A stretch of 54,900 nucleotides of DNA from assembly GCA_021776685.1 (NCBI GenBank), contig JAJFFJ010000100.1:1-54900 (forward strand). Reading direction: 5' to 3'. The position numbers and the translations under genes are program-made. This document shows positions 1-54,900 of this stretch, piece by piece. How positions within the stretch are numbered: the stretch's first letter is position 1; every line of letters begins with the position of its first letter. The notes beneath the pieces are model-generated. The model was not told the origin of the DNA. It did no database searches and saw only the letters and a list, made by a program, of their open reading frames with translations. This DNA is from Alphaproteobacteria bacterium (lineage in GTDB: Bacteria; Pseudomonadota; Alphaproteobacteria; Bin65).

Positions 1-16
1 TTTTGAGCCCTGCGAT

Positions 17-30
17 TTGATCCAGTTCAA
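17..30. promoter_or_regulatory. Possible FixK/FNR-type half-conserved palindrome
   Basis: The 14-bp sequence TTGATCCAGTTCAA has TTGA and TCAA arms spaced as in FNR/FixK boxes (consensus TTGAT-N4-ATCAA); the inner right base deviates. It lies downstream of the small gene at 80-397, so if real it would serve a gene to the left of the window. It is weaker than the site at 464-477. Confidence 0.3.
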
Positions 31-79
31 ACTACCCATCTTCCTGATTACGCCAGCATCAGGTCCTGGATGCACTGGG

Positions 80-397
80 TCAGGCTGGCGCCTCGCCGAC
101 CTCGCCCAGCGCAGCCGCCACATCGGTGAGCGCGCCCACGAGGTCGTCGCGATCCTGGGTGGTGATATCCGATCCCATGCGGATAGCGGCCGCCCAGTCG
201 TGCAGGATGTCGGTTAGCAAGGCGTGGTGCAGGTGCATCTCAAACGTGCGCTTGGGTGCGGATTCCTTGACGATCTTCAGGCCAATGCCACCACCCTCTG
301 GCTTGACCTGGAAGCGGGAGGTATTGCTGAACGAACCCATGTAGAATTTATCAGGGAAGTCGATGGCCACCTCGGCCTGATCGCTGACCCGCTTCAT
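80..397 (-). CDS. Small protein of unknown function
   Basis: A 105-residue protein with no signal peptide or membrane segment. I do not recognise the family. The N-terminal half looks like a beta-rich fold (KFYMGSFSNTSRFQVK), and the C-terminal half carries an amphipathic helix rich in Ala, Asp and Leu. The start is backed by an AGGAAAGGG stretch a few bases upstream of the ATG. A palindrome resembling a FixK/FNR box sits 67-80 bases before the start codon, roughly where a class II activator site would lie if transcription starts near 429, so oxygen-responsive expression is possible (inferred). It follows the DUF3137-like gene on the same strand with a 116-base gap. Confidence 0.7.
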   Translation of the reverse strand: MKRVSDQAEVAIDFPDKFYMGSFSNTSRFQVKPEGGGIGLKIVKESAPKRTFEMHLHHALLTDILHDWAAAIRMGSDITTQDRDDLVGALTDVAAALGEVGEAPA

Positions 398-463
398 GGC
401 GGCGCCCTTTCCTTTATGCGGTGCGGATGATGGCTATTTTCCCACCGGCCGGCGCCGGCTTGA

Positions 464-477
464 TTGACCTGGGTCAA
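464..477. promoter_or_regulatory. Putative FixK/FnrL box
   Basis: TTGACCTGGGTCAA is a 14-bp palindrome with perfect 6-base arms and fits the alphaproteobacterial FixK/FnrL pattern TTGA(C/T)-N4-(A/G)TCAA. It lies in the only sizeable gap before the small gene at 80-397. No good -10 hexamer is evident at the expected distance; the nearest is the A/T stretch at 435-440. Confidence 0.5.
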
Positions 478-513
478 CGGGCAGGCTGACCAGTGGGGTG
501 ATTGGTGGCCCGC

Positions 514-1554
514 CTAGACCACAGTGTTGGCGTCGAGCTTTAGCGCATCGATGACCTGACAGGGAATTTCGAGGTCGCGTAGCAGTTTGTCGGTCTCGCC
601 GTGTTTCACGCCATCTTCCAGGTCGAGCTCGAAGCGGTCGTTACGGTCGTCAATGGTCAACAGCAGCTTGTTATCGGCGAAGGCGGCTTTGACCTTGCCG
701 CGGCCATAGTGGTCATCCAATGCAACCAGCCGCTCCATGAAGGTGGGCGTCAGGAGATAGCGCGCCTCGATCTGGTCTGACCCGAACACCTCGAACCGTT
801 CCTCGAACCGCGGGTCCTCCAGTGTGATCCGCTCGCCGTCCTTGCCGAAGCCCTTGAAGAAATTGCCGATGGCGCCGCCATCGCGGACGATCAGCGTGCG
901 GCCGCGAAATTTCTTGTGGGCGGCGAAGGCGAGCAGGAAGCCTTGCCATACATCGGCGTCATCCTTGTCTTCGCCCTTCACATGGCCGGCGGTTGATTCG
1001 CAGAGCTCAAAATCGACGCCGCTGTGCCGTCCGGCGATGTGATCCTCCAGCGCGGAACTGCTGGGCAGCAGGCCGGCGCTGCGGAAGGCCGTGGCCGGAA
1101 ATTGGGACGCATGCAGATTGTAGTTCAGATTGATCGTGGGCAACGCCTGCTTCAGCACGGCGCCCTTGGCGGTCCGCCGCAGCGCCCAATAGGGACGATA
1201 AGCGCTGTTCTTGGCCCATCGGAAAATACCGCCGAAAAGGACTGCGATGCGCCCTATGCCCTCGCCGCGGCTGGCCACCGCAATCGCGATGACGATGGCG
1301 ATGAGCAGGATCACGGCGATGATCGCAAGGGTCATGTTGACCGCATATTTGGCGGCTGCCGTGGCCTTGGCCGTGCGCAGTTTGCCGGACCAGTCCGCGG
1401 CCGCAGCCTTGCAGGCACGGTGGAAGGCGGCCTTGTCGACGGTCGCTGGATCAAATTCGGCTGACGTGCCGGGCCCCGGCTCCCGAGACTCCGATTCCTG
1501 TGATGCTGGTTCCGCCAGATCCCATGGCCCGGGTTCTGTTTCCGCGCTCGACAT
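514..1554 (-). CDS. DUF3137-like membrane protein
   Basis: A 346-residue protein with an acidic, Pro/Ser-rich N-terminus (about 1-35), a basic Ala-rich helix, and a strongly hydrophobic segment at about 72-95 (TLAIIAVILLIAIVIAIAVA). A soluble domain of about 230 residues follows, containing a DFELCE strand and repeated charged beta segments. This layout matches the DUF3137 family (function unknown, often annotated as galanin-like or membrane associated). I placed the start at the ATG preceded by AGGAGGGGAC, a near-perfect ribosome binding site; an upstream in-frame ATG at 1638 has none. No operon partner is evident. Family assignment is from recall, moderately sure. Confidence 0.72.
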   Translation of the reverse strand: MSSAETEPGPWDLAEPASQESESREPGPGTSAEFDPATVDKAAFHRACKAAAADWSGKLRTAKATAAAKYAVNMTLAIIAVILLIAIVIAIAVASRGEGIGRIAVLFGGIFRWAKNSAYRPYWALRRTAKGAVLKQALPTINLNYNLHASQFPATAFRSAGLLPSSSALEDHIAGRHSGVDFELCESTAGHVKGEDKDDADVWQGFLLAFAAHKKFRGRTLIVRDGGAIGNFFKGFGKDGERITLEDPRFEERFEVFGSDQIEARYLLTPTFMERLVALDDHYGRGKVKAAFADNKLLLTIDDRNDRFELDLEDGVKHGETDKLLRDLEIPCQVIDALKLDANTVV

Positions 1555-1717
1555 GTCCCCTCCTTCACGCTGCATCGACCATTCTGACGGATTGTCGGGC
1601 CGGAACAAAGGGGCGGAGGAAAGTGCGCGGATGCTCAATGCACTGCGCGCGGAACAACTACACTGGCAGGTTGCGTGTCATGCACGGGATTGTGGTGCTG
1701 GAGCCCGCAGCTTGAGG

Positions 1718-2494
1718 TCAGCGAGTAGCGATAATGAACAATCTCCGGAAGCCAAACAGCACCCGCCCGCCGGTGCGGCGGGGATAGGCGTCGGCGAGTT
1801 TGGCCTTGTAGCGCGCCTCGAACTCCGGTCGGTCTTCCGGGGCGAGTGCGTCCAGAACCGGCTTCAGCCAGGTGCCCTTGGTGAACTCGGCGACCGCTTC
1901 CGGGCCTTCCAGCACCTGCTGATACTCCGTCTCCCACACATCGATTTCCGCGGCATCGGGCGCAAGCAGGTCATAGTAGAAACCCGGCTCGCTCACCGGC
2001 GGCGCGCGCAAGACGGGCGCAAGCAGGTCGGCCCAGGGCGCCTCCCGGGCCGTCTCATCGATCAGGGTGTGGGATGGTTGGGCGAAGTTTCTTGGCACCT
2101 GAACGGCCAGCACGCCGCCCGGCGCCAGCAGCCCAAACAGTCTCGGGAACAGCGCCTCATGGTCCCCCAGCCAGTGGAGCGCCGCGTTTGAATAGATGAC
2201 GTCAGGCGCGCCATCTGGCGTCCAGGTGGCTGCGTCTGCCTGCTCCCAGCTCACGCCCGCCGGTCCTTCCGCCCGTGCCGTCTCCAGCATCTCGACCGAT
2301 GGATCGACACCGGTGACCGTCGCGTTCGGCCAGCGGGTCTTCAGATGATGGGTCACGTTGCCGGCGCCGCAGCCGAGATCGACCACCGTCGCCGGACTTT
2401 CCGTGGGAATGTGCGCCAACAACTCCAGCGCCGGGCGGAGGCGTAGGTCCGCAAAGCGCAGGTATTGACCGGGGTCCCATGCGACGTCGCCCAT
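1718..2494 (-). CDS. tam: Trans-aconitate 2-methyltransferase
   Basis: A 258-residue class I SAM-dependent methyltransferase. The family transfers a methyl group from SAM to trans-aconitate, a spontaneous by-product and inhibitor of the citric acid cycle. The SAM-binding motif VVDLGCGAGNVT is at about 37-48, followed by GVDPS (acidic loop, about 61), EQADAATW (about 84) and YSNAALHWL (motif IV region, about 101). The N-terminus WDPGQYLRFADLRLRPA is typical of Tam. Length equals the usual 250-260. It starts 1 base after the stop of the Tag-like gene, so the two are probably co-transcribed. The substrate is assigned from family resemblance. Confidence 0.88.
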   Translation of the reverse strand: MGDVAWDPGQYLRFADLRLRPALELLAHIPTESPATVVDLGCGAGNVTHHLKTRWPNATVTGVDPSVEMLETARAEGPAGVSWEQADAATWTPDGAPDVIYSNAALHWLGDHEALFPRLFGLLAPGGVLAVQVPRNFAQPSHTLIDETAREAPWADLLAPVLRAPPVSEPGFYYDLLAPDAAEIDVWETEYQQVLEGPEAVAEFTKGTWLKPVLDALAPEDRPEFEARYKAKLADAYPRRTGGRVLFGFRRLFIIATR

Positions 2495-2495
2495 G

Positions 2496-3164
2496 TCAGC
2501 CCACGCTCAATGCCAGAATGCGACTCAACTCACAGAGCGGGCGGCCGCTCTCCGCCGCCCACTGATTGAACGCCTCCTGCGCCCGGCGGATGTCTCTTTG
2601 ACTGGAGGGCACCTTCTCGACCACGCCGCAGGCGATCAGACCCCTCGCCACGTCGCCACCGAAGAAGAAGGTGTCCTTGCCCATGGTGCGGAGGGTGAAG
2701 GGCCCGGTATTGCCACCCAGGCGCGCACCTCGTTTCTTGAACACGGCCCACAGGCCAACGATGTCCTCTCCCGGCCAGTCAGCGACGAACTTGCCAAAGC
2801 TGCCATGCTCATCCGCAATGTCACAGACGAAGCGCGCATTCTGGAAGGTGGCGCGGATCTTCTGCGGGTTGCGCACAATGCGCGTGTCCGACGCCAGCCT
2901 GTCCATCGCCTCGTCCGGTTGCATCACCAGGGCACGCGGATCGAAGCCTTCAAAGGCGGCCTCGAAACCCTCCCATTTCGCCTCGATCACCTTCCAGGAA
3001 AAGCCGGCGCGGAAGACCTGTTTGGCGATGGCGGCGAGCCAGCGGTCGTCAGGGATCTTACGCAGCTTGGCGGCGCTTACCGGTTTGGGCAGCAGCTTTT
3101 CCACCGCGGCCTCGCCGCCATGATGCTTGGCCGCCCGTTTCAAGATTTTGTCGAATGCTTCCAT
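2496..3164 (-). CDS. DNA-3-methyladenine glycosylase I-like protein (zinc-less subgroup)
   Basis: A 222-residue protein related to Tag, which removes 3-methyladenine from alkylated DNA. The conserved core KQVFRAGFSWKVIEAKWEGF (about 46-65) matches the Tag helix around QAGLSW, followed by FDP and a region (RIVRNPQKIRATFQNA) that fits the Tag helix binding near the lesion. Compared with the E. coli enzyme, the N-terminal Cys/His and C-terminal His-x3-Cys zinc ligands are absent, and the residue equivalent to the base-recognising Glu38 appears to be Gln. A distinct extension of about 40 residues leads at the N-terminus. It precedes tam with a 1-base gap. The glycosylase fold is clear; the exact substrate is less so. 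Confidence 0.78.
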   Translation of the reverse strand: MEAFDKILKRAAKHHGGEAAVEKLLPKPVSAAKLRKIPDDRWLAAIAKQVFRAGFSWKVIEAKWEGFEAAFEGFDPRALVMQPDEAMDRLASDTRIVRNPQKIRATFQNARFVCDIADEHGSFGKFVADWPGEDIVGLWAVFKKRGARLGGNTGPFTLRTMGKDTFFFGGDVARGLIACGVVEKVPSSQRDIRRAQEAFNQWAAESGRPLCELSRILALSVG

Positions 3165-3300
3165 GAGCGAACCCTATTCTCCCGATGACCGTGCCGCCAA
3201 TCCCTACCTTGGGCCGCCCAAAGGAAATTCGCCTCTGCCAGCCGAATGTCAATCCGTACGGCCAGCTCCACACGAGAATCGACACCGATATTATCATCAG

Positions 3301-3331
3301 AAAGAAAAAGGCCCGGCTGTGAGGCCGGGCC
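3301..3331 (-). terminator. Rho-independent terminator of the boxCB operon
   Basis: A perfect 8-bp GC stem (3310-3317 with 3324-3331) and a 6-base loop, followed on the minus strand by a T-rich run (complement of 3301-3309). It lies 26 bases after the boxB stop codon. Confidence 0.85.
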
Positions 3332-3356
3332 CAATCCATTCAAACCAACCGCGGCG

Positions 3357-4781
3357 CTAGAGGCGCACGTACTCGTAGTCCACGGGATTGTTGTTGATGC
3401 CGCGGTCCGGCGGGGCGAGCCAGCCGGCAATCTTGCCGGGCTCCGTAACCTGCTGCATCAGGCTGTGGATGTAGGCCTTGTCCTCGGCCGAGGGCAGCCA
3501 GTCGTTGACATTCTTCTTCCATTCTTCCTCTGAGATCACCTTGCCTTCCGGGGAGACCCGGACGTTGGCGAACGGACCAACGGTGCGGCGGAAGCGGTCA
3601 GACGGCAAGGATAGCTCGAAGTCGATGCCCATCTTCTTGATCTGCCGGTTCCAGCGGTTGAGGCCGATCTCGCAGTCCTTGGAATAGCCATGACGGGCCA
3701 CCAGGTTCATGGCGTTCCGCGTCGGCACCTGCAGGATGCCCACGGACGTGCCGTCTTCACCCAGTTGCTCGACACCGAAAGTGGTGTCCAGCTCGATGTG
3801 ATCCTCGAACATGTCCTCGTCCGGCCGGCCCTTCAGGCCATTGGCGAAATAGTTCGCCGCGTTGGTAGACTGGTCGGAGCCAAACAGATCAAGCGAGCTC
3901 GAATACCAGAAATTCAGGTGCCGCTGGACCGTTGGCAGGTCGATCGCGCCATGCTCCCGTACCCGGGTCGGGTCATCGGACTTGATCTCGTTCATCACCT
4001 CGCAGGCGCGTTTGATGACCCGGCCAAGGCCGGTCTCACCCACGAACATGTGGTGCGCTTCTTCAGTGAGCATGAAGCGGCAGGTGCGGGAGAGCGGATC
4101 GAATGCGCTCTCCGCCAGCATCTTGAGCTGATATTTGCCGTCCCGGTCGGTGAAGTAGGTGAAGCAGAACAGCGACAGCCAGTCGGTCTGCGGCTCGTTA
4201 AATGTGGAGAGGATGCGCGGATTGTTGACGTCGCCGGAGTGACGCTCCAGCAGTTCCTCCGCCTCCTCGCGGCCGTCACGGCCGAAATAGCCGTGCAGCA
4301 GATAGACCATCGCCCACAGGTGGCGGCCTTCTTCCACATTGATCTGGAAGAGGTTGCGCATGTCGTACATGGACGGTGCGATCTGCCCGAGCAGACGCTG
4401 CTGCTCGACCGATGCCGGCTCCGTGTCTCCCTGGGTGACGATCAGGCGGCGCAGGTCGGCGCGGTATTCGCCCGGGATCTGCTGCCAGACATCTTCCCCA
4501 TAATGGTCGCCGAAACCGACCTTGCGTTCTTTCGCCTGGTCCGCCAGGAAAATACCCCAGCGGTAGTCGGGCATCTGGGTGTAGCCATAGCTGGCCCAGC
4601 CCTTGGCGTCGACGGACGTGGCCGTACGCAAATAGACATCCTTCTGCTGGAAGCCTTCCGGCCCCTGCTCTTTCCACCAGTCGAGAAAGGCAGGCTGCCA
4701 CTTCTCCAGTGCCCGTTGCAGTTGCCGGTCTTCTGCCAGGTCAACATTGTTCGGGATTTTCTCAGCGTAATTGATGGCCAT
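3357..4781 (-). CDS. boxB: Benzoyl-CoA 2,3-epoxidase, oxygenase component BoxB
   Basis: A 474-residue class I diiron oxygenase that uses O2 and two electrons to convert benzoyl-CoA to the 2,3-epoxide in the aerobic hybrid (box) pathway of benzoate breakdown. Length matches known BoxB proteins (about 473). The six residues expected as iron ligands are present: E121, E151, H154, D212, E241 and H244 (motifs EEGRH at 150-154 and EEAHH at 240-244), each one position on from the Azoarcus numbering as I recall it. Start and stop are clean, and the gene begins 5 bases after boxC. A strong terminator follows. The usual reductase BoxA is not encoded in this window, so the electron source is open. Confidence 0.96.
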   Translation of the reverse strand: MAINYAEKIPNNVDLAEDRQLQRALEKWQPAFLDWWKEQGPEGFQQKDVYLRTATSVDAKGWASYGYTQMPDYRWGIFLADQAKERKVGFGDHYGEDVWQQIPGEYRADLRRLIVTQGDTEPASVEQQRLLGQIAPSMYDMRNLFQINVEEGRHLWAMVYLLHGYFGRDGREEAEELLERHSGDVNNPRILSTFNEPQTDWLSLFCFTYFTDRDGKYQLKMLAESAFDPLSRTCRFMLTEEAHHMFVGETGLGRVIKRACEVMNEIKSDDPTRVREHGAIDLPTVQRHLNFWYSSSLDLFGSDQSTNAANYFANGLKGRPDEDMFEDHIELDTTFGVEQLGEDGTSVGILQVPTRNAMNLVARHGYSKDCEIGLNRWNRQIKKMGIDFELSLPSDRFRRTVGPFANVRVSPEGKVISEEEWKKNVNDWLPSAEDKAYIHSLMQQVTEPGKIAGWLAPPDRGINNNPVDYEYVRL

Positions 4782-4786
4782 TTTAA

Positions 4787-6442
4787 TTAGACCCTTTCCC
4801 AGTCGAAGTTCGGCTTGGAACCGGTACCATAGAGTTTCAGGGCGCCCTGGTCGCCAACGGCGTTGGGGCGGATGAATATCCAGTTCTGCCAGGCAGTGAG
4901 CCGCCCGAAAACTTTGGTGGCCATGGTCTCGTCGCCGCCGAAACGGAGCGAGGCTTCCATGCCGGTGAGCGCGTCCGGCGACAGGCTGGTGCGCTCTTCA
5001 ATGGCGATGCGCACCTCGTCGTCCCAGTCCAGATCATCCGGCGCGAAAGTCACCAGACCCAGTTCCAGGGCGTCTTCCGCCGTCAGCGCATCGCCGATCC
5101 GGGCCTTGGCTGCCGCCACCGCGTCAACGTCACCCTGGAAATGTGCGGTCATGCGATCCTGGTCGTTGGGCATGGTGAACATGCCAAAGTTGGTGGCGTC
5201 CAGGGTGATGGCCGGAGATTTCTCAGGCTCTTCCTGGTTGTCCAGCATATAGGTGCGGTCGGCGGCGAGCGCGAGTTCCGCCAGAATGCCGGTGAAGCAC
5301 GTATCTTCATCCACCAGCGCGAACAGGCTGCGCGACGAGACGTCGAGCCGCGCCAGCGCGCGCCGCAGGAAGTTGGTGGTTTCACGCACGAACCAGTTGT
5401 CCTGATTGTCGATCAGGCTCTGGCCCACGGCCTGGATACGGGCCGCATCGCCTTCTGCCCGCAGGATCCACAGGCCCAACTCGGTGGAGTTGGTGCGCAG
5501 CATCAGGATGGCGTCATCCAGGTCGCGCGCCATGTGCAGTGCCCACCAGTCGGCGCCCTTGGCGTGGATCGCGTCCACATCCGTCGGCTGATCCTCTGCC
5601 GGGCCCTTGACCGTGATGGTCGCGGTCCGGTCGGCCGAATTCAGCTGCACATCGACAAAGTCATAGTGATAGCCATCGTCGTCGATCGTGCGGTTGATCG
5701 GGGTCAGCTTGACGCCTTCGGCCGATTCGGGCCGGTCGGACTGGGCGGCCAGCGCCGTCGCGCGGTCGGCGACGAATTCGTCGAATTTGGCAGGTGGCGC
5801 ATAGTCGTCGATCAGCTTCCAGTCTTTGGCGCGGTCGGCGCGGACACCCTCAGAGGTGGTGCAAAACACGTCTGCCAGATCCCGGCGGACCTTGCGTTTG
5901 TCGGTCACCCGCGTGAGCCCGCCCGTGCCCGGCAGTACGCCCAGAAGCGGGACTTCGGGCAGGGACACGGTGGATGAGCGGTCATTGACCATGACGATCT
6001 CGTCACAGGCGAGCGCCATCTCGTAGCCGCCGCCGGCGCAGGCGCCATTCACGGCCGCAATCGACTTGATTCCAGAATGCTCCGAGGAGTCTTCCAGACT
6101 GTTGCGGGTTTCATTGGTGAACCTACAGAAATTGACTTTCCACCAATGAGGCGATGCCGAAAGCATGTTGATGTTGGCGCCGGCGCAGAAAACACGATCT
6201 TTCGCGCTGGTCATGACCACCACCTTGACGGTCGGATGCTCGAACCGGATGCGCTGCATGGCGTCATGCAGTTCCATGTCGACGCCCAGGTCATAGGAAT
6301 TCAGCTTGAGCTGATAGCCTGGCTTCAGGCCGCCATCCTCGTCCACATCCAGGGACAGGGTCGCCACGCTTCCGTCCACATCAAGCTTCCAGTGCTTGTA
6401 GGTGCCGGGGTCACGGTCATAGACGACAATATTTTCAGCCAT
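4787..6442 (-). CDS. boxC: 2,3-epoxybenzoyl-CoA dihydrolase (benzoyl-CoA-dihydrodiol lyase) BoxC
   Basis: A 551-residue crotonase-superfamily enzyme that hydrolytically opens the ring of 2,3-epoxybenzoyl-CoA, giving 3,4-dehydroadipyl-CoA semialdehyde and formate. Two crotonase modules are visible; the N-terminal one has the CoA/oxyanion loop FCAGANINML (about 85-94) and the helix motif ACAGGGYEMALACDE (about 134-148) with the acidic residue E141. Length agrees with characterised BoxC (about 550). It is the first gene of boxC-boxB. Its promoter region holds TTGACA and a TGCA-N6-TGCA palindrome attributed to BoxR. The ATG is preceded by GAGGGAGGACC, a good ribosome binding site. Confidence 0.95.
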   Translation of the reverse strand: MAENIVVYDRDPGTYKHWKLDVDGSVATLSLDVDEDGGLKPGYQLKLNSYDLGVDMELHDAMQRIRFEHPTVKVVVMTSAKDRVFCAGANINMLSASPHWWKVNFCRFTNETRNSLEDSSEHSGIKSIAAVNGACAGGGYEMALACDEIVMVNDRSSTVSLPEVPLLGVLPGTGGLTRVTDKRKVRRDLADVFCTTSEGVRADRAKDWKLIDDYAPPAKFDEFVADRATALAAQSDRPESAEGVKLTPINRTIDDDGYHYDFVDVQLNSADRTATITVKGPAEDQPTDVDAIHAKGADWWALHMARDLDDAILMLRTNSTELGLWILRAEGDAARIQAVGQSLIDNQDNWFVRETTNFLRRALARLDVSSRSLFALVDEDTCFTGILAELALAADRTYMLDNQEEPEKSPAITLDATNFGMFTMPNDQDRMTAHFQGDVDAVAAAKARIGDALTAEDALELGLVTFAPDDLDWDDEVRIAIEERTSLSPDALTGMEASLRFGGDETMATKVFGRLTAWQNWIFIRPNAVGDQGALKLYGTGSKPNFDWERV

Positions 6443-6481
6443 GGTCAGGGTCCTCCCTCAGAGCGCATCTTGGTGTTGGGC

Positions 6482-6513
6482 TTTATATGCATAATAATGC
6501 ATGTTCATGTCAA
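6482..6513 (-). promoter_or_regulatory. boxC promoter with overlapping operator
   Basis: On the minus strand a perfect -35 TTGACA (6508-6513) and a -10-like TATAAA (6482-6487) are separated by 20 bases, longer than ideal. The whole spacer is filled by the operator palindrome at 6487-6502, so a bound regulator would block polymerase. Promoter assignment is by inspection only. Confidence 0.55.
6487..6502. promoter_or_regulatory. Putative BoxR operator upstream of boxC
   Basis: ATGCATAATAATGCAT: two ATGCAT arms around AATA, so TGCA-N6-TGCA. TGCA repeats in palindromic settings are the known recognition feature of the BzdR/BoxR family (established knowledge). The same element recurs at 7612-7626 beside boxR. 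Confidence 0.65.
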
Positions 6514-6543
6514 GCCCTAGAATTATGTTTCCTAAAATTCCGA

Positions 6544-7503
6544 TCACTGAGCCGCAAGGGCCGAAGACTCTCCGCTGTTCTCGCGAACCATCTCGACCAA
6601 ATTCGCCAGCGTCACGTCCACCGATTGGCCGGACGTATCCAGCACCGCATCGGCGCGGCCATAGAGGGTGTCCCGCTCCTTCAGCATGCGGCGCAGATCT
6701 TCCATTGCCTCTCGATTGCCCGCCATTGGCCGCAGGTCACCCTGGGCGACCACCCGATCCATATGCTCTTCCGGCGATGCGCGAAGCCAAATGGTGAAGC
6801 AATGCTCCAGCAGCAATTCATATGTGTCGGACTCGGAAACCATGCTGCCGCCGGTGGCGATGACACAGGCGTCGTTGCTGTCGAGCGCGCTTTCCAGCGC
6901 GCGCCGCTCGTAGCGGCGATAACCCGCCTGGCCGGAGAGATCAAAAATCTCGTCCAGCCCCATGCCAGACGCGCCTTCAATTTCCTTGGCCATTTCAATA
7001 AACGGCACCCCCAGGGCGCCGGAAAGCGCGCGGCCCAGGGTGGTCTTGCCGGCGCCACGCAGCCCGATCAAAGCAATACGCGATGAGCGGTAGAGATCGG
7101 AACTTGCGCCGAAACGCTCGGCAAGCAGGCGGTTCGCCTCCACCAATTCCTCAGCGGTCAGCCGTTCAAGCCGTTGCATCAACAAGGTCAGTTCCACAGG
7201 CCGGTCCGCGCCGTCACGCACCAGATCAGTCAAGGGCAGGCCCATGGCGTCGGCGACCTGGCGCAGCAGAGCAATGGAAATGTTGCCCCGGCCGCTCTCA
7301 AGCTGGGCGAGGTAGCGCTCTGACACGCCCGAGTCCCGTGCGAGGATCTTGCGGGTCATGCCGCGGCGTGCACGTGTCGCCTTGACGCGTTCGCCCAGCA
7401 CCCGCAAATAGTCCTGGTGAACCACCGCGGCACATGGTGCCCGGCGTCCGCTGCCGGTATCTTGCGGGTCGCGGGGTTTTGGTTCAGGGATGCCTTGAGC
7501 CAT
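6544..7503 (-). CDS. boxR: BoxR/BzdR-family transcriptional regulator (HTH plus shikimate kinase-like domain)
   Basis: A 319-residue two-domain regulator. Residues about 35-95 form a Cro/CI-type helix-turn-helix (LGERVKATRARRGMTRKILA followed by GVSERYLAQLESGRG). After a linker of about 45 residues comes a shikimate-kinase-like domain with the P-loop GLRGAGKT (about 147-154) and an ARRYERRALE-like region. In this family the kinase-like domain senses benzoyl-CoA and the protein represses the benzoate genes. I start it at the ATG preceded by AAAGGAAAATACC; the reading frame is open further upstream, to 7632, but that would run through the operator region. It lies just upstream of boxC, same strand, with its own intergenic control site. 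Confidence 0.9.
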   Translation of the reverse strand: MAQGIPEPKPRDPQDTGSGRRAPCAAVVHQDYLRVLGERVKATRARRGMTRKILARDSGVSERYLAQLESGRGNISIALLRQVADAMGLPLTDLVRDGADRPVELTLLMQRLERLTAEELVEANRLLAERFGASSDLYRSSRIALIGLRGAGKTTLGRALSGALGVPFIEMAKEIEGASGMGLDEIFDLSGQAGYRRYERRALESALDSNDACVIATGGSMVSESDTYELLLEHCFTIWLRASPEEHMDRVVAQGDLRPMAGNREAMEDLRRMLKERDTLYGRADAVLDTSGQSVDVTLANLVEMVRENSGESSALAAQ

Positions 7504-7611
7504 GGTATTTTCCTTTGCTCGGGGCAACGGGCACTCCGGGATGCTCAGTTCTTCTTCGGGGCATCCGCCGCGACAAGGGTGACGAAGCAAAATGCCTGCG
7601 AACAGAGTTTC

Positions 7612-7626
7612 ATGCATTATAATGCT
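7612..7626. promoter_or_regulatory. Putative BoxR operator between boxR and the flavodoxin gene
   Basis: ATGCATTATAATGCT contains the perfect 12-bp palindrome GCATTATAATGC (TGCA-N6-TGCT). Its centre reads TATAAT on both strands. A further TGCATTAT half-site lies at 7644-7651. The element matches the one in the boxC promoter, which suggests autoregulation and co-regulation of the flavodoxin. Confidence 0.62.
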
Positions 7627-7654
7627 TGTCAACCTGCAAGCAGTGCATTATCAA
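7626..7654 (+). promoter_or_regulatory. Candidate flavodoxin promoter
   Basis: TTGTCA (7626-7631) and TATCAA (7649-7654) are spaced 17 bases, 30 bases ahead of the flavodoxin ATG at 7685. The extra TGCATTAT half-site overlaps the -10. The other strand carries TTGACA at 7627-7632 as a possible boxR -35. Confidence 0.45.
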
Positions 7655-7684
7655 TTCCGTCGATAGAGGGCGAGGGAGGCATCC

Positions 7685-8149
7685 ATGGACATCAAGATCT
7701 TGGTCGGTACCATGACCGGCACTGCAGAGATGGTTGCGGAGGAAATGTCCGACGCGCTGACCGACGCGGGGCACAGCGCCGACATCACCGCCATGGACGG
7801 GCTTGATGCCTCGGCCTTCTCCGACGAGGGGATTTACCTGATCGTCACCTCCACCTACGGCCAGGGCGACGTGCCGGACAACGGCATCCCGCTCTACGAA
7901 GAGCTGGAGGAGAAGAAGCCGGACTTGAAGCACGTCACCTACGGCATCTTTTCCCTGGGTGACCGCACCTATGCGGAAACGTTCAATTTCGGCGGCCGCA
8001 AGTTTGACGAAGTGTTGGCAACATGCGGCGCCAAAAAAATCGGCGAGCGTTTCGAGCACGACGCCAGCTCCGGCACCATCCCGGAAGATGACGGCGTCGA
8101 ATGGGTGAAGGAGTGGACTGCAAATTTTGACATGGCCCGCGCCGCCTGA
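7685..8149 (+). CDS. Flavodoxin (MioC/CPR-FMN-domain type)
   Basis: A 154-residue FMN-binding electron carrier. The phosphate loop TMTGTAE (9-15), the isoalloxazine loop TSTYGQGDVPDNG (55-67) and the FSLGDRTYAETFN segment followed by FGGRKFDEVL are the three standard FMN contacts of the short-chain flavodoxin group related to MioC and to the FMN domain of cytochrome P450 reductase. A strong ribosome binding site (GGGAGG) precedes the ATG. It is divergent from boxR, and TGCA-type operator elements lie between them, so it is probably part of the box regulon. A role in passing electrons to BoxB is an inference from position. Confidence 0.88.
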   Translation: MDIKILVGTMTGTAEMVAEEMSDALTDAGHSADITAMDGLDASAFSDEGIYLIVTSTYGQGDVPDNGIPLYEELEEKKPDLKHVTYGIFSLGDRTYAETFNFGGRKFDEVLATCGAKKIGERFEHDASSGTIPEDDGVEWVKEWTANFDMARAA

Positions 8150-8324
8150 GGGCCGCGCGGGCTTGCCCCGGCAACAGGCGCCAAGCGGCTGATACCGCTC
8201 TGCCTCTTTCAATCTTCCTGACCTTCTCTTAACCCGGGCCCCTTTACGGCAGGCCGATTCCCGGTGATCATTGCCGACACACGGTCGCGCCAGCGGGTGC
8301 GGCAGGCAAACCGGGAGATGGGCG

Positions 8325-9893
8325 ATGTCAGTCAGGCTGCAAAACTATGTGAGCGACAAATGGGTCGATGGCGACGGTGATGGCGCGGTCCTGATCAACC
8401 CGGTCACCGGCGCGGAAGTCGCCCGCGCCACCACCGACGGCGTCGACATGGAAAGCGCGCTGCGCCACGGGCGCATGGTGGGCGGCCCCGCACTCCGCGC
8501 CATGACCTTCGCTGAACGGGCGGCGCTGCTGTCCGCCATGGGCGACGTGCTGATCGCCAACCGCGACCGCTATTTCGACATCGCCCGTGAGAATTCCGGC
8601 AACACCAAGATCGACGCCACCATCGACGTGGACGGCGGTTCAGGCACGCTCAAATACTATGGCGCGATCGGCAAGGGCCTGGGCGACGCCACAGTAATGC
8701 GCGATGGCGGGCTGGAGCGGTTCGGCAAGGATGACACCTTCCAGGCGGTGCATTTGAGGGTGCCGGTGGAGGGCGTTGCCATCCACATCAACGCCTTCAA
8801 CTTTCCGTCCTGGGGGATGTGGGAGAAAGTCGCCTGCGCTTTCCTCGCGGGCGTGCCGGTGCTGGCCAAGCCAGCGACGGCGACGGCGCTGTTGTCCCAC
8901 GAGATGATCAGCGACGTTGTCGGCGCAAATATTCTGCCGGCAGGCGCGCTATCGCTGATCTGCGGCAGTGCGGGCGATCTGCTCGACCATGTGGACCGCC
9001 GGGACGCAATCGCCTTCACCGGCTCAGCGGAGACCGCGCGACGACTGCGCACCCACCCCCGCGTGGTGGAAGGCGCCGTGCGCTTCAACGCCGAGACCGA
9101 CAGTGTCAACTCCAGCATCCTGGGCGAGGATACCAGCCCCGGCTCGCCGGAATTCGACCTGTTCGTGCGCGAGGTTGCACGGGAGATGACGGTCAAGTCC
9201 GGCCAGAAATGCACCGCCATCCGGCGTGCCCTGGTGCCGGTGGCGCTGATGGACGCCGTGACGGAGGCCCTGGTTGCCCGGCTGGGCCGCACGGTCGTCG
9301 GTGACCCGGCAGATGAGAACGTCACCATGGGCCCTGTGGTAGACCATACCCAGCGGCGCAACGTGCTGGATGCGATTGGCCGGCTGAAGGCGGAGGCCCA
9401 GGTGATTACCGGCGATGCGCTGGATGTGGTCGGTGCGGATGCCGAGGCCGGCGCCTTTATCGCGCCCACGCTGCTGCGGTGCGACGACCCGGAAGGTGCG
9501 ACGGCAGTACATGAGGTCGAAGCCTTCGGCCCTGTCTCAACGCTGATGCCCTACACCTCCGCCGAAGAGGCCTTTGCGCTGGCCGGCGCCGGTGGTGGCT
9601 CCCTGGTGGCGTCGGTCTTCACCGCCAACGATCTGTTCGCACAAAACGCGGTCCTGGGCCTGGGCGACAGCCATGGCCGGGTGCTGGTGATCGACGAGGC
9701 GGTGGGCAAGCTGTCCACGGGTCACGGCATCGTCATGCCCATGTGTGTGCATGGCGGGCCCGGCCGGGCCGGCGGCGGCGAGGAACTGGGCGGCCTGCGC
9801 GGCCTGCGCTTCTATCAACAGCGCCTGGCGATGCAGGGCAACAAGGACCGGGTCATGGCGCTCGCCGACGCGGCGGTCGAGATCGCGGTCTGA
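8325..9893 (+). CDS. boxD: 3,4-dehydroadipyl-CoA semialdehyde dehydrogenase BoxD
   Basis: A 522-residue NAD(P)-dependent aldehyde dehydrogenase of the PaaZ-like branch that oxidises the semialdehyde released by BoxC to 3,4-dehydroadipyl-CoA. Visible features are NAFNFPSWGMWEK (157-169), the cofactor lysine in LAKPAT (about K182), FTGSAETA (231-238), the general-base glutamate in FNAETDS (E257) and the nucleophile in SGQKCT (C296). I start at ATG 8325, which follows GGGAG; an upstream in-frame ATG at 8271 lacks a site. It is on the opposite strand from boxCB and lacks an obvious TGCA operator, so it may be read from the flavodoxin promoter or separately. Substrate is inferred from context and the family. 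Confidence 0.9.
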   Translation: MSVRLQNYVSDKWVDGDGDGAVLINPVTGAEVARATTDGVDMESALRHGRMVGGPALRAMTFAERAALLSAMGDVLIANRDRYFDIARENSGNTKIDATIDVDGGSGTLKYYGAIGKGLGDATVMRDGGLERFGKDDTFQAVHLRVPVEGVAIHINAFNFPSWGMWEKVACAFLAGVPVLAKPATATALLSHEMISDVVGANILPAGALSLICGSAGDLLDHVDRRDAIAFTGSAETARRLRTHPRVVEGAVRFNAETDSVNSSILGEDTSPGSPEFDLFVREVAREMTVKSGQKCTAIRRALVPVALMDAVTEALVARLGRTVVGDPADENVTMGPVVDHTQRRNVLDAIGRLKAEAQVITGDALDVVGADAEAGAFIAPTLLRCDDPEGATAVHEVEAFGPVSTLMPYTSAEEAFALAGAGGGSLVASVFTANDLFAQNAVLGLGDSHGRVLVIDEAVGKLSTGHGIVMPMCVHGGPGRAGGGEELGGLRGLRFYQQRLAMQGNKDRVMALADAAVEIAV

Positions 9894-9906
9894 CCCGCGG
9901 AGGCAT

Positions 9907-10695
9907 TTACCCCCGCCAGCGAAACTTGGGGTCGCGTTTTTCCATGTAAGCGGCAACACCTTCCTGCAGGTCGCCGGCGTCCCAGGCGTCGAGCCGCCAT
10001 TTGCGCAGCTCGGTAGTTTCGTCCTCATGCCCTTCCAGAATGCGCCGCACGGTCAGTTTGGCGTACTGGATTGAATATTGCGACTTGGTGCAGAGCAGCC
10101 GGGCGTAGTCGAGGGTTTCCCGCTCCAGATCGTCCGGATCATAGAGCCGGTCCACCAGGCCCCAGGCGAGGGCCTCCTCCGAGTCGATCAGCCGGCCGCT
10201 GTACAGCAGATCGCGGGCGCGGGACGGACCCAACGCTTCGACGACCCGCTTGGTGGAATAGAGGCTGTAGGTGATGCCCAGGTTGGCCGGGGGAATGCCG
10301 TATCGGCTTTTCCGGCTGGCAAAGCGCATGTCGCAGGCGATCGCCAGCTCTATGCCGCCGCCAATGCAGTTGCCGCTGATCATGGCGATTACCGGCTTGG
10401 CGCAGATGGAGATCGCATCCTCCGCGCCGTGGACAATATCCAGATAGTTCGCCGCACCGCCGTCCTTCGGGAAGGTTTCGGCAAACTGCGAGATATCGGC
10501 GCCGGCGACAAAGGCCCGTTCGTCCACCCCCTGCAGGATGATGACCTTGACCTCCGGGTCATCGGCGACCGAGGCGAGCACACTGGGAAAGGCGGCCCAC
10601 ATTTCAGACGACATGGCGTTGTATTTGTCGGGGCGGTCAAAGATCACCCGCGCAATCTCGCCCTCTTTGCGCGTTTTCAGCCGTGGATCGGACAC
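9907..10695 (-). CDS. Crotonase-family protein (enoyl-CoA hydratase / decarboxylase-like)
   Basis: A crotonase-fold protein of 262 residues if started at the GTG preceded by AAAAAAGGGGGGCAA, which looks like a real ribosome binding site; an ATG at 10728 lacks one, and longer frames would run into the next gene. It has the oxyanion loop AFVAGADISQF and the helix motif GNCIGGGIELAIACD with one catalytic Glu. The second Glu of true hydratases (in GxPE) is replaced: here the segment reads GIPPANLGITY. This resembles the PxNLGxPY pattern of methylmalonyl-CoA decarboxylase YgfG, and the C-terminal EGVAAYMEKRDPKF also matches that group. It converges on boxD with a 13-base gap. Possible role in acyl-CoA steps after ring cleavage (inference). 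Confidence 0.8.
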   Translation of the reverse strand: MSDPRLKTRKEGEIARVIFDRPDKYNAMSSEMWAAFPSVLASVADDPEVKVIILQGVDERAFVAGADISQFAETFPKDGGAANYLDIVHGAEDAISICAKPVIAMISGNCIGGGIELAIACDMRFASRKSRYGIPPANLGITYSLYSTKRVVEALGPSRARDLLYSGRLIDSEEALAWGLVDRLYDPDDLERETLDYARLLCTKSQYSIQYAKLTVRRILEGHEDETTELRKWRLDAWDAGDLQEGVAAYMEKRDPKFRWRG

Positions 10696-10801
10696 TTGCC
10701 CCCCTTTTTTCCAATATTGAACCGGCATGGAATCGGTACGGAACCGGCCTGTCGCGTAGGCGAAAGCGTGCCGCCGTGCAAGTCCGCTGCAGGCAGGCGC
10801 G

Positions 10802-11818
10802 CTACTTCGTCTTGAGTACGAAGTCGACCACCGCGCTGGCCAGCCCCGGCGCCAGCGGCAGGGTCGGGTTGGTGTAGGTTTGGATGTTTTCCGCACGGCT
10901 GGGCCCTGCGGGTACCTTGAAGACGTGGTTCATGTCCTTGATCAGGACCAGCCGGGCATCCGGCCTGGCTTTTTTCAGGATCAGCGCCTGGCGGGTGGGC
11001 ACTTGCAGGTCCTGCCCGCCCTGGACAATCAGCACCGGCGCCTTGACCCGCGCCAGCGCCTTCGCCGGATCGTGTTTCATCCAGGAAATCAGGAACGGCT
11101 GCACCGACGGCCGAAACAGGGAGTAGAGGAAGCGGGAGACCGTCGGCACCTCGCGCCCTTTCTCCATCTGGCTGATCACGGCGTCGGCCTCATCCAGCAG
11201 TGTCTTGGGCAGCCGCGCCCGCTTCAATTGCCAGCGGAGGACAGTGCCGATGGACTCCCCCGGGCCCGCCAACACGATAAGGCCGGCCACAGGCTCCTTG
11301 ATCGCGGCCAGCGTCCCCACCAGGGCGCCCTGGCTGTGCCCAGCGACAAAGACACGGGAGATGCCCTTCTGGCGTTTCAGCAGCTTGATCCACCGGCCGG
11401 CGTCGCTGACAAACTGATCGAACCGGATGGTCCGTTCGTTTGTCTTCGCCAGGCGGCTGGTGGCAAGGGTGCGCTTGTCGAAGCGCAGGCTGGCGATGCC
11501 CCGGGCGGCGAGCGCGGCCGCGAGCATGCGCAGATTGTTGGTCTTCACCCGCGCCTGATTGCCGTTCCGGTCCGTTGCGCCCGAGCCGGCGATGATCACC
11601 ACACCCGGCCCCGGTTTGCCGCCTTTGACCTGCCAGAGGGTGCCTTTCAGCGACCCGCCGGGCATGTTGATCTCAACTGCCGTCTCGACAAAACCCTTCG
11701 GCGGTGCGGCCAAGGCTCCTGTCCCGGCGACAACTGTCAGGACGAGAGCTATCAGAGTGGGGGCTATCAGGCTGGGGGCAATTGCGGGCGCGGTGGGAAA
11801 TGCGCAGGAACGGGTCAT
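10802..11818 (-). CDS. Exported alpha/beta hydrolase
   Basis: A 338-residue protein with an N-terminal signal peptide (hydrophobic stretch ending in TGALAAPP, cleavage after about residue 38) followed by an alpha/beta-hydrolase domain. An HGxG-like start (IIAGSGATDRNGN), the nucleophile elbow GHSQGA (about 157-162), an Asp in VQGGQDLQV and a His in DMNHVF supply a full Ser-Asp-His set. It resembles periplasmic members annotated as serine aminopeptidase S33 or dienelactone-hydrolase-like. Its ATG overlaps the stop of the upstream deacylase gene by 4 bases (ATGA), so the pair is translationally coupled. Substrate unknown. Confidence 0.85.
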   Translation of the reverse strand: MTRSCAFPTAPAIAPSLIAPTLIALVLTVVAGTGALAAPPKGFVETAVEINMPGGSLKGTLWQVKGGKPGPGVVIIAGSGATDRNGNQARVKTNNLRMLAAALAARGIASLRFDKRTLATSRLAKTNERTIRFDQFVSDAGRWIKLLKRQKGISRVFVAGHSQGALVGTLAAIKEPVAGLIVLAGPGESIGTVLRWQLKRARLPKTLLDEADAVISQMEKGREVPTVSRFLYSLFRPSVQPFLISWMKHDPAKALARVKAPVLIVQGGQDLQVPTRQALILKKARPDARLVLIKDMNHVFKVPAGPSRAENIQTYTNPTLPLAPGLASAVVDFVLKTK

Positions 11819-12333
11819 GGGGAAGGCTCCTCGCCGCCGGGTTCATCCAGGGGCATGATCTGAGGCTCGTGGCCACAGGCACGTACGAATTTTAGCAGAT
11901 CTGAGCTGCCGATGGCGGTTGTGGCGGTATTCACAAGAGGATGACAGTTGACGATGTCGCGGGTCATGAGATCGGCGTCAAGCACCACCGTCACGCGGTG
12001 GGCGGTGTCGTTGATCAGTCCAAAGGGTGTGACTGCGCCGGGCTGCACGCCGAGCACTTCCTCCAACAGTTCGGGCGACCCGAAAGACAATGACTTCGCG
12101 GCGCCGAGACGCCGGCGCATGGCCTTCAGGTCCACCTGACGGTCCTCCTCGGCCACGATCAGCCACAGCTTCTTGTTCTTGTCCCGGATGAACAGATTCT
12201 TGATATGCCCGCCGGGCAACTCCCCGCGCAGGGCTTTACTCTGCTCCACCGTATGCAGGGGCGGATGCTCGTGGGTCCGGGTTTCGATGCCCAGATCGGC
12301 CAGCCGTATGAACAGGTCGTCCCTGGTCGCCAT
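11815..12333 (-). CDS. Prolyl-tRNA editing deacylase, ProX (ProXp-ala / YbaK-like) family
   Basis: A 172-residue trans-editing protein of the YbaK/ProXp superfamily that hydrolyses mischarged Ala-tRNAPro. Recognised segments are RTHEHPPLHTVEQSKALRG (about 18-36), LPGGHIKNLFIRDKNKKLW with the conserved lysine, VDLKAMRRRLGA, and the active-site GAVTPFGLIND and VVLDADLM. The start chosen is the ATG six bases after GAGGGA; in-frame ATGs at 12339 and 12351 are too close to or ahead of that site. It couples to the exported hydrolase through an ATGA overlap, an odd pairing with no known functional link. Confidence 0.9.
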   Translation of the reverse strand: MATRDDLFIRLADLGIETRTHEHPPLHTVEQSKALRGELPGGHIKNLFIRDKNKKLWLIVAEEDRQVDLKAMRRRLGAAKSLSFGSPELLEEVLGVQPGAVTPFGLINDTAHRVTVVLDADLMTRDIVNCHPLVNTATTAIGSSDLLKFVRACGHEPQIMPLDEPGGEEPSP

Positions 12334-12517
12334 GGTCATTCCCTCTTTCAAGCACCGTGATAACCCGCCAGCGCCCCAACGTTAAGACCCGACATTAAGG
12401 TGCCCGTTGAGACGCCAATCGGGACCGGGGTTAAGAATTGCCTTACCAGCTTCCGATACACAATCAGGAGCGCAGGAGGAAAGAATGACTGTCCTGCGCC
12501 CATGCAGCGCAGTGCAG

Positions 12518-12545
12518 TTGCAAAGCGGGTGGACATAAGTATATT
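12518..12545 (+). promoter_or_regulatory. tRNA-Gly promoter
   Basis: TTGCAA (12518-12523) and TATATT (12540-12545) with a 16-base spacer, 25 bases ahead of the tRNA. This is the only good sigma-70-like pair in the gap. Confidence 0.55.
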
Positions 12546-12570
12546 GCCTCGCCTGCAGTCTGGAGCATAT

Positions 12571-12645
12571 GCGGGAGTAGCTCAGCGGTAGAGCATCACG
12601 TTGCCAACGTGAGGGTCGCGAGTTCAAATCTCGTCTCCCGCTCCA
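12571..12645 (+). tRNA. tRNA-Gly (anticodon GCC)
   Basis: A complete cloverleaf: acceptor GCGGGAG pairs with CTCCCGC, D arm GCTC-AGCGGTA-GAGC, anticodon stem TCACG/CGTGA with loop TTGCCAA (anticodon GCC), short variable loop, T arm GCGAG-TTCAAAT-CTCGT, discriminator T and an encoded CCA end. It reads glycine GGC/GGU codons. A promoter and a terminator flank it, so it is transcribed alone. Confidence 0.97.
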
Positions 12646-12653
12646 GATTCGAA

Positions 12654-12717
12654 AGCCCGGTCCCCTTGGTGACCTTCGCGTGATCTTCACGTGACAATCG
12701 AGGGGCCGGGCTTTTTT
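12654..12717 (+). terminator. Terminator downstream of tRNA-Gly
   Basis: AGCCCGG-T-CCCC pairs with GGGG-C-CGGGCT across a long interval that holds its own small hairpin (CGTGATCTTCACG), and a TTTTTT run follows. It lies 8 bases after the tRNA. Confidence 0.8.
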
Positions 12718-12871
12718 CTGGCCGGATTGCGGGCCGACTGCCCGCCATTTTCCCACCCAGCCCAACGCGGCCGTGTCGCGTGATAAGGCCGCGTTTGGGC
12801 CCGGCCATGGTTGACGCCCGTGGCCGGACCTTGTCTGCTTTGTCTTACTGTCAGGAAAGGATGGACGAACC

Positions 12872-13336
12872 ATGGACGTTGCAGAATTCACCACCTTGCT
12901 GAAGCCCGTGACAGACGCCGTCGCCGGGCAACCGGTGGACAAGGCGCTGGAAGACCGGCTCACCGCGGCCATCGCGCCCGACAGCGAGACCTTCGCCGAG
13001 ATCGAAGCTGCCTGCCATGCCGCCATCGAGGCGGGCTGGATGTGCGCCGAGGGCGAGGGCACCCGCCGTTTCGGGCGGGTCATCGAGCCATCGGCCGAGA
13101 CCCATGACCTGAGCGTCGACGTTGTCGACATGACCGACCTGCACGGTGGTCACCATGCCCACCCGACGGGCGAGGTGCTGATGATCATGCCCCAGGACGA
13201 CGGCGCGCAATTCGACCGGCACGGCCGTGGCTGGCTCGTCTACGAGCCTGGCACCGCACACCGGCCCACTGTCCGCGGCGGGCGTGCTCTGGTGCTCTAC
13301 CTGCTACCGGACGGCCGGATCAACCTGACCGGGTAG
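12872..13336 (+). CDS. DUF4863-like (4-hydroxylaminobenzoate lyase-like) cupin protein
   Basis: A 154-residue soluble protein. The N-terminal half is helical; the C-terminal half carries a cupin-like metal site, HGGHHAHPTGEVLMIMP (about 90-106), followed by GWLVYEPGTAHRPTV. This pattern resembles the DUF4863 family, whose one characterised member (PnbB) is a 4-hydroxylaminobenzoate lyase in nitrobenzoate degradation. Given the box genes 3 kb away, a role in aromatic catabolism is conceivable but not shown. The ribosome binding site is weak (GGAAAGG well upstream). Family assignment is by recall of the His-rich motif. Confidence 0.68.
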   Translation: MDVAEFTTLLKPVTDAVAGQPVDKALEDRLTAAIAPDSETFAEIEAACHAAIEAGWMCAEGEGTRRFGRVIEPSAETHDLSVDVVDMTDLHGGHHAHPTGEVLMIMPQDDGAQFDRHGRGWLVYEPGTAHRPTVRGGRALVLYLLPDGRINLTG

Positions 13337-13383
13337 CGGCATGCCGGCGATCAGAGCACCAATCCAATGAGCTGGCCAAAACG

Positions 13384-13836
13384 ATGAACCGGATCGGGGT
13401 CCTCACACTGTTGACGTTGGCCGTAATCCTGGCCGGACTCAACATTTGGGGCCCCGACTATTTCAGCCGCGAGATCGCCGCCGTATCCTCGAAACCTTCC
13501 CGTGGCGTGGTCTTCCTCAATCTGGCGGGCATCTATTTTGCCGGTTTACTGATCCTGCCATTGGCGTCATGGCTGGGCTTTGTCAGCCTGCGGATGACGT
13601 TGACGAAACTGGTGGTTCAGGTCAGCGTCGCGGGCATCGTTGTTGCGATGGCCCTGTACGCAGCCGCGGGATATGAGGTCATCGGGCCATCCGCCGACAG
13701 CATTGCCGGCACACTGGTTCTGGTCTGCCTCGGCATTTTCGGCCTCGCCAGCCCGATCACGACCTATGGCGATATCATTTCCCATTTGTCGCCACCGCCG
13801 CAGAACCGCAACGGGCCACAGGATCTTCTGCCTTAG
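13384..13836 (+). CDS. Small integral membrane protein of unknown function
   Basis: A 150-residue protein with four hydrophobic segments (about 5-22, 42-64, 74-95 and 105-125), short loops and a polar Pro/Asn-rich tail (PPPQNRNGPQ). I do not recognise a family. It follows the DUF4863-like gene by 47 bases on the same strand and converges on the lipase gene. No clear ribosome binding site. Confidence 0.6.
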   Translation: MNRIGVLTLLTLAVILAGLNIWGPDYFSREIAAVSSKPSRGVVFLNLAGIYFAGLLILPLASWLGFVSLRMTLTKLVVQVSVAGIVVAMALYAAAGYEVIGPSADSIAGTLVLVCLGIFGLASPITTYGDIISHLSPPPQNRNGPQDLLP

Positions 13837-13875
13837 GCTGGCTGCCCCTAACTGACTATCGCCAATTGTCTCCGG

Positions 13876-14565
13876 TCATTTGCCCGGCATGAGCGGCGAA
13901 AATTCGCCATGCTCAAGGAAATAGACCACTTGGCGGACCACCTCCGGGTCATCGCAGATGAAGGTGTGGGACGCGTCTACCTCGATAAAGTCATCCATCT
14001 CATCAAGCTGAGTGCGCTCTACCTCAACAGTACCGTCATGGCGCCGATGACGGTGCAACCAGCCGGTGACCCAGCTGCTGGGATTGACCCAGTCAAACTG
14101 GCGTGTGCCGGCGATGATGCCCAAATCCGCCTCTGGTACCCCCAGCCGGTCCATGATCTCTGACGGGCCCGCCACATCCAGTAGCGGACGTCCATAGAGC
14201 CAGCCGAGCACCTTGCGGAAACGCTTTTGCCCCGGTAGCTCGACCCCCTTGTTGGGCGGCCCGATCATGACAATACGGCCCGGGTGGACCAGGGCCGGCT
14301 CTTTCGTGAGCGCGCCGCGGACAATCAGGCCGCCCAGAGAATGGGTGACGAAGTGAACCTTCTTATCCACCTCATCCAGACCCGCCAACGCCTCGCGAAA
14401 CATGTCCACCAGCGCCGGCAGGGAGTTGCGGCGGCCAGGATAGTCCCAATTAAGGGTGCGGTATCCCGCAGTCGCGATTTGTTTTTCCAGGCGGCGCATG
14501 GCGCGGGCCGAGCGACTCAGCCCGTGCAACAGAATAACCAGTGAGGATTGGTCTGTTCCCGTCAT
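13876..14565 (-). CDS. Alpha/beta-hydrolase (lipase/PGAP1-like)
   Basis: A 229-residue hydrolase without a signal peptide. It begins with the oxyanion HG motif (VILLHGLSRS, 10-19) and carries the nucleophile elbow THSLGG (S76), an IGPPNKG loop characteristic of the PGAP1/EstA lipase group, and a C-terminal DASHTF with a plausible catalytic His (about 200). Its ATG overlaps the stop codon of the upstream acyltransferase gene by 4 bases, so it is translated from the same message. The pairing with a glycerol-3-phosphate acyltransferase suggests a role in lipid turnover (inferred). Confidence 0.82.
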   Translation of the reverse strand: MTGTDQSSLVILLHGLSRSARAMRRLEKQIATAGYRTLNWDYPGRRNSLPALVDMFREALAGLDEVDKKVHFVTHSLGGLIVRGALTKEPALVHPGRIVMIGPPNKGVELPGQKRFRKVLGWLYGRPLLDVAGPSEIMDRLGVPEADLGIIAGTRQFDWVNPSSWVTGWLHRHRRHDGTVEVERTQLDEMDDFIEVDASHTFICDDPEVVRQVVYFLEHGEFSPLMPGK

Positions 14566-16025
14566 GCCCTGGCGCTGCGCCAGCGGCCATCGGCCTCGCT
14601 GCCGGCCTCACGCCGGCTCTCTGGCAGGAAATGGGCAATCGAATTGGCGTAGTAGGTCAGGATCGTCTTCTCGTCCGGATTCGTGCGGTAGAGACCGTCT
14701 TCCTCGATCACAAAATGGCGCAGATGCAACATGCGCAACCCTACTACCACCGCATAGGCCTGATCTGAACGCGGCACATAGACCTGTGCGCCCAGATCCT
14801 CCAACTCGACGATCAAACCGTGCACCGCACTCTTCACTTCCAGTTCACTCAGTCCTTTATCTCCGGCCCGCAAGAAGACCGTCGCCACGAGCGCCACGGG
14901 CAAGACTGGCACCACATCCGCCACTGACTGCATCAGGTGGCCTCCCAGCGCCTCAATCTCCCCCCGCCAGTGCGGGTCTTCGCGGCCCATCTCCTCTGTT
15001 CCCCGCCCGGCCAGGTAGGCTTTCAACGAAATCGGCTTGCCGAAATTCACGCAGGCATAGCCGAAGCGAAACCATCTTTTCCGCGCCATCATCCATAAGC
15101 TGCGAAACAAATAGCCGAACGTGACGCGCATCGCGTGGGTACCGCTGGTGCGTTCCGCATCGGGGTCGAGGGTGCGGATCAGGGATCGGTCCTCCAGCAC
15201 CCGGTCATAGTTGATGCCAACGGGGATGAAGATCAGATCCCGTTCCTGCGCCGGGTCGTAGGCGTCGACCATATAGCTGAGGAGCCCCAGTTTTGTGGGC
15301 CTCAAATATCCGTCCCGGCTGAGGCCCCCTTCCGGATAGTAAGCCTGCACGACACCGCCCTGGGTTGACATGGCCACATAGCGGGCGAGGACGGAGCGAT
15401 AGAGCGGGTCGCCGGAACTCCGCCGGATGAAATAGCCACCCATGGCGCGTATCAGGGACTGCAGCGGCCAGACCCGCGCCCACTCACCCACAGCATAGGA
15501 GAGCGCCGCCCGTTCCGCCGCCAGATAGGCGACGAGCACATAGTCCATGTTGGAACGGTGGTTCATGACAAAGACGACGCTGGCGTCGGGCGGCACATTC
15601 TGCAGACCATTCTCGTCGGCATAGCCCAGGCGCACGCGATAAAGCCAACGGGCGAACCAGCGTGCAATCCGGTACCCAAACCGGAAATAGAGATAGGCGT
15701 TGAAGGACGGAACGATTTCGCGCGCATAGCCTCGCACGTCGCTCATGATCGATTCCCGCGGCTCGTCTTCCTCCTGTGCCTTAGCGTCCACGGCGGTCAT
15801 CACCACGGGGTCGTGAACCAGCCGGTCCACCAGCACCTGGCGCTTCGTCAGCTTGAAGGGCTGAAGGCGCAGATGCAGGCTGGCATTCAACCGCTCGATC
15901 ATGCGGTTGGCCCGCCGGCGCAGGTACCAGCGCACCCCCGGCAGCAGGAAGGAGGCGCATACGGCCCAGGCGGCCAGCACCGCTAGCACCAGCAGCAGCC
16001 ACAGCGGAATGTTGATATCGCCCAC
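14562..16025 (-). CDS. PlsB-type glycerol-3-phosphate 1-O-acyltransferase
   Basis: A 487-residue membrane-associated acyltransferase. The first 30 residues form a transmembrane helix. The acyltransferase signatures are NHRSNMDYVL (the HX4D catalytic motif), GGYFIRRS (motif II), YYPEGGLSRDG (motif III) and VGINYDRV (motif IV), in the order and spacing of PlsB. It is shorter than E. coli PlsB (about 800), as in several alphaproteobacteria. Start at GTG 16025, preceded by AAAGGGGGA; the open frame continues far upstream antisense to the glutamate dehydrogenase gene, but that part has no protein-like character. Makes lysophosphatidic acid for phospholipid synthesis. Confidence 0.87.
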   Translation of the reverse strand: MGDINIPLWLLLVLAVLAAWAVCASFLLPGVRWYLRRRANRMIERLNASLHLRLQPFKLTKRQVLVDRLVHDPVVMTAVDAKAQEEDEPRESIMSDVRGYAREIVPSFNAYLYFRFGYRIARWFARWLYRVRLGYADENGLQNVPPDASVVFVMNHRSNMDYVLVAYLAAERAALSYAVGEWARVWPLQSLIRAMGGYFIRRSSGDPLYRSVLARYVAMSTQGGVVQAYYPEGGLSRDGYLRPTKLGLLSYMVDAYDPAQERDLIFIPVGINYDRVLEDRSLIRTLDPDAERTSGTHAMRVTFGYLFRSLWMMARKRWFRFGYACVNFGKPISLKAYLAGRGTEEMGREDPHWRGEIEALGGHLMQSVADVVPVLPVALVATVFLRAGDKGLSELEVKSAVHGLIVELEDLGAQVYVPRSDQAYAVVVGLRMLHLRHFVIEEDGLYRTNPDEKTILTYYANSIAHFLPESRREAGSEADGRWRSARA

Positions 16026-16166
16026 GGGGTCCCCCTTTGATCGCAAACCGTAACAGGCCCGGGTCCCCGTAAAAAGCGTCCGTATGCACCTCTCTGCGGT
16101 TTCGCCTGAAACAATTGACGGGCTAGAATGCCCGATGCCGGCCACGCCCGGCGTCCGGAGGACAGG

Positions 16167-19100
16167 ATGGACAGCCGCGTCGACGATCAGACACGGATGG
16201 AACAGCTCATCGGCGAAGCCGAGGCAAAGGCGCCCACAGCGCATGAGCAGCGCTTTGTGCGGCAGTTCTTTGCCGACGTTCCGCCTGCCGAATTTCTGGG
16301 CGTGGGCGCCGAAACCGCCTGGGCGCTGGCGCAGGATTTCTGGGCCTTCGCCGCCAGCCGCCGGCCGGGCGAGCTGAAAATCAGACTGCGCAACCCGGAC
16401 GCACAGCCTGATATGGCCGATGGCGCTGGCAATCACAGCGTCATCGACATCATCAACGACGACATGCCTTTCCTGGTGGACTCGGTCAGCGCTGAAATTC
16501 ACCGCCAGGGTTTGACCGTGCATCTGGTGATACACCCGATCATGCGCGTAGGCCGGGACGACAGCGGCGTGCTTCAGGCTTTCGACGATCCGGGCGCGTC
16601 CGCCGAGGACATGAAAGCCGAGTCGTGGATGCGGTTCGAGATCGACCAGCAGCCGGACGACGATGCCCTGGCGGAAATCGAGGCCGGCATTCGAAGGGCG
16701 CTGGGAGACGTGCGCGCGGCGGTCGAGGACTGGCGGGAGATGCTCGCCCGGGTACATGACGTGGTCGATGGCCTGACGGTGGCGCCCCCGGCCCTGCCGC
16801 AGGAAGATATTGACGAGGCCAAGTCGCTGCTGAACTGGCTGGCGGGGGACAATTTCACCTTCCTGGGCTATCGTGAGTACACAATCACCGGCACCGGCGA
16901 TGACGCAGTCATGTCGGTGGCCGCGGAATCGGGCCTGGGTGTCCTGCGCAATCCGGAGTTCCACGTTTTCGAAGGCATGCGCGCGGTGGGCCATCTGCCG
17001 CCGGACGTGCGCGATTTCCTGGCCCGCCCCAGCCTCCTGATCGTCAACAAGGCGAATGCCCGGTCGACCGTCCACCGGCCTGTGCATCTGGATTCGATCG
17101 GCGTCAAACTTTTCGACAGCGCGGGCAAGGTCATTGGCGAGCGGCTGTTTGTCGGTCTGTTCACGTCGGGCGCCTATACCGGCCAGCCTCAGAATATTCC
17201 CCTGGTACGGCTTAAAATACAGCGGGTGATCGAGCGGGCAAGCTTTCCGCCGGCGAGCCACAACGCCAAGGCGCTGACCCATATTCTCGCGTCCTATCCT
17301 CGGGATGAGTTATTCCAGATCGAGGAGGATGATCTCCATCGCATCGCACTTGGCATCCTGAACCTGCAGGAGCGGCAGCGGGTGGCCTTGTTCACCCGCT
17401 ACGACGCCTTCCAGCGGTTTGTCACCTGCCTCGTCTATGTGCCGCGCGAAGGCTTTTCCACCGACCTCCGCGAGCGCATCACCAGCATTCTGGAGCAGGA
17501 TTTCCAGGGCGAGGTCACGGCCTTCTACCCGCACCTGTCTGACGACTCGGTGCTGGCGCGGCTGCACTTCATCGTCAAGATCAGCCCGACGGCGCCTCGC
17601 CACGAAGATATCGCAGGTACGGAACGCCGTCTGGCAGAGACTGCCCACGACTGGTCTGACCAGCTGAAACAGGCGCTTCTGACAGTGCATACCGAGGCCG
17701 ACACCCTGCGTCTGCACAAACGCTATGCCCGCAGCTTCAATGCCGCCTACCGCCACGGCGCGACGCCGGCGATGGCGGTCACCGATATCGGCCTGCTGGA
17801 AGATCTGCGCGACACCGGCGGGCCGCAGATGCACGTCTATCGCCCGGACGGTGGCGCGGGCGGGCCGTTCCACGTGCGCCTCTATTCGCCCCGTGCGCCT
17901 ATGACGATTTCCGACACCCTGCCGGTGCTGGAGAATTTCGGCCTGCGCGTGCTCGAAGAAGTCCCCAATATCATCGAGTTCGATGACGGCGGCCGCGCGT
18001 GGATCCACGACTTTCTGGTGCAGCCCCGCAGCGCCGATGCCGACGATGGCGTCGCCCGCGCCGGCAGCTTCAACGAGGCCTTCTTCCGCGTCTGGGACGG
18101 CGCCATGGAGAATGACGGCCTCAACGCCTTGGTGCTGAGCGCCGGACTCGACTGGCGCGGGGTGGTTGTGATCCGCGCCTATGCCCGCTATCTGCGCCAG
18201 GCCGGCACACCGTTTTCGAACCTCTATCTGGAACAGACCTTGACCGGCAACCCGCGTCTGATGGCGCTGATCATGGATCTGTTCCTGGCGCACACCGCAG
18301 AGTCGGGCGGCGTCACCGATGGCATTCTGGCGGACATCCATGCCCAGCTGGACAAGGTCACCAGCCTGGACGAAGACCGCATCATCCGGCGGATCGTCAA
18401 TCTGGTGCAGGTGACCCTGCGCACCAACTTCCGGCAGACCGATGCCGCCGGCAATCCCAAGGAATGGCTGTCCTTCAAATTCTCCAGCCGGGAGATCGAC
18501 GAGCTTCCCCTGCCCCGGCCGCTTTTTGAAATCTGGGTTTACGCGCCACGGGTGGAGGGTGTGCATCTGCGCTTCGGCAAGGTCGCCCGCGGCGGCCTTC
18601 GCTGGTCAGACCGGCGGGAGGACTTCCGCACCGAAGTGTTGGGCCTGGTCAAGGCGCAGGTGGTCAAGAACGCGGTCATCGTGCCGGTGGGCTCAAAGGG
18701 CGGCTTCGTGGTCAAGCGGCCGCCGGTGATCGGCGGGCGTGAAGCGTTCCAGGCCGAAGGCATCGAATGCTACAAGATGTTCATCCGCGGCATGCTGGAC
18801 CTGACCGACAATATCGACGGCGATACGATTGTGCCGCCGCCCGATGTCACCCGCCATGATATCGATGCGTATGGGGACGACCCCTACCTGGTGGTCGCCG
18901 CGGACAAGGGCACCGCCACCTTCAGCGACATCGCCAACGAGGTATCGGCCGAATATGGATTCTGGCTGGATGACGCCTTCGCCTCCGGCGGCTCCGTCGG
19001 CTACGACCACAAAAAGATGGGCATCACCGCCCGCGGCGCGTGGGAGGCGGTGAAACGCCACTTCCGCGAAATCGGCAAGAATATCCAGGAAGAGCCATTC

Positions 19101-21059
19101 ACAGCCGTGGGCGTGGGCGACATGGGCGGCGACGTCTTCGGCAACGGCATGCTGCTGTCGAAGCAGATCCGGCTGGTCGGCGCCTTCAACCATCTGCATA
19201 TTTTCTGCGACCCCGCGCCCGATGCGGCGGCCAGCTGGGACGAACGCAAGCGGCTGTTCGACGAGGTCAAGGGCTGGGACGCCTATGACACCTCGCTCAT
19301 CTCCCCGGGCGGCGGTGTCTTCGAGCGAAGCGCCAAGTCCATCACCCTGTCGCCGGAGATCAAGGCCGCCTTCGCCATCGAGAAGGATGACCTGACCCCC
19401 AACCAGCTGATCCGCCACATGCTGCGCGCAGAGGTGGAGCTTATGTGGTTCGGCGGCATCGGCACCTACGTGAAGGCAAAAGGCGAAACCAACGCCGACG
19501 CCGGCGACCGGGCCAATGACAACGTACGTATCAACGGCCGCGATCTCCGGGCCCAGGTGGTCGGTGAAGGCGCCAACCTGGGCATGACCCAGCTCGGGCG
19601 TATTGACTATGCGCTGGCCGGCGGCCGCCTGAATACCGACTCCATCGACAATTCCGCTGGCGTCGACTGCTCCGACCACGAGGTCAACATCAAGATTCTG
19701 CTGCGCGACGCGATCGCTCGCGGTGAGCTCGAGCCGGGCGCGCGCAACCAGCTGCTGGAGGAGATGACCGACGAAGTGGCGGAGCTGGTGCTGCGGGATA
19801 ACTATCTGCAGACCCAGGCGATTACGGTCACCGAATGCCTGGGCTGGCGGGTGGCCGACCGTCTCAACCGCTTCATGCGTGCGCTGGAGCGCCGCGACAT
19901 GCTGAACCGTGCGGTGGAATTCCTGCCCGACGACGAAACCCTCGCCGAGCGGGTGCAGAACAATGTGGGCTTCACCCGGCCGGAAATCTCCGTGCTGATG
20001 AGCTACGCCAAGATCGACCTGTTCGACCAGCTGATGGCCTCGGACCTGCCGGACGACCCATGGCTGGCGGAAGACCTGGTGCGTTATTTCCCCGGACCGA
20101 TCCAGGAACGCTTTCCGGAAGCGATCGACCGCCACCGCCTGCGCCGGGAGATCATCGCCACTTTCGCCACCAACAGCGTCATCAACCGCGCCGGCATCTC
20201 CTTCGCCCACGACCTGGCGGAGGAAACCGGCCGTTCGGCCGCAGACATTGTCCGCGCCTTTCTGATGGCGCGGCAGGCGCTGGCAGCGCGCGACCGGTGG
20301 GAGACCATCGGCCAGATGGACAACAAGCTGCCGGCGGAGGCCCAGACCACCACGCTCCTGAACATGGGCCGGATGCTGAAACGCACCACCAACTGGTTCC
20401 TCCAGCATGCCGACGCGCCACTGGACGTGGGCGCAGCGGTGGCAACCTACGTGCCCGGCGTCGAGGCATTCCGCGCCAACCGGGAGGAGATCCTGACCCG
20501 GGGCCAGTGCAGCGACTGGCGCGAGCGCCGGGGCGCCTACGAGGCCGAAGGCTGGCCAGATTCCATGTCCGCACGCATGGCAGACGCGCCGCTGGTGATC
20601 TCGGCCCTCGATGTGGTGCGGCTCTCCGGCGATCTCGACCGGCCCCTACCCGCCCTCGGCCGGGTCTATTTCGGCCTCGGCGACCGTCTCGGCCTGGAAT
20701 GGCTCCGCGAACAGGCCATCGCCCTCCGCCCGGAGGCCTATTGGGACAAGCTGGCTGTCGCCGCGATTGTGGATGACCTGTACGGCCACCAGGTCGCCAT
20801 CACCCGCGACGCGCTGGCGGGCAGTGCTGGGTCCGGGGTTACCCCCGATACTGCCAACGGGGCCGCCGCCAATACAGCGGGCGACGCTGCCGCCAAGACT
20901 GACGCCCATACCGCCATCATCGACAGCTGGTGCACCAGCCGCGGCGCCACCCTGGCCCGCGCCACCACCATGCTCGAAGACCTCCGCGCCGCACCGCGCC
21001 TCGATATCGCCATGCTGGCCGTGGCCAACCGCCAGATCCGTGCGCTGGCAGGCGGCTGA
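16167..21059 (+). CDS. Large NAD-specific glutamate dehydrogenase
   Basis: A 1,630-residue enzyme of the L_180 class that deaminates glutamate to 2-oxoglutarate with NAD. The long N-terminal region (about 1-700) holds ACT-like regulatory modules; the catalytic domain begins around GKVARGGLRWSDR (about 807) and continues through VGSKGGFVVK, VADKGTATFSD, the nucleotide site VGVGDMGGDVFGNG (about 980) and GEGANLGMTQ. A helical C-terminal domain ends the protein. A low-complexity Ala/Gly/Thr insert lies at about 1,550-1,580. The ATG is preceded by GGAGGACAGG; an in-frame ATG at 16128 has no such site. It is transcribed away from the acyltransferase gene; no clear terminator follows. Confidence 0.95.
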   Translation: MDSRVDDQTRMEQLIGEAEAKAPTAHEQRFVRQFFADVPPAEFLGVGAETAWALAQDFWAFAASRRPGELKIRLRNPDAQPDMADGAGNHSVIDIINDDMPFLVDSVSAEIHRQGLTVHLVIHPIMRVGRDDSGVLQAFDDPGASAEDMKAESWMRFEIDQQPDDDALAEIEAGIRRALGDVRAAVEDWREMLARVHDVVDGLTVAPPALPQEDIDEAKSLLNWLAGDNFTFLGYREYTITGTGDDAVMSVAAESGLGVLRNPEFHVFEGMRAVGHLPPDVRDFLARPSLLIVNKANARSTVHRPVHLDSIGVKLFDSAGKVIGERLFVGLFTSGAYTGQPQNIPLVRLKIQRVIERASFPPASHNAKALTHILASYPRDELFQIEEDDLHRIALGILNLQERQRVALFTRYDAFQRFVTCLVYVPREGFSTDLRERITSILEQDFQGEVTAFYPHLSDDSVLARLHFIVKISPTAPRHEDIAGTERRLAETAHDWSDQLKQALLTVHTEADTLRLHKRYARSFNAAYRHGATPAMAVTDIGLLEDLRDTGGPQMHVYRPDGGAGGPFHVRLYSPRAPMTISDTLPVLENFGLRVLEEVPNIIEFDDGGRAWIHDFLVQPRSADADDGVARAGSFNEAFFRVWDGAMENDGLNALVLSAGLDWRGVVVIRAYARYLRQAGTPFSNLYLEQTLTGNPRLMALIMDLFLAHTAESGGVTDGILADIHAQLDKVTSLDEDRIIRRIVNLVQVTLRTNFRQTDAAGNPKEWLSFKFSSREIDELPLPRPLFEIWVYAPRVEGVHLRFGKVARGGLRWSDRREDFRTEVLGLVKAQVVKNAVIVPVGSKGGFVVKRPPVIGGREAFQAEGIECYKMFIRGMLDLTDNIDGDTIVPPPDVTRHDIDAYGDDPYLVVAADKGTATFSDIANEVSAEYGFWLDDAFASGGSVGYDHKKMGITARGAWEAVKRHFREIGKNIQEEPFTAVGVGDMGGDVFGNGMLLSKQIRLVGAFNHLHIFCDPAPDAAASWDERKRLFDEVKGWDAYDTSLISPGGGVFERSAKSITLSPEIKAAFAIEKDDLTPNQLIRHMLRAEVELMWFGGIGTYVKAKGETNADAGDRANDNVRINGRDLRAQVVGEGANLGMTQLGRIDYALAGGRLNTDSIDNSAGVDCSDHEVNIKILLRDAIARGELEPGARNQLLEEMTDEVAELVLRDNYLQTQAITVTECLGWRVADRLNRFMRALERRDMLNRAVEFLPDDETLAERVQNNVGFTRPEISVLMSYAKIDLFDQLMASDLPDDPWLAEDLVRYFPGPIQERFPEAIDRHRLRREIIATFATNSVINRAGISFAHDLAEETGRSAADIVRAFLMARQALAARDRWETIGQMDNKLPAEAQTTTLLNMGRMLKRTTNWFLQHADAPLDVGAAVATYVPGVEAFRANREEILTRGQCSDWRERRGAYEAEGWPDSMSARMADAPLVISALDVVRLSGDLDRPLPALGRVYFGLGDRLGLEWLREQAIALRPEAYWDKLAVAAIVDDLYGHQVAITRDALAGSAGSGVTPDTANGAAANTAGDAAAKTDAHTAIIDSWCTSRGATLARATTMLEDLRAAPRLDIAMLAVANRQIRALAGG

Positions 21060-21136
21060 TCGCCGTCAACACGTCTCCCCGACGCCCATATTCCGACACT
21101 TCTCCCACAACACCACCCCGGACGCCGCCAGGCGAT

Positions 21137-21183
21137 CCGGGGACCAGGGACACACGCACCCCCACCAGCCCCCTGGTCCCCGG
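21137..21183. repeat. Perfect 13-bp inverted repeat
   Basis: CCGGGGACCAGGG (21137-21149) and CCCTGGTCCCCGG (21171-21183) are exact reverse complements around a 21-base C-rich spacer. It may fold as a strong hairpin after the glutamate dehydrogenase gene, though no T-run follows. A similar palindrome (CCGGGACC-GT-GGTCCCGG) is at 49178-49195. Confidence 0.75.
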
Positions 21184-21572
21184 CTCTCCGCCCGATGGCT
21201 CCGGCCGGGGTGGTGTGAAGGACGCATACACCCCAGCCCGCCTCATCATTCCCACAAAGGCGGGATTACGGCAAAGCCACACAAAGCGCCGATGCCCGGG
21301 CCCGTGAGATTTCTCTTCGCCCTTGCGCTGCGCAATCACTTCAAGGTGAAGTATGCTTCTGCCCGAATCTTTCGGATGGGGCGTTGATATTTGTGTGTAA
21401 AGGACTATTTACCTATATCCATCAACGGCTTGGGCCTCGGCGAGGCGTGGGTCTTTTTGGCCGGCCACAGCAACAAATCACAACACATGGCAACATTTCG
21501 CAACAGTTTGAAAAAAATGGTCCGCGCCAAAAAATTGGCCGGTCAGCAGGGTGTATGCCGCAAGGTTCTGGA

Positions 21573-21596
21573 TTCCCGTTTTCGCGGGAATGACGT
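21573..21596. repeat. Short interspersed palindromic repeat
   Basis: TTCCCGTTTTCGCGGGAATGACG contains complementary TTCCCG and CGGGAA arms, the core of a dispersed repeat common in alpha- and other proteobacterial intergenic DNA. A decayed relative (CATTCCCACAAAGGCGGGA) is at about 21245-21264. Confidence 0.6.
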
Positions 21597-21725
21597 GGGG
21601 GTCGGCGGTGGCCATAAGGATTCAGCCGCAATAACTGGCCATGCCGCCTTGGTGGAGGATCGCTCCCCACCATTCCCCTACAGTCCCCTACATCCTGAGA
21701 AATCTTTCCAGCGCAGGAACATTCG

Positions 21726-23222
21726 ATGAAGCGCGCCCGGACACGGGTAGTGCGAACAGGCGCGGTATTGGCGGCGCTGGTGCTTCTCACCGGCTGTGCC
21801 GAGCGGAAGTGGAATGCGGCGGTGGAAACGCCGACGCCGGCGCGGCCCGGGGGAGATGCGACCGGCGGTGGCGCCTCAGGGGCGGGTGCGCCCTATGACT
21901 TTGAAAACCGGCTGCCGCGGGGCAATTCGCGGGAGTTGTTTGTGGTGCTGGCCTTCTCCGGCGGCGGCGTCCGGGCCTCGGCCTTTTCCTACGGCATTCT
22001 GGAAGCGCTGCGCGACACGCGGATTACCATCGATGGGAAAGAACGGCGGCTGCTGGACGAGGTGGACCTGATCGCCTCTGTCTCCGGTGGCAGCTACACC
22101 GCCGCCTATTACGGCCTGTTCGGTGATCGAATCTTTCGCGACTTCGAACGCAAGTTTCTGAAGCGCGATCTGCAGAAGGTGCTGCTGCGCATGTATCTGT
22201 CGCCGGCGCACGTGGGCTCCTGGTTCAACCGGCGGCTCAACCGCGGCGACCTGGTGGCGCGCTGGTTTGGCAACAACATCTACGAGAACAAGACCTTCCG
22301 GGACATGAGCCGGGGCAACCTGCCCTTTGTCATGATCAACGCCAGCGACCTCAACACCGGGCTGACCTTCAGCTTCATCCAGCAGCAGTTCGACTTTCTC
22401 TGCTCGTCGATCCTCGATTATCCGGTGGCCAACGCGGTGACCGCATCTTCCGCCCTGCCCATCGCCATGGCGCCGATTACGCTCCGCAACCATCCGCGGA
22501 AATGTCCCGAGCGGCGACAGGACTGGGTCCGCCGGGCGCTGGCCCAACGCAATTTCAAGAGCCGGGAATACCAGGTGGCCCGCGCGCTTGTCCGTTATCA
22601 GAACCCCGCGACCCTGCCGGTAATCCGGCTGATGGACGGCGGCATCACCGACAATCTGGCGGTGCGCGGGTCGGTGCTGAGCCCCATCGCGCACTACGGC
22701 AACGTCGCCGCCATGGAGGGCGCCTTTAACAAGATGAGCGCTGGCAAGCTCAAGCGGGTGCTGGTGATTGTGGTCAACGCCCAAGTCTATCACCCGCAAC
22801 GCTGGTCGGTGCGCGGCCACAACCCGAATATCCTGCAGCAATTGCAGGCGTCATTTGACGCCGCCATCGACATCCTGAATACAGAGGCCGCAACCTTGGC
22901 CAGCCTGGAATACCGGCGCTGGGCCCGGCGCCTGAACAAGATGAAGAAACCCGGCCAGACCAAGATGAAGGTGTTCTTCTCCCTCGTGACCTTCGACCAG
23001 ATCCGCAATCCCGCAGAACGCCGCCGATTTAACGCGGTCAAGACCGGCGCCGCTCTGCCGCCGGATCAGGTGGATGCGGTTCGGGCGCTTGCCGGTCGGT
23101 TGCTCTATGCCCAGCCCAAGTTCCAGGCCTTCCTCAAGGCTTTTCGGGGGCGCCGGGTTGGTCAGCCGATTGGGGGGGCTGTTGGCCAACCAGTTGGCAA
23201 AAAGGGCAATAAACCCCGATGA
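21726..23222 (+). CDS. Patatin-like phospholipase, lipoprotein
   Basis: A 498-residue protein with a lipoprotein signal (hydrophobic 12-22, lipobox LLTGC, C24). After a Gly/Ala/Pro-rich linker comes a patatin domain: oxyanion GGGVRAS (79-85), nucleophile in SVSGGS (S120) and the catalytic Asp in MDGGITDN (about 302). The family hydrolyses acyl esters of phospholipids. The long insert between the Ser and Asp motifs (about 180 residues) is typical of this lipid-anchored bacterial group. The C-terminus has a Gly/Arg/Lys-rich tail. It overlaps the next gene by 4 bases (ATGA), so the two are coupled. It probably acts at the outer membrane (inferred). Confidence 0.9.
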   Translation: MKRARTRVVRTGAVLAALVLLTGCAERKWNAAVETPTPARPGGDATGGGASGAGAPYDFENRLPRGNSRELFVVLAFSGGGVRASAFSYGILEALRDTRITIDGKERRLLDEVDLIASVSGGSYTAAYYGLFGDRIFRDFERKFLKRDLQKVLLRMYLSPAHVGSWFNRRLNRGDLVARWFGNNIYENKTFRDMSRGNLPFVMINASDLNTGLTFSFIQQQFDFLCSSILDYPVANAVTASSALPIAMAPITLRNHPRKCPERRQDWVRRALAQRNFKSREYQVARALVRYQNPATLPVIRLMDGGITDNLAVRGSVLSPIAHYGNVAAMEGAFNKMSAGKLKRVLVIVVNAQVYHPQRWSVRGHNPNILQQLQASFDAAIDILNTEAATLASLEYRRWARRLNKMKKPGQTKMKVFFSLVTFDQIRNPAERRRFNAVKTGAALPPDQVDAVRALAGRLLYAQPKFQAFLKAFRGRRVGQPIGGAVGQPVGKKGNKPR

Positions 23223-24523
23223 CGACGCCGCCGCCCACCCGCAAACGGGGCGTTCTCGCCTGGTGCCTCTACGACTGGGCCAACTCACCTTTTACGGCGG
23301 TGGTGACGTCCTTCATCATCGCTGCGTGGTTTGCCGGCGCCGTGGCGGCGGACCCGGTCTCGGGCCAGTCCCAGTGGGCCTTCATGCAGGGGGCCGTGGC
23401 GCTGGCGATTGCGGTGCTGGCGCCTTTTATGGGCGCGATTGCGGACAATGCCGGCAAGCGGAAGCCATGGATCTTCTGGCTGACCCTGGTCATGTCGCTC
23501 GCCTGCGCGGCCCTGTGGTTTGCAGAGCCGAAGGTGGCTACAGGAGCAGATGGCACGGGCAGCGTTCTGGTCGTATTGCTGGCGGTGGGCGTGGCCACCC
23601 TCGGCTCGGAGCTGGCCATCGTCTTCTACAACGCCATGCTGCCGGGGCTGGTGAGCCCGCGCTATGTCGGCCGGGTCTCCGGCTGGGCCTGGGGGCTCGG
23701 CTATTTCGGCGGGCTGACGGCGCTGGTGATCCTGCTCTTCACCTTCATACAGGGTGACCCGCCGCCCTTCGGCCTGGACAAGGTCAGCCACGAACATATC
23801 CGCATCAGCGGTCCCTTCGTGGCGCTCTGGACCATGGTCTTTATGCTGCCGCTGCTGTTCTGGACGCCGGACCGGGCGCCGCCGGGCAAACCGATCGGCC
23901 AGGCCGTGAGTGCGGGCGCGCGGCAGCTTTGGCGCACCATCGTGCAGGCGCGCCAGTACCCGCAGGTATGGCGTTTCCTGCTCGCCCGCCTGCTCTATAT
24001 CGATGGCGTCAACACCATTTTCGTCATGGGCGGCATCTTCGCCGCGACGGTCCACGGCATGAAAGTGGAGGAGGTGTTGATGCTGGGCATCGCCCTCAAC
24101 ATCACCGCCGGGATTGGCGCCTTCGGGTTCGCCTGGCTGGACGACCATCTGGGGGCGAAGCAGACAATTCTGATCGGCGTTGCCGGGATCCTCGCCATCG
24201 GCGTGCCGCTGATCATCCTGGAATCGACCCTCGCCTTCTTTATCCTGGCCAGCGCCTTCGGCCTGTTCTTTGGACCGGTTCAAGCAGCCAGCCGCTCGCT
24301 GATGGCGCGGCTTGCACCCGGCGGCATGGAGGCGGAAATGTTCGGACTCTACGCCTTCTCCGGCAAGGCGACCGCATTTGCCGGCCCCTGGCTGGTGGGC
24401 ATTGTCACCCTGGCCACAGACAGCGCCCGACTGGGCATCGCCGTCGCCCTGCCCTTCGTGCTGGTGGGCGGCCTGCTGCTGTGGCTGACGGTGGACACGC
24501 CCGGCCCGGCGAAGGACGGCTGA
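23219..24523 (+). CDS. UMF1-family MFS transporter (Atg22-like)
   Basis: A 434-residue permease of about 12 membrane helices. The N-terminal CLYDWANSPF is the hallmark of the UMF1 (unknown major facilitator 1) family, related to fungal Atg22. The MFS loop GAIADNAGKRKPW lies between helices 2 and 3, and a second block FGLFFGPVQAASRSLMARL is typical of the C-terminal half. The family exports or imports small solutes of unknown identity. Its start codon overlaps the patatin-like gene stop, and the flavoprotein gene begins 1 base after its own stop, so all three form an operon. Confidence 0.9.
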   Translation: MTTPPPTRKRGVLAWCLYDWANSPFTAVVTSFIIAAWFAGAVAADPVSGQSQWAFMQGAVALAIAVLAPFMGAIADNAGKRKPWIFWLTLVMSLACAALWFAEPKVATGADGTGSVLVVLLAVGVATLGSELAIVFYNAMLPGLVSPRYVGRVSGWAWGLGYFGGLTALVILLFTFIQGDPPPFGLDKVSHEHIRISGPFVALWTMVFMLPLLFWTPDRAPPGKPIGQAVSAGARQLWRTIVQARQYPQVWRFLLARLLYIDGVNTIFVMGGIFAATVHGMKVEEVLMLGIALNITAGIGAFGFAWLDDHLGAKQTILIGVAGILAIGVPLIILESTLAFFILASAFGLFFGPVQAASRSLMARLAPGGMEAEMFGLYAFSGKATAFAGPWLVGIVTLATDSARLGIAVALPFVLVGGLLLWLTVDTPGPAKDG

Positions 24524-24524
24524 C

Positions 24525-25700
24525 ATGGCGGGCACCCCGGGGCGAGAGGTCCATGATTTGATCATCGTTGGCGCCAGCTTCGCCGGGCTGGTGGCCGCCC
24601 GCCGCGCCGCCCAGCGGGGGCTCGACGTGGTGGTGCTGGAGCGCAAGGCCGAGCCCGGCGCCCATGTGCACACCACCGGCATTCTGGTGAAGGAAGCCGC
24701 CGACGAACTCGCCCGGCTGATGCCGGTGCCTGACGCCCTGCTGCGCGAGGTGCCCGGCGTGCGCCTCTATGCGCCCAATCTGAGCCATACCGATCTCGTG
24801 TCCCCCGGCTATGCCTTCTACACAACGGACACGGCGGGCCTGCTGCGCCACCTGGCGGCCGAGGCCGCGGCGGCCGGTGCGGATATCCGCTATGGGGTTT
24901 CCTTCGGGGAGGGTACGCGTACCGACGGGCCCACGGGCGGACGGATCGATCTGCCGGACCACGGGGTGAGCGGGCGTTACCTGCTGGGCGCCGACGGCGC
25001 CAAGTCACGGGTGGCGGAGGCGTTCGGCCTCGGCGTCAACCGGCGCTTTCTTGTGGGGCTGGAGGTGGAATATCGCGGCCTGGGCGGGGTCGACCCCGGC
25101 TTCCTGCACACCTTCCTCGACCGGCGCATCGCGCCCGGCTACATCGGCTGGGTCGCCCCCGGCGTGGGCGTGACCCAGGTGGGCCTGGCGGCAAAGCGCG
25201 CCGACAAGCCCAACCTGCAGCGTTTCCAGGACCGGATTCAGGGGCTGTTCGATTTTTCCAGCGCGGAGATCACTGAGCGCCGTAGCGGCGTGATCCCCTG
25301 CGGCGGGCTGGTACGGCGTGTCGCGTTGCCTGCAGAGGCAACCGGTGGCGCGGGCGTCCTGCTGGTGGGCGACGCCGCGGGCATGGTCTCACCGGCGACC
25401 GCAGGCGGCATCTTCACAGCCTTTCATTGGGGCGAGGCGGCGGCGGACGGCATCGCCGACTGGCTGGCGGGCACGGGTCCGGACCCGGCACTGAGCCTGC
25501 CGCGGGCCTATCCCAAATTTCGCGTCAAAGGGATGCTGCGCCGGGCGCTGGATGTGGGGCCGCCCAACTGGCTGCTGAACCTGATGGTCGGCACCCCACC
25601 TATGCGCGCCTTCGCCCGGCTGGTCTATTTCCACACCAAAGGGCTCGGCAGCAAAGCCGCCTGGCGCGACATGGTGCGGCCGGAAAAACCGCCCGGGTAA
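24525..25700 (+). CDS. FAD-dependent oxidoreductase, geranylgeranyl reductase-like
   Basis: A 391-residue flavoprotein. The N-terminal dinucleotide fold is LIIVGASFAGLVAARRAAQRG followed by LERK (the ribose-binding Glu at about 40). A second FAD motif, LLVGDAAGMVSPATAGGI (about 280-297), and the middle segment LLGADGAKSRVAEAFGL belong to the geranylgeranyl reductase / p-hydroxybenzoate hydroxylase superfamily. Members reduce isoprenoid chains or hydroxylate aromatic rings. It is the last gene of the operon with the patatin-like and UMF1 genes, which could hint at a lipid substrate; this is inference only. Confidence 0.85.
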   Translation: MAGTPGREVHDLIIVGASFAGLVAARRAAQRGLDVVVLERKAEPGAHVHTTGILVKEAADELARLMPVPDALLREVPGVRLYAPNLSHTDLVSPGYAFYTTDTAGLLRHLAAEAAAAGADIRYGVSFGEGTRTDGPTGGRIDLPDHGVSGRYLLGADGAKSRVAEAFGLGVNRRFLVGLEVEYRGLGGVDPGFLHTFLDRRIAPGYIGWVAPGVGVTQVGLAAKRADKPNLQRFQDRIQGLFDFSSAEITERRSGVIPCGGLVRRVALPAEATGGAGVLLVGDAAGMVSPATAGGIFTAFHWGEAAADGIADWLAGTGPDPALSLPRAYPKFRVKGMLRRALDVGPPNWLLNLMVGTPPMRAFARLVYFHTKGLGSKAAWRDMVRPEKPPG

Positions 25701-25764
25701 ATGCCGGGCGCTCGGCCGCCGGAATGGCGACCGCCCCGTGCTGGGGTGACGAGTGCTGGTGTGA

Positions 25765-26157
25765 CTAGTTCTTGTCTTTCAGGAGGTCGCGGATCTCTTC
25801 CAGCAGCACTTCCTGCTTCGGCGGCTCGGCAGGTGCCTCTTCGGTCGCTTCTTCTTTCTTCCGGTTCATGGAGTTGAGGCCCTTGATCACCAGGAAGATG
25901 GCGAAGGCGATGATGATGAAGTCCACGATCGTCATGATGAAGAGGCCGATATTCATCGACACCGGCTTGGGCATGGTCTGCAGCACCACGACGATGTCCT
26001 TGAAGTCGACCCCGCCCAGCGCAATGCCGATGGGCGGCATCAGGATGTCCTTGACGAAGGAGGCGACGATCTTGCCGAACGCGGCGCCAATGATGATACC
26101 GACCGCCAGGTCGATCACATTGCCGCGCATGGCGAACTCTTTGAATTCTTTCCACAT
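25765..26157 (-). CDS. mscL: Large-conductance mechanosensitive channel MscL
   Basis: A 130-residue inner-membrane channel that opens under extreme membrane tension. It has the MscL N-terminal helix [22 protein letters not shown]1 with [21 protein letters not shown], a short periplasmic loop and TM2 ([20 protein letters not shown]), then the cytoplasmic charged helix ending LLEEIRDLL. Length is normal (about 130-140). It lies 144 bases downstream of purH on the same strand and converges on the flavoprotein gene. Confidence 0.97.
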
Positions 26158-26301
26158 GAGACTGTCCCTCGTTGCTCAGTGTCGTCGCGCGGGCCCCGCG
26201 CCGGATATCAGAATCGTACGCCCACCAAAACGGTGGAGACAATGGGTTTTTCCACCCCCTGTGGGCGAGAAGATGGCGATGAAGACGTTTGGGGCGCAGG
26301 C

Positions 26302-27894
26302 CTAATGGCGGAAGTGGCGGGTGCCCGTGAAGACCATGGCGAGACCCGCGTCGTTGGCGGCGGCGATGACTTCCTCATCGCGGATCGAGCCGCCGGGCTG
26401 GATAACAGCAGTCGCGCCCGCCTCAGCGGCGGCCATCAGGCCATCAGCGAAGGGAAAGAACGCATCGGAGGCGACCACCGAGCCTTCGACCGGATTCGCG
26501 TCGAGTCCGGCAGCAGCCGCCGCATCCTCGCCTTTGCGCACAGCGATGCGGGCACTGTCCACCCGGCTCATCTGGCCCGCGCCGATCCCCACGGTGGCCC
26601 GGTCCTTCGCGTAGACGATGGCGTTGGACTTTACGTGCTTGCAGACGGTGAAGGCGAAGATCATGTCCGCCATCTCGCCCTTTGTGGGCAGGCGCTTGGT
26701 GACCACGTCCAGGTTGCGGCCGCCGGTTAGTGTGTCGTCCCGGCCCTGGAGGAGCAGGCCGCCAGCGATTGACCGCAGGTTGAGGCCGGGAGCCGTCGGA
26801 TCGGGCATGGCGCCCGTGGCAAGGACGCGCAGGTTCTTCTTCCCCGCCAGCAAATCCCGGGCGTCCGGGTCGATGGCGGGGGCGATGATGACCTCGGAGA
26901 AGATCTCCGCCATCTTCGCCGCCGCCGCCAAATCAAGCGTGCGGTTCATGGCGATGATGCCACCGAATGCGCTGACGGGATCGCAGGCGAGCGCCCTGTC
27001 CCAGGCGTCGGTGAGGCTGTCAGAGGTCGCCACGCCGCAGGGGTTGGCGTGTTTGATGATGGCGACAACGGGCCGGTCGAACTCCGCAGCCAGCTCGAAG
27101 GCGGCGTCGGCGTCGTTCAGGTTGTTGAAGGACAGCGCCTTGCCCTGCAGCTGCTCCGCGGTGGCGACGCCTGGCCGGTTGGTGCCATCGCTGTAATAGG
27201 CCGCGGTCTGGTGCGGATTCTCGCCATAGCGCAACGTCTCCCGATGGACGAAGGGCAGCGCCAGCCGCGCGGGATAAACGTCGCCAGTCTGGCCGGCGAA
27301 CCAGTTGCCAATCGCCGCGTCATAGGTGCCGGTGCGGGCAAAGGCGGCGGCGGCCTGCGCCCGCCTGAAGTCGCCACTGGTGCCGCCGTTATTGGCCTCC
27401 ATTTCCGCTGCCAGGCCAGCGTAGGCCGCAGGATCGGTGATTACGGTGACAAAAGCGTGGTTCTTGGCCGCCGCGCGAATCAGGGCCGGACCACCGATAT
27501 CGATATTCTCGATCGCGGCATCAAAGTCCGCACCGCCGGCGACGGTCGCCTCGAAGGGATACAGGTTGATGACCACCAGATCGATGGGACCGATATCGTG
27601 ATCCGCCATGGACTTGAGATGACCGTCGTCGTCCCGCCGCGCAAGGATACCGCCGTGGATTTTGGGCTGCAGCGTCTTGACCCGGCCGTCCATCATCTCG
27701 GGGAAGCCGGTGTAGTCCGCAACTTCCGTCACGGGCACGCCCGCCTCCGCCAGCGCCTTTGCAGACCCACCGGTGGAGAGAATCTCGACGCCGCAGGCGG
27801 CCAGCGCCTGCCCCAGGTGTGTGAGACCGGTCTTGTCGGATACGGAGATCAGTGCGCGCTTGACGGGCCAGACGTCAGCCGTAGAGGGGGCCAT
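26302..27894 (-). CDS. purH: Bifunctional AICAR transformylase / IMP cyclohydrolase PurH
   Basis: A 530-residue enzyme for the last two steps of purine synthesis. The N-terminal MGS-like IMP cyclohydrolase domain (about 1-200) shows [36 protein letters not shown] and VVINLYPF. The AICAR transformylase domain has [14 protein letters not shown] and the catalytic KHANPCG, and ends in GSIRDEEVI and [15 protein letters not shown] precedes the ATG. It follows the CapD-like gene by 24 bases in the same direction, so it may be partly transcribed from the glycan locus. In many alphaproteobacteria purH lies directly after heparinase II/III; here about 15.5 kb separates them. Confidence 0.97.
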
Positions 27895-27918
27895 GGACGG
27901 CTCTCCAATGATGGAAAT

Positions 27919-29847
27919 TTACTCGGCGGCGCCGGTCGCTTCGGCAGCACTATCGGGCCGGGCGTTATGATCGAACTCCGGCACCAGTCGCGCAAGCGCG
28001 CCGAGCGCCGCATCTGCATCTCCGCCGCGGCAGTGCGCCTCCAGTTCGTCAAATGCTCGGGCCAACAGCTTCTCGTCCGCTGCCCGGGGTGCGGCCAGCA
28101 GGATGCTCTCCCGGCCGGATTCCACCAGATTTTCGCTGGCGTGCAGCAATTCCTCGTGCAGCTTCTCGCCCGGGCGCAAGCCGGTAATGACGATTTCTAC
28201 ATCCACATCGGGTTCGCGCCCCGCCAGCCGTATCATCTTGCGGGCCAGATCCTCGATACGCACGGGCTCACCCATATCGAGGACGAAGAGCTTGCCGCTA
28301 TAGCCATCCTCTGTCGCGCCAAGGGCAGATGCCTGCAGCACCAGTTCCACCGCCTCATGGACGGTCATGAAATAGCGGGTGACATCCTGATGGGTCACGG
28401 TCAGTGGGCCACCGGCCTCCAGTTGGCGCTGGAACAGCGGCACAACAGAACCGGTCGATCCCAGCACATTGCCGAAACGGACGGTAATGAAGCGGGTTCC
28501 CGTGTCCTGCCGTACGACATCCAGCGCCTGGCACCACGCTTCCGCCAGCCGTTTGCTCGCGCCCATCACATTGGTCGGATTCACCGCTTTGTCCGTCGAG
28601 ATCAGAACCATGGCCGTGGTGCCCGCATCGCGGCAAGCGTCGGCCACGTGGCGGGTACCGACCACGTTGGTCAGGATGCCCTCCAGCGGATTAGTCTCCA
28701 CCATCGGCACATGCTTCAGGGCCGCGGCGTGAAAGACGATCTCCGGACTGGTGTCGGCAAAAGCCGCCGTCACCCGATGCCGGTCTCTCACATCCACAAG
28801 CATTGCTTCACGCGGCAGATCCGGATGACGCTCGCCGAGTTCCTGATCAACCTGATAGAGCGCGAATTCAGAATGATCCAACAGGGTCAGGCTGGAAGGG
28901 GCGAAGTCAGACACCTGACGGACGAGCTCTGCACCAATGGAGCCGCCGGCGCCGGTAATCATTACCCGCCGCCCTCTGATCAGAGTCTGCATGGCTCCCC
29001 GATCGAGGGTCACCGGTGCGCGCCCCAGCAGATCCTCCAGCGCGACAGGCCGAAGTTCCGGCGCGCGCACGCCTTCACGAAGCTCCGTTGGACGCGGCGC
29101 ACGGGACAAAGTCAGACCGTTTACTTCGGCGGCATCGAACAGCTGGCGCATATCCTCGCCGCTGATGTCAGGTCGCGAAATAATCAGCTGTCGTGGCCGG
29201 CGTCCCCGGCGCGCCAGGCGGGAGACCACGGCCGACAGGTCGGCAAGCGTCGCGTAGACCTCGACTCCATGGATACGCCTGCCAACCCGGCCCGGCTTCT
29301 GGGCCACAATACCAACGGCCCAATAGGGCGAGGTTCGGTCGCGCACCAGCGCACGCAGGAACAATTCAGCTTCATCACCGGCGCCATAAATCAACACGGG
29401 CGTCTGGGCGCGCCGGTCGCGGGTCAGGACTTGGTCAACACGCCGGTCGCGAACAATCCGGTAGGCGATGCGCGGCGCACCCAGAAGCGCCATCAGCACA
29501 AACGCGTTGATGATCGGCAGGGAGCGCGGCACATCGGCCAGACGGCTGTACATGAACATGATGGGGAAGAAGATCAGTACCGCAACCGCCGCGGTCTTGG
29601 CGATCGCCATCATGTCGTCCAGCGAGGCGTAACGCCAGACACCCCGGTAGAGCCCGAACACCATACCGGCGACCCCGACAATGCCGGCGAACACCAACAT
29701 GCCTTCCAGCAAATAGCTGTCGGCATGGTGAGCAAACTGCGCCTCGCCCACCCGCAGATACAGCGCCAGCGCAAATGAAAGCGCCGCCATCGCGATATCG
29801 TGCAAAAACGCCACGAAGGCGCGGGAAGAGGTGATCAGCTTCACCAT
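27919..29847 (-). CDS. Membrane-bound nucleotide-sugar 4,6-dehydratase (CapD/WbpM/PglF-like)
   Basis: A 642-residue enzyme with four N-terminal membrane helices (about 1-130), a CoA-binding-like Rossmann unit (about 140-260), then the SDR catalytic domain with ITGAGGSIGAELVRQ (about 292-306) and STDKAVNPTNVMGASKRLAE, the signature of UDP-GlcNAc C6-dehydratases. It converts UDP-GlcNAc to its 4-keto-6-deoxy derivative, the precursor of bacillosamine, QuiNAc and similar sugars. It is the last glycan gene before purH and follows the WecA-like transferase by 70 bases. The combination of the two fits a lipid-linked repeat unit beginning with a modified GlcNAc (inferred). Confidence 0.9.
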   Translation of the reverse strand: MVKLITSSRAFVAFLHDIAMAALSFALALYLRVGEAQFAHHADSYLLEGMLVFAGIVGVAGMVFGLYRGVWRYASLDDMMAIAKTAAVAVLIFFPIMFMYSRLADVPRSLPIINAFVLMALLGAPRIAYRIVRDRRVDQVLTRDRRAQTPVLIYGAGDEAELFLRALVRDRTSPYWAVGIVAQKPGRVGRRIHGVEVYATLADLSAVVSRLARRGRRPRQLIISRPDISGEDMRQLFDAAEVNGLTLSRAPRPTELREGVRAPELRPVALEDLLGRAPVTLDRGAMQTLIRGRRVMITGAGGSIGAELVRQVSDFAPSSLTLLDHSEFALYQVDQELGERHPDLPREAMLVDVRDRHRVTAAFADTSPEIVFHAAALKHVPMVETNPLEGILTNVVGTRHVADACRDAGTTAMVLISTDKAVNPTNVMGASKRLAEAWCQALDVVRQDTGTRFITVRFGNVLGSTGSVVPLFQRQLEAGGPLTVTHQDVTRYFMTVHEAVELVLQASALGATEDGYSGKLFVLDMGEPVRIEDLARKMIRLAGREPDVDVEIVITGLRPGEKLHEELLHASENLVESGRESILLAAPRAADEKLLARAFDELEAHCRGGDADAALGALARLVPEFDHNARPDSAAEATGAAE

Positions 29848-29917
29848 GCGGGCGAAGACTCCGCGGGCCTGAATGTCATCCTATACCTTACAGCAAGCCG
29901 CTTCAGCGGCGAACCTT

Positions 29918-30973
29918 TCATGCACCGGATGGTTTACGGGTGGCCATCCAGCCGATCATCAACGCCGTCACCACACAGGCACCCGCAAATGCCTGCCACG
30001 GCCACCACAGGCTGGCGGCTGCACAGCCGACCAGCGCCAGATTGCCAAACAGGACGCCAAGAGTGACCTGGCTGTGGCTGAGTCCGGCGTCAGTTGCGCG
30101 CTGGTAATAATGCTCCCGGTGGGCCCGCCACGGCCGCTCGCGCCGGGCCAGCCGCCGGAACAGGGTAATGGTCGCGTCGGCCACGTAATACATGGGCAGG
30201 ATGAACGCGGCGGCGATGTAGCCAAAGGCGAACAGCATCACCAACAGCCAGCCAATCAAATACCCGAGCGGCACACTGCCCACATCGCCCAGAAAGATAC
30301 GTGCCGGATGCCAGTTCCAAGGCAGGAAGCCAAGCGCGCCGCCGACAAGCGCCAATGCCAGCGGCGCCTGCATGGCAAGCGCAAAGGCGGCAAAAACAGC
30401 CAACACCCCCTGGGTCGCCATAAGACCGACGATCGCGGCAAATCCAATGCTGATCGACAGGGTTTCGACAGCGCAGATGCCGTCAATGCCGTCCATGAAA
30501 TTGTAGAGATTGATGAACCAAATCCAGGCGAGCACCACAAAGATCTGAACCGCCTCGACCGGCACTCCGATTAGGGCCGCCGTCGAAGAGAGCGGGATCA
30601 CCGCAACGGAGGCACCAACAACACAGACCTGGACCACCAGCCGCGGCAGCGCACCCAGGGGCTTGAGATCGTCGGCCCAGGAAACGGCGGCCAAAAGCAA
30701 GGCGCCCAGGAAAGGCATATAGGCGAACAGGCCAAGCCGACCGTGCGGGCCGACCAGCAATGGATACACCAGCATAACCAGCAGAATACCCGCCATGACC
30801 GGCAGGCCGCCGCCCCGGGGGACAGGCACCGTATGGCTGCTACGCTCGTTCGGCTGATCGTAGATGCTGCGCCGGCGCAAAAATCCAGTGGCCACCGGCG
30901 TGCCGATCAGGCTCACCAGCAGTGGCACGCCAAGGGCAAGGCCGGCGACCCAGTAAATAAGCTCCAAAGACAT
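29918..30973 (-). CDS. Undecaprenyl-phosphate sugar-1-phosphate transferase (WecA/WbpL-like)
   Basis: A 351-residue polytopic membrane enzyme of the MraY/WecA family that loads the first sugar phosphate onto undecaprenyl phosphate. Conserved pieces: ERSSHTVPVPRGGG (about 41-54), the metal-binding WADDLKPLG (about 99-107), NFMDGIDGI (about 156-164), FLGDVGSVPLGYLIG, and the C-terminal RREHYYQRA-like loop (HREHYYQRA). About ten membrane helices. This commits sugar to the glycan made by this locus. Its neighbours are a GT4 (upstream, 57 bases) and the CapD-like dehydratase (downstream). Confidence 0.91.
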   Translation of the reverse strand: MSLELIYWVAGLALGVPLLVSLIGTPVATGFLRRRSIYDQPNERSSHTVPVPRGGGLPVMAGILLVMLVYPLLVGPHGRLGLFAYMPFLGALLLAAVSWADDLKPLGALPRLVVQVCVVGASVAVIPLSSTAALIGVPVEAVQIFVVLAWIWFINLYNFMDGIDGICAVETLSISIGFAAIVGLMATQGVLAVFAAFALAMQAPLALALVGGALGFLPWNWHPARIFLGDVGSVPLGYLIGWLLVMLFAFGYIAAAFILPMYYVADATITLFRRLARRERPWRAHREHYYQRATDAGLSHSQVTLGVLFGNLALVGCAAASLWWPWQAFAGACVVTALMIGWMATRKPSGA

Positions 30974-31030
30974 GGCCGGGTTATAGGCGAGCGACGGCCC
31001 TGGTTTAAGCGCGCGGTTTCGCGCGGCTGC

Positions 31031-32176
31031 CTAAAGCCCCAGCAACTCGATCTGCCGGGCCACCACCTTCGCCTCGTCGTAGAGATCGAGGGCGCGGGCG
31101 CGCCCAGCTTCACCCCAGGCGGCTCGCAGGTCAGGGGCCGCCACCAATTGATTAAGGGCATCGGCGAGCGCGGCAGCATCCCTCACCGGCACCAGCAGCC
31201 CGGTCTCGCCACCGACCACTTCTTCCCGGCTGCCGCGGATGTCCGTCGCCACTACCGGCAGGCCGGTCATCATCGCCTCAATGATCGATCGCGGCATGCC
31301 CTCCCGGTGGGACGGAAGCGTAAAGATGTCCGCCGCCTGGAGCAGATCGGGCACGTCCGGTCTGTAACCCAGGAGGCGAATACGGCTCTGAAGCAACGGA
31401 TCGGTGGCCACTGCTGCAAGCGCCGCATCAATGCCGCCAGCATGGTCGCTGGCCAGCCGATCGCCCACCACCCAAAGTTCCGCATCCACCGTCCGCATAG
31501 CCTCGATCAGCTCCGGATAGCCCTTTTCCGCCACCAGACGGCCGACCATCATGATCACCACCCGGTCGGCGGCCGTCCCGATCTCATTGCGAATCCGGTT
31601 GCGCCCGTCCTCTCCGCCGGGCGAAAAACGGACCGGATCGACGCCGTTGCCTATGGCATGGATTGGCGCGCCCCGGCGTGCGAGGCGGAGACGGCGGGCG
31701 GTTTCCGCATCCTCCTCCGCCTGGGTCAACAATATGTCGGTCCGGCGCCCCGCCAACTTCTCCAGGGTGATGAAAATCCGGCGCTTTAGCCACGGCATAT
31801 GTTCGTGGAAATAGAAGCCGTGGGCGGTGTAGGCGACCTGTGGCACCTGGGCCCGCCGGGCTGCGTAACGGCCCACAAGCGACGCCACCGGCGTGTGCAC
31901 GTGCACCAGATCAAACTGCTCGGAGAGAAAAAGATCCCTGAGCGCTGCAGCGCTCTTGCGGTGGCGCAACAAATTGTAGGACCGCTCGATCTCCACGGTT
32001 TCCACCCGGAAACCTTCGTCGCGGACGGCGTCGAGGAGCGGGCCGTCGCTGCATATACCAACAACCTCATGGCCCGCGTCCCGCATGCCCCGCATCAGCG
32101 GCAGCAGGAAGTGGTACAGCGTAAAATCGACAGCGCAGACTTGGGCAATTTTCTTGCGGGTGGACGACTGGCTCAT
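31031..32176 (-). CDS. Glycosyltransferase, GT4 family
   Basis: A 381-residue retaining GT-B glycosyltransferase. The N-terminal acceptor domain has DLVHVHTPVASLVGR and YTAHGFYFHE; the donor domain has VGRLVAEKGYPELIEAM (about 217-233) and the GT4 hallmark SHREGMPRSIIEAMMTGLPV (about 293-312). The pattern is like WbpT/CapM-type enzymes of O-antigen and capsule loci. Donor and acceptor cannot be read from sequence. It is encoded 30 bases after the Cys-rich secreted protein. Confidence 0.9.
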   Translation of the reverse strand: MSQSSTRKKIAQVCAVDFTLYHFLLPLMRGMRDAGHEVVGICSDGPLLDAVRDEGFRVETVEIERSYNLLRHRKSAAALRDLFLSEQFDLVHVHTPVASLVGRYAARRAQVPQVAYTAHGFYFHEHMPWLKRRIFITLEKLAGRRTDILLTQAEEDAETARRLRLARRGAPIHAIGNGVDPVRFSPGGEDGRNRIRNEIGTAADRVVIMMVGRLVAEKGYPELIEAMRTVDAELWVVGDRLASDHAGGIDAALAAVATDPLLQSRIRLLGYRPDVPDLLQAADIFTLPSHREGMPRSIIEAMMTGLPVVATDIRGSREEVVGGETGLLVPVRDAAALADALNQLVAAPDLRAAWGEAGRARALDLYDEAKVVARQIELLGL

Positions 32177-32206
32177 GGAACCGTCAGCCCGCCCGCAGCC
32201 ACTGCC

Positions 32207-32764
32207 CTAGCGGCACACAATCAGGCGGAATGCCTGGCACTGCGGGCCGACACACGAGGTGCCGTCCATGCGCCGGGCGCGGAAAGGACGGTAGGTTTTG
32301 TGGCGGATTGCGGCGCGGAAACCCCGCTGCCGGCACCAGGCGTTGGCAACGTTCTGGCCACAGTTGCCGCCCGACGCCACCCAGCAATGGTCGAGCGGCC
32401 GGCCGCCCAGCTTGGGATATTCGAAACGCGCACGGCCCGCCGCGCCGCCACCGCCGCCGCGATAAGCCATCTGGCCAGAAACGCAGGCGTTGTTCTGCCG
32501 CCGCCGTGGCACGTGGTTGTAGATGCGGCAGTTATTCCGTCCGGTATCTACCGCCGTGTATGTCCAGTAGATGCAGCTACGAAATTTGCGACACCAGGCA
32601 CGGCAGCCCGCTGGCGTCACCCGACGTCCACTGACCTGACGCATCATGCTGTTGGGGACACCACAGGTGCCGGGTTTCCAGGACGAAGTCTGGGCCGCGC
32701 TCTGCGAAATCTGGACAGGCAGGAGCAGCAAGAATGCTCCGAGAATGGTCAGGCACATGCGCAT
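32207..32764 (-). CDS. Secreted cysteine-rich protein with PAN/Apple-like segment
   Basis: A 185-residue exported protein. Residues about 1-25 form a signal peptide (LTILGAFLLLLPVQISQSAA). The mature part has a PAN/Apple-like segment, TPAGCRAWCRKFRSCIYWTY then CRIYNHV, a Gly-rich hinge (about 112-122) and a C-terminal unit with the pattern LDHCWVASGGNCGQNVANAWCRQRGF and a closing CVGP-x-CxxF-x-C. I have seen this second pattern in secreted plant and bacterial proteins but cannot name a function. All cysteines are in pairs suited to disulphides. Start chosen at the ATG after GGGGGAAAGACCA. It is unusual in a glycan biosynthesis operon, and may bind carbohydrate (speculative). Confidence 0.75.
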   Translation of the reverse strand: MRMCLTILGAFLLLLPVQISQSAAQTSSWKPGTCGVPNSMMRQVSGRRVTPAGCRAWCRKFRSCIYWTYTAVDTGRNNCRIYNHVPRRRQNNACVSGQMAYRGGGGGAAGRARFEYPKLGGRPLDHCWVASGGNCGQNVANAWCRQRGFRAAIRHKTYRPFRARRMDGTSCVGPQCQAFRLIVCR

Positions 32765-32866
32765 TGGTCTTTCCCCCATTGGCTTTCAGTTGTTATCTCG
32801 ACGGCGGTAAACAGGCTAACCGGGGAACCCGGGCATGTCACGCCCATGGCAACTTCCAGGGCGCGT

Positions 32867-34750
32867 TCAGATCGACCGGCGGTCCCACCAGGCCTGGAAG
32901 GCAATCAGCATCCACAATTGGGCCGAGGTATCGCGTCGCCGACGCTCCAGCAGACGGAACCAGCGGGCGGGCAGTGCCGGATCGAACAAGCCCTGCGCCG
33001 ACAATCGCGCCGGACTGATGGCGTCCAGTGTGCGTTCCCGAAGCGGACCCGTCAGCCATTCAGCCACCGGGATTTCAAAGCCCTTCTTGGCGCGGGAAAA
33101 GACAGCCGCCGGCAGCGCATCGCGGAAGGCATCCCTGAGCAACCGCTTTCCAGCGCCGCGCGCCACCTTGTAATGGCCCGGCATCCGCGCCGCGCAGGCG
33201 GTGACCCGGTGGTCCAGGAATGGGCTGCGCACTTCCAGCCCGTGAGCCATGCTCATACGGTCGACCTTGGTGAGCATGTCGCCAGGCAGCCCAATGGCGA
33301 TTTCCGCCGCCAGCATGGCGTTTATCGGATCATCACCGCCGACCGCCCCCCGTGCGGCTAGATACATCCCAGGCAGATCGGGGGTAGCGGCCGCGGGCGC
33401 CAGCTGTTGGGCGGCTCCGTCCGCCAGCATGGCCGCCCAGCCTGCTTGCCGCGTGGCCGCGTCACCCCCGGCATGACGGATGAACCGCCGCAAGCGGCGG
33501 GACTTCTCCGTCCAACGGCCAGCTTTGCTTTCCGGTAACAGGGCCGCCAGGGGTTCAATCAATCCACGCCGAACTGGCGAAGGCGCCCAGCGGCGGTAAC
33601 GCTCGGCCAAGAGCTCACCCTGATATTTGCGATACCCGCCAAAGACTTCATCGCCGCCATCGCCAGAAAGCGCCACCGTCACATGCTGCCGGGTTTCCCG
33701 GGAGACCAGCCACGTGGGCACGGCGGAACTGTCAGCAAAAGGTTCATCTAACCCGTCGAACACATGATCGAGCGCACTATGTGCGTCACCCGGACCGACG
33801 GCGATTTCCTCGTGGTGCGTCCCCAGAAATTCCGCGACTTCACGGGCGGCTGGCCGCTCCTCGTAATAGTCAGGAACACCGTCGAAACCGACCGTGAAGG
33901 TGCGCACGGACGATGCCGCCTTGACCATGCAGGCCGTCACAATGGCGGAGTCGATCCCGCCGGACAGGAAGGCACCCACCGGCACATCGGCCACCATCCG
34001 ATCCGCCACGGCGGTCTCCACCGCCGCGCGCAGATCCGCCGCCGCCAACGCCTCGTCTTCGTAGAGAGGACCGTCCGCGCCATAGCGGTACCAGCGGTGC
34101 AATTCCAGGCCGTCCGCGTCGAACCGGGCGACATGACCGGGGGGCAGCTTGCTAATGCCGGCAACGATGGTGTGCGGCGCCGGAATGTAGCCCAACCGGC
34201 AGTAAAGGCCGAGCGCCTCAGGGTCGATGTCGCCGACCGCGCCGTCCAGCAATTCTACTGTACGGATGTCGGAGCCGAACCTGAGCGATTGTCTGCTGTG
34301 GCGATAGACCAGTGGCTTCTGGCCGAACCGGTCACGGGCCAGCCACAAGGTGCGCGACCGCTGGTTCCAGATGGCGAAGGCGAACATGCCCACCAACCGT
34401 TCCAGCAATCCCTCACCCCACTCTTCCCAACCGGCGAGAAGAACCTCCGTGTCGCTGTCGGACGTAAATCGGTAGCCGGCCTGACCGAGAGCCTCGCGCA
34501 ATTGGCGGTAGTTGTAGATCATGCCGTTATAGGTGATCGCCAGATCGCCCCGAACCATCGGCTGACTGCCGGCCGGCGAGAGGTCGACAATGGCGAGTCG
34601 GCGGTGACCGAAGGCGCAATGGCCGTCGTGCCAGAGCCCCTCGCCGTCCGGGCCGCGGGGCACCATGCGTGCGACGGCGGCCCGCAATCGTGACTCGGCC
34701 GCGGACCAGTCCAGTCCGCTCAGGTTGATTGTGCCGGTAATCCCGCACAT
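32867..34750 (-). CDS. asnB: Glutamine-hydrolysing asparagine synthase-like amidotransferase
   Basis: A 627-residue AsnB-family enzyme. MCGITG at the N-terminus places the nucleophile at Cys2, as required after Met removal, so the start is fixed there although an in-frame ATG lies 27 bases upstream. The class II glutaminase domain has RGPDGEG, HRRLAIVDLS and ITYNGMIYNY; the synthetase domain has FLSGGIDSA (ATP pyrophosphatase loop, about 263), and ALSGDGGDEVFGGYRKY. In surface-glycan loci such enzymes amidate uronic acids (as WbpS does), which would fit the sugar dehydrogenase at 42168. The 190-base gap before it holds a copy of the regulator palindrome, so it may head its own transcript. Confidence 0.93.
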   Translation of the reverse strand: MCGITGTINLSGLDWSAAESRLRAAVARMVPRGPDGEGLWHDGHCAFGHRRLAIVDLSPAGSQPMVRGDLAITYNGMIYNYRQLREALGQAGYRFTSDSDTEVLLAGWEEWGEGLLERLVGMFAFAIWNQRSRTLWLARDRFGQKPLVYRHSRQSLRFGSDIRTVELLDGAVGDIDPEALGLYCRLGYIPAPHTIVAGISKLPPGHVARFDADGLELHRWYRYGADGPLYEDEALAAADLRAAVETAVADRMVADVPVGAFLSGGIDSAIVTACMVKAASSVRTFTVGFDGVPDYYEERPAAREVAEFLGTHHEEIAVGPGDAHSALDHVFDGLDEPFADSSAVPTWLVSRETRQHVTVALSGDGGDEVFGGYRKYQGELLAERYRRWAPSPVRRGLIEPLAALLPESKAGRWTEKSRRLRRFIRHAGGDAATRQAGWAAMLADGAAQQLAPAAATPDLPGMYLAARGAVGGDDPINAMLAAEIAIGLPGDMLTKVDRMSMAHGLEVRSPFLDHRVTACAARMPGHYKVARGAGKRLLRDAFRDALPAAVFSRAKKGFEIPVAEWLTGPLRERTLDAISPARLSAQGLFDPALPARWFRLLERRRRDTSAQLWMLIAFQAWWDRRSI

Positions 34751-34806
34751 GGGCTTCGCTATCCGCTTGCGCCGCACACCAGCGGCAAATTCATACCAAA
34801 CCTAAT

Positions 34807-34821
34807 GTTCATGTCATGAAC
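34807..34821. promoter_or_regulatory. Perfect 15-bp palindrome upstream of asnB (regulator site C)
   Basis: GTTCATGTCATGAAC is a perfect palindrome 57-71 bases ahead of the asnB start. It shares GTTCA-N5-TGAAC with two sites at the promoter of the winged-helix regulator (41234-41270). Probably an operator of that regulator (inferred). Confidence 0.6.
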
Positions 34822-34940
34822 ACGCAAACAGAATGCTCCGGGCAGACCCTGCCAGCCCATCTTCTCCTGGCTGCAACTCCTGTCTCTACTGGCAAGCAAA
34901 CGGGGTAAGTCGGCCCGGATGTCACCTGTTGGATCAGGTG

Positions 34941-35918
34941 CTAGGTCTCTGCTCCGCCGCGCCGCCGGGTCGCCAGCCACCAGAGCCCGCCTGGCAGGCC
35001 GATCACCAAATGGCCCAGGCCAAGCAGCACCGCACCGGTGAGGGAATCCGCCGGGCTAAGGGCGACCGGCGCCAAGGCGGCGACCATGGCGGTTTCCCGA
35101 ACGCCCCAACCTCCAAAGCTGATCGGGGCCACGGCCAGCAGCATCACCAGGGGCACCGCGCCGAGCAGATAGAAAACGGGCGCCGACGCCCCAATCGCTG
35201 CGAACGACAGCGCCGCAGCAGCCACCAGCAACAGATGCACGGCAAGAGACTGCCCGAGCACCAGCAATGCCAGGCGCCGCAGCTTGACCAACCGTCGTGC
35301 AGCCTGAGCAGTGGCCCGCACCGGTTTTGTCCAGGTGCGCCGGTCGAGGCCGCGGCCGGCCGGCCCGCCCAGCCATACAAGTATCATCAGGCAACAAATT
35401 GCGGCCGCGCCAAGCAGGATCGAGACCACACCCAACCACGGGCCCGCCCCGCCCGCATCGAGCATCGCCCCGGCGCCCAGCACCGCCACCCAGGCGAGCG
35501 CTGCCAATCCAAGGGCGCGGTCGAGCAGAACGCTCGCAATGCCCGCTGAAAACGTTGCGCCACCCTGGCGGACCAGCCAGATCCTCATGGCGTCGCCGCC
35601 GATGGAACTCGGCAGTGTCTGGTTGAAGAAGAGGCCGATGAAAAGCCCCCGCTGCGCCGCCATTTGGCTGAGCGGTGCGCCGGCGAGCCAGGAAATGGCC
35701 TGCCACCGCATACCCGCCAGCAGGGCCATGAGCAGCATTACCGCCAGTGCCGCCAGCAGCAAGCCAACGTCTGCACCCGCGAGGCGCACGCCCAACTGTC
35801 CAATAGTCACATCGCGGAGCGCTATCCAAAGGAGTCCGCCGGTCACCACAATTTTGAGAAAAAGGAAAAGTAGCCGGCGTGCGCGGCCACTGCGTGCCGG
35901 GTCAGTTGCCGCGGTCAT
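34941..35918 (-). CDS. Lysylphosphatidylglycerol synthase TM region-like protein (UPF0104)
   Basis: A 325-residue integral membrane protein with about eight helices. The N-terminal helix pair and the block RGLFIGLFFNQTLPSSIGGDAMR (split at about 90-112) followed by SVLLDRALGL are typical of the UPF0104/AglD family, the membrane half of MprF. The family includes proteins that flip or modify membrane lipids and some glycosyl-lipid factors; here no lysyltransferase half is present. Its gene overlaps the end of the GT2 gene by 17 bases, which suggests coupled expression. A lipid-linked sugar flippase role is speculation. Confidence 0.85.
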   Translation of the reverse strand: MTAATDPARSGRARRLLFLFLKIVVTGGLLWIALRDVTIGQLGVRLAGADVGLLLAALAVMLLMALLAGMRWQAISWLAGAPLSQMAAQRGLFIGLFFNQTLPSSIGGDAMRIWLVRQGGATFSAGIASVLLDRALGLAALAWVAVLGAGAMLDAGGAGPWLGVVSILLGAAAICCLMILVWLGGPAGRGLDRRTWTKPVRATAQAARRLVKLRRLALLVLGQSLAVHLLLVAAAALSFAAIGASAPVFYLLGAVPLVMLLAVAPISFGGWGVRETAMVAALAPVALSPADSLTGAVLLGLGHLVIGLPGGLWWLATRRRGGAET

Positions 35919-36882
35919 CGTCGCCTGACCCGCTTTCCGCAGGGAAGCCCAGGCGATGCTCCTCGATCACCGTGTGGTGGCTGGAGACCTGACGATAGAT
36001 GCGCGCCAGATACTCACCGATGATGCCAAGGAACAGTGCATTCAGGCTGATCGACAGCAATATCAACACGGTAATAGTGGTAAAGCCCGGCGGCCAATTC
36101 ACATCAAAAAAGACCCGTGTCACCACATAGCCAATGATCGCCAGGAAGGTAACCAGCGACATGACCAGGCCTATATAGGTCGCCAACCGCAGGGGCACGA
36201 TGGATTGGCTGATGATGCCATCGATGGCCAGGCTCATCAGGGCGCGAAACGGGAACTTGCTGCGCCCGTGCCGACGCTTCTCTCTGTCATAGGGTACGCC
36301 CACCTGCTGAAACCCCATCTTGGCAATCTCACCGCGCAGGTAGGGAGAACTGGACGGCGTCCGCGCCAGCACATTGATGATGCAGCGGTCGATCAGCCGG
36401 AAGTCGCCGCTATCAACAGGCATCCGATGCTCCGCCAACAGGTTTATGGTGCGGTAGAAGAGTTTGCGGAGGCCGGTGACGAAAAAGCCCTCCTTGCGGC
36501 TGCGGCGGATGCCATAGGCCACCTGGGCGCCTTTCTCCCACACGTCGACCAGTTGGGGGATCAGCGCAGGCGGATCCTGCAGGTCGGCGTCCAACTGGAT
36601 TGCGCAATCTCCGCGCGCGTTTAGATAACCGCTGAGAATCGATTTCTGGAAGCCAAAATTGCGCGAAAACCGAATGACACGAACACGGCCGTCCTGGCGC
36701 GCCAGATCCGCCAATCGCTCGAATGTCCGATCGGTGGAGCAATTGTCCGTGAAGACATACTCGACGTCGTAGCGGTCGGCGAGCGGCGCGAGCGCAGCAT
36801 CCACTGCCGGAAGGATCAATGGGACGTTGTCCTCCTCATTGAAGACCGGAATACAAATAGATAACAATTTGCGGCTCATCAT
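35902..36882 (-). CDS. Glycosyltransferase, GT2 family with C-terminal membrane helices
   Basis: A 326-residue DPM1/ArnC-like enzyme. The GT-A domain has ICIPVFNEEDNVPLILPAV (about 9-27), SRNFGFQKSILSG and the DXD-type metal site LDADLQDPP (about 97-105); two membrane helices follow after SIVPLRLATYIG (about 230-252 and 265-290). Such proteins transfer a sugar from a nucleotide donor to a polyprenyl phosphate or lipid. It overlaps both neighbours: 4 bases (ATGA) with the SDR gene and 17 with UPF0104. Confidence 0.91.
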   Translation of the reverse strand: MMSRKLLSICIPVFNEEDNVPLILPAVDAALAPLADRYDVEYVFTDNCSTDRTFERLADLARQDGRVRVIRFSRNFGFQKSILSGYLNARGDCAIQLDADLQDPPALIPQLVDVWEKGAQVAYGIRRSRKEGFFVTGLRKLFYRTINLLAEHRMPVDSGDFRLIDRCIINVLARTPSSSPYLRGEIAKMGFQQVGVPYDREKRRHGRSKFPFRALMSLAIDGIISQSIVPLRLATYIGLVMSLVTFLAIIGYVVTRVFFDVNWPPGFTTITVLILLSISLNALFLGIIGEYLARIYRQVSSHHTVIEEHRLGFPAESGSGDDDRGN

Positions 36883-37763
36883 GTGCCCTGCCGGCGTTGC
36901 ATTGCCAATTCCTGGAGACCGTCCTTGAGGTTGATTTCAGGACGCCAGCCAGGCGGCGGCAGGGCCATCGGCCCGGGACGCATGGGAGCGTCCGGCCGAT
37001 ACGGGTGGACGCCCCATTTGGCCCTGAGGGGCTTCCCTGCGGCAGCCCCCACCGCCTCTGCCAGCGTGCGCACCGAGATCAGCGCCCCGGTCGCAACGGC
37101 GAACAGAACAGGCGCGGCTGCCTGCTGCCCGGCCATGTAGTCCGCCGTCAGCCGAAAGGCTGCGGCGACATCCCTTACGTGAACCAAATCTATCATCTGC
37201 TCGCCGGGGGTCAGCGACATCTCACGACCGTGAATCGCAGCATCCAGCATATGGTCAAGAACCTTGCCGCGCCAGTCCGCGGGGCCATAGGTGTCGTGCA
37301 GTGCCAGGCTGGCGAGACGGAAACCATATTGCGCCGCCATAGCCTCCAGCGCATGACGTCCGGCGGCCTTGGTCTCCGAATAGGCGTTTGTTGGCGCCTC
37401 CACGCCTTTTTCGTCCCATTCCCACCAGGATGCCGCGTGGACCACAACGACGCCTGGCATGACCGCGAGGGCGGCGCCCAGGCGCCCCGGCAACCGCACA
37501 TTCGCAGACGTCAATTCAGCATCATTTCCTGGCATGGCCGCGGCCAGGTTGAACACCGCATCAGGCATTACCTCTTCGACAATGATCTGCAGATTTGTGA
37601 GGTCAGGATCCAGCTCGTAGCGGAATGCAGGCGCAAGCGCTGCTGTCCGCTTCCGGTCGCTGCCCGGTCGTATCAGCGCATGAATCTCCCACCCATGGTC
37701 CGCCAGATGATGACACAGATGTAAGCCGAGATACCCAGTGGCACCGGTGACAAGGGCCCGCAT
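36879..37763 (-). CDS. NAD-dependent epimerase/reductase (extended SDR, RfbJ-like)
   Basis: A 294-residue extended SDR. It has the nucleotide motif VTGATGYLGLHL (5-16), the structural NLAAA, the catalytic NAYSETK (Tyr-x3-Lys, about 128-134) and LVHVRDVAAAF. The overall plan resembles CDP-paratose/abequose synthases (RfbJ), which reduce the C4 ketone made after RfbG. Position directly after rfbG (gap 4 bases) supports a CDP-sugar 4-reductase. Because rfbH is broken here, the substrate would be CDP-4-keto-6-deoxyglucose rather than a 3,6-dideoxy sugar (inferred). It overlaps GT2 by ATGA. Confidence 0.82.
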   Translation of the reverse strand: MRALVTGATGYLGLHLCHHLADHGWEIHALIRPGSDRKRTAALAPAFRYELDPDLTNLQIIVEEVMPDAVFNLAAAMPGNDAELTSANVRLPGRLGAALAVMPGVVVVHAASWWEWDEKGVEAPTNAYSETKAAGRHALEAMAAQYGFRLASLALHDTYGPADWRGKVLDHMLDAAIHGREMSLTPGEQMIDLVHVRDVAAAFRLTADYMAGQQAAAPVLFAVATGALISVRTLAEAVGAAAGKPLRAKWGVHPYRPDAPMRPGPMALPPPGWRPEINLKDGLQELAMQRRQGT

Positions 37764-37767
37764 CAGC

Positions 37768-38862
37768 CTAACCCGCCATCAGGCCCGTGAGGGCGTCGAT
37801 TTCTGCCGCCATAATCTGCCGCAGATCAGCGGGTGCCGCCCCGTTCGCCCAGGTCCGGTACCATGCAGTTGTGTTGGCCAGCGTCGCATCTACATTCAGC
37901 CGGCTCTTCCAACCAAGCTCGTTGGCCGCCTTTGATGAGTCCAGGAGCAGCGTCGTAGCCTCATGCGGGGCGTTCAGCGGCGGGTCCGCGCGCCATGTTG
38001 CGGACGGACCCCAGGCGCCAGCGAGGCCGCCGATCAGATCTTTCACCGGCAGGCATTGGGCGGACGCCGGACCGAAGTTCCATCCTGAGGCGGCATCCTT
38101 ATCGCCAACAAGTGCCTGGGCAAGGAGCAGGTAGCCCGCCAAGGGTTCCACCACATGTTGCCAGGGGCGCACCGAGTCAGGGGACCGGACAATCAGTTCA
38201 TTCCCCTGAGAGAAGGCCCGCATCGCGTCCGGCACCAGCCGGTCCTCGCTCCAGTCGCCACCGCCAATGACGTTGCCGGCCCGCGCAGTTGCCAGCGCCA
38301 CGCCCTTTTCGGCGAGGAACGCCTGCCGCCAGGCCGCCGCCACCATTTCTGCCGCGGCCTTGCTGTAACCATAGGGTTCGGCGCCGCCCAACGGGTCGGT
38401 CTCACCAAAGGCCCGGCCCGAGTCCGGATCCTCGTAGACCTTGTCGGTCGTAATGACGACGATGGCCTTCAGATGCTTCCGGTTCCGGCACGCCTCCAGA
38501 ACCTGGACCGTGCCCATGACATTCACATCGAAGGTCTCAACCGGATCGGCATAGCTGCGCCGCACCAGCGGCTGCGCTGCCAGGTGAAAAACAATTTCAG
38601 GGTCGCTGGCATCGAGCGCGTCGCGAAGCGATCCAGCATCACGGATATCCGCGATGTTGCTGTGGCACATTTCGCCAACCGCCACGGCGTTAAACAGATC
38701 GTGCTGCCGCTCGGGCGCTAGTGCGTAGCCCGTAACCTGTGCACCCAGGTGATTAAGCCAGAGGGTCAACCAGCCACCTTTGAAGCCGGTATGACCCGTC
38801 AGGAAAACACGCTTTCCCGCCCAAAAGTCGGGGTCGATACGGGCCTGACCGAAGTGGGCCAC
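37768..38862 (-). CDS. rfbG: CDP-glucose 4,6-dehydratase
   Basis: A 364-residue SDR that converts CDP-glucose to CDP-4-keto-6-deoxyglucose. Diagnostic pieces: DPDFWAGKRVFLTGHTGFKG at the N-terminus (the family begins FWxGKRVxxTGHTGFKG), HLAAQPLVRRSY, VITTDKVYED and the catalytic EPYGYSK. I place the start at the GTG whose first base is the last base of the rfbF stop (TAGTG), which gives the usual length; an ATG at 38898 would add 12 residues without family match. It is the second step after RfbF. Confidence 0.93.
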   Translation of the reverse strand: MAHFGQARIDPDFWAGKRVFLTGHTGFKGGWLTLWLNHLGAQVTGYALAPERQHDLFNAVAVGEMCHSNIADIRDAGSLRDALDASDPEIVFHLAAQPLVRRSYADPVETFDVNVMGTVQVLEACRNRKHLKAIVVITTDKVYEDPDSGRAFGETDPLGGAEPYGYSKAAAEMVAAAWRQAFLAEKGVALATARAGNVIGGGDWSEDRLVPDAMRAFSQGNELIVRSPDSVRPWQHVVEPLAGYLLLAQALVGDKDAASGWNFGPASAQCLPVKDLIGGLAGAWGPSATWRADPPLNAPHEATTLLLDSSKAANELGWKSRLNVDATLANTTAWYRTWANGAAPADLRQIMAAEIDALTGLMAG

Positions 38863-39629
38863 TACCAGACCCGCCAGGGGGCAGCTCCCTGTTCCCACAT
38901 CTCTTCGAGAGCGCGTTTTTCGCGAAGCGTATCCATGGGTTGCCAGAACCCGTTATGCTGGAAGCACGCGAGGTCGCCAGCGGCGGCAAGCCGTTCCATC
39001 GGCTCCCGTTCCCATGATGTCGCGTCGCCATCGATCACATCCAGCGCCCGGGGCTCGAGCACAAAAAAGCCGCCGTTGATGCGCTCGCCGGTGTCTTTTG
39101 GCTTCTCCAGAAATCCGGTCACGGCATCCCCTTCCAGAGTGAGGTTGCCGAAGCGGCCGGGCTGGGCCACGCCTGTGACGGTAGCGGCTTTACCCTGTTG
39201 TTCGTGGAATCTGATCAGCGCGCCGATGTCGATGTCTGCCAGACCGTCGCCATAGGTCATGCAAAAGGGGCCATCAGCCACATAGTCACGGATGCGTTTC
39301 AGACGCCCGCCGGTCATGGTCTCGACGCCGGTATCAACCAGTGTTACCCGCCACTTCTCCGCCCGGCCCCGATGCACATCGATTTCATTTTTCCCCAGGT
39401 CGATGGTGACGTCCGCCATGTGCAGGAAATAGTTGGAGAAGAATTCCTTGATCACATAGCCGCGGTAGCCCAGGCACACGACGAATTCGGTAATCCCATG
39501 GCATTCATAGGTCTTCATGATGTGCCAGAGGATCGGGCTGCCACCGATCTCCACCATGGGCTTGGGTTTGAGTTCGGTCTCTTCGGAAAGCCTGGTGCCA
39601 ATTCCGCCGGCCAGAATCACCGCCTTCAT
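38862..39629 (-). CDS. rfbF: Glucose-1-phosphate cytidylyltransferase
   Basis: A 255-residue nucleotidyltransferase that makes CDP-glucose from glucose-1-phosphate and CTP. The activation loop LAGGIGTRLSEETELKPKPM (6-25), the acceptor GGSPILWHIM, FCMTYGDGLADID (metal Asp) and GGFFVLEP are all present. Length equals the family norm (about 257). The ATG overlaps the stop of the rfbH stub (ATGA) and GGAGGG precedes it. The open frame continues far upstream but has no protein-like content. First enzyme of the CDP-sugar branch. Confidence 0.95.
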   Translation of the reverse strand: MKAVILAGGIGTRLSEETELKPKPMVEIGGSPILWHIMKTYECHGITEFVVCLGYRGYVIKEFFSNYFLHMADVTIDLGKNEIDVHRGRAEKWRVTLVDTGVETMTGGRLKRIRDYVADGPFCMTYGDGLADIDIGALIRFHEQQGKAATVTGVAQPGRFGNLTLEGDAVTGFLEKPKDTGERINGGFFVLEPRALDVIDGDATSWEREPMERLAAAGDLACFQHNGFWQPMDTLREKRALEEMWEQGAAPWRVW

Positions 39630-39808
39630 GCCGCCCCCTCCGTACCGACAAATCCGGCAATCGTATCCGCCAGGAGGCCAGCCTCTTCCGCACCTACGAC
39701 CTTGCCGCCGACGGGAATGCAGATCTCGCCAGACACGAAAGGTGCGGCCTCGGATGCGCACGTAGTGTAGCGGCGCACTTCCTCGAGAATTTCTTGGCGC
39801 TCGGTCAA
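39626..39808 (-). pseudogene. N-terminal stub of rfbH (CDP-4-keto-6-deoxyglucose 3-dehydrase)
   Basis: A 60-codon frame whose product, with EILEEVRRYT, APFVSGEICIPVGGKVVGAE and a closing GFVGTEGAA, matches the first 60 residues of RfbH/AscC E1 (pattern ELVAQYAE..PKPFxxGxSxxPxSGKV..). It ends where the PLP-binding domain should begin (the LTTGRF region), and no further RfbH sequence is found in the window. The stop overlaps the rfbF start by ATGA. Either a remnant of deletion in an rfbHFG operon or a retained small gene for coupling. Similarity is by recall of family sequences. Confidence 0.65.
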
Positions 39809-40073
39809 CGGGCTTTCCGGTTACTGAATGGCAGCAAACTCTACGGAAAAGATACCCGGCAAAGCAATGATTTAGCGGCAGCCAGGGCGAATGACCCTCC
39901 AGGCGTTTCTGGGCGCGCTGGGGTTGGTGTTGCCGACGGGATACTTTCTGACAACCAACAGGGCCCGGCAGGCCGAAATACCGAATGCCAATGGAACCGG
40001 CGATGGTGATTTTCCTGGCTGCGGGACTGGCTGTCCGATTTAGACGCCGCACGGCGGTTGACCCAAAAGGAGT

Positions 40074-40577
40074 CTAAGTAAAGCTCCGCACCTCGCCGCG
40101 CTTGATTGGTAGCCGAACTTGCCGCCCCAGCAATTCCAGCAGGATGACAATGCGATCCTTGTCCGCGACCCGCTCGAACCAGCCGACCGCATCGCGCATG
40201 GGACCACTCAGCACCCGCACCGTGTCGCCCACCTTGAAGGGTACGGGTTCGGCCACAGGCACAATGCCGGCTTCGTCCTCGCGGCGCTGGATTTCTTCGA
40301 CAATCCCGGCCGGCACCGCCGTCGGCAGTTCACCGAAGGTGATCAGGTCACGCACGCCGATGGTGGAGCGGATCGGGCGCCACCGCTCCTCGTCCATATC
40401 AATATTGACGAAAATATAGCCGGGGAAGAGGGGCACTCTCACCTCCGTGGTCTTGCGGGCATGCCGCCGCTCCTTGAGGTAACGCGGCATATACGCCCGG
40501 AAGCCCTGGCGAACGAGATTGATGCGAGCCACTTCCTCGGATCTTGTGTGGGTCATGGCCACATACCAGCGCTTCAT
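40074..40577 (-). CDS. NusG/RfaH-like transcription antitermination factor
   Basis: A 167-residue NusG paralogue. The NGN domain (about 1-105) begins WYVAMTHTRSEEVARINL and contains PRYLKERRHARKTTEVRVPL and FPGYIFVNID, followed by a KOW motif in FKVGDTVRVLSGPMRDAVGW (about 114-133). Such specialised paralogues (RfaH, LoaP, UpxY) let RNA polymerase read through long polysaccharide operons. It overlaps the winged-helix gene by 4 bases, and the glycan genes start 265 bases downstream, which fits a dedicated antiterminator for this locus (inferred). Confidence 0.92.
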   Translation of the reverse strand: MKRWYVAMTHTRSEEVARINLVRQGFRAYMPRYLKERRHARKTTEVRVPLFPGYIFVNIDMDEERWRPIRSTIGVRDLITFGELPTAVPAGIVEEIQRREDEAGIVPVAEPVPFKVGDTVRVLSGPMRDAVGWFERVADKDRIVILLELLGRQVRLPIKRGEVRSFT

Positions 40578-41239
40578 GGCTCAGACCTCTTCACGGTGGC
40601 CGGCGCCAGACGCACGCGCAGCATTGCCGGGGCCAGGATTCGCGCCGCAGGAAAATGCCCAGCGGCTTCGGCGGCCCGGGCCTGAGGGTCGGTCAGGTCC
40701 GTGACGATGACGGCGTCGACTTTGCCCGGCGCCGGCAAAGAGCGTTCCAACGCAACTCCTGCCAGGTGGGCGCCAATGGCAGCCTCAGGATCGACGACGA
40801 TCAGGTCGAGTTTGAATTCGGCATTGCACAGAATGGCGATTTCCGCGAGCTCACCCGATCCCAGCAAGGCGACGCGTGACCATCCGGCCTCCGAACAATC
40901 CTGTAGCACCGCTTCACACTGTTGGCGCGCGCGGCGAAAAAAGGTCATCGACGAGCTTAGGTATTCGGCGGTCAGCCGCGACTTCTCCGAAAATCCCTTC
41001 GGAGTCAAATAGTAGAGATACCGATTTGGCGGGATCTGGTTGACTTTGATCAGCCCCTTGCGCACGCAGCGCTTCAGATAGGCGTTGGCAAGCCCCAATG
41101 CGATGCCCAGGTCGCGCGCCACTGATCGCTGGGTGACCTTCTCGTTCTCGTGCACCGCATCGAGGACGCCCAGCGTGATTTCAGTTTCGGGGTCTGCGCC
41201 GCCGGAGCTGCCAGCCGCTTCTTTGACTTTGCCGTTCAT
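40574..41239 (-). CDS. Winged-helix transcriptional regulator of the glycan locus
   Basis: A 221-residue DNA-binding protein. After a short disordered start, residues about 20-85 form a winged HTH (VTQRSVARDLGIALGLANAY, then RCVRKGLIKV and the wing PPNRYLYYLTPKG). The C-terminal half (about 120-215) looks like a Rossmann-type sensor (WSRVALLGSGELAEIAI, LIVVDPEA, DAVIVTDL). Regulators of this type often pair with NusG paralogues at the head of alphaproteobacterial polysaccharide loci. Two palindromes cover its promoter and start codon, which suggests autoregulation. A promoter placed 7 bases before the ATG would make the transcript leaderless. Confidence 0.88.
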   Translation of the reverse strand: MNGKVKEAAGSSGGADPETEITLGVLDAVHENEKVTQRSVARDLGIALGLANAYLKRCVRKGLIKVNQIPPNRYLYYLTPKGFSEKSRLTAEYLSSSMTFFRRARQQCEAVLQDCSEAGWSRVALLGSGELAEIAILCNAEFKLDLIVVDPEAAIGAHLAGVALERSLPAPGKVDAVIVTDLTDPQARAAEAAGHFPAARILAPAMLRVRLAPATVKRSEP

Positions 41240-41248
41240 GACGTGAAC
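41234..41248. promoter_or_regulatory. Regulator palindrome, site A (over the regulator's start codon)
   Basis: GTTCATGACGTGAAC, arms GTTCA/TGAAC around 5 bases. It covers the ATG of the winged-helix gene (41237-41239), so a bound protein would block initiation. Its centre is 22 bp from the centre of site B, about two helical turns. Confidence 0.6.
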
Positions 41249-41275
41249 ATACAGCGTTCATGGCCTGAACGTCAA
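41246..41275 (-). promoter_or_regulatory. Promoter of the winged-helix regulator (predicted leaderless)
   Basis: Minus-strand TTGACG (41270-41275) and TATGTT (41246-41251) with an 18-base spacer. The -10 ends 7 bases before the ATG at 41239, so transcription would begin at or next to the start codon. Site B fills the spacer and site A covers the start. Upstream is an A/T-rich stretch (41294-41314). Confidence 0.5.
41256..41270. promoter_or_regulatory. Regulator palindrome, site B (within the promoter spacer)
   Basis: GTTCATGGCCTGAAC, arms GTTCA/TGAAC around TGGCC. It lies between the -35 and -10 elements of the regulator promoter, a classic repressor position. Confidence 0.6.
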
Positions 41276-41314
41276 TGCTCACAACACCATGGTAAATATA
41301 TAAAAAACAAAACC

Positions 41315-42034
41315 TTAGGAAGAGAAGAGCGCTTCGATTCGCGTCTGAACTTCCGCCGCAGCTCTGGCCGGGTCATCGGCGTTACGAATAGGCCGGCCAA
41401 CGACGATATAGTCCGCGCCAAATCGGAAGGCCTCTTCCACATCCACCGTACGTTTCTGGTCATCCTCTTCCCGGTTGACCACAGGGCGAATACCCGGGCA
41501 GACGACGATCATCTTCTCGCCGGTCTCCTCGCGTATCTGCTCCACCTCCAGCCCGCTCGAAACGAGCCCGTCACAGTCGAGCGCCAATGCACGCCGGGCG
41601 CGCGACAGCACCACAGCGCGCGGATCAGCCTGGAATCCCAGATCCCGCATATCGCCCTCGTCCAGGCTTGTCAGGACAGTCACGGCCAGGATGCCCGTAT
41701 CGCCGCGGTTTTCCACGGCCGCCTCGATAATTGCGTCATTGCCATGCACCGTTGCGAAGGTCGCCCCCCGGCCCTGCAATTGTCGCACAGCCGAGCCCAC
41801 GGTCGCCGGCACGTCAAAAAATTTGAGATCGACGAAGACCCGCTTGTCCTGCGCCACAAGCCAGTCGAGCAGGTCGAAATAGCCGCCTGCCATGAACAGC
41901 TCGAGTCCGATCTTGTAAAACCAGCAGCTATCACCCAGCGTTTCCACAGTTGCACGGGCGGCATCGGGATCAGGCACGTCTAGAGCGTGGATCAGCCGCT
42001 CACGGGTCGGAATATCGCGCGTAATCAGGGCCAT
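41315..42034 (-). CDS. pyrF: Orotidine-5'-phosphate decarboxylase
   Basis: A 239-residue TIM-barrel enzyme that converts OMP to UMP. The catalytic array DLKFFDVPATV (about 69-79, containing Asp-x-Lys-x2-Asp), KIGLELF, TVLTS and the phosphate-binding PGIRPV and VGRPIRNADDP are all present. Length is normal. It lies between the glycan regulators and the UDP-sugar dehydrogenase, 75 bases upstream of the regulator gene on the same strand. No terminator separates them. UMP supply for UDP-sugars is a possible reason for the position, but chance is as likely. Confidence 0.95.
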   Translation of the reverse strand: MALITRDIPTRERLIHALDVPDPDAARATVETLGDSCWFYKIGLELFMAGGYFDLLDWLVAQDKRVFVDLKFFDVPATVGSAVRQLQGRGATFATVHGNDAIIEAAVENRGDTGILAVTVLTSLDEGDMRDLGFQADPRAVVLSRARRALALDCDGLVSSGLEVEQIREETGEKMIVVCPGIRPVVNREEDDQKRTVDVEEAFRFGADYIVVGRPIRNADDPARAAAEVQTRIEALFSS

Positions 42035-42167
42035 GCCGTCGTCCTTGCCGGTTTGAGGAGACCTGCCGGGAGCCCGCAGCCACCGTGCCCAATTGACTTG
42101 GCAGGGCCGGCCCGATAGACGGGCGGCTCGGTTCCCGATCTCCTTTCACTACCCGGTGCGCCGGACC

Positions 42168-43433
42168 ATGTCCTCCCCGCAAAAGATCGCAGTTATCGGC
42201 CTCGGCTATGTGGGTCTGCCCCTCGCGGTCGCGCTGGCGCGCCATTATCCCGTGCTGGGCCATGACCGGGACGAGGTGCGCATTGCGGAACTGGAGGCCG
42301 GCCACGACCGCACTGGCGAAGTGTCAGACAACGACCTGGCGGCGGCAGCAATCGAACTGACTGCTGTGCCCGCCGACATGGCCGGCTGTGACCTGTTTAT
42401 CGTCACCGTGCCGACCCCCGTGAACGACGACAAGCAGCCGGATCTCTCCGCAGTGGAAGCGGCCTGCGCCGCCGTCGGACCGCATCTGGCGCCAGGGTCT
42501 ACCTTCGTTCTGGAGAGCACGGTTTATCCGGGCGTGACGGAAGATGTGTGCGGGCCCGCGCTGGCAGCCGCATCGGGCCTCGAGGCCGGGAAAGACTTCA
42601 GGCTTGGCTATTCGCCCGAACGGATGAATCCCGGCGACAAGGAGCATGGCCTCGCCCAGTTGACCAAGGTGGTTGCGGGCCAGGATGCCGATACGACGGC
42701 CTTGCTGGCCGAAGTCTATGGCAACGTGACCAACGGCAATGTCTTCATCGCCCGCGATATCCGCACGGCGGAAGCTGCCAAGGTGATCGAAAACGCCCAG
42801 CGCGACATCAACATCGCCTTTACCAATGAAGTGGCGATCATCTTCAACAAGCTTGGCCTGTCGATGCACGACGTTCTCGCCGCCGCACGCACCAAGTGGA
42901 ATTTCCTGCCCTTCGAACCGGGCCTGGTTGGCGGCCACTGCATCGGCGTCGACCCATACTATCTGGCCTACAAAGCAGGGCAGATCGGCCATCAGGCGGA
43001 TGTGATCCTGGCAGGCCGGCGGATCAATGATGGTATGGGCGCCTATGTGGCCGACAGTGTCCACGGCCAGATCGAAGCTGGCAGCCGCGTCCTGCTGCTG
43101 GGTCTGACCTTCAAGGAGAATGTGCCGGACCTGCGGAACTCATTGGTCATCGACATCTACCGCCGTCTGGGGGATCTGGGCCACACCGTGGCAGTTCATG
43201 ATTCGATGGCTGACCCCGCGGAGGCGAAGACGATTTACGGCGTCGATCTGCTGCCTGAGCTGGAGGACCAGCGGTATGATGCGGTGATTGGCGCGGTTCC
43301 CCACAATGCCTACAGGGCAATGGAAGGCGCGGATCTGGGTAGAATCGTCGAACCCGGGGGGCTCGTGGCCGACGTCAAAGGCATGTGGCAGGACGTGGAG
43401 CTGCCGGCCGGGATTCGTCGCTGGCAGCTTTAG
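42168..43433 (+). CDS. UDP-N-acetylhexosamine/UDP-glucose-type 6-dehydrogenase (TviB/WbpA-like)
   Basis: A 421-residue nucleotide-sugar dehydrogenase that oxidises C6 of the sugar to a carboxylate, giving a uronic acid. NAD site GLGYVGLPLAVAL (11-23), VTVPTPVND, STVYPGVTE, YSPERMNPGD, and the catalytic Cys in PGLVGGHCIGVDPYYL (about 257). TviB-like length and the SPERMNPGD block favour a UDP-GlcNAc/GalNAc substrate over UDP-glucose. The only plus-strand gene of the glycan locus; divergent from pyrF and convergent with heparinase II/III (gap 9). The start codon follows a weak site; an in-frame ATG at 42093 is less likely. Confidence 0.92.
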   Translation: MSSPQKIAVIGLGYVGLPLAVALARHYPVLGHDRDEVRIAELEAGHDRTGEVSDNDLAAAAIELTAVPADMAGCDLFIVTVPTPVNDDKQPDLSAVEAACAAVGPHLAPGSTFVLESTVYPGVTEDVCGPALAAASGLEAGKDFRLGYSPERMNPGDKEHGLAQLTKVVAGQDADTTALLAEVYGNVTNGNVFIARDIRTAEAAKVIENAQRDINIAFTNEVAIIFNKLGLSMHDVLAAARTKWNFLPFEPGLVGGHCIGVDPYYLAYKAGQIGHQADVILAGRRINDGMGAYVADSVHGQIEAGSRVLLLGLTFKENVPDLRNSLVIDIYRRLGDLGHTVAVHDSMADPAEAKTIYGVDLLPELEDQRYDAVIGAVPHNAYRAMEGADLGRIVEPGGLVADVKGMWQDVELPAGIRRWQL

Positions 43434-43442
43434 GGCCAGGGC

Positions 43443-45074
43443 CTAGGTGGCGTCAATCGCCTCGCCTGTGAAGGACCACATCACGTGGGCGGCGCCATCG
43501 GGGCTCGTCTCGCCGCTCAGAACAATCTGCCGCGATGCCTGCGGCCGCCCCTCCCCCATGTAGGCGCTTTCGTCCAGTTCAATGCCCGCCGCGCCCTCGG
43601 CGGAAAAAGTCCAACGCGCGCCGCCAGGCAGCGTCAGCGATACGGTTGACCCATCGGTCCCTGTGGACAGGTCGCCAAGAGTGACATCGGGATGCAGATG
43701 GAACCGGATCGCAAATGGCCGTTCTGCGACCGACCTGGATTGCCGGCCTTCCGGCTCCAACCGGTCCTCACCGAACAAGCCGCGTCCGTCATGCGCCAGG
43801 CTCAACCTCCGGCGATGCACCAAGCGAAATTTTTCGGCATAACCGTCATGGCTGAAATCGGTCCAGCCGACGCCTTGGGCCTTGACCTTTTCCGCCCCCA
43901 CGTGGCGGGGGCGTCGGCCGATGCCGCGCCCCAACTGGATCTCGCAGGAATTGGTGTCAGCAACCACAAGGGTGGAATGGGCCGCTGTGGCGCGGCAGGC
44001 TTCACGCCAGACGCGGTCAAGACCGGCACTGACACCGCAGTTCACAACCAGCAGCGAACCGTCAGCGCAATATTCGAAGGACAGGGCGCCTGCGTGGGCG
44101 GCTGTGTCGAAACCACCGGGCGGCGGCGGGCCGGCATCTACGATAACGCTGGCGTCCGGACCATTGCCTGCGAGCAGGCTCTGGAACCCCCATTGTGGCG
44201 CGTGATCAGGCACGTCTCTCACTTCTGGCGCCGCCTTGAGAATTGCCGCGACCATACCGGGGTCGTTCGCCCCGCCACCGTTAAACTGGGCGATTCTGCC
44301 GTTGGCGTGACGGGTCAGCCAGACCAGTGGGGTCAATCTGGAAATGGTTTCGTCAATCACGGGCGGCAGACTGGACATGGAGCCCGCAAGCACAGTGCGG
44401 ATTTCCACCAGGTCACGCAGCAGGTGAAACTGCAGCGCCGGCGACCGTTCGTAAACGCCGCCATCCTCGAACAGGTGTTGCGTCAGCTCCCGCTCCACCA
44501 TTTCAAGAGCGGGCCGCAGGCGCCGGCCATAGCCGGGAACGCAGGCTGCCGCGTAGATCAAACCCTTGGCGGCCCTCACCCGCGCCACGCCACGCTTGTG
44601 GAGGCGCGCGTTTTTCCGCAGTCGGTTGACCTGAACCTGCAACGAATCGAAAACGGCCGTCCGGAAGTCGTCATCACCGCCATACCACTGGAAATGAGTG
44701 ATCCAGTTGACGATTCGTTCGGACATGAGAGGCGGCGCCCAGATACGTGGATCGTAGCTGTTGTGGGCAGCAAGCCATTGGCCGATCAGACGGCGGGCCT
44801 GATCCTGGGCCCCAGGCAGCTCTGCCGCTCGCAGATCGCGCAACCAGGCAAAACTATGGGGATCCTGCTCCAGCGTGGCGACGGTCAATCCCTCGGCGCC
44901 ATTGCCGAAAATCAAGCCGTTCTGGTCAAGATGCCGTCCGGCCTCGGCATTCCCCGGGCAGAAATTGTGGGGCACCCAGACCAGCTGACGGGCACGATTG
45001 CCACGACGCCAACGTCGCCCGGAGGCTGGCTTGAAGCTGTCATCGATGTCCCCCATCGTCGCGCGCCGCCTCAC
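43443..45074 (-). CDS. Heparinase II/III family protein
   Basis: A 543-residue protein of the alginate-lyase/heparinase II/III type, with an N-terminal alpha-barrel (to about 330) and a C-terminal beta-sandwich. Recognisable are [12 protein letters not shown] (about 120), [18 protein letters not shown] (about 200-217), GGANDPG and the sandwich region [12 protein letters not shown]. The family degrades acidic polysaccharides by elimination. Alphaproteobacteria keep it next to rsmB and purH, with unproven function. I give the GTG that overlaps the rpe stop (GTGA); an in-frame ATG 18 bases later (45056) is an alternative. No signal peptide. Confidence 0.83.
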
Positions 45075-45739
45075 GCGCCACGCAACCGGCGGATATTGTC
45101 CGCATAGCTGTCTGCGCCGCCGCTGAAGGCGGCAGTGCCGGCAACAAGGACCCCCGCGCCCGCCTTGATCGCCGCGGCCGCCGTATCCCTGTTGATACCG
45201 CCGTCCACTTCCAACTCAATATCTCTTCCGGAGCCGTCGATGCGGGCTCTCAGCGCTTCGATCTTGGCCAGCTGAGAGGTTATGAAGGACTGACCGCCAA
45301 AGCCCGGATTGACGCTCATCACCAGGATCAGGTCGACGTCGCCCAGCAGGTTGTCGACCATTTCCACAGGTGTGCCGGGATTGAGGGACACACCAGCCTT
45401 TTTGCCGAGTGATTTGACCAGTTGCACGGTTCGGTGGACATGGGCGCCTGCTTCAGGATGAACGGTGATGATGTCGGCGCCGGCGTCCGCGAAGGCCTCC
45501 ACATAGGGATCAACGGGCGAAATCATCAAATGGACATCGAAGGGCAGGTCTGAATGGGGCCGTAGGGCCTTTATCACGGCGGGGCCAATGGTCAGATTGG
45601 GCACGAAGTGCCCGTCCATTACATCGATATGGATATAATCGGCCCCGGCTTCCGCAATTGCCCGCACTTCCTCGCCCAGCCGGGCAAAATCCGCAGACAG
45701 GATCGACGGTGCAATGCGTACCTGATTTGGCCCGCTCAT
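45071..45739 (-). CDS. rpe: Ribulose-phosphate 3-epimerase
   Basis: A 222-residue TIM-barrel enzyme that interconverts ribulose-5-phosphate and xylulose-5-phosphate. It has [17 protein letters not shown] (8-24), [17 protein letters not shown] (metal His/Asp, about 37-53), [19 protein letters not shown] and EVDGGIN, all diagnostic. I start at MSGPNQV because the family begins just there; the frame is open further upstream to 45814. Overlaps the heparinase gene by 4 bases; follows rsmB by 31 bases. Confidence 0.96.
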
Positions 45740-45770
45740 ATACTGAACCCGTCTTTCATGTATCGCCCCG

Positions 45771-47075
45771 TTAGATCCGCCGGAGCCGGGCTGCATAGAA
45801 GCCATCCATGCCACCCTGCGCCGCCATCAACCCTGGATGGGTCCTCAGCTCGCCCGCCTCGGTCAGGAACTCATCCATTCCAAATACGTCGTTCGGCGTG
45901 GCCGGATCACGAACCACCCGCGCACCCCGTGTGATCAACTGATCAATTCGCTGCGCGCCTTCTTCCGGCTGGAGGGAGCAGGTGCAATAGACCAGCAACC
46001 CACCCGGTTTGACCATATTGACCGCGGCGTCGAGCAATCGGTCCTGGACCCCGGTCAGTTTCTTGATATCTGCAGGCTGCTTGATCCAGGCTATGTCCGG
46101 ATGGCGGCGAATGGTGCCGGTGCCGCTGCAGGGGGCGTCGAGCAACACCGCGTCGGCCAGCACCGGCGGGCGCCACATGGTCGCGTCGGCGGTTATGATA
46201 TCGGCCGTCAGCCGGAGACGATTGAGATTGTGGCTCAGCCGGTTGATCCGTGAGGGGGAGCGGTCGACCGCAAGCACCCGTGCGCCGGCGGCAGCCAACT
46301 GGGCAGATTTGCCGCCAGGTGCGGCACACAGATCGATCACTAAACGGTCTTGCACGTCCCCGAGCAGGCGCACGGGCAGCGACGCCGCCATATCCTGAAT
46401 CCACCAGGCGCCGTCGCCATAGCCCGGCATCTCGTCAACAGCACCACCCGCGGTACGGCGCAGAGTGCCGTTGGGAAGCCGTTCGGCGTCAAGCTGTTCG
46501 GCCCAGCCCGGATCATCTTCTGCGAGACTGAAATCGAGCGGCGCTTCCTTGCCATGGGCCATGGCGATGTCGCGGGCGACGTCTTCGCCGTAGGACGCGT
46601 TCCAGCTGCGCCACAGCCAGGGTGGTGTATTCAGCTTTGCAGTGTCTTGATTTTCAGCCAGTTCCGATCCTTCAACGGACAAACGCCGCAGGATGGCGTT
46701 GACGAGGTTTTTAAAACGCTGGCTGCTGCGCTCGCCAGCCAGCGTGACGGATTCATCAACTGCTGCGTGTGCCGGCGTTTCCAGAAAAATCAGTTGGGCC
46801 ACCCCCAGACGGAGAATATCCAGCACGCCGACCGCCCCGGTCGGCAGGGGTTTGTCCAGACAGTGGTTGATCAACGCATCGATCTGACCCAGGCGGCGAA
46901 GGGTCGTGGCCACCAGAAGTTGCATGAACGCGCGGTCGCGGCGGTCCTGTTGATGCTCCTCGTCGATGGCTGCATAGGCTTCGTCCAGCGGCCGTGCTTT
47001 GCGCAGGACGGCAGTCAGCACGTCCAGTGCAAGCATGCGGGCGGTAACGGCCGGCGGCGATTCAGGAGCGTCCAT
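45771..47075 (-). CDS. rsmB: 16S rRNA m5C methyltransferase, RsmB/Fmu family
   Basis: A 434-residue protein that methylates C967 of 16S rRNA. An N-terminal NusB-like RNA-binding domain (about 10-145) precedes the Rossmann methyltransferase with [20 protein letters not shown] (about 243-262). The two catalytic Cys are in [18 protein letters not shown] (about 319) and CTCSLQPEE (about 372). Standard length. Precedes rpe in a co-directional group; htpX lies upstream with a 110-base gap. Confidence 0.94.
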
Positions 47076-47185
47076 GGGTACCGGATTGGGTGGACAGGTC
47101 TCGGGACCGCCCGCGGCGAAGCGGGCGACAACTGCGAAGCGACTTTTTTATGCCGCCGGCCGGTAAGAGTCGAGGGGCCGCTAGC

Positions 47186-48163
47186 CTATCCCCAGGGTCC
47201 ACGCCGCCGCGGCGCGCTGGCCGAGCCCCACGGACCTGAAAATCCGGGCTCCGCCGGCGGCGCAATGGAAGCCCCGCCGAAGATGGTCTCGTAAGGCTGC
47301 AGCCGGCCTGTGGGATGCCCCCATTCCTGCGCCAGCTGCCGCAGCCGCGCCACGCGATTGCCTGCATTTGGATGGGTTGAGAACAGGCCGTCGATGGACC
47401 GCTGGTGCAATGGATTGACGATAAACACATGGGCCGCAGCGGGATGCGCCTCGGCCTCCTCGTTTGGAATTTGGTGGGCGGCTTGCTCGAGTTTTTCCAA
47501 CGCCGAGGCAAGCCAAAGCGGCTGCCCCGAGATTTCGGCGCCGCCCTGGTCCGCCGCATATTCCCGTGTCCGAGAGATCGCCATCTGCACCAGCGCCGCG
47601 GCGATGGGACCGACAATTGCCAGCAGGATCGCGGCGATCAATCCGCCGGCATTGTTCCGGCTGTTGCCGCCAAAAAAAAGCGCCCATGTCGCCAGCATGC
47701 CGATGGCGCCGGCAATGGTTGCCGTGATGGTCATGATCAGTGTGTCGCGGTTGCGCACGTGAGCCAGTTCGTGGGCCATGACGCCGGCAATCTCTTCTCG
47801 CGAGCACATATTGAGCAGACCGGTGGTGGCCGCAACGGCCGCATTGGACGGATTTCGGCCGGTCGCGAAGGCGTTGGGCTGCGCATTGTCCATCACGTAC
47901 ACCTTGGGCATGGGCATGCTGGCGTTTTGCACCAGGTCGGCAACAATGCGGTGCAACTCGGGTGCGGCCTCCGGCCCGACCTCCTGCGCGCCATGCATAC
48001 GCAGGACCATTTTGTCCGAGTTCCAGTAGGCGAACAGGTTCATCACAGAGGCGATGGCGAGCGCGATCAGCGCACCTGCAATGCCGCCCAGCAGATATCC
48101 GGCGCCCATAAAAACGGCCGCCATGGCCGCCAGAAGAACCGTTGTCCGCAAATAGCTGCCCAT
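47186..48163 (-). CDS. htpX: Membrane zinc metalloprotease HtpX
   Basis: A 325-residue M48 peptidase of the inner membrane that degrades misfolded membrane proteins. Two N-terminal helices (about 8-45), the [18 protein letters not shown] block (about 96-113), the zinc site HELAH (131-135), two more helices (about 145-195) and the third ligand in [10 protein letters not shown] (about 201-210). The C-terminal tail beyond residue 290 is extended by about 30 Pro/Gly-rich residues relative to E. coli (293). Divergent from the SDHAF4-like gene. Confidence 0.96.
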
Positions 48164-48289
48164 GGGGCCTGTCTCCTGTAAATCAATTTGCTATCTCGAT
48201 AGATAGCGCCAATATTTGCCGGTACAACGCCTTGAAATCGAAAATCCTTCACCCTTGATACGGGCTCCCCGGAGACTGTGACAAAGACC

Positions 48290-48463
48290 ATGAGCAAACC
48301 GACCGACGGGGCCAATACCCCAGCCGCTGACCCGTATAATTCCAGAATCGTGCCCAAAGCGGATGATGAGGGAGCGATCCAGGAAGAGATTGGCGGGCCC
48401 AAAGGGCCGGAGCCAACCCGTTATGGCGATTGGGAAGTCGGCGGCCGCTGCTCCGATTTTTGA
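48290..48463 (+). CDS. SDHAF4-like (DUF1674) protein
   Basis: A 57-residue protein ending GGPKGPEPTRYGDWEVGGRC-SDF, the invariant C-terminal signature of DUF1674, the succinate dehydrogenase assembly factor 4 family. The family helps flavinylated SdhA assemble. The rest is disordered. I use the ATG at 48290; a GTG at 48278, 3 bases after GGAG, could add four residues. Divergent from htpX; the htpX/DUF1674 pair is common in alphaproteobacteria. Confidence 0.88.
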   Translation: MSKPTDGANTPAADPYNSRIVPKADDEGAIQEEIGGPKGPEPTRYGDWEVGGRCSDF

Positions 48464-48597
48464 CGCTGGTGATACTGGAAGAGCAATTCTTTCGCCGCCG
48501 CTCAATAGGATTTTGTTCTTTTTTTGTTCGCTTTGTAAACAGCCCGATGTTAGGCTCGCCGGGAGATATTTTCCCTGCCTAGAGTGGCCCCTACCAC

Positions 48598-49041
48598 ATG
48601 AAAATACGCGCCTTCGTGTTGCTTGCAGTATTTGTCCTGGCGACCGGCGCCCCGGCAGACGCCCGCAAAACAAGGCCCCGCATCAAAGGCCCGGTTCCCG
48701 TCAAGGTAAGTAAGGTGGTGGACGGCGACACGCTGGAAGTTGTGGCGCAGATATGGATTGACCAGCGCTTGCATACCAAGGTGCGAATCCTTGGCATTGA
48801 TGCACCAGAGCGGCGCGGCCGCTGCCCGGCGGAACGCAGCCAGGCGAAGACGGCCCGGGAGGCTTTGCGCCAGCTGCTCAAAGGCCGGCGTGCGGTGCTG
48901 AAAGATATCCGCTATGGCAAATATGCAGGCAGGGTGGTGGCCCGGGTTTTCAATCGCGACGGGGTCGATGTCGCAAAAGCACTGCTGACCGCTGGCCTTG
49001 TGCGCGCCTACCGGGGCCGGCGGCGCAAACCCTGGTGTTAG
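48598..49041 (+). CDS. Secreted thermonuclease (SNase-like)
   Basis: A 147-residue protein with a signal peptide (about 1-22, ending in APADA). The SNase fold is clear: VVDGDTLEV (about 40-48), VRILGIDAPE (catalytic Arg and calcium Asp, about 61-70), AERSQAKTAREAL (catalytic Glu) and YGKYAGRVVARV (second Arg), close to the YGRxLA motif of micrococcal nuclease. Predicted to cut nucleic acid outside the cytoplasm. It ends 48 bases before a strong hairpin terminator. Confidence 0.9.
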   Translation: MKIRAFVLLAVFVLATGAPADARKTRPRIKGPVPVKVSKVVDGDTLEVVAQIWIDQRLHTKVRILGIDAPERRGRCPAERSQAKTAREALRQLLKGRRAVLKDIRYGKYAGRVVARVFNRDGVDVAKALLTAGLVRAYRGRRRKPWC

Positions 49042-49089
49042 CCAACCAGGCATCTTAAACCCCTGCGTCCGCGCCCTGTCCTGAAACCG

Positions 49090-49130
49090 AAACAGGCCCC
49101 GGCAATTTGCCGGAGCCTGTTTGGAATTTT
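49090..49130. terminator. Bidirectional hairpin terminator
   Basis: AAACAGGC-C-CCGGC (49090-49103) pairs with GCCGG-A-GCCTGTTT (49109-49122) around AATTT. On the plus strand a T-containing tail (TTTGGAATTTT) follows; on the minus strand it would also serve the gene at 49199. Confidence 0.8.
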
Positions 49131-49177
49131 GCCGGACTGATGTCCGCTATTTTTGTCTCCCGACCCCAAGATCAGAT

Positions 49178-49195
49178 CCGGGACCGTGGTCCCGG
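49178..49195. repeat. 18-bp palindrome next to the stop of the secreted unknown
   Basis: CCGGGACC-GT-GGTCCCGG, perfect 8-bp arms. It lies 4 bases after the stop codon of the 49199 gene on the minus strand, and shares its core with the inverted repeat at 21137-21183. Confidence 0.6.
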
Positions 49196-49198
49196 AGC

Positions 49199-49990
49199 CT
49201 AGTCGTTGTAGCCCTGGGTTCCGCCGAAGTCTTTCTTCTCTTTTTTCTCGTGATCTTTCTTACTGAGCTTCTTAGGCGGGGGGCGGCGATAGCGCTTGGC
49301 CAGGGTCGCCGCTCCCTTGATCTGCTCCGGCAGGATGCCGCCGCCCATCATCAGGGACGCGCGGTCGCTGCGAATGTTCGGATTGTAGAAATGCACCCTG
49401 AGACCCGTCTTGTAGCTGGGCGAGAACATAAAGCCATTCTCACCGCGCACAAACATGTGCAGCCGGCTGCCATCGCCAGCAGGTTGCCAGCTCGCCGTGT
49501 CCGGCCAGCCATCGTCCTGGATCACCTTCGGCGACCCATAACGTTCGGCATACATCTCGATTAGCGTCTTCGACAACGTGATAATCTTGCGTGCACCGCG
49601 CACCGTGCGGTTCCACCAGCGCGATTTGACGATCACGTGGGCCAGTTTGTCGTTATCGCCAAAGACGAAGTCGACAAATACCGGCTGACCGGCAACACGG
49701 CCCACGGCGACCAGACGCCGTCCGCGGTTAACCCGCTGGAACTTGCCGTGGAACTTATTGATCGAGAATTCCTTCTGCGCGCCGCGAGTATGGCGGATGA
49801 CGCGGAAGCGCCGCTTGGCCAACGCTGCACGGACTGCCTTCTGGGACATCCCCCAGTTTAAGCCCATGAACTTGTAGCTGCTCGCTACCTGTGCCTGGGC
49901 CGGCAAACTTGCAAGAGAAGCACAAAGCGCAGCACCAACCAGCGCACCTGCGCCAAGCACCTTAGATGACTTGGAGAATTTAAGGATCAT
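49199..49990 (-). CDS. Secreted protein of unknown function
   Basis: A 263-residue protein with a clear signal peptide (about 1-34: hydrophobic GAGALVGAALCASLASL then AQAQ). The mature part has a short motif, FMGLNWGMSQKAVRAALAKR (about 41-60), found in secreted bacterial proteins of unknown role that begin with LxWGMS, then a beta-rich central domain and a basic tail (PPPKKLSKKDHEKKEKKDF). No membrane segment after the signal. No recognisable catalytic residues. It stands alone, in the opposite direction to the nuclease. Confidence 0.78.
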   Translation of the reverse strand: MILKFSKSSKVLGAGALVGAALCASLASLPAQAQVASSYKFMGLNWGMSQKAVRAALAKRRFRVIRHTRGAQKEFSINKFHGKFQRVNRGRRLVAVGRVAGQPVFVDFVFGDNDKLAHVIVKSRWWNRTVRGARKIITLSKTLIEMYAERYGSPKVIQDDGWPDTASWQPAGDGSRLHMFVRGENGFMFSPSYKTGLRVHFYNPNIRSDRASLMMGGGILPEQIKGAATLAKRYRRPPPKKLSKKDHEKKEKKDFGGTQGYND

Positions 49991-50316
49991 TGTGAACCCC
50001 CGTTTGGTCCCCGATGAATACCCGACACAATAGGCGCGCCTCCCGAAGGAGCCACGGCTGTCCTTGTCGACAAATCCCCATTGTGTACTTGCGCGAGGCG
50101 TCCGTACTGGATTTCACACACGGCACCCAACCGGCGGCTCTTTCGCCGCTCTCTATAGGCCGGGACTATACCTGAATGTGCCATGTCGAACACCCCAAAA
50201 ATCCGTCTGTTTGACTGATTTCTGACGCAAGTGTGACGCAGGCGGTTTAAGCCGCACTGAACAGGCGCACTAAATTTGCGCCGGGCCTGGGTAACCTTTC
50301 AGCCCAACATTCATGT
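49991..50316. other. Intergenic region, no gene supported
   Basis: A 326-base gap between acs (downstream end) and the secreted protein. It holds the 10-bp palindrome TTGTCGACAA (about 50065-50074) and a GCGG-cttaaa-CCGC hairpin near 50246-50259 that might end the acs message; neither is followed by a T-run. A 68-codon minus-strand frame here looks non-coding. Confidence 0.5.
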
Positions 50317-52257
<1,941 letters not shown>

Positions 52258-52394
52258 GCGATTATTCCCCCATTCCCAACTTCATTCCAAACTGGTTTCA
52301 AACATCGCAGGCGCAAGCCATGGCTGCCATGTCCGTCTTGATATCCGTTCGACTCTATGGCGAATCTGCGTAAACGCAAACCGCCGGCGCAGTA

Positions 52395-52808
52395 TCAGGG
52401 CTTGGTCTTGCCCATCTTAAGGATCGTCTTCCATTCCGCCGCCGTCACCGGCATGACCGACAAGCGCGTCTGGCGCACCAGCGCCATCTCCTGAAGCGCT
52501 GGCTCCGCCTTGACCTGGGCCAGTGTCACCGGCTCGGTCATCGCCTTAATGGCCTTGAAGTCAACCATGCCAAACCGGCCGCTCGCATCTGTGTTGTCGG
52601 GATAGTGCTCTTTCACCACCTCGAGGAGGCCGACAATCTGCTTCTCGTCGATCGAGTGATAGAAGAAGGCTTTGTCGCCTTTCTTCATGGCCTTCATGTT
52701 GTTGTCGGCCTGATAATTGCGGATGCCGTCCCATTCCGCGACCTTGGCTTTCACATGGTCGTCCCACGACCATGCGCCCGGTTCTGATTTCACCAGCCAA
52801 TAGGCCAT
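52395..52808 (-). CDS. EVE-domain protein (Thy28-like)
   Basis: A 137-residue protein that is a single EVE domain, a PUA-like fold thought to bind modified bases in nucleic acid. MAYWLVKSEPGAWSWDD starts the domain, followed by WDGIRNYQADNNMKAMKKGD, AFFYHSIDEKQIVGLLEV and the terminal RLSVMPVTAAEWK. Standard length for the stand-alone family. The start at 52808 is chosen because the family begins with MxYWLxKSEP; the frame is open to 52919. Confidence 0.93.
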   Translation of the reverse strand: MAYWLVKSEPGAWSWDDHVKAKVAEWDGIRNYQADNNMKAMKKGDKAFFYHSIDEKQIVGLLEVVKEHYPDNTDASGRFGMVDFKAIKAMTEPVTLAQVKAEPALQEMALVRQTRLSVMPVTAAEWKTILKMGKTKP

Positions 52809-52935
52809 TCGCGCCGCTCCGTCCTGTGTCTGCCCTGTGTTCAGGCTGACGGCAAAATACGCAATGCAGGCGGCCTTGCCCAGCGCAACGTCAGCGCAGG
52901 ATGCAGACACGTCGGTCAATAGATGGCGAATGCGT

Positions 52936-54714
52936 CTAGTTTTTGAGTCCGGGGAGGCCGGGGCTGGTGCTGACCGGCGCTTTGTCTGGGCGTGGGTCAG
53001 GGCTGATGCGCGGGCCGTCAGTGATTTTTACGCGGACCCCTTTGCGTGCCGCCTTAGGCGTGGCAGGCCCGGTCCGCGGTTTGCTGCGCAGTATTGCCCG
53101 TGTGACGCGGTGGGCCTTGGGCTTCAGACGGGGTCCGCCCGCGCGTGTGACTGGCAGGGAAGCTTGCTCGGTCTCGCGGTACAGGAAGCAGGCGATGTCG
53201 CGGTCCCGCAGAGTGCGGCAGACGGTGGTCGCAGCTTTGCGACGAGTATAGGGGCCCACCTGGATTCGATAGAAAACGCCTCGGCGCTCAACCTTCGCCC
53301 GCATGATCCGGCGGTTGGCTTCATGCAGGGCCTGTCCACCGGCACGGCGCGCGGCGCGCCACCGGCGCTCCGCCACGAGGCGCGAGCGATAGGAGCCGAT
53401 CTGTACCCAGTAGACGCGACGGCCCGGCACCACATCGCGTGCGGTTCGCACACGGCGTGCCGTGTTGATGGCACGGGTCTGCTTTTTGGGGTTACGGCGC
53501 AAGGCCCGGCGGCGGGCCTGAGTTCGGCGGGTCTGAGTTCGACGAGCCTGTGTGCGGCGGGGCTGGGCGCGAACCATTTTCGGCGCCGCTGCAATCTGGC
53601 GGGTCCGGCGTGCCGGAGGCGTTCTTACAGTCTTGTCTGCGGTCTTGCGCGCCGGGGCATCCCGGCGGGCCACAACACCGTCCTCTTGTTCGGTTCGGGT
53701 CGGGTTGCGCCTGAACAGATCTTCCATCGTTCCGCTGGGCGCGGCAGGGGTGCGGGTAACTGGTGCCCGGCGCGCATTGGACGTAGTGCCCGAGACGCGC
53801 TCCGGCCGCCGGTCTCGGCGGGCTGTAGGCGTTACGCGCTTTTGCGTATTAGAGCCGGTTGATGACTTTTTACCTGGCACTGGCAAGGCCTTCCGCTTGC
53901 CGGCCGGAACCCGCAGCGGTTTCTTTTGCATCAGGTTTTTTGACAGAGGGCTCTTCCCCGCCCCACGGCGGCCGAGCGCAGTCTTCGGCGCAGCGGTCCC
54001 GCCGGCGCTCCCTGTCACGGCCTTACGGCCATCGTCGGTCTTGCCTGGCTTCAACAAATTGCGGCTCAGACCGGATTGTTTTTTGCCGCCTTTGCCAATG
54101 GCGGTAACCGGATTGCGCTTTTCATATTCCCGGCGGATGCGCTTGGACGGCAATCCCGTCATCGCCTGTTGCGAGGTCCGCAGCCGGCTGCTCGGCACGA
54201 TCGGCGACAGGCTTTCCGCTGCTGCATCTGCCATCGCCTGGGTGACGTCGTCGGAACTGTCCTTTGCGGCGCCGGTTTGATTGTTCGGGATCGCAGCCAT
54301 CTGGGTGACTTCGCCCACCTGGGTGCCGTTCCCATCCAAAAGGCGCCACTTGACGGTGACCTGGGTCTGGGGGCCGGCGGGATTGATCTGCACAACCCGC
54401 CCACGCAGCACATAAACATGGCTGCCACGCATCTTCACCCCGGCCGGAATATCCCTCTGGCGCAATGCGTCCGCAACCCGATCGTGCAGCTTCCAGCGGG
54501 CGGGGGCGCCAGTAACTGGCATCACCCGCACGGGCGGCGTCAGGGTGTCGGGCACCACCAGCTTGGCGCTCTGGCCCTGCTGGCTTTGATTCTTGAAGGC
54601 GCGGCCATCGTCACAGGCGCTCAGCACCAATGCGCCGGCCGCAATCGCCAAGATTGCGGCACGTCGCTTTGCTGCGCCGGTAGAGGCCGTCTTGCTGCTG
54701 GAATAGGCCAGCAT
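52936..54714 (-). CDS. Arg-rich SPOR-domain lipoprotein
   Basis: A 592-residue protein with a lipoprotein signal (basic AKRR, hydrophobic ILAIAAGALVLSAC, lipobox LSAC, C34). An N-terminal globular part (about 45-165: VTVKWRLLDGNGTQVGE, DVTQAMADAAAESL) is followed by a long disordered basic region rich in Arg, Thr, Pro and Ala, with three 5-residue repeats RRTQA/T. A SPOR domain lies at about 433-510 (VYWVQIGSYRSRLVAERRW, then FYRIQVGPYTRR), which in this family binds denuded septal peptidoglycan. A Pro-rich tail ends it. AGGAGA precedes ATG 54714. Likely located at the division site, anchored to the outer or inner membrane (inferred). Confidence 0.82.
   Translation of the reverse strand: MLAYSSSKTASTGAAKRRAAILAIAAGALVLSACDDGRAFKNQSQQGQSAKLVVPDTLTPPVRVMPVTGAPARWKLHDRVADALRQRDIPAGVKMRGSHVYVLRGRVVQINPAGPQTQVTVKWRLLDGNGTQVGEVTQMAAIPNNQTGAAKDSSDDVTQAMADAAAESLSPIVPSSRLRTSQQAMTGLPSKRIRREYEKRNPVTAIGKGGKKQSGLSRNLLKPGKTDDGRKAVTGSAGGTAAPKTALGRRGAGKSPLSKNLMQKKPLRVPAGKRKALPVPGKKSSTGSNTQKRVTPTARRDRRPERVSGTTSNARRAPVTRTPAAPSGTMEDLFRRNPTRTEQEDGVVARRDAPARKTADKTVRTPPARRTRQIAAAPKMVRAQPRRTQARRTQTRRTQARRRALRRNPKKQTRAINTARRVRTARDVVPGRRVYWVQIGSYRSRLVAERRWRAARRAGGQALHEANRRIMRAKVERRGVFYRIQVGPYTRRKAATTVCRTLRDRDIACFLYRETEQASLPVTRAGGPRLKPKAHRVTRAILRSKPRTGPATPKAARKGVRVKITDGPRISPDPRPDKAPVSTSPGLPGLKN
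53516..53560 (-). repeat. Three tandem 15-bp repeats inside the SPOR gene
   Basis: Units at 53516-53530, 53531-53545 and 53546-53560 differ by only a few bases and encode the Arg-Arg-Thr-Gln-Ala/Thr repeats of the basic linker. In-frame unit length means copy number could vary without frameshift. Confidence 0.7.
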
Positions 54715-54900
54715 CCATGCGTCTCCTGCGTTGCCCCTGGCCAACCCCAATATGGGCGGCTTCGCAACGCTATGACTGCACTCCCACGCCGATAAAGCCC
54801 CGCCGCAGGTTAACAATCTGTAACTCCAACTAAGCATACGCGTAAAAAGGGCGGTTATGAAGACATTCCCCCCATTTTTTCTGTACTTTGGTTAACTCCG

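Follow-up and report, generated by a model that had tools for sequence, protein, structure and literature searches.

A flavodoxin gene, fld, which lies across the boxR promoter in an alphaproteobacterial box (aerobic benzoyl-CoA) cluster, probably codes for the electron carrier dedicated to a benzoyl-CoA epoxidase module that works without BoxA, and we put the probability of this reading at about 0.74. The reductase described for BoxB, the diiron epoxidase of the pathway, is BoxA. Slightly less firmly, we also favour the broader view that the box pathway has a widespread form that has gone unrecognised, with a dedicated flavodoxin and an FprA-type NADPH reductase replacing BoxA for a distinct clade of BoxB, and that within the sampled class BoxA serves as donor in the minority of cases. 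A 2024 survey scored box clusters lacking boxA as incomplete (PMC10803450); should the flavodoxin act as donor, many of these clusters could work, and the capacity to degrade benzoate would have been under-called. Two donor systems would then serve one kind of diiron epoxidase, each mostly associated with its own BoxB clade and sometimes both found in one operon, and donor specificity could be tested directly in this enzyme. No paper linking a flavodoxin to BoxB was found in the open-licence literature.

The window is the whole analysed stretch of 54,900 nucleotides (contig JAJFFJ010000100.1 of assembly GCA_021776685.1). Its boxB, boxC and boxD orthologues exceed curated cut-offs, which places it in the box pathway, and it carries the pathway's regulator together with TGCA-palindrome operators (Table 1). 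The fld gene is divergent from boxR-boxC-boxB, and the fld-boxD gene order recurs in G008, G193, G285 and Acidobacteria. A boxR start at 7632 was replaced by 7503 in the start codon check, which leaves a boxR-fld gap of approximately 180 bp containing operators. In BoxB, the putative iron-ligand positions E121, E151, H154, D212, E241 and H244 are invariant in 121 sequences. The BoxA-BoxB epoxidase system of Azoarcus/Aromatoleum evansii (3per) shares with the window these putative ligands, orthologues of BoxB, BoxC, BoxD and BoxR, and the divergent BoxR-controlled layout. In contrast to that system, the window cluster has no boxA (a ferredoxin-FAD reductase fusion), has a stand-alone flavodoxin across the boxR promoter, and has a BoxB that falls in a separate clade.

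Table 1 Box-cluster genes and BoxR sites in the window
Feature	Position	Strand	Location	Evidence
boxB (diiron benzoyl-CoA 2,3-epoxidase, flavodoxin-linked clade)	3357..4781	-		TIGR03225, 781 bits over 499; aligned to 3per
boxC	4787..6442	-		TIGR03222, 918 bits over cut-off 712
BoxR operator ATGCATAATAATGCAT	6487..6502		upstream of boxC	motif search
boxR (XRE + shikimate-kinase-like repressor of box genes)	6544..7503	-		PRK08154, 401 bits; start codon checked
BoxR operator ATGCATTATAATGCTT	7612..7627		boxR-fld gap	1 mismatch to published palindrome (PMC6449761)
Second BoxR half-site GTGCATTATCAA	7643..7654		31 bp downstream of 7612 operator	sequence, by eye
fld (MioC/cindoxin-type flavodoxin)	7685..8149	+		154 aa; Pfam, NCBIfam and structure matches
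boxD	8325..9893	+	downstream of fld	PRK11903, 734 bits over 444

The fld gene is intact, and its product is a short-chain flavodoxin of the MioC/YqcA/cindoxin group by domain, fold and FMN-loop motifs. A flavodoxin of the MioC/P450-reductase FMN-domain type had already been proposed here from the sequence alone, and the Pfam, NCBIfam and structure matches agree with that proposal. A profile search gives 97 bits to Pfam Flavodoxin_1 (cut-off 25), and the top NCBIfam models are PRK08105 (129 against 160 bits) and MioC (126 against 158 bits), both below their equivalog cut-offs, so that the protein belongs to neither equivalog. The fold predicted by AlphaFold2 (pLDDT 92.5) has cindoxin (4oxx) as its first-ranked Foldseek match at a TM of 0.87, the nearest solved structures are MioC, YqcA and cindoxin, and the FMN loops TGTAE, STYGQGD and LGDxTY are kept in 26 relatives. 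Escherichia coli MioC and YqcA are the best sequence matches in its length class; unlike theirs, the context of fld is a catabolic cluster. Cindoxin feeds an oxygenase. Its partner in Citrobacter braakii is the haem P450cin, whereas the partner proposed for the fld product is a diiron epoxidase.

The published BoxR palindrome is ATGCACTATAGTGCAT (PMC6449761), and BoxR-like operators in the fld promoter, as claimed by the sequence-only reading, are borne out by the near-exact site at 7612 and by two motif matches in the window (6487 and 7612) against 0.22 expected. Across the genome, a match with at most two mismatches occurs only at these two sites and at two on contig C84 before a second boxB. 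Most homologues of fld also have a BoxR-like operator upstream, in Acidobacteria as well as in Alpha- and Betaproteobacteria. Read by eye, the right end of the 7612 operator overlaps a -35-like TTGTCA (7626-7631), and the half-site covers a -10-like TATCAA; a promoter scan over the operator called no consensus promoter at this pair, so a promoter there is a suggestion.

No boxA is present in the window: the whole-genome search matched only contigs C84 and C142, not C158. The sequence-only reading had built its alternative donor on a missing boxA, and this holds for the window, in which no boxA adjoins boxB, but not for the genome. An intact boxA (593 bits, cut-off 459) lies at C84:15903-17105, immediately after a second boxB with 59% identity to that of the window, and two BoxR-operator-like sites stand upstream of this boxB2-boxA pair. 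A boxA elsewhere under the same operator type was the first half of what that reading had named as speaking against it, and the search of the genome found just that. The absence of boxA from the window's own genome is therefore dropped as a premise, and the case for an alternative donor instead draws on relatives without boxA, synteny and operators across phyla, the BoxB tree and a linked NADPH reductase. Since BoxR-like sites precede both modules, they are probably derepressed together. No boxC was seen in the 20-kb stretch around the C84 pair. There (L052, 8275-11112) the boxB-boxA pair is followed by a VOC/glyoxalase-like gene, with cbb3-type oxidase genes near on the other strand; the pair may represent a variant of the pathway for low oxygen.

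The C84 gene gives rise to the strongest competing explanation, which we nevertheless consider unlikely: that its BoxA supplies both BoxBs, and the flavodoxin is accessory or is used only in relatives that have lost boxA. The C84 boxA is intact and has the two BoxR-like operators described above, and BoxA reportedly acts transiently and in minor amounts (PMC4498308), so that one BoxA could serve two BoxBs. However, the two BoxBs share only 59% identity and fall in different clades, and each kind has its own donor as neighbour in the window's genome (G000), in G008 and G010, and in two betaproteobacterial operons (L255 and L260).

Relatives argue for the flavodoxin as donor. In the sister genus g2, all seven sampled species (genomes 95-97% complete) have one boxB above the cut-off, of the window type, and no boxA above the cut-off; their flavodoxin is 66-69% identical to that of the window and lies beside boxR, approximately 3 kb from boxB. 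Both modules are present in G008 and G010, as in the window's genome; an order-level search gave no genomes beyond the family. Across 385 genomes of the class, 40 have both the flavodoxin and boxB, 7 the flavodoxin only, 41 boxB only and 297 neither (Fisher p ~1e-24, kinship ignored). Among the 81 genomes with boxB, boxA occurs in 15: the flavodoxin is present without boxA in 36, boxA only in 11, both in 4 and neither in 30. The co-occurrence in boxA-less genomes that the sequence-only reading had looked to is thus seen in 36 of 81 boxB genomes and in every sampled g2 species. The number with neither donor ranges from 30 to 37 depending on the flavodoxin threshold, in a sample in which several genomes are fragmented metagenome-assembled genomes, and such genomes indicate that a generic donor can serve BoxB. 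Ten boxB neighbourhoods lacking both boxA and the flavodoxin were read, and no linked donor was recognised in them; boxC-boxB loci with neither donor nearby include L137, L145, L146, L149, L151, L148, L196, L157, L154 and L204.

The linkage has the same form at the level of loci. Approximately 95 boxB neighbourhoods in the class are flavodoxin-linked, boxA-linked (17) or linked to neither, and none has both; in approximately 30 class loci fld and boxR-boxC-boxB diverge, and this layout recurs in many families, in Betaproteobacteria and in Acidobacteria. Of the 80 top-ranked relatives of the flavodoxin in GTDB contigs, which belong to Alpha- and Betaproteobacteria and Acidobacteria, boxR adjoins the gene in 73 and boxB is within reach in 46 (several others end at contig edges), in a set fetched with the flavodoxin as query, from which the commonness of the arrangement is not estimable. 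Of the genomes from this set, 42 of 49 lack boxA. Because the flavodoxin and BoxB pair in many bacteria without BoxA, the flavodoxin is probably the missing donor of BoxB.

A more general role, for example as a MioC-like carrier, or a part in another step with mere co-regulation with the box genes, seems to us quite improbable. The closest known proteins, MioC, YqcA and cindoxin, are general or P450 donors, and flavodoxin relatives without boxB exist (for example, in G090, G123, G225 and G389), some by an alpha/beta hydrolase. No boxB was found in the G123 and G225 genomes, so the window-type flavodoxin may have another partner there. Against this, no box-pathway enzyme other than BoxB is known to require a reduced carrier, the boxR neighbour is kept in nearly all of the best named loci, and the flavodoxin is common where boxA is absent. 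At L107, L112 and L117 a window-type flavodoxin is followed by an alpha/beta hydrolase gene, with no boxB near. Flavodoxins of family f66 (44% identical) were set aside as another orthologue, being away from box genes.

The BoxB phylogeny, built by two methods, separates the two donor types to a large extent. The window BoxB belongs to a supported clade (SH-aLRT 95) of 49 rows, with 41 flavodoxin-linked, one boxA-linked (G074) and several unlinked; outside it fall all other boxA-linked BoxBs, most unlinked ones and 11 that are flavodoxin-linked. The donor label requires 15-16 changes on the tree, against 50-54 in shuffles, and G000, G008 and G010 each have one BoxB of each clade. A comparison of BoxB net charge by donor type gave no useful difference. 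Residues that set the two clades apart include positions 292 (W/H) and 394 (S/H). Given that a plain distance comparison cannot separate shared ancestry from coupling, we used a partial Mantel test, in which flavodoxin distances track those of BoxB after removal of BoxC and BoxR (r 0.37, p 0.0005); because tree distances depend on one another, this result is suggestive only. The betaproteobacterial operons L255 and L260 read boxR-boxC-boxB(BoxA clade)-boxA-boxB(flavodoxin clade) with a divergent fld, and so hold both donors.

Several lineages also link an NADPH reductase to boxB. The gene matches adrenodoxin reductase (1cjc, E 8e-70) and mycobacterial FprA (1lqt, 1e-55); unlike these, it would here reduce a flavodoxin rather than a ferredoxin. 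It follows boxB within approximately 25 bp in f61, f80, f57 and L280, and lies within a few hundred bp of it in Acidobacteria and L242. In g2 the gene belongs to an fprA-korA-korB trio downstream of boxB; the window's genome has this trio at C105, unlinked to the box cluster. Its place in a korAB cluster means that fprA is not box-specific in the window's family and is probably shared there. FprA occurs in 30 of the 35 flavodoxin-linked genomes (not seen in the other 5), in 3 of 11 with boxA only and in 10 of 14 with neither donor. In G207, a genome without a boxB match, the genes for an FprA-type reductase and a flavodoxin lie side by side and diverge (L303, 2783-4748), which suggests a pairing independent of the box pathway. 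It is very hard to credit that the flavodoxin serves only to activate or repair the BoxB diiron centre, as NrdI would, with turnover supported by a generic ferredoxin: generic donors must suffice in some of the many boxB genomes with neither donor, but no linked ferredoxin was recognised among the conserved neighbours of the flavodoxin loci, where the NADPH reductase is linked instead.

With the flavodoxin as electron donor, the route would run from NADPH through an FprA-type reductase and the flavodoxin to BoxB. BoxR would repress the divergent fld(-boxD) and boxC-boxB units until benzoyl-CoA accumulates, benzoyl-CoA being the presumed inducer by analogy with the studied BoxR/BzdR. The putative partner that reduces the flavodoxin would be an NADPH-dependent flavoprotein reductase, in most cases an adrenodoxin-reductase/FprA-type enzyme (C105 here); the flavodoxin in turn may pass electrons to the diferric centre of BoxB, and the reduced enzyme would epoxidise benzoyl-CoA with O2. 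That centre must be reduced before O2 activation (PMC5489048). BoxA is reported not to co-purify with BoxB, and minor amounts reportedly suffice for its transient action (PMC4498308), which makes a soluble transient carrier plausible. The window BoxB would prefer the flavodoxin despite the BoxA encoded in the same genome.

Beyond the clades discussed above, a deeply branching BoxB-like group (L064, L067, L136 and L156) has neither boxC nor boxR in the stretches that were read; the proteins of L064 and L067 are 47-49% identical to the window BoxB.
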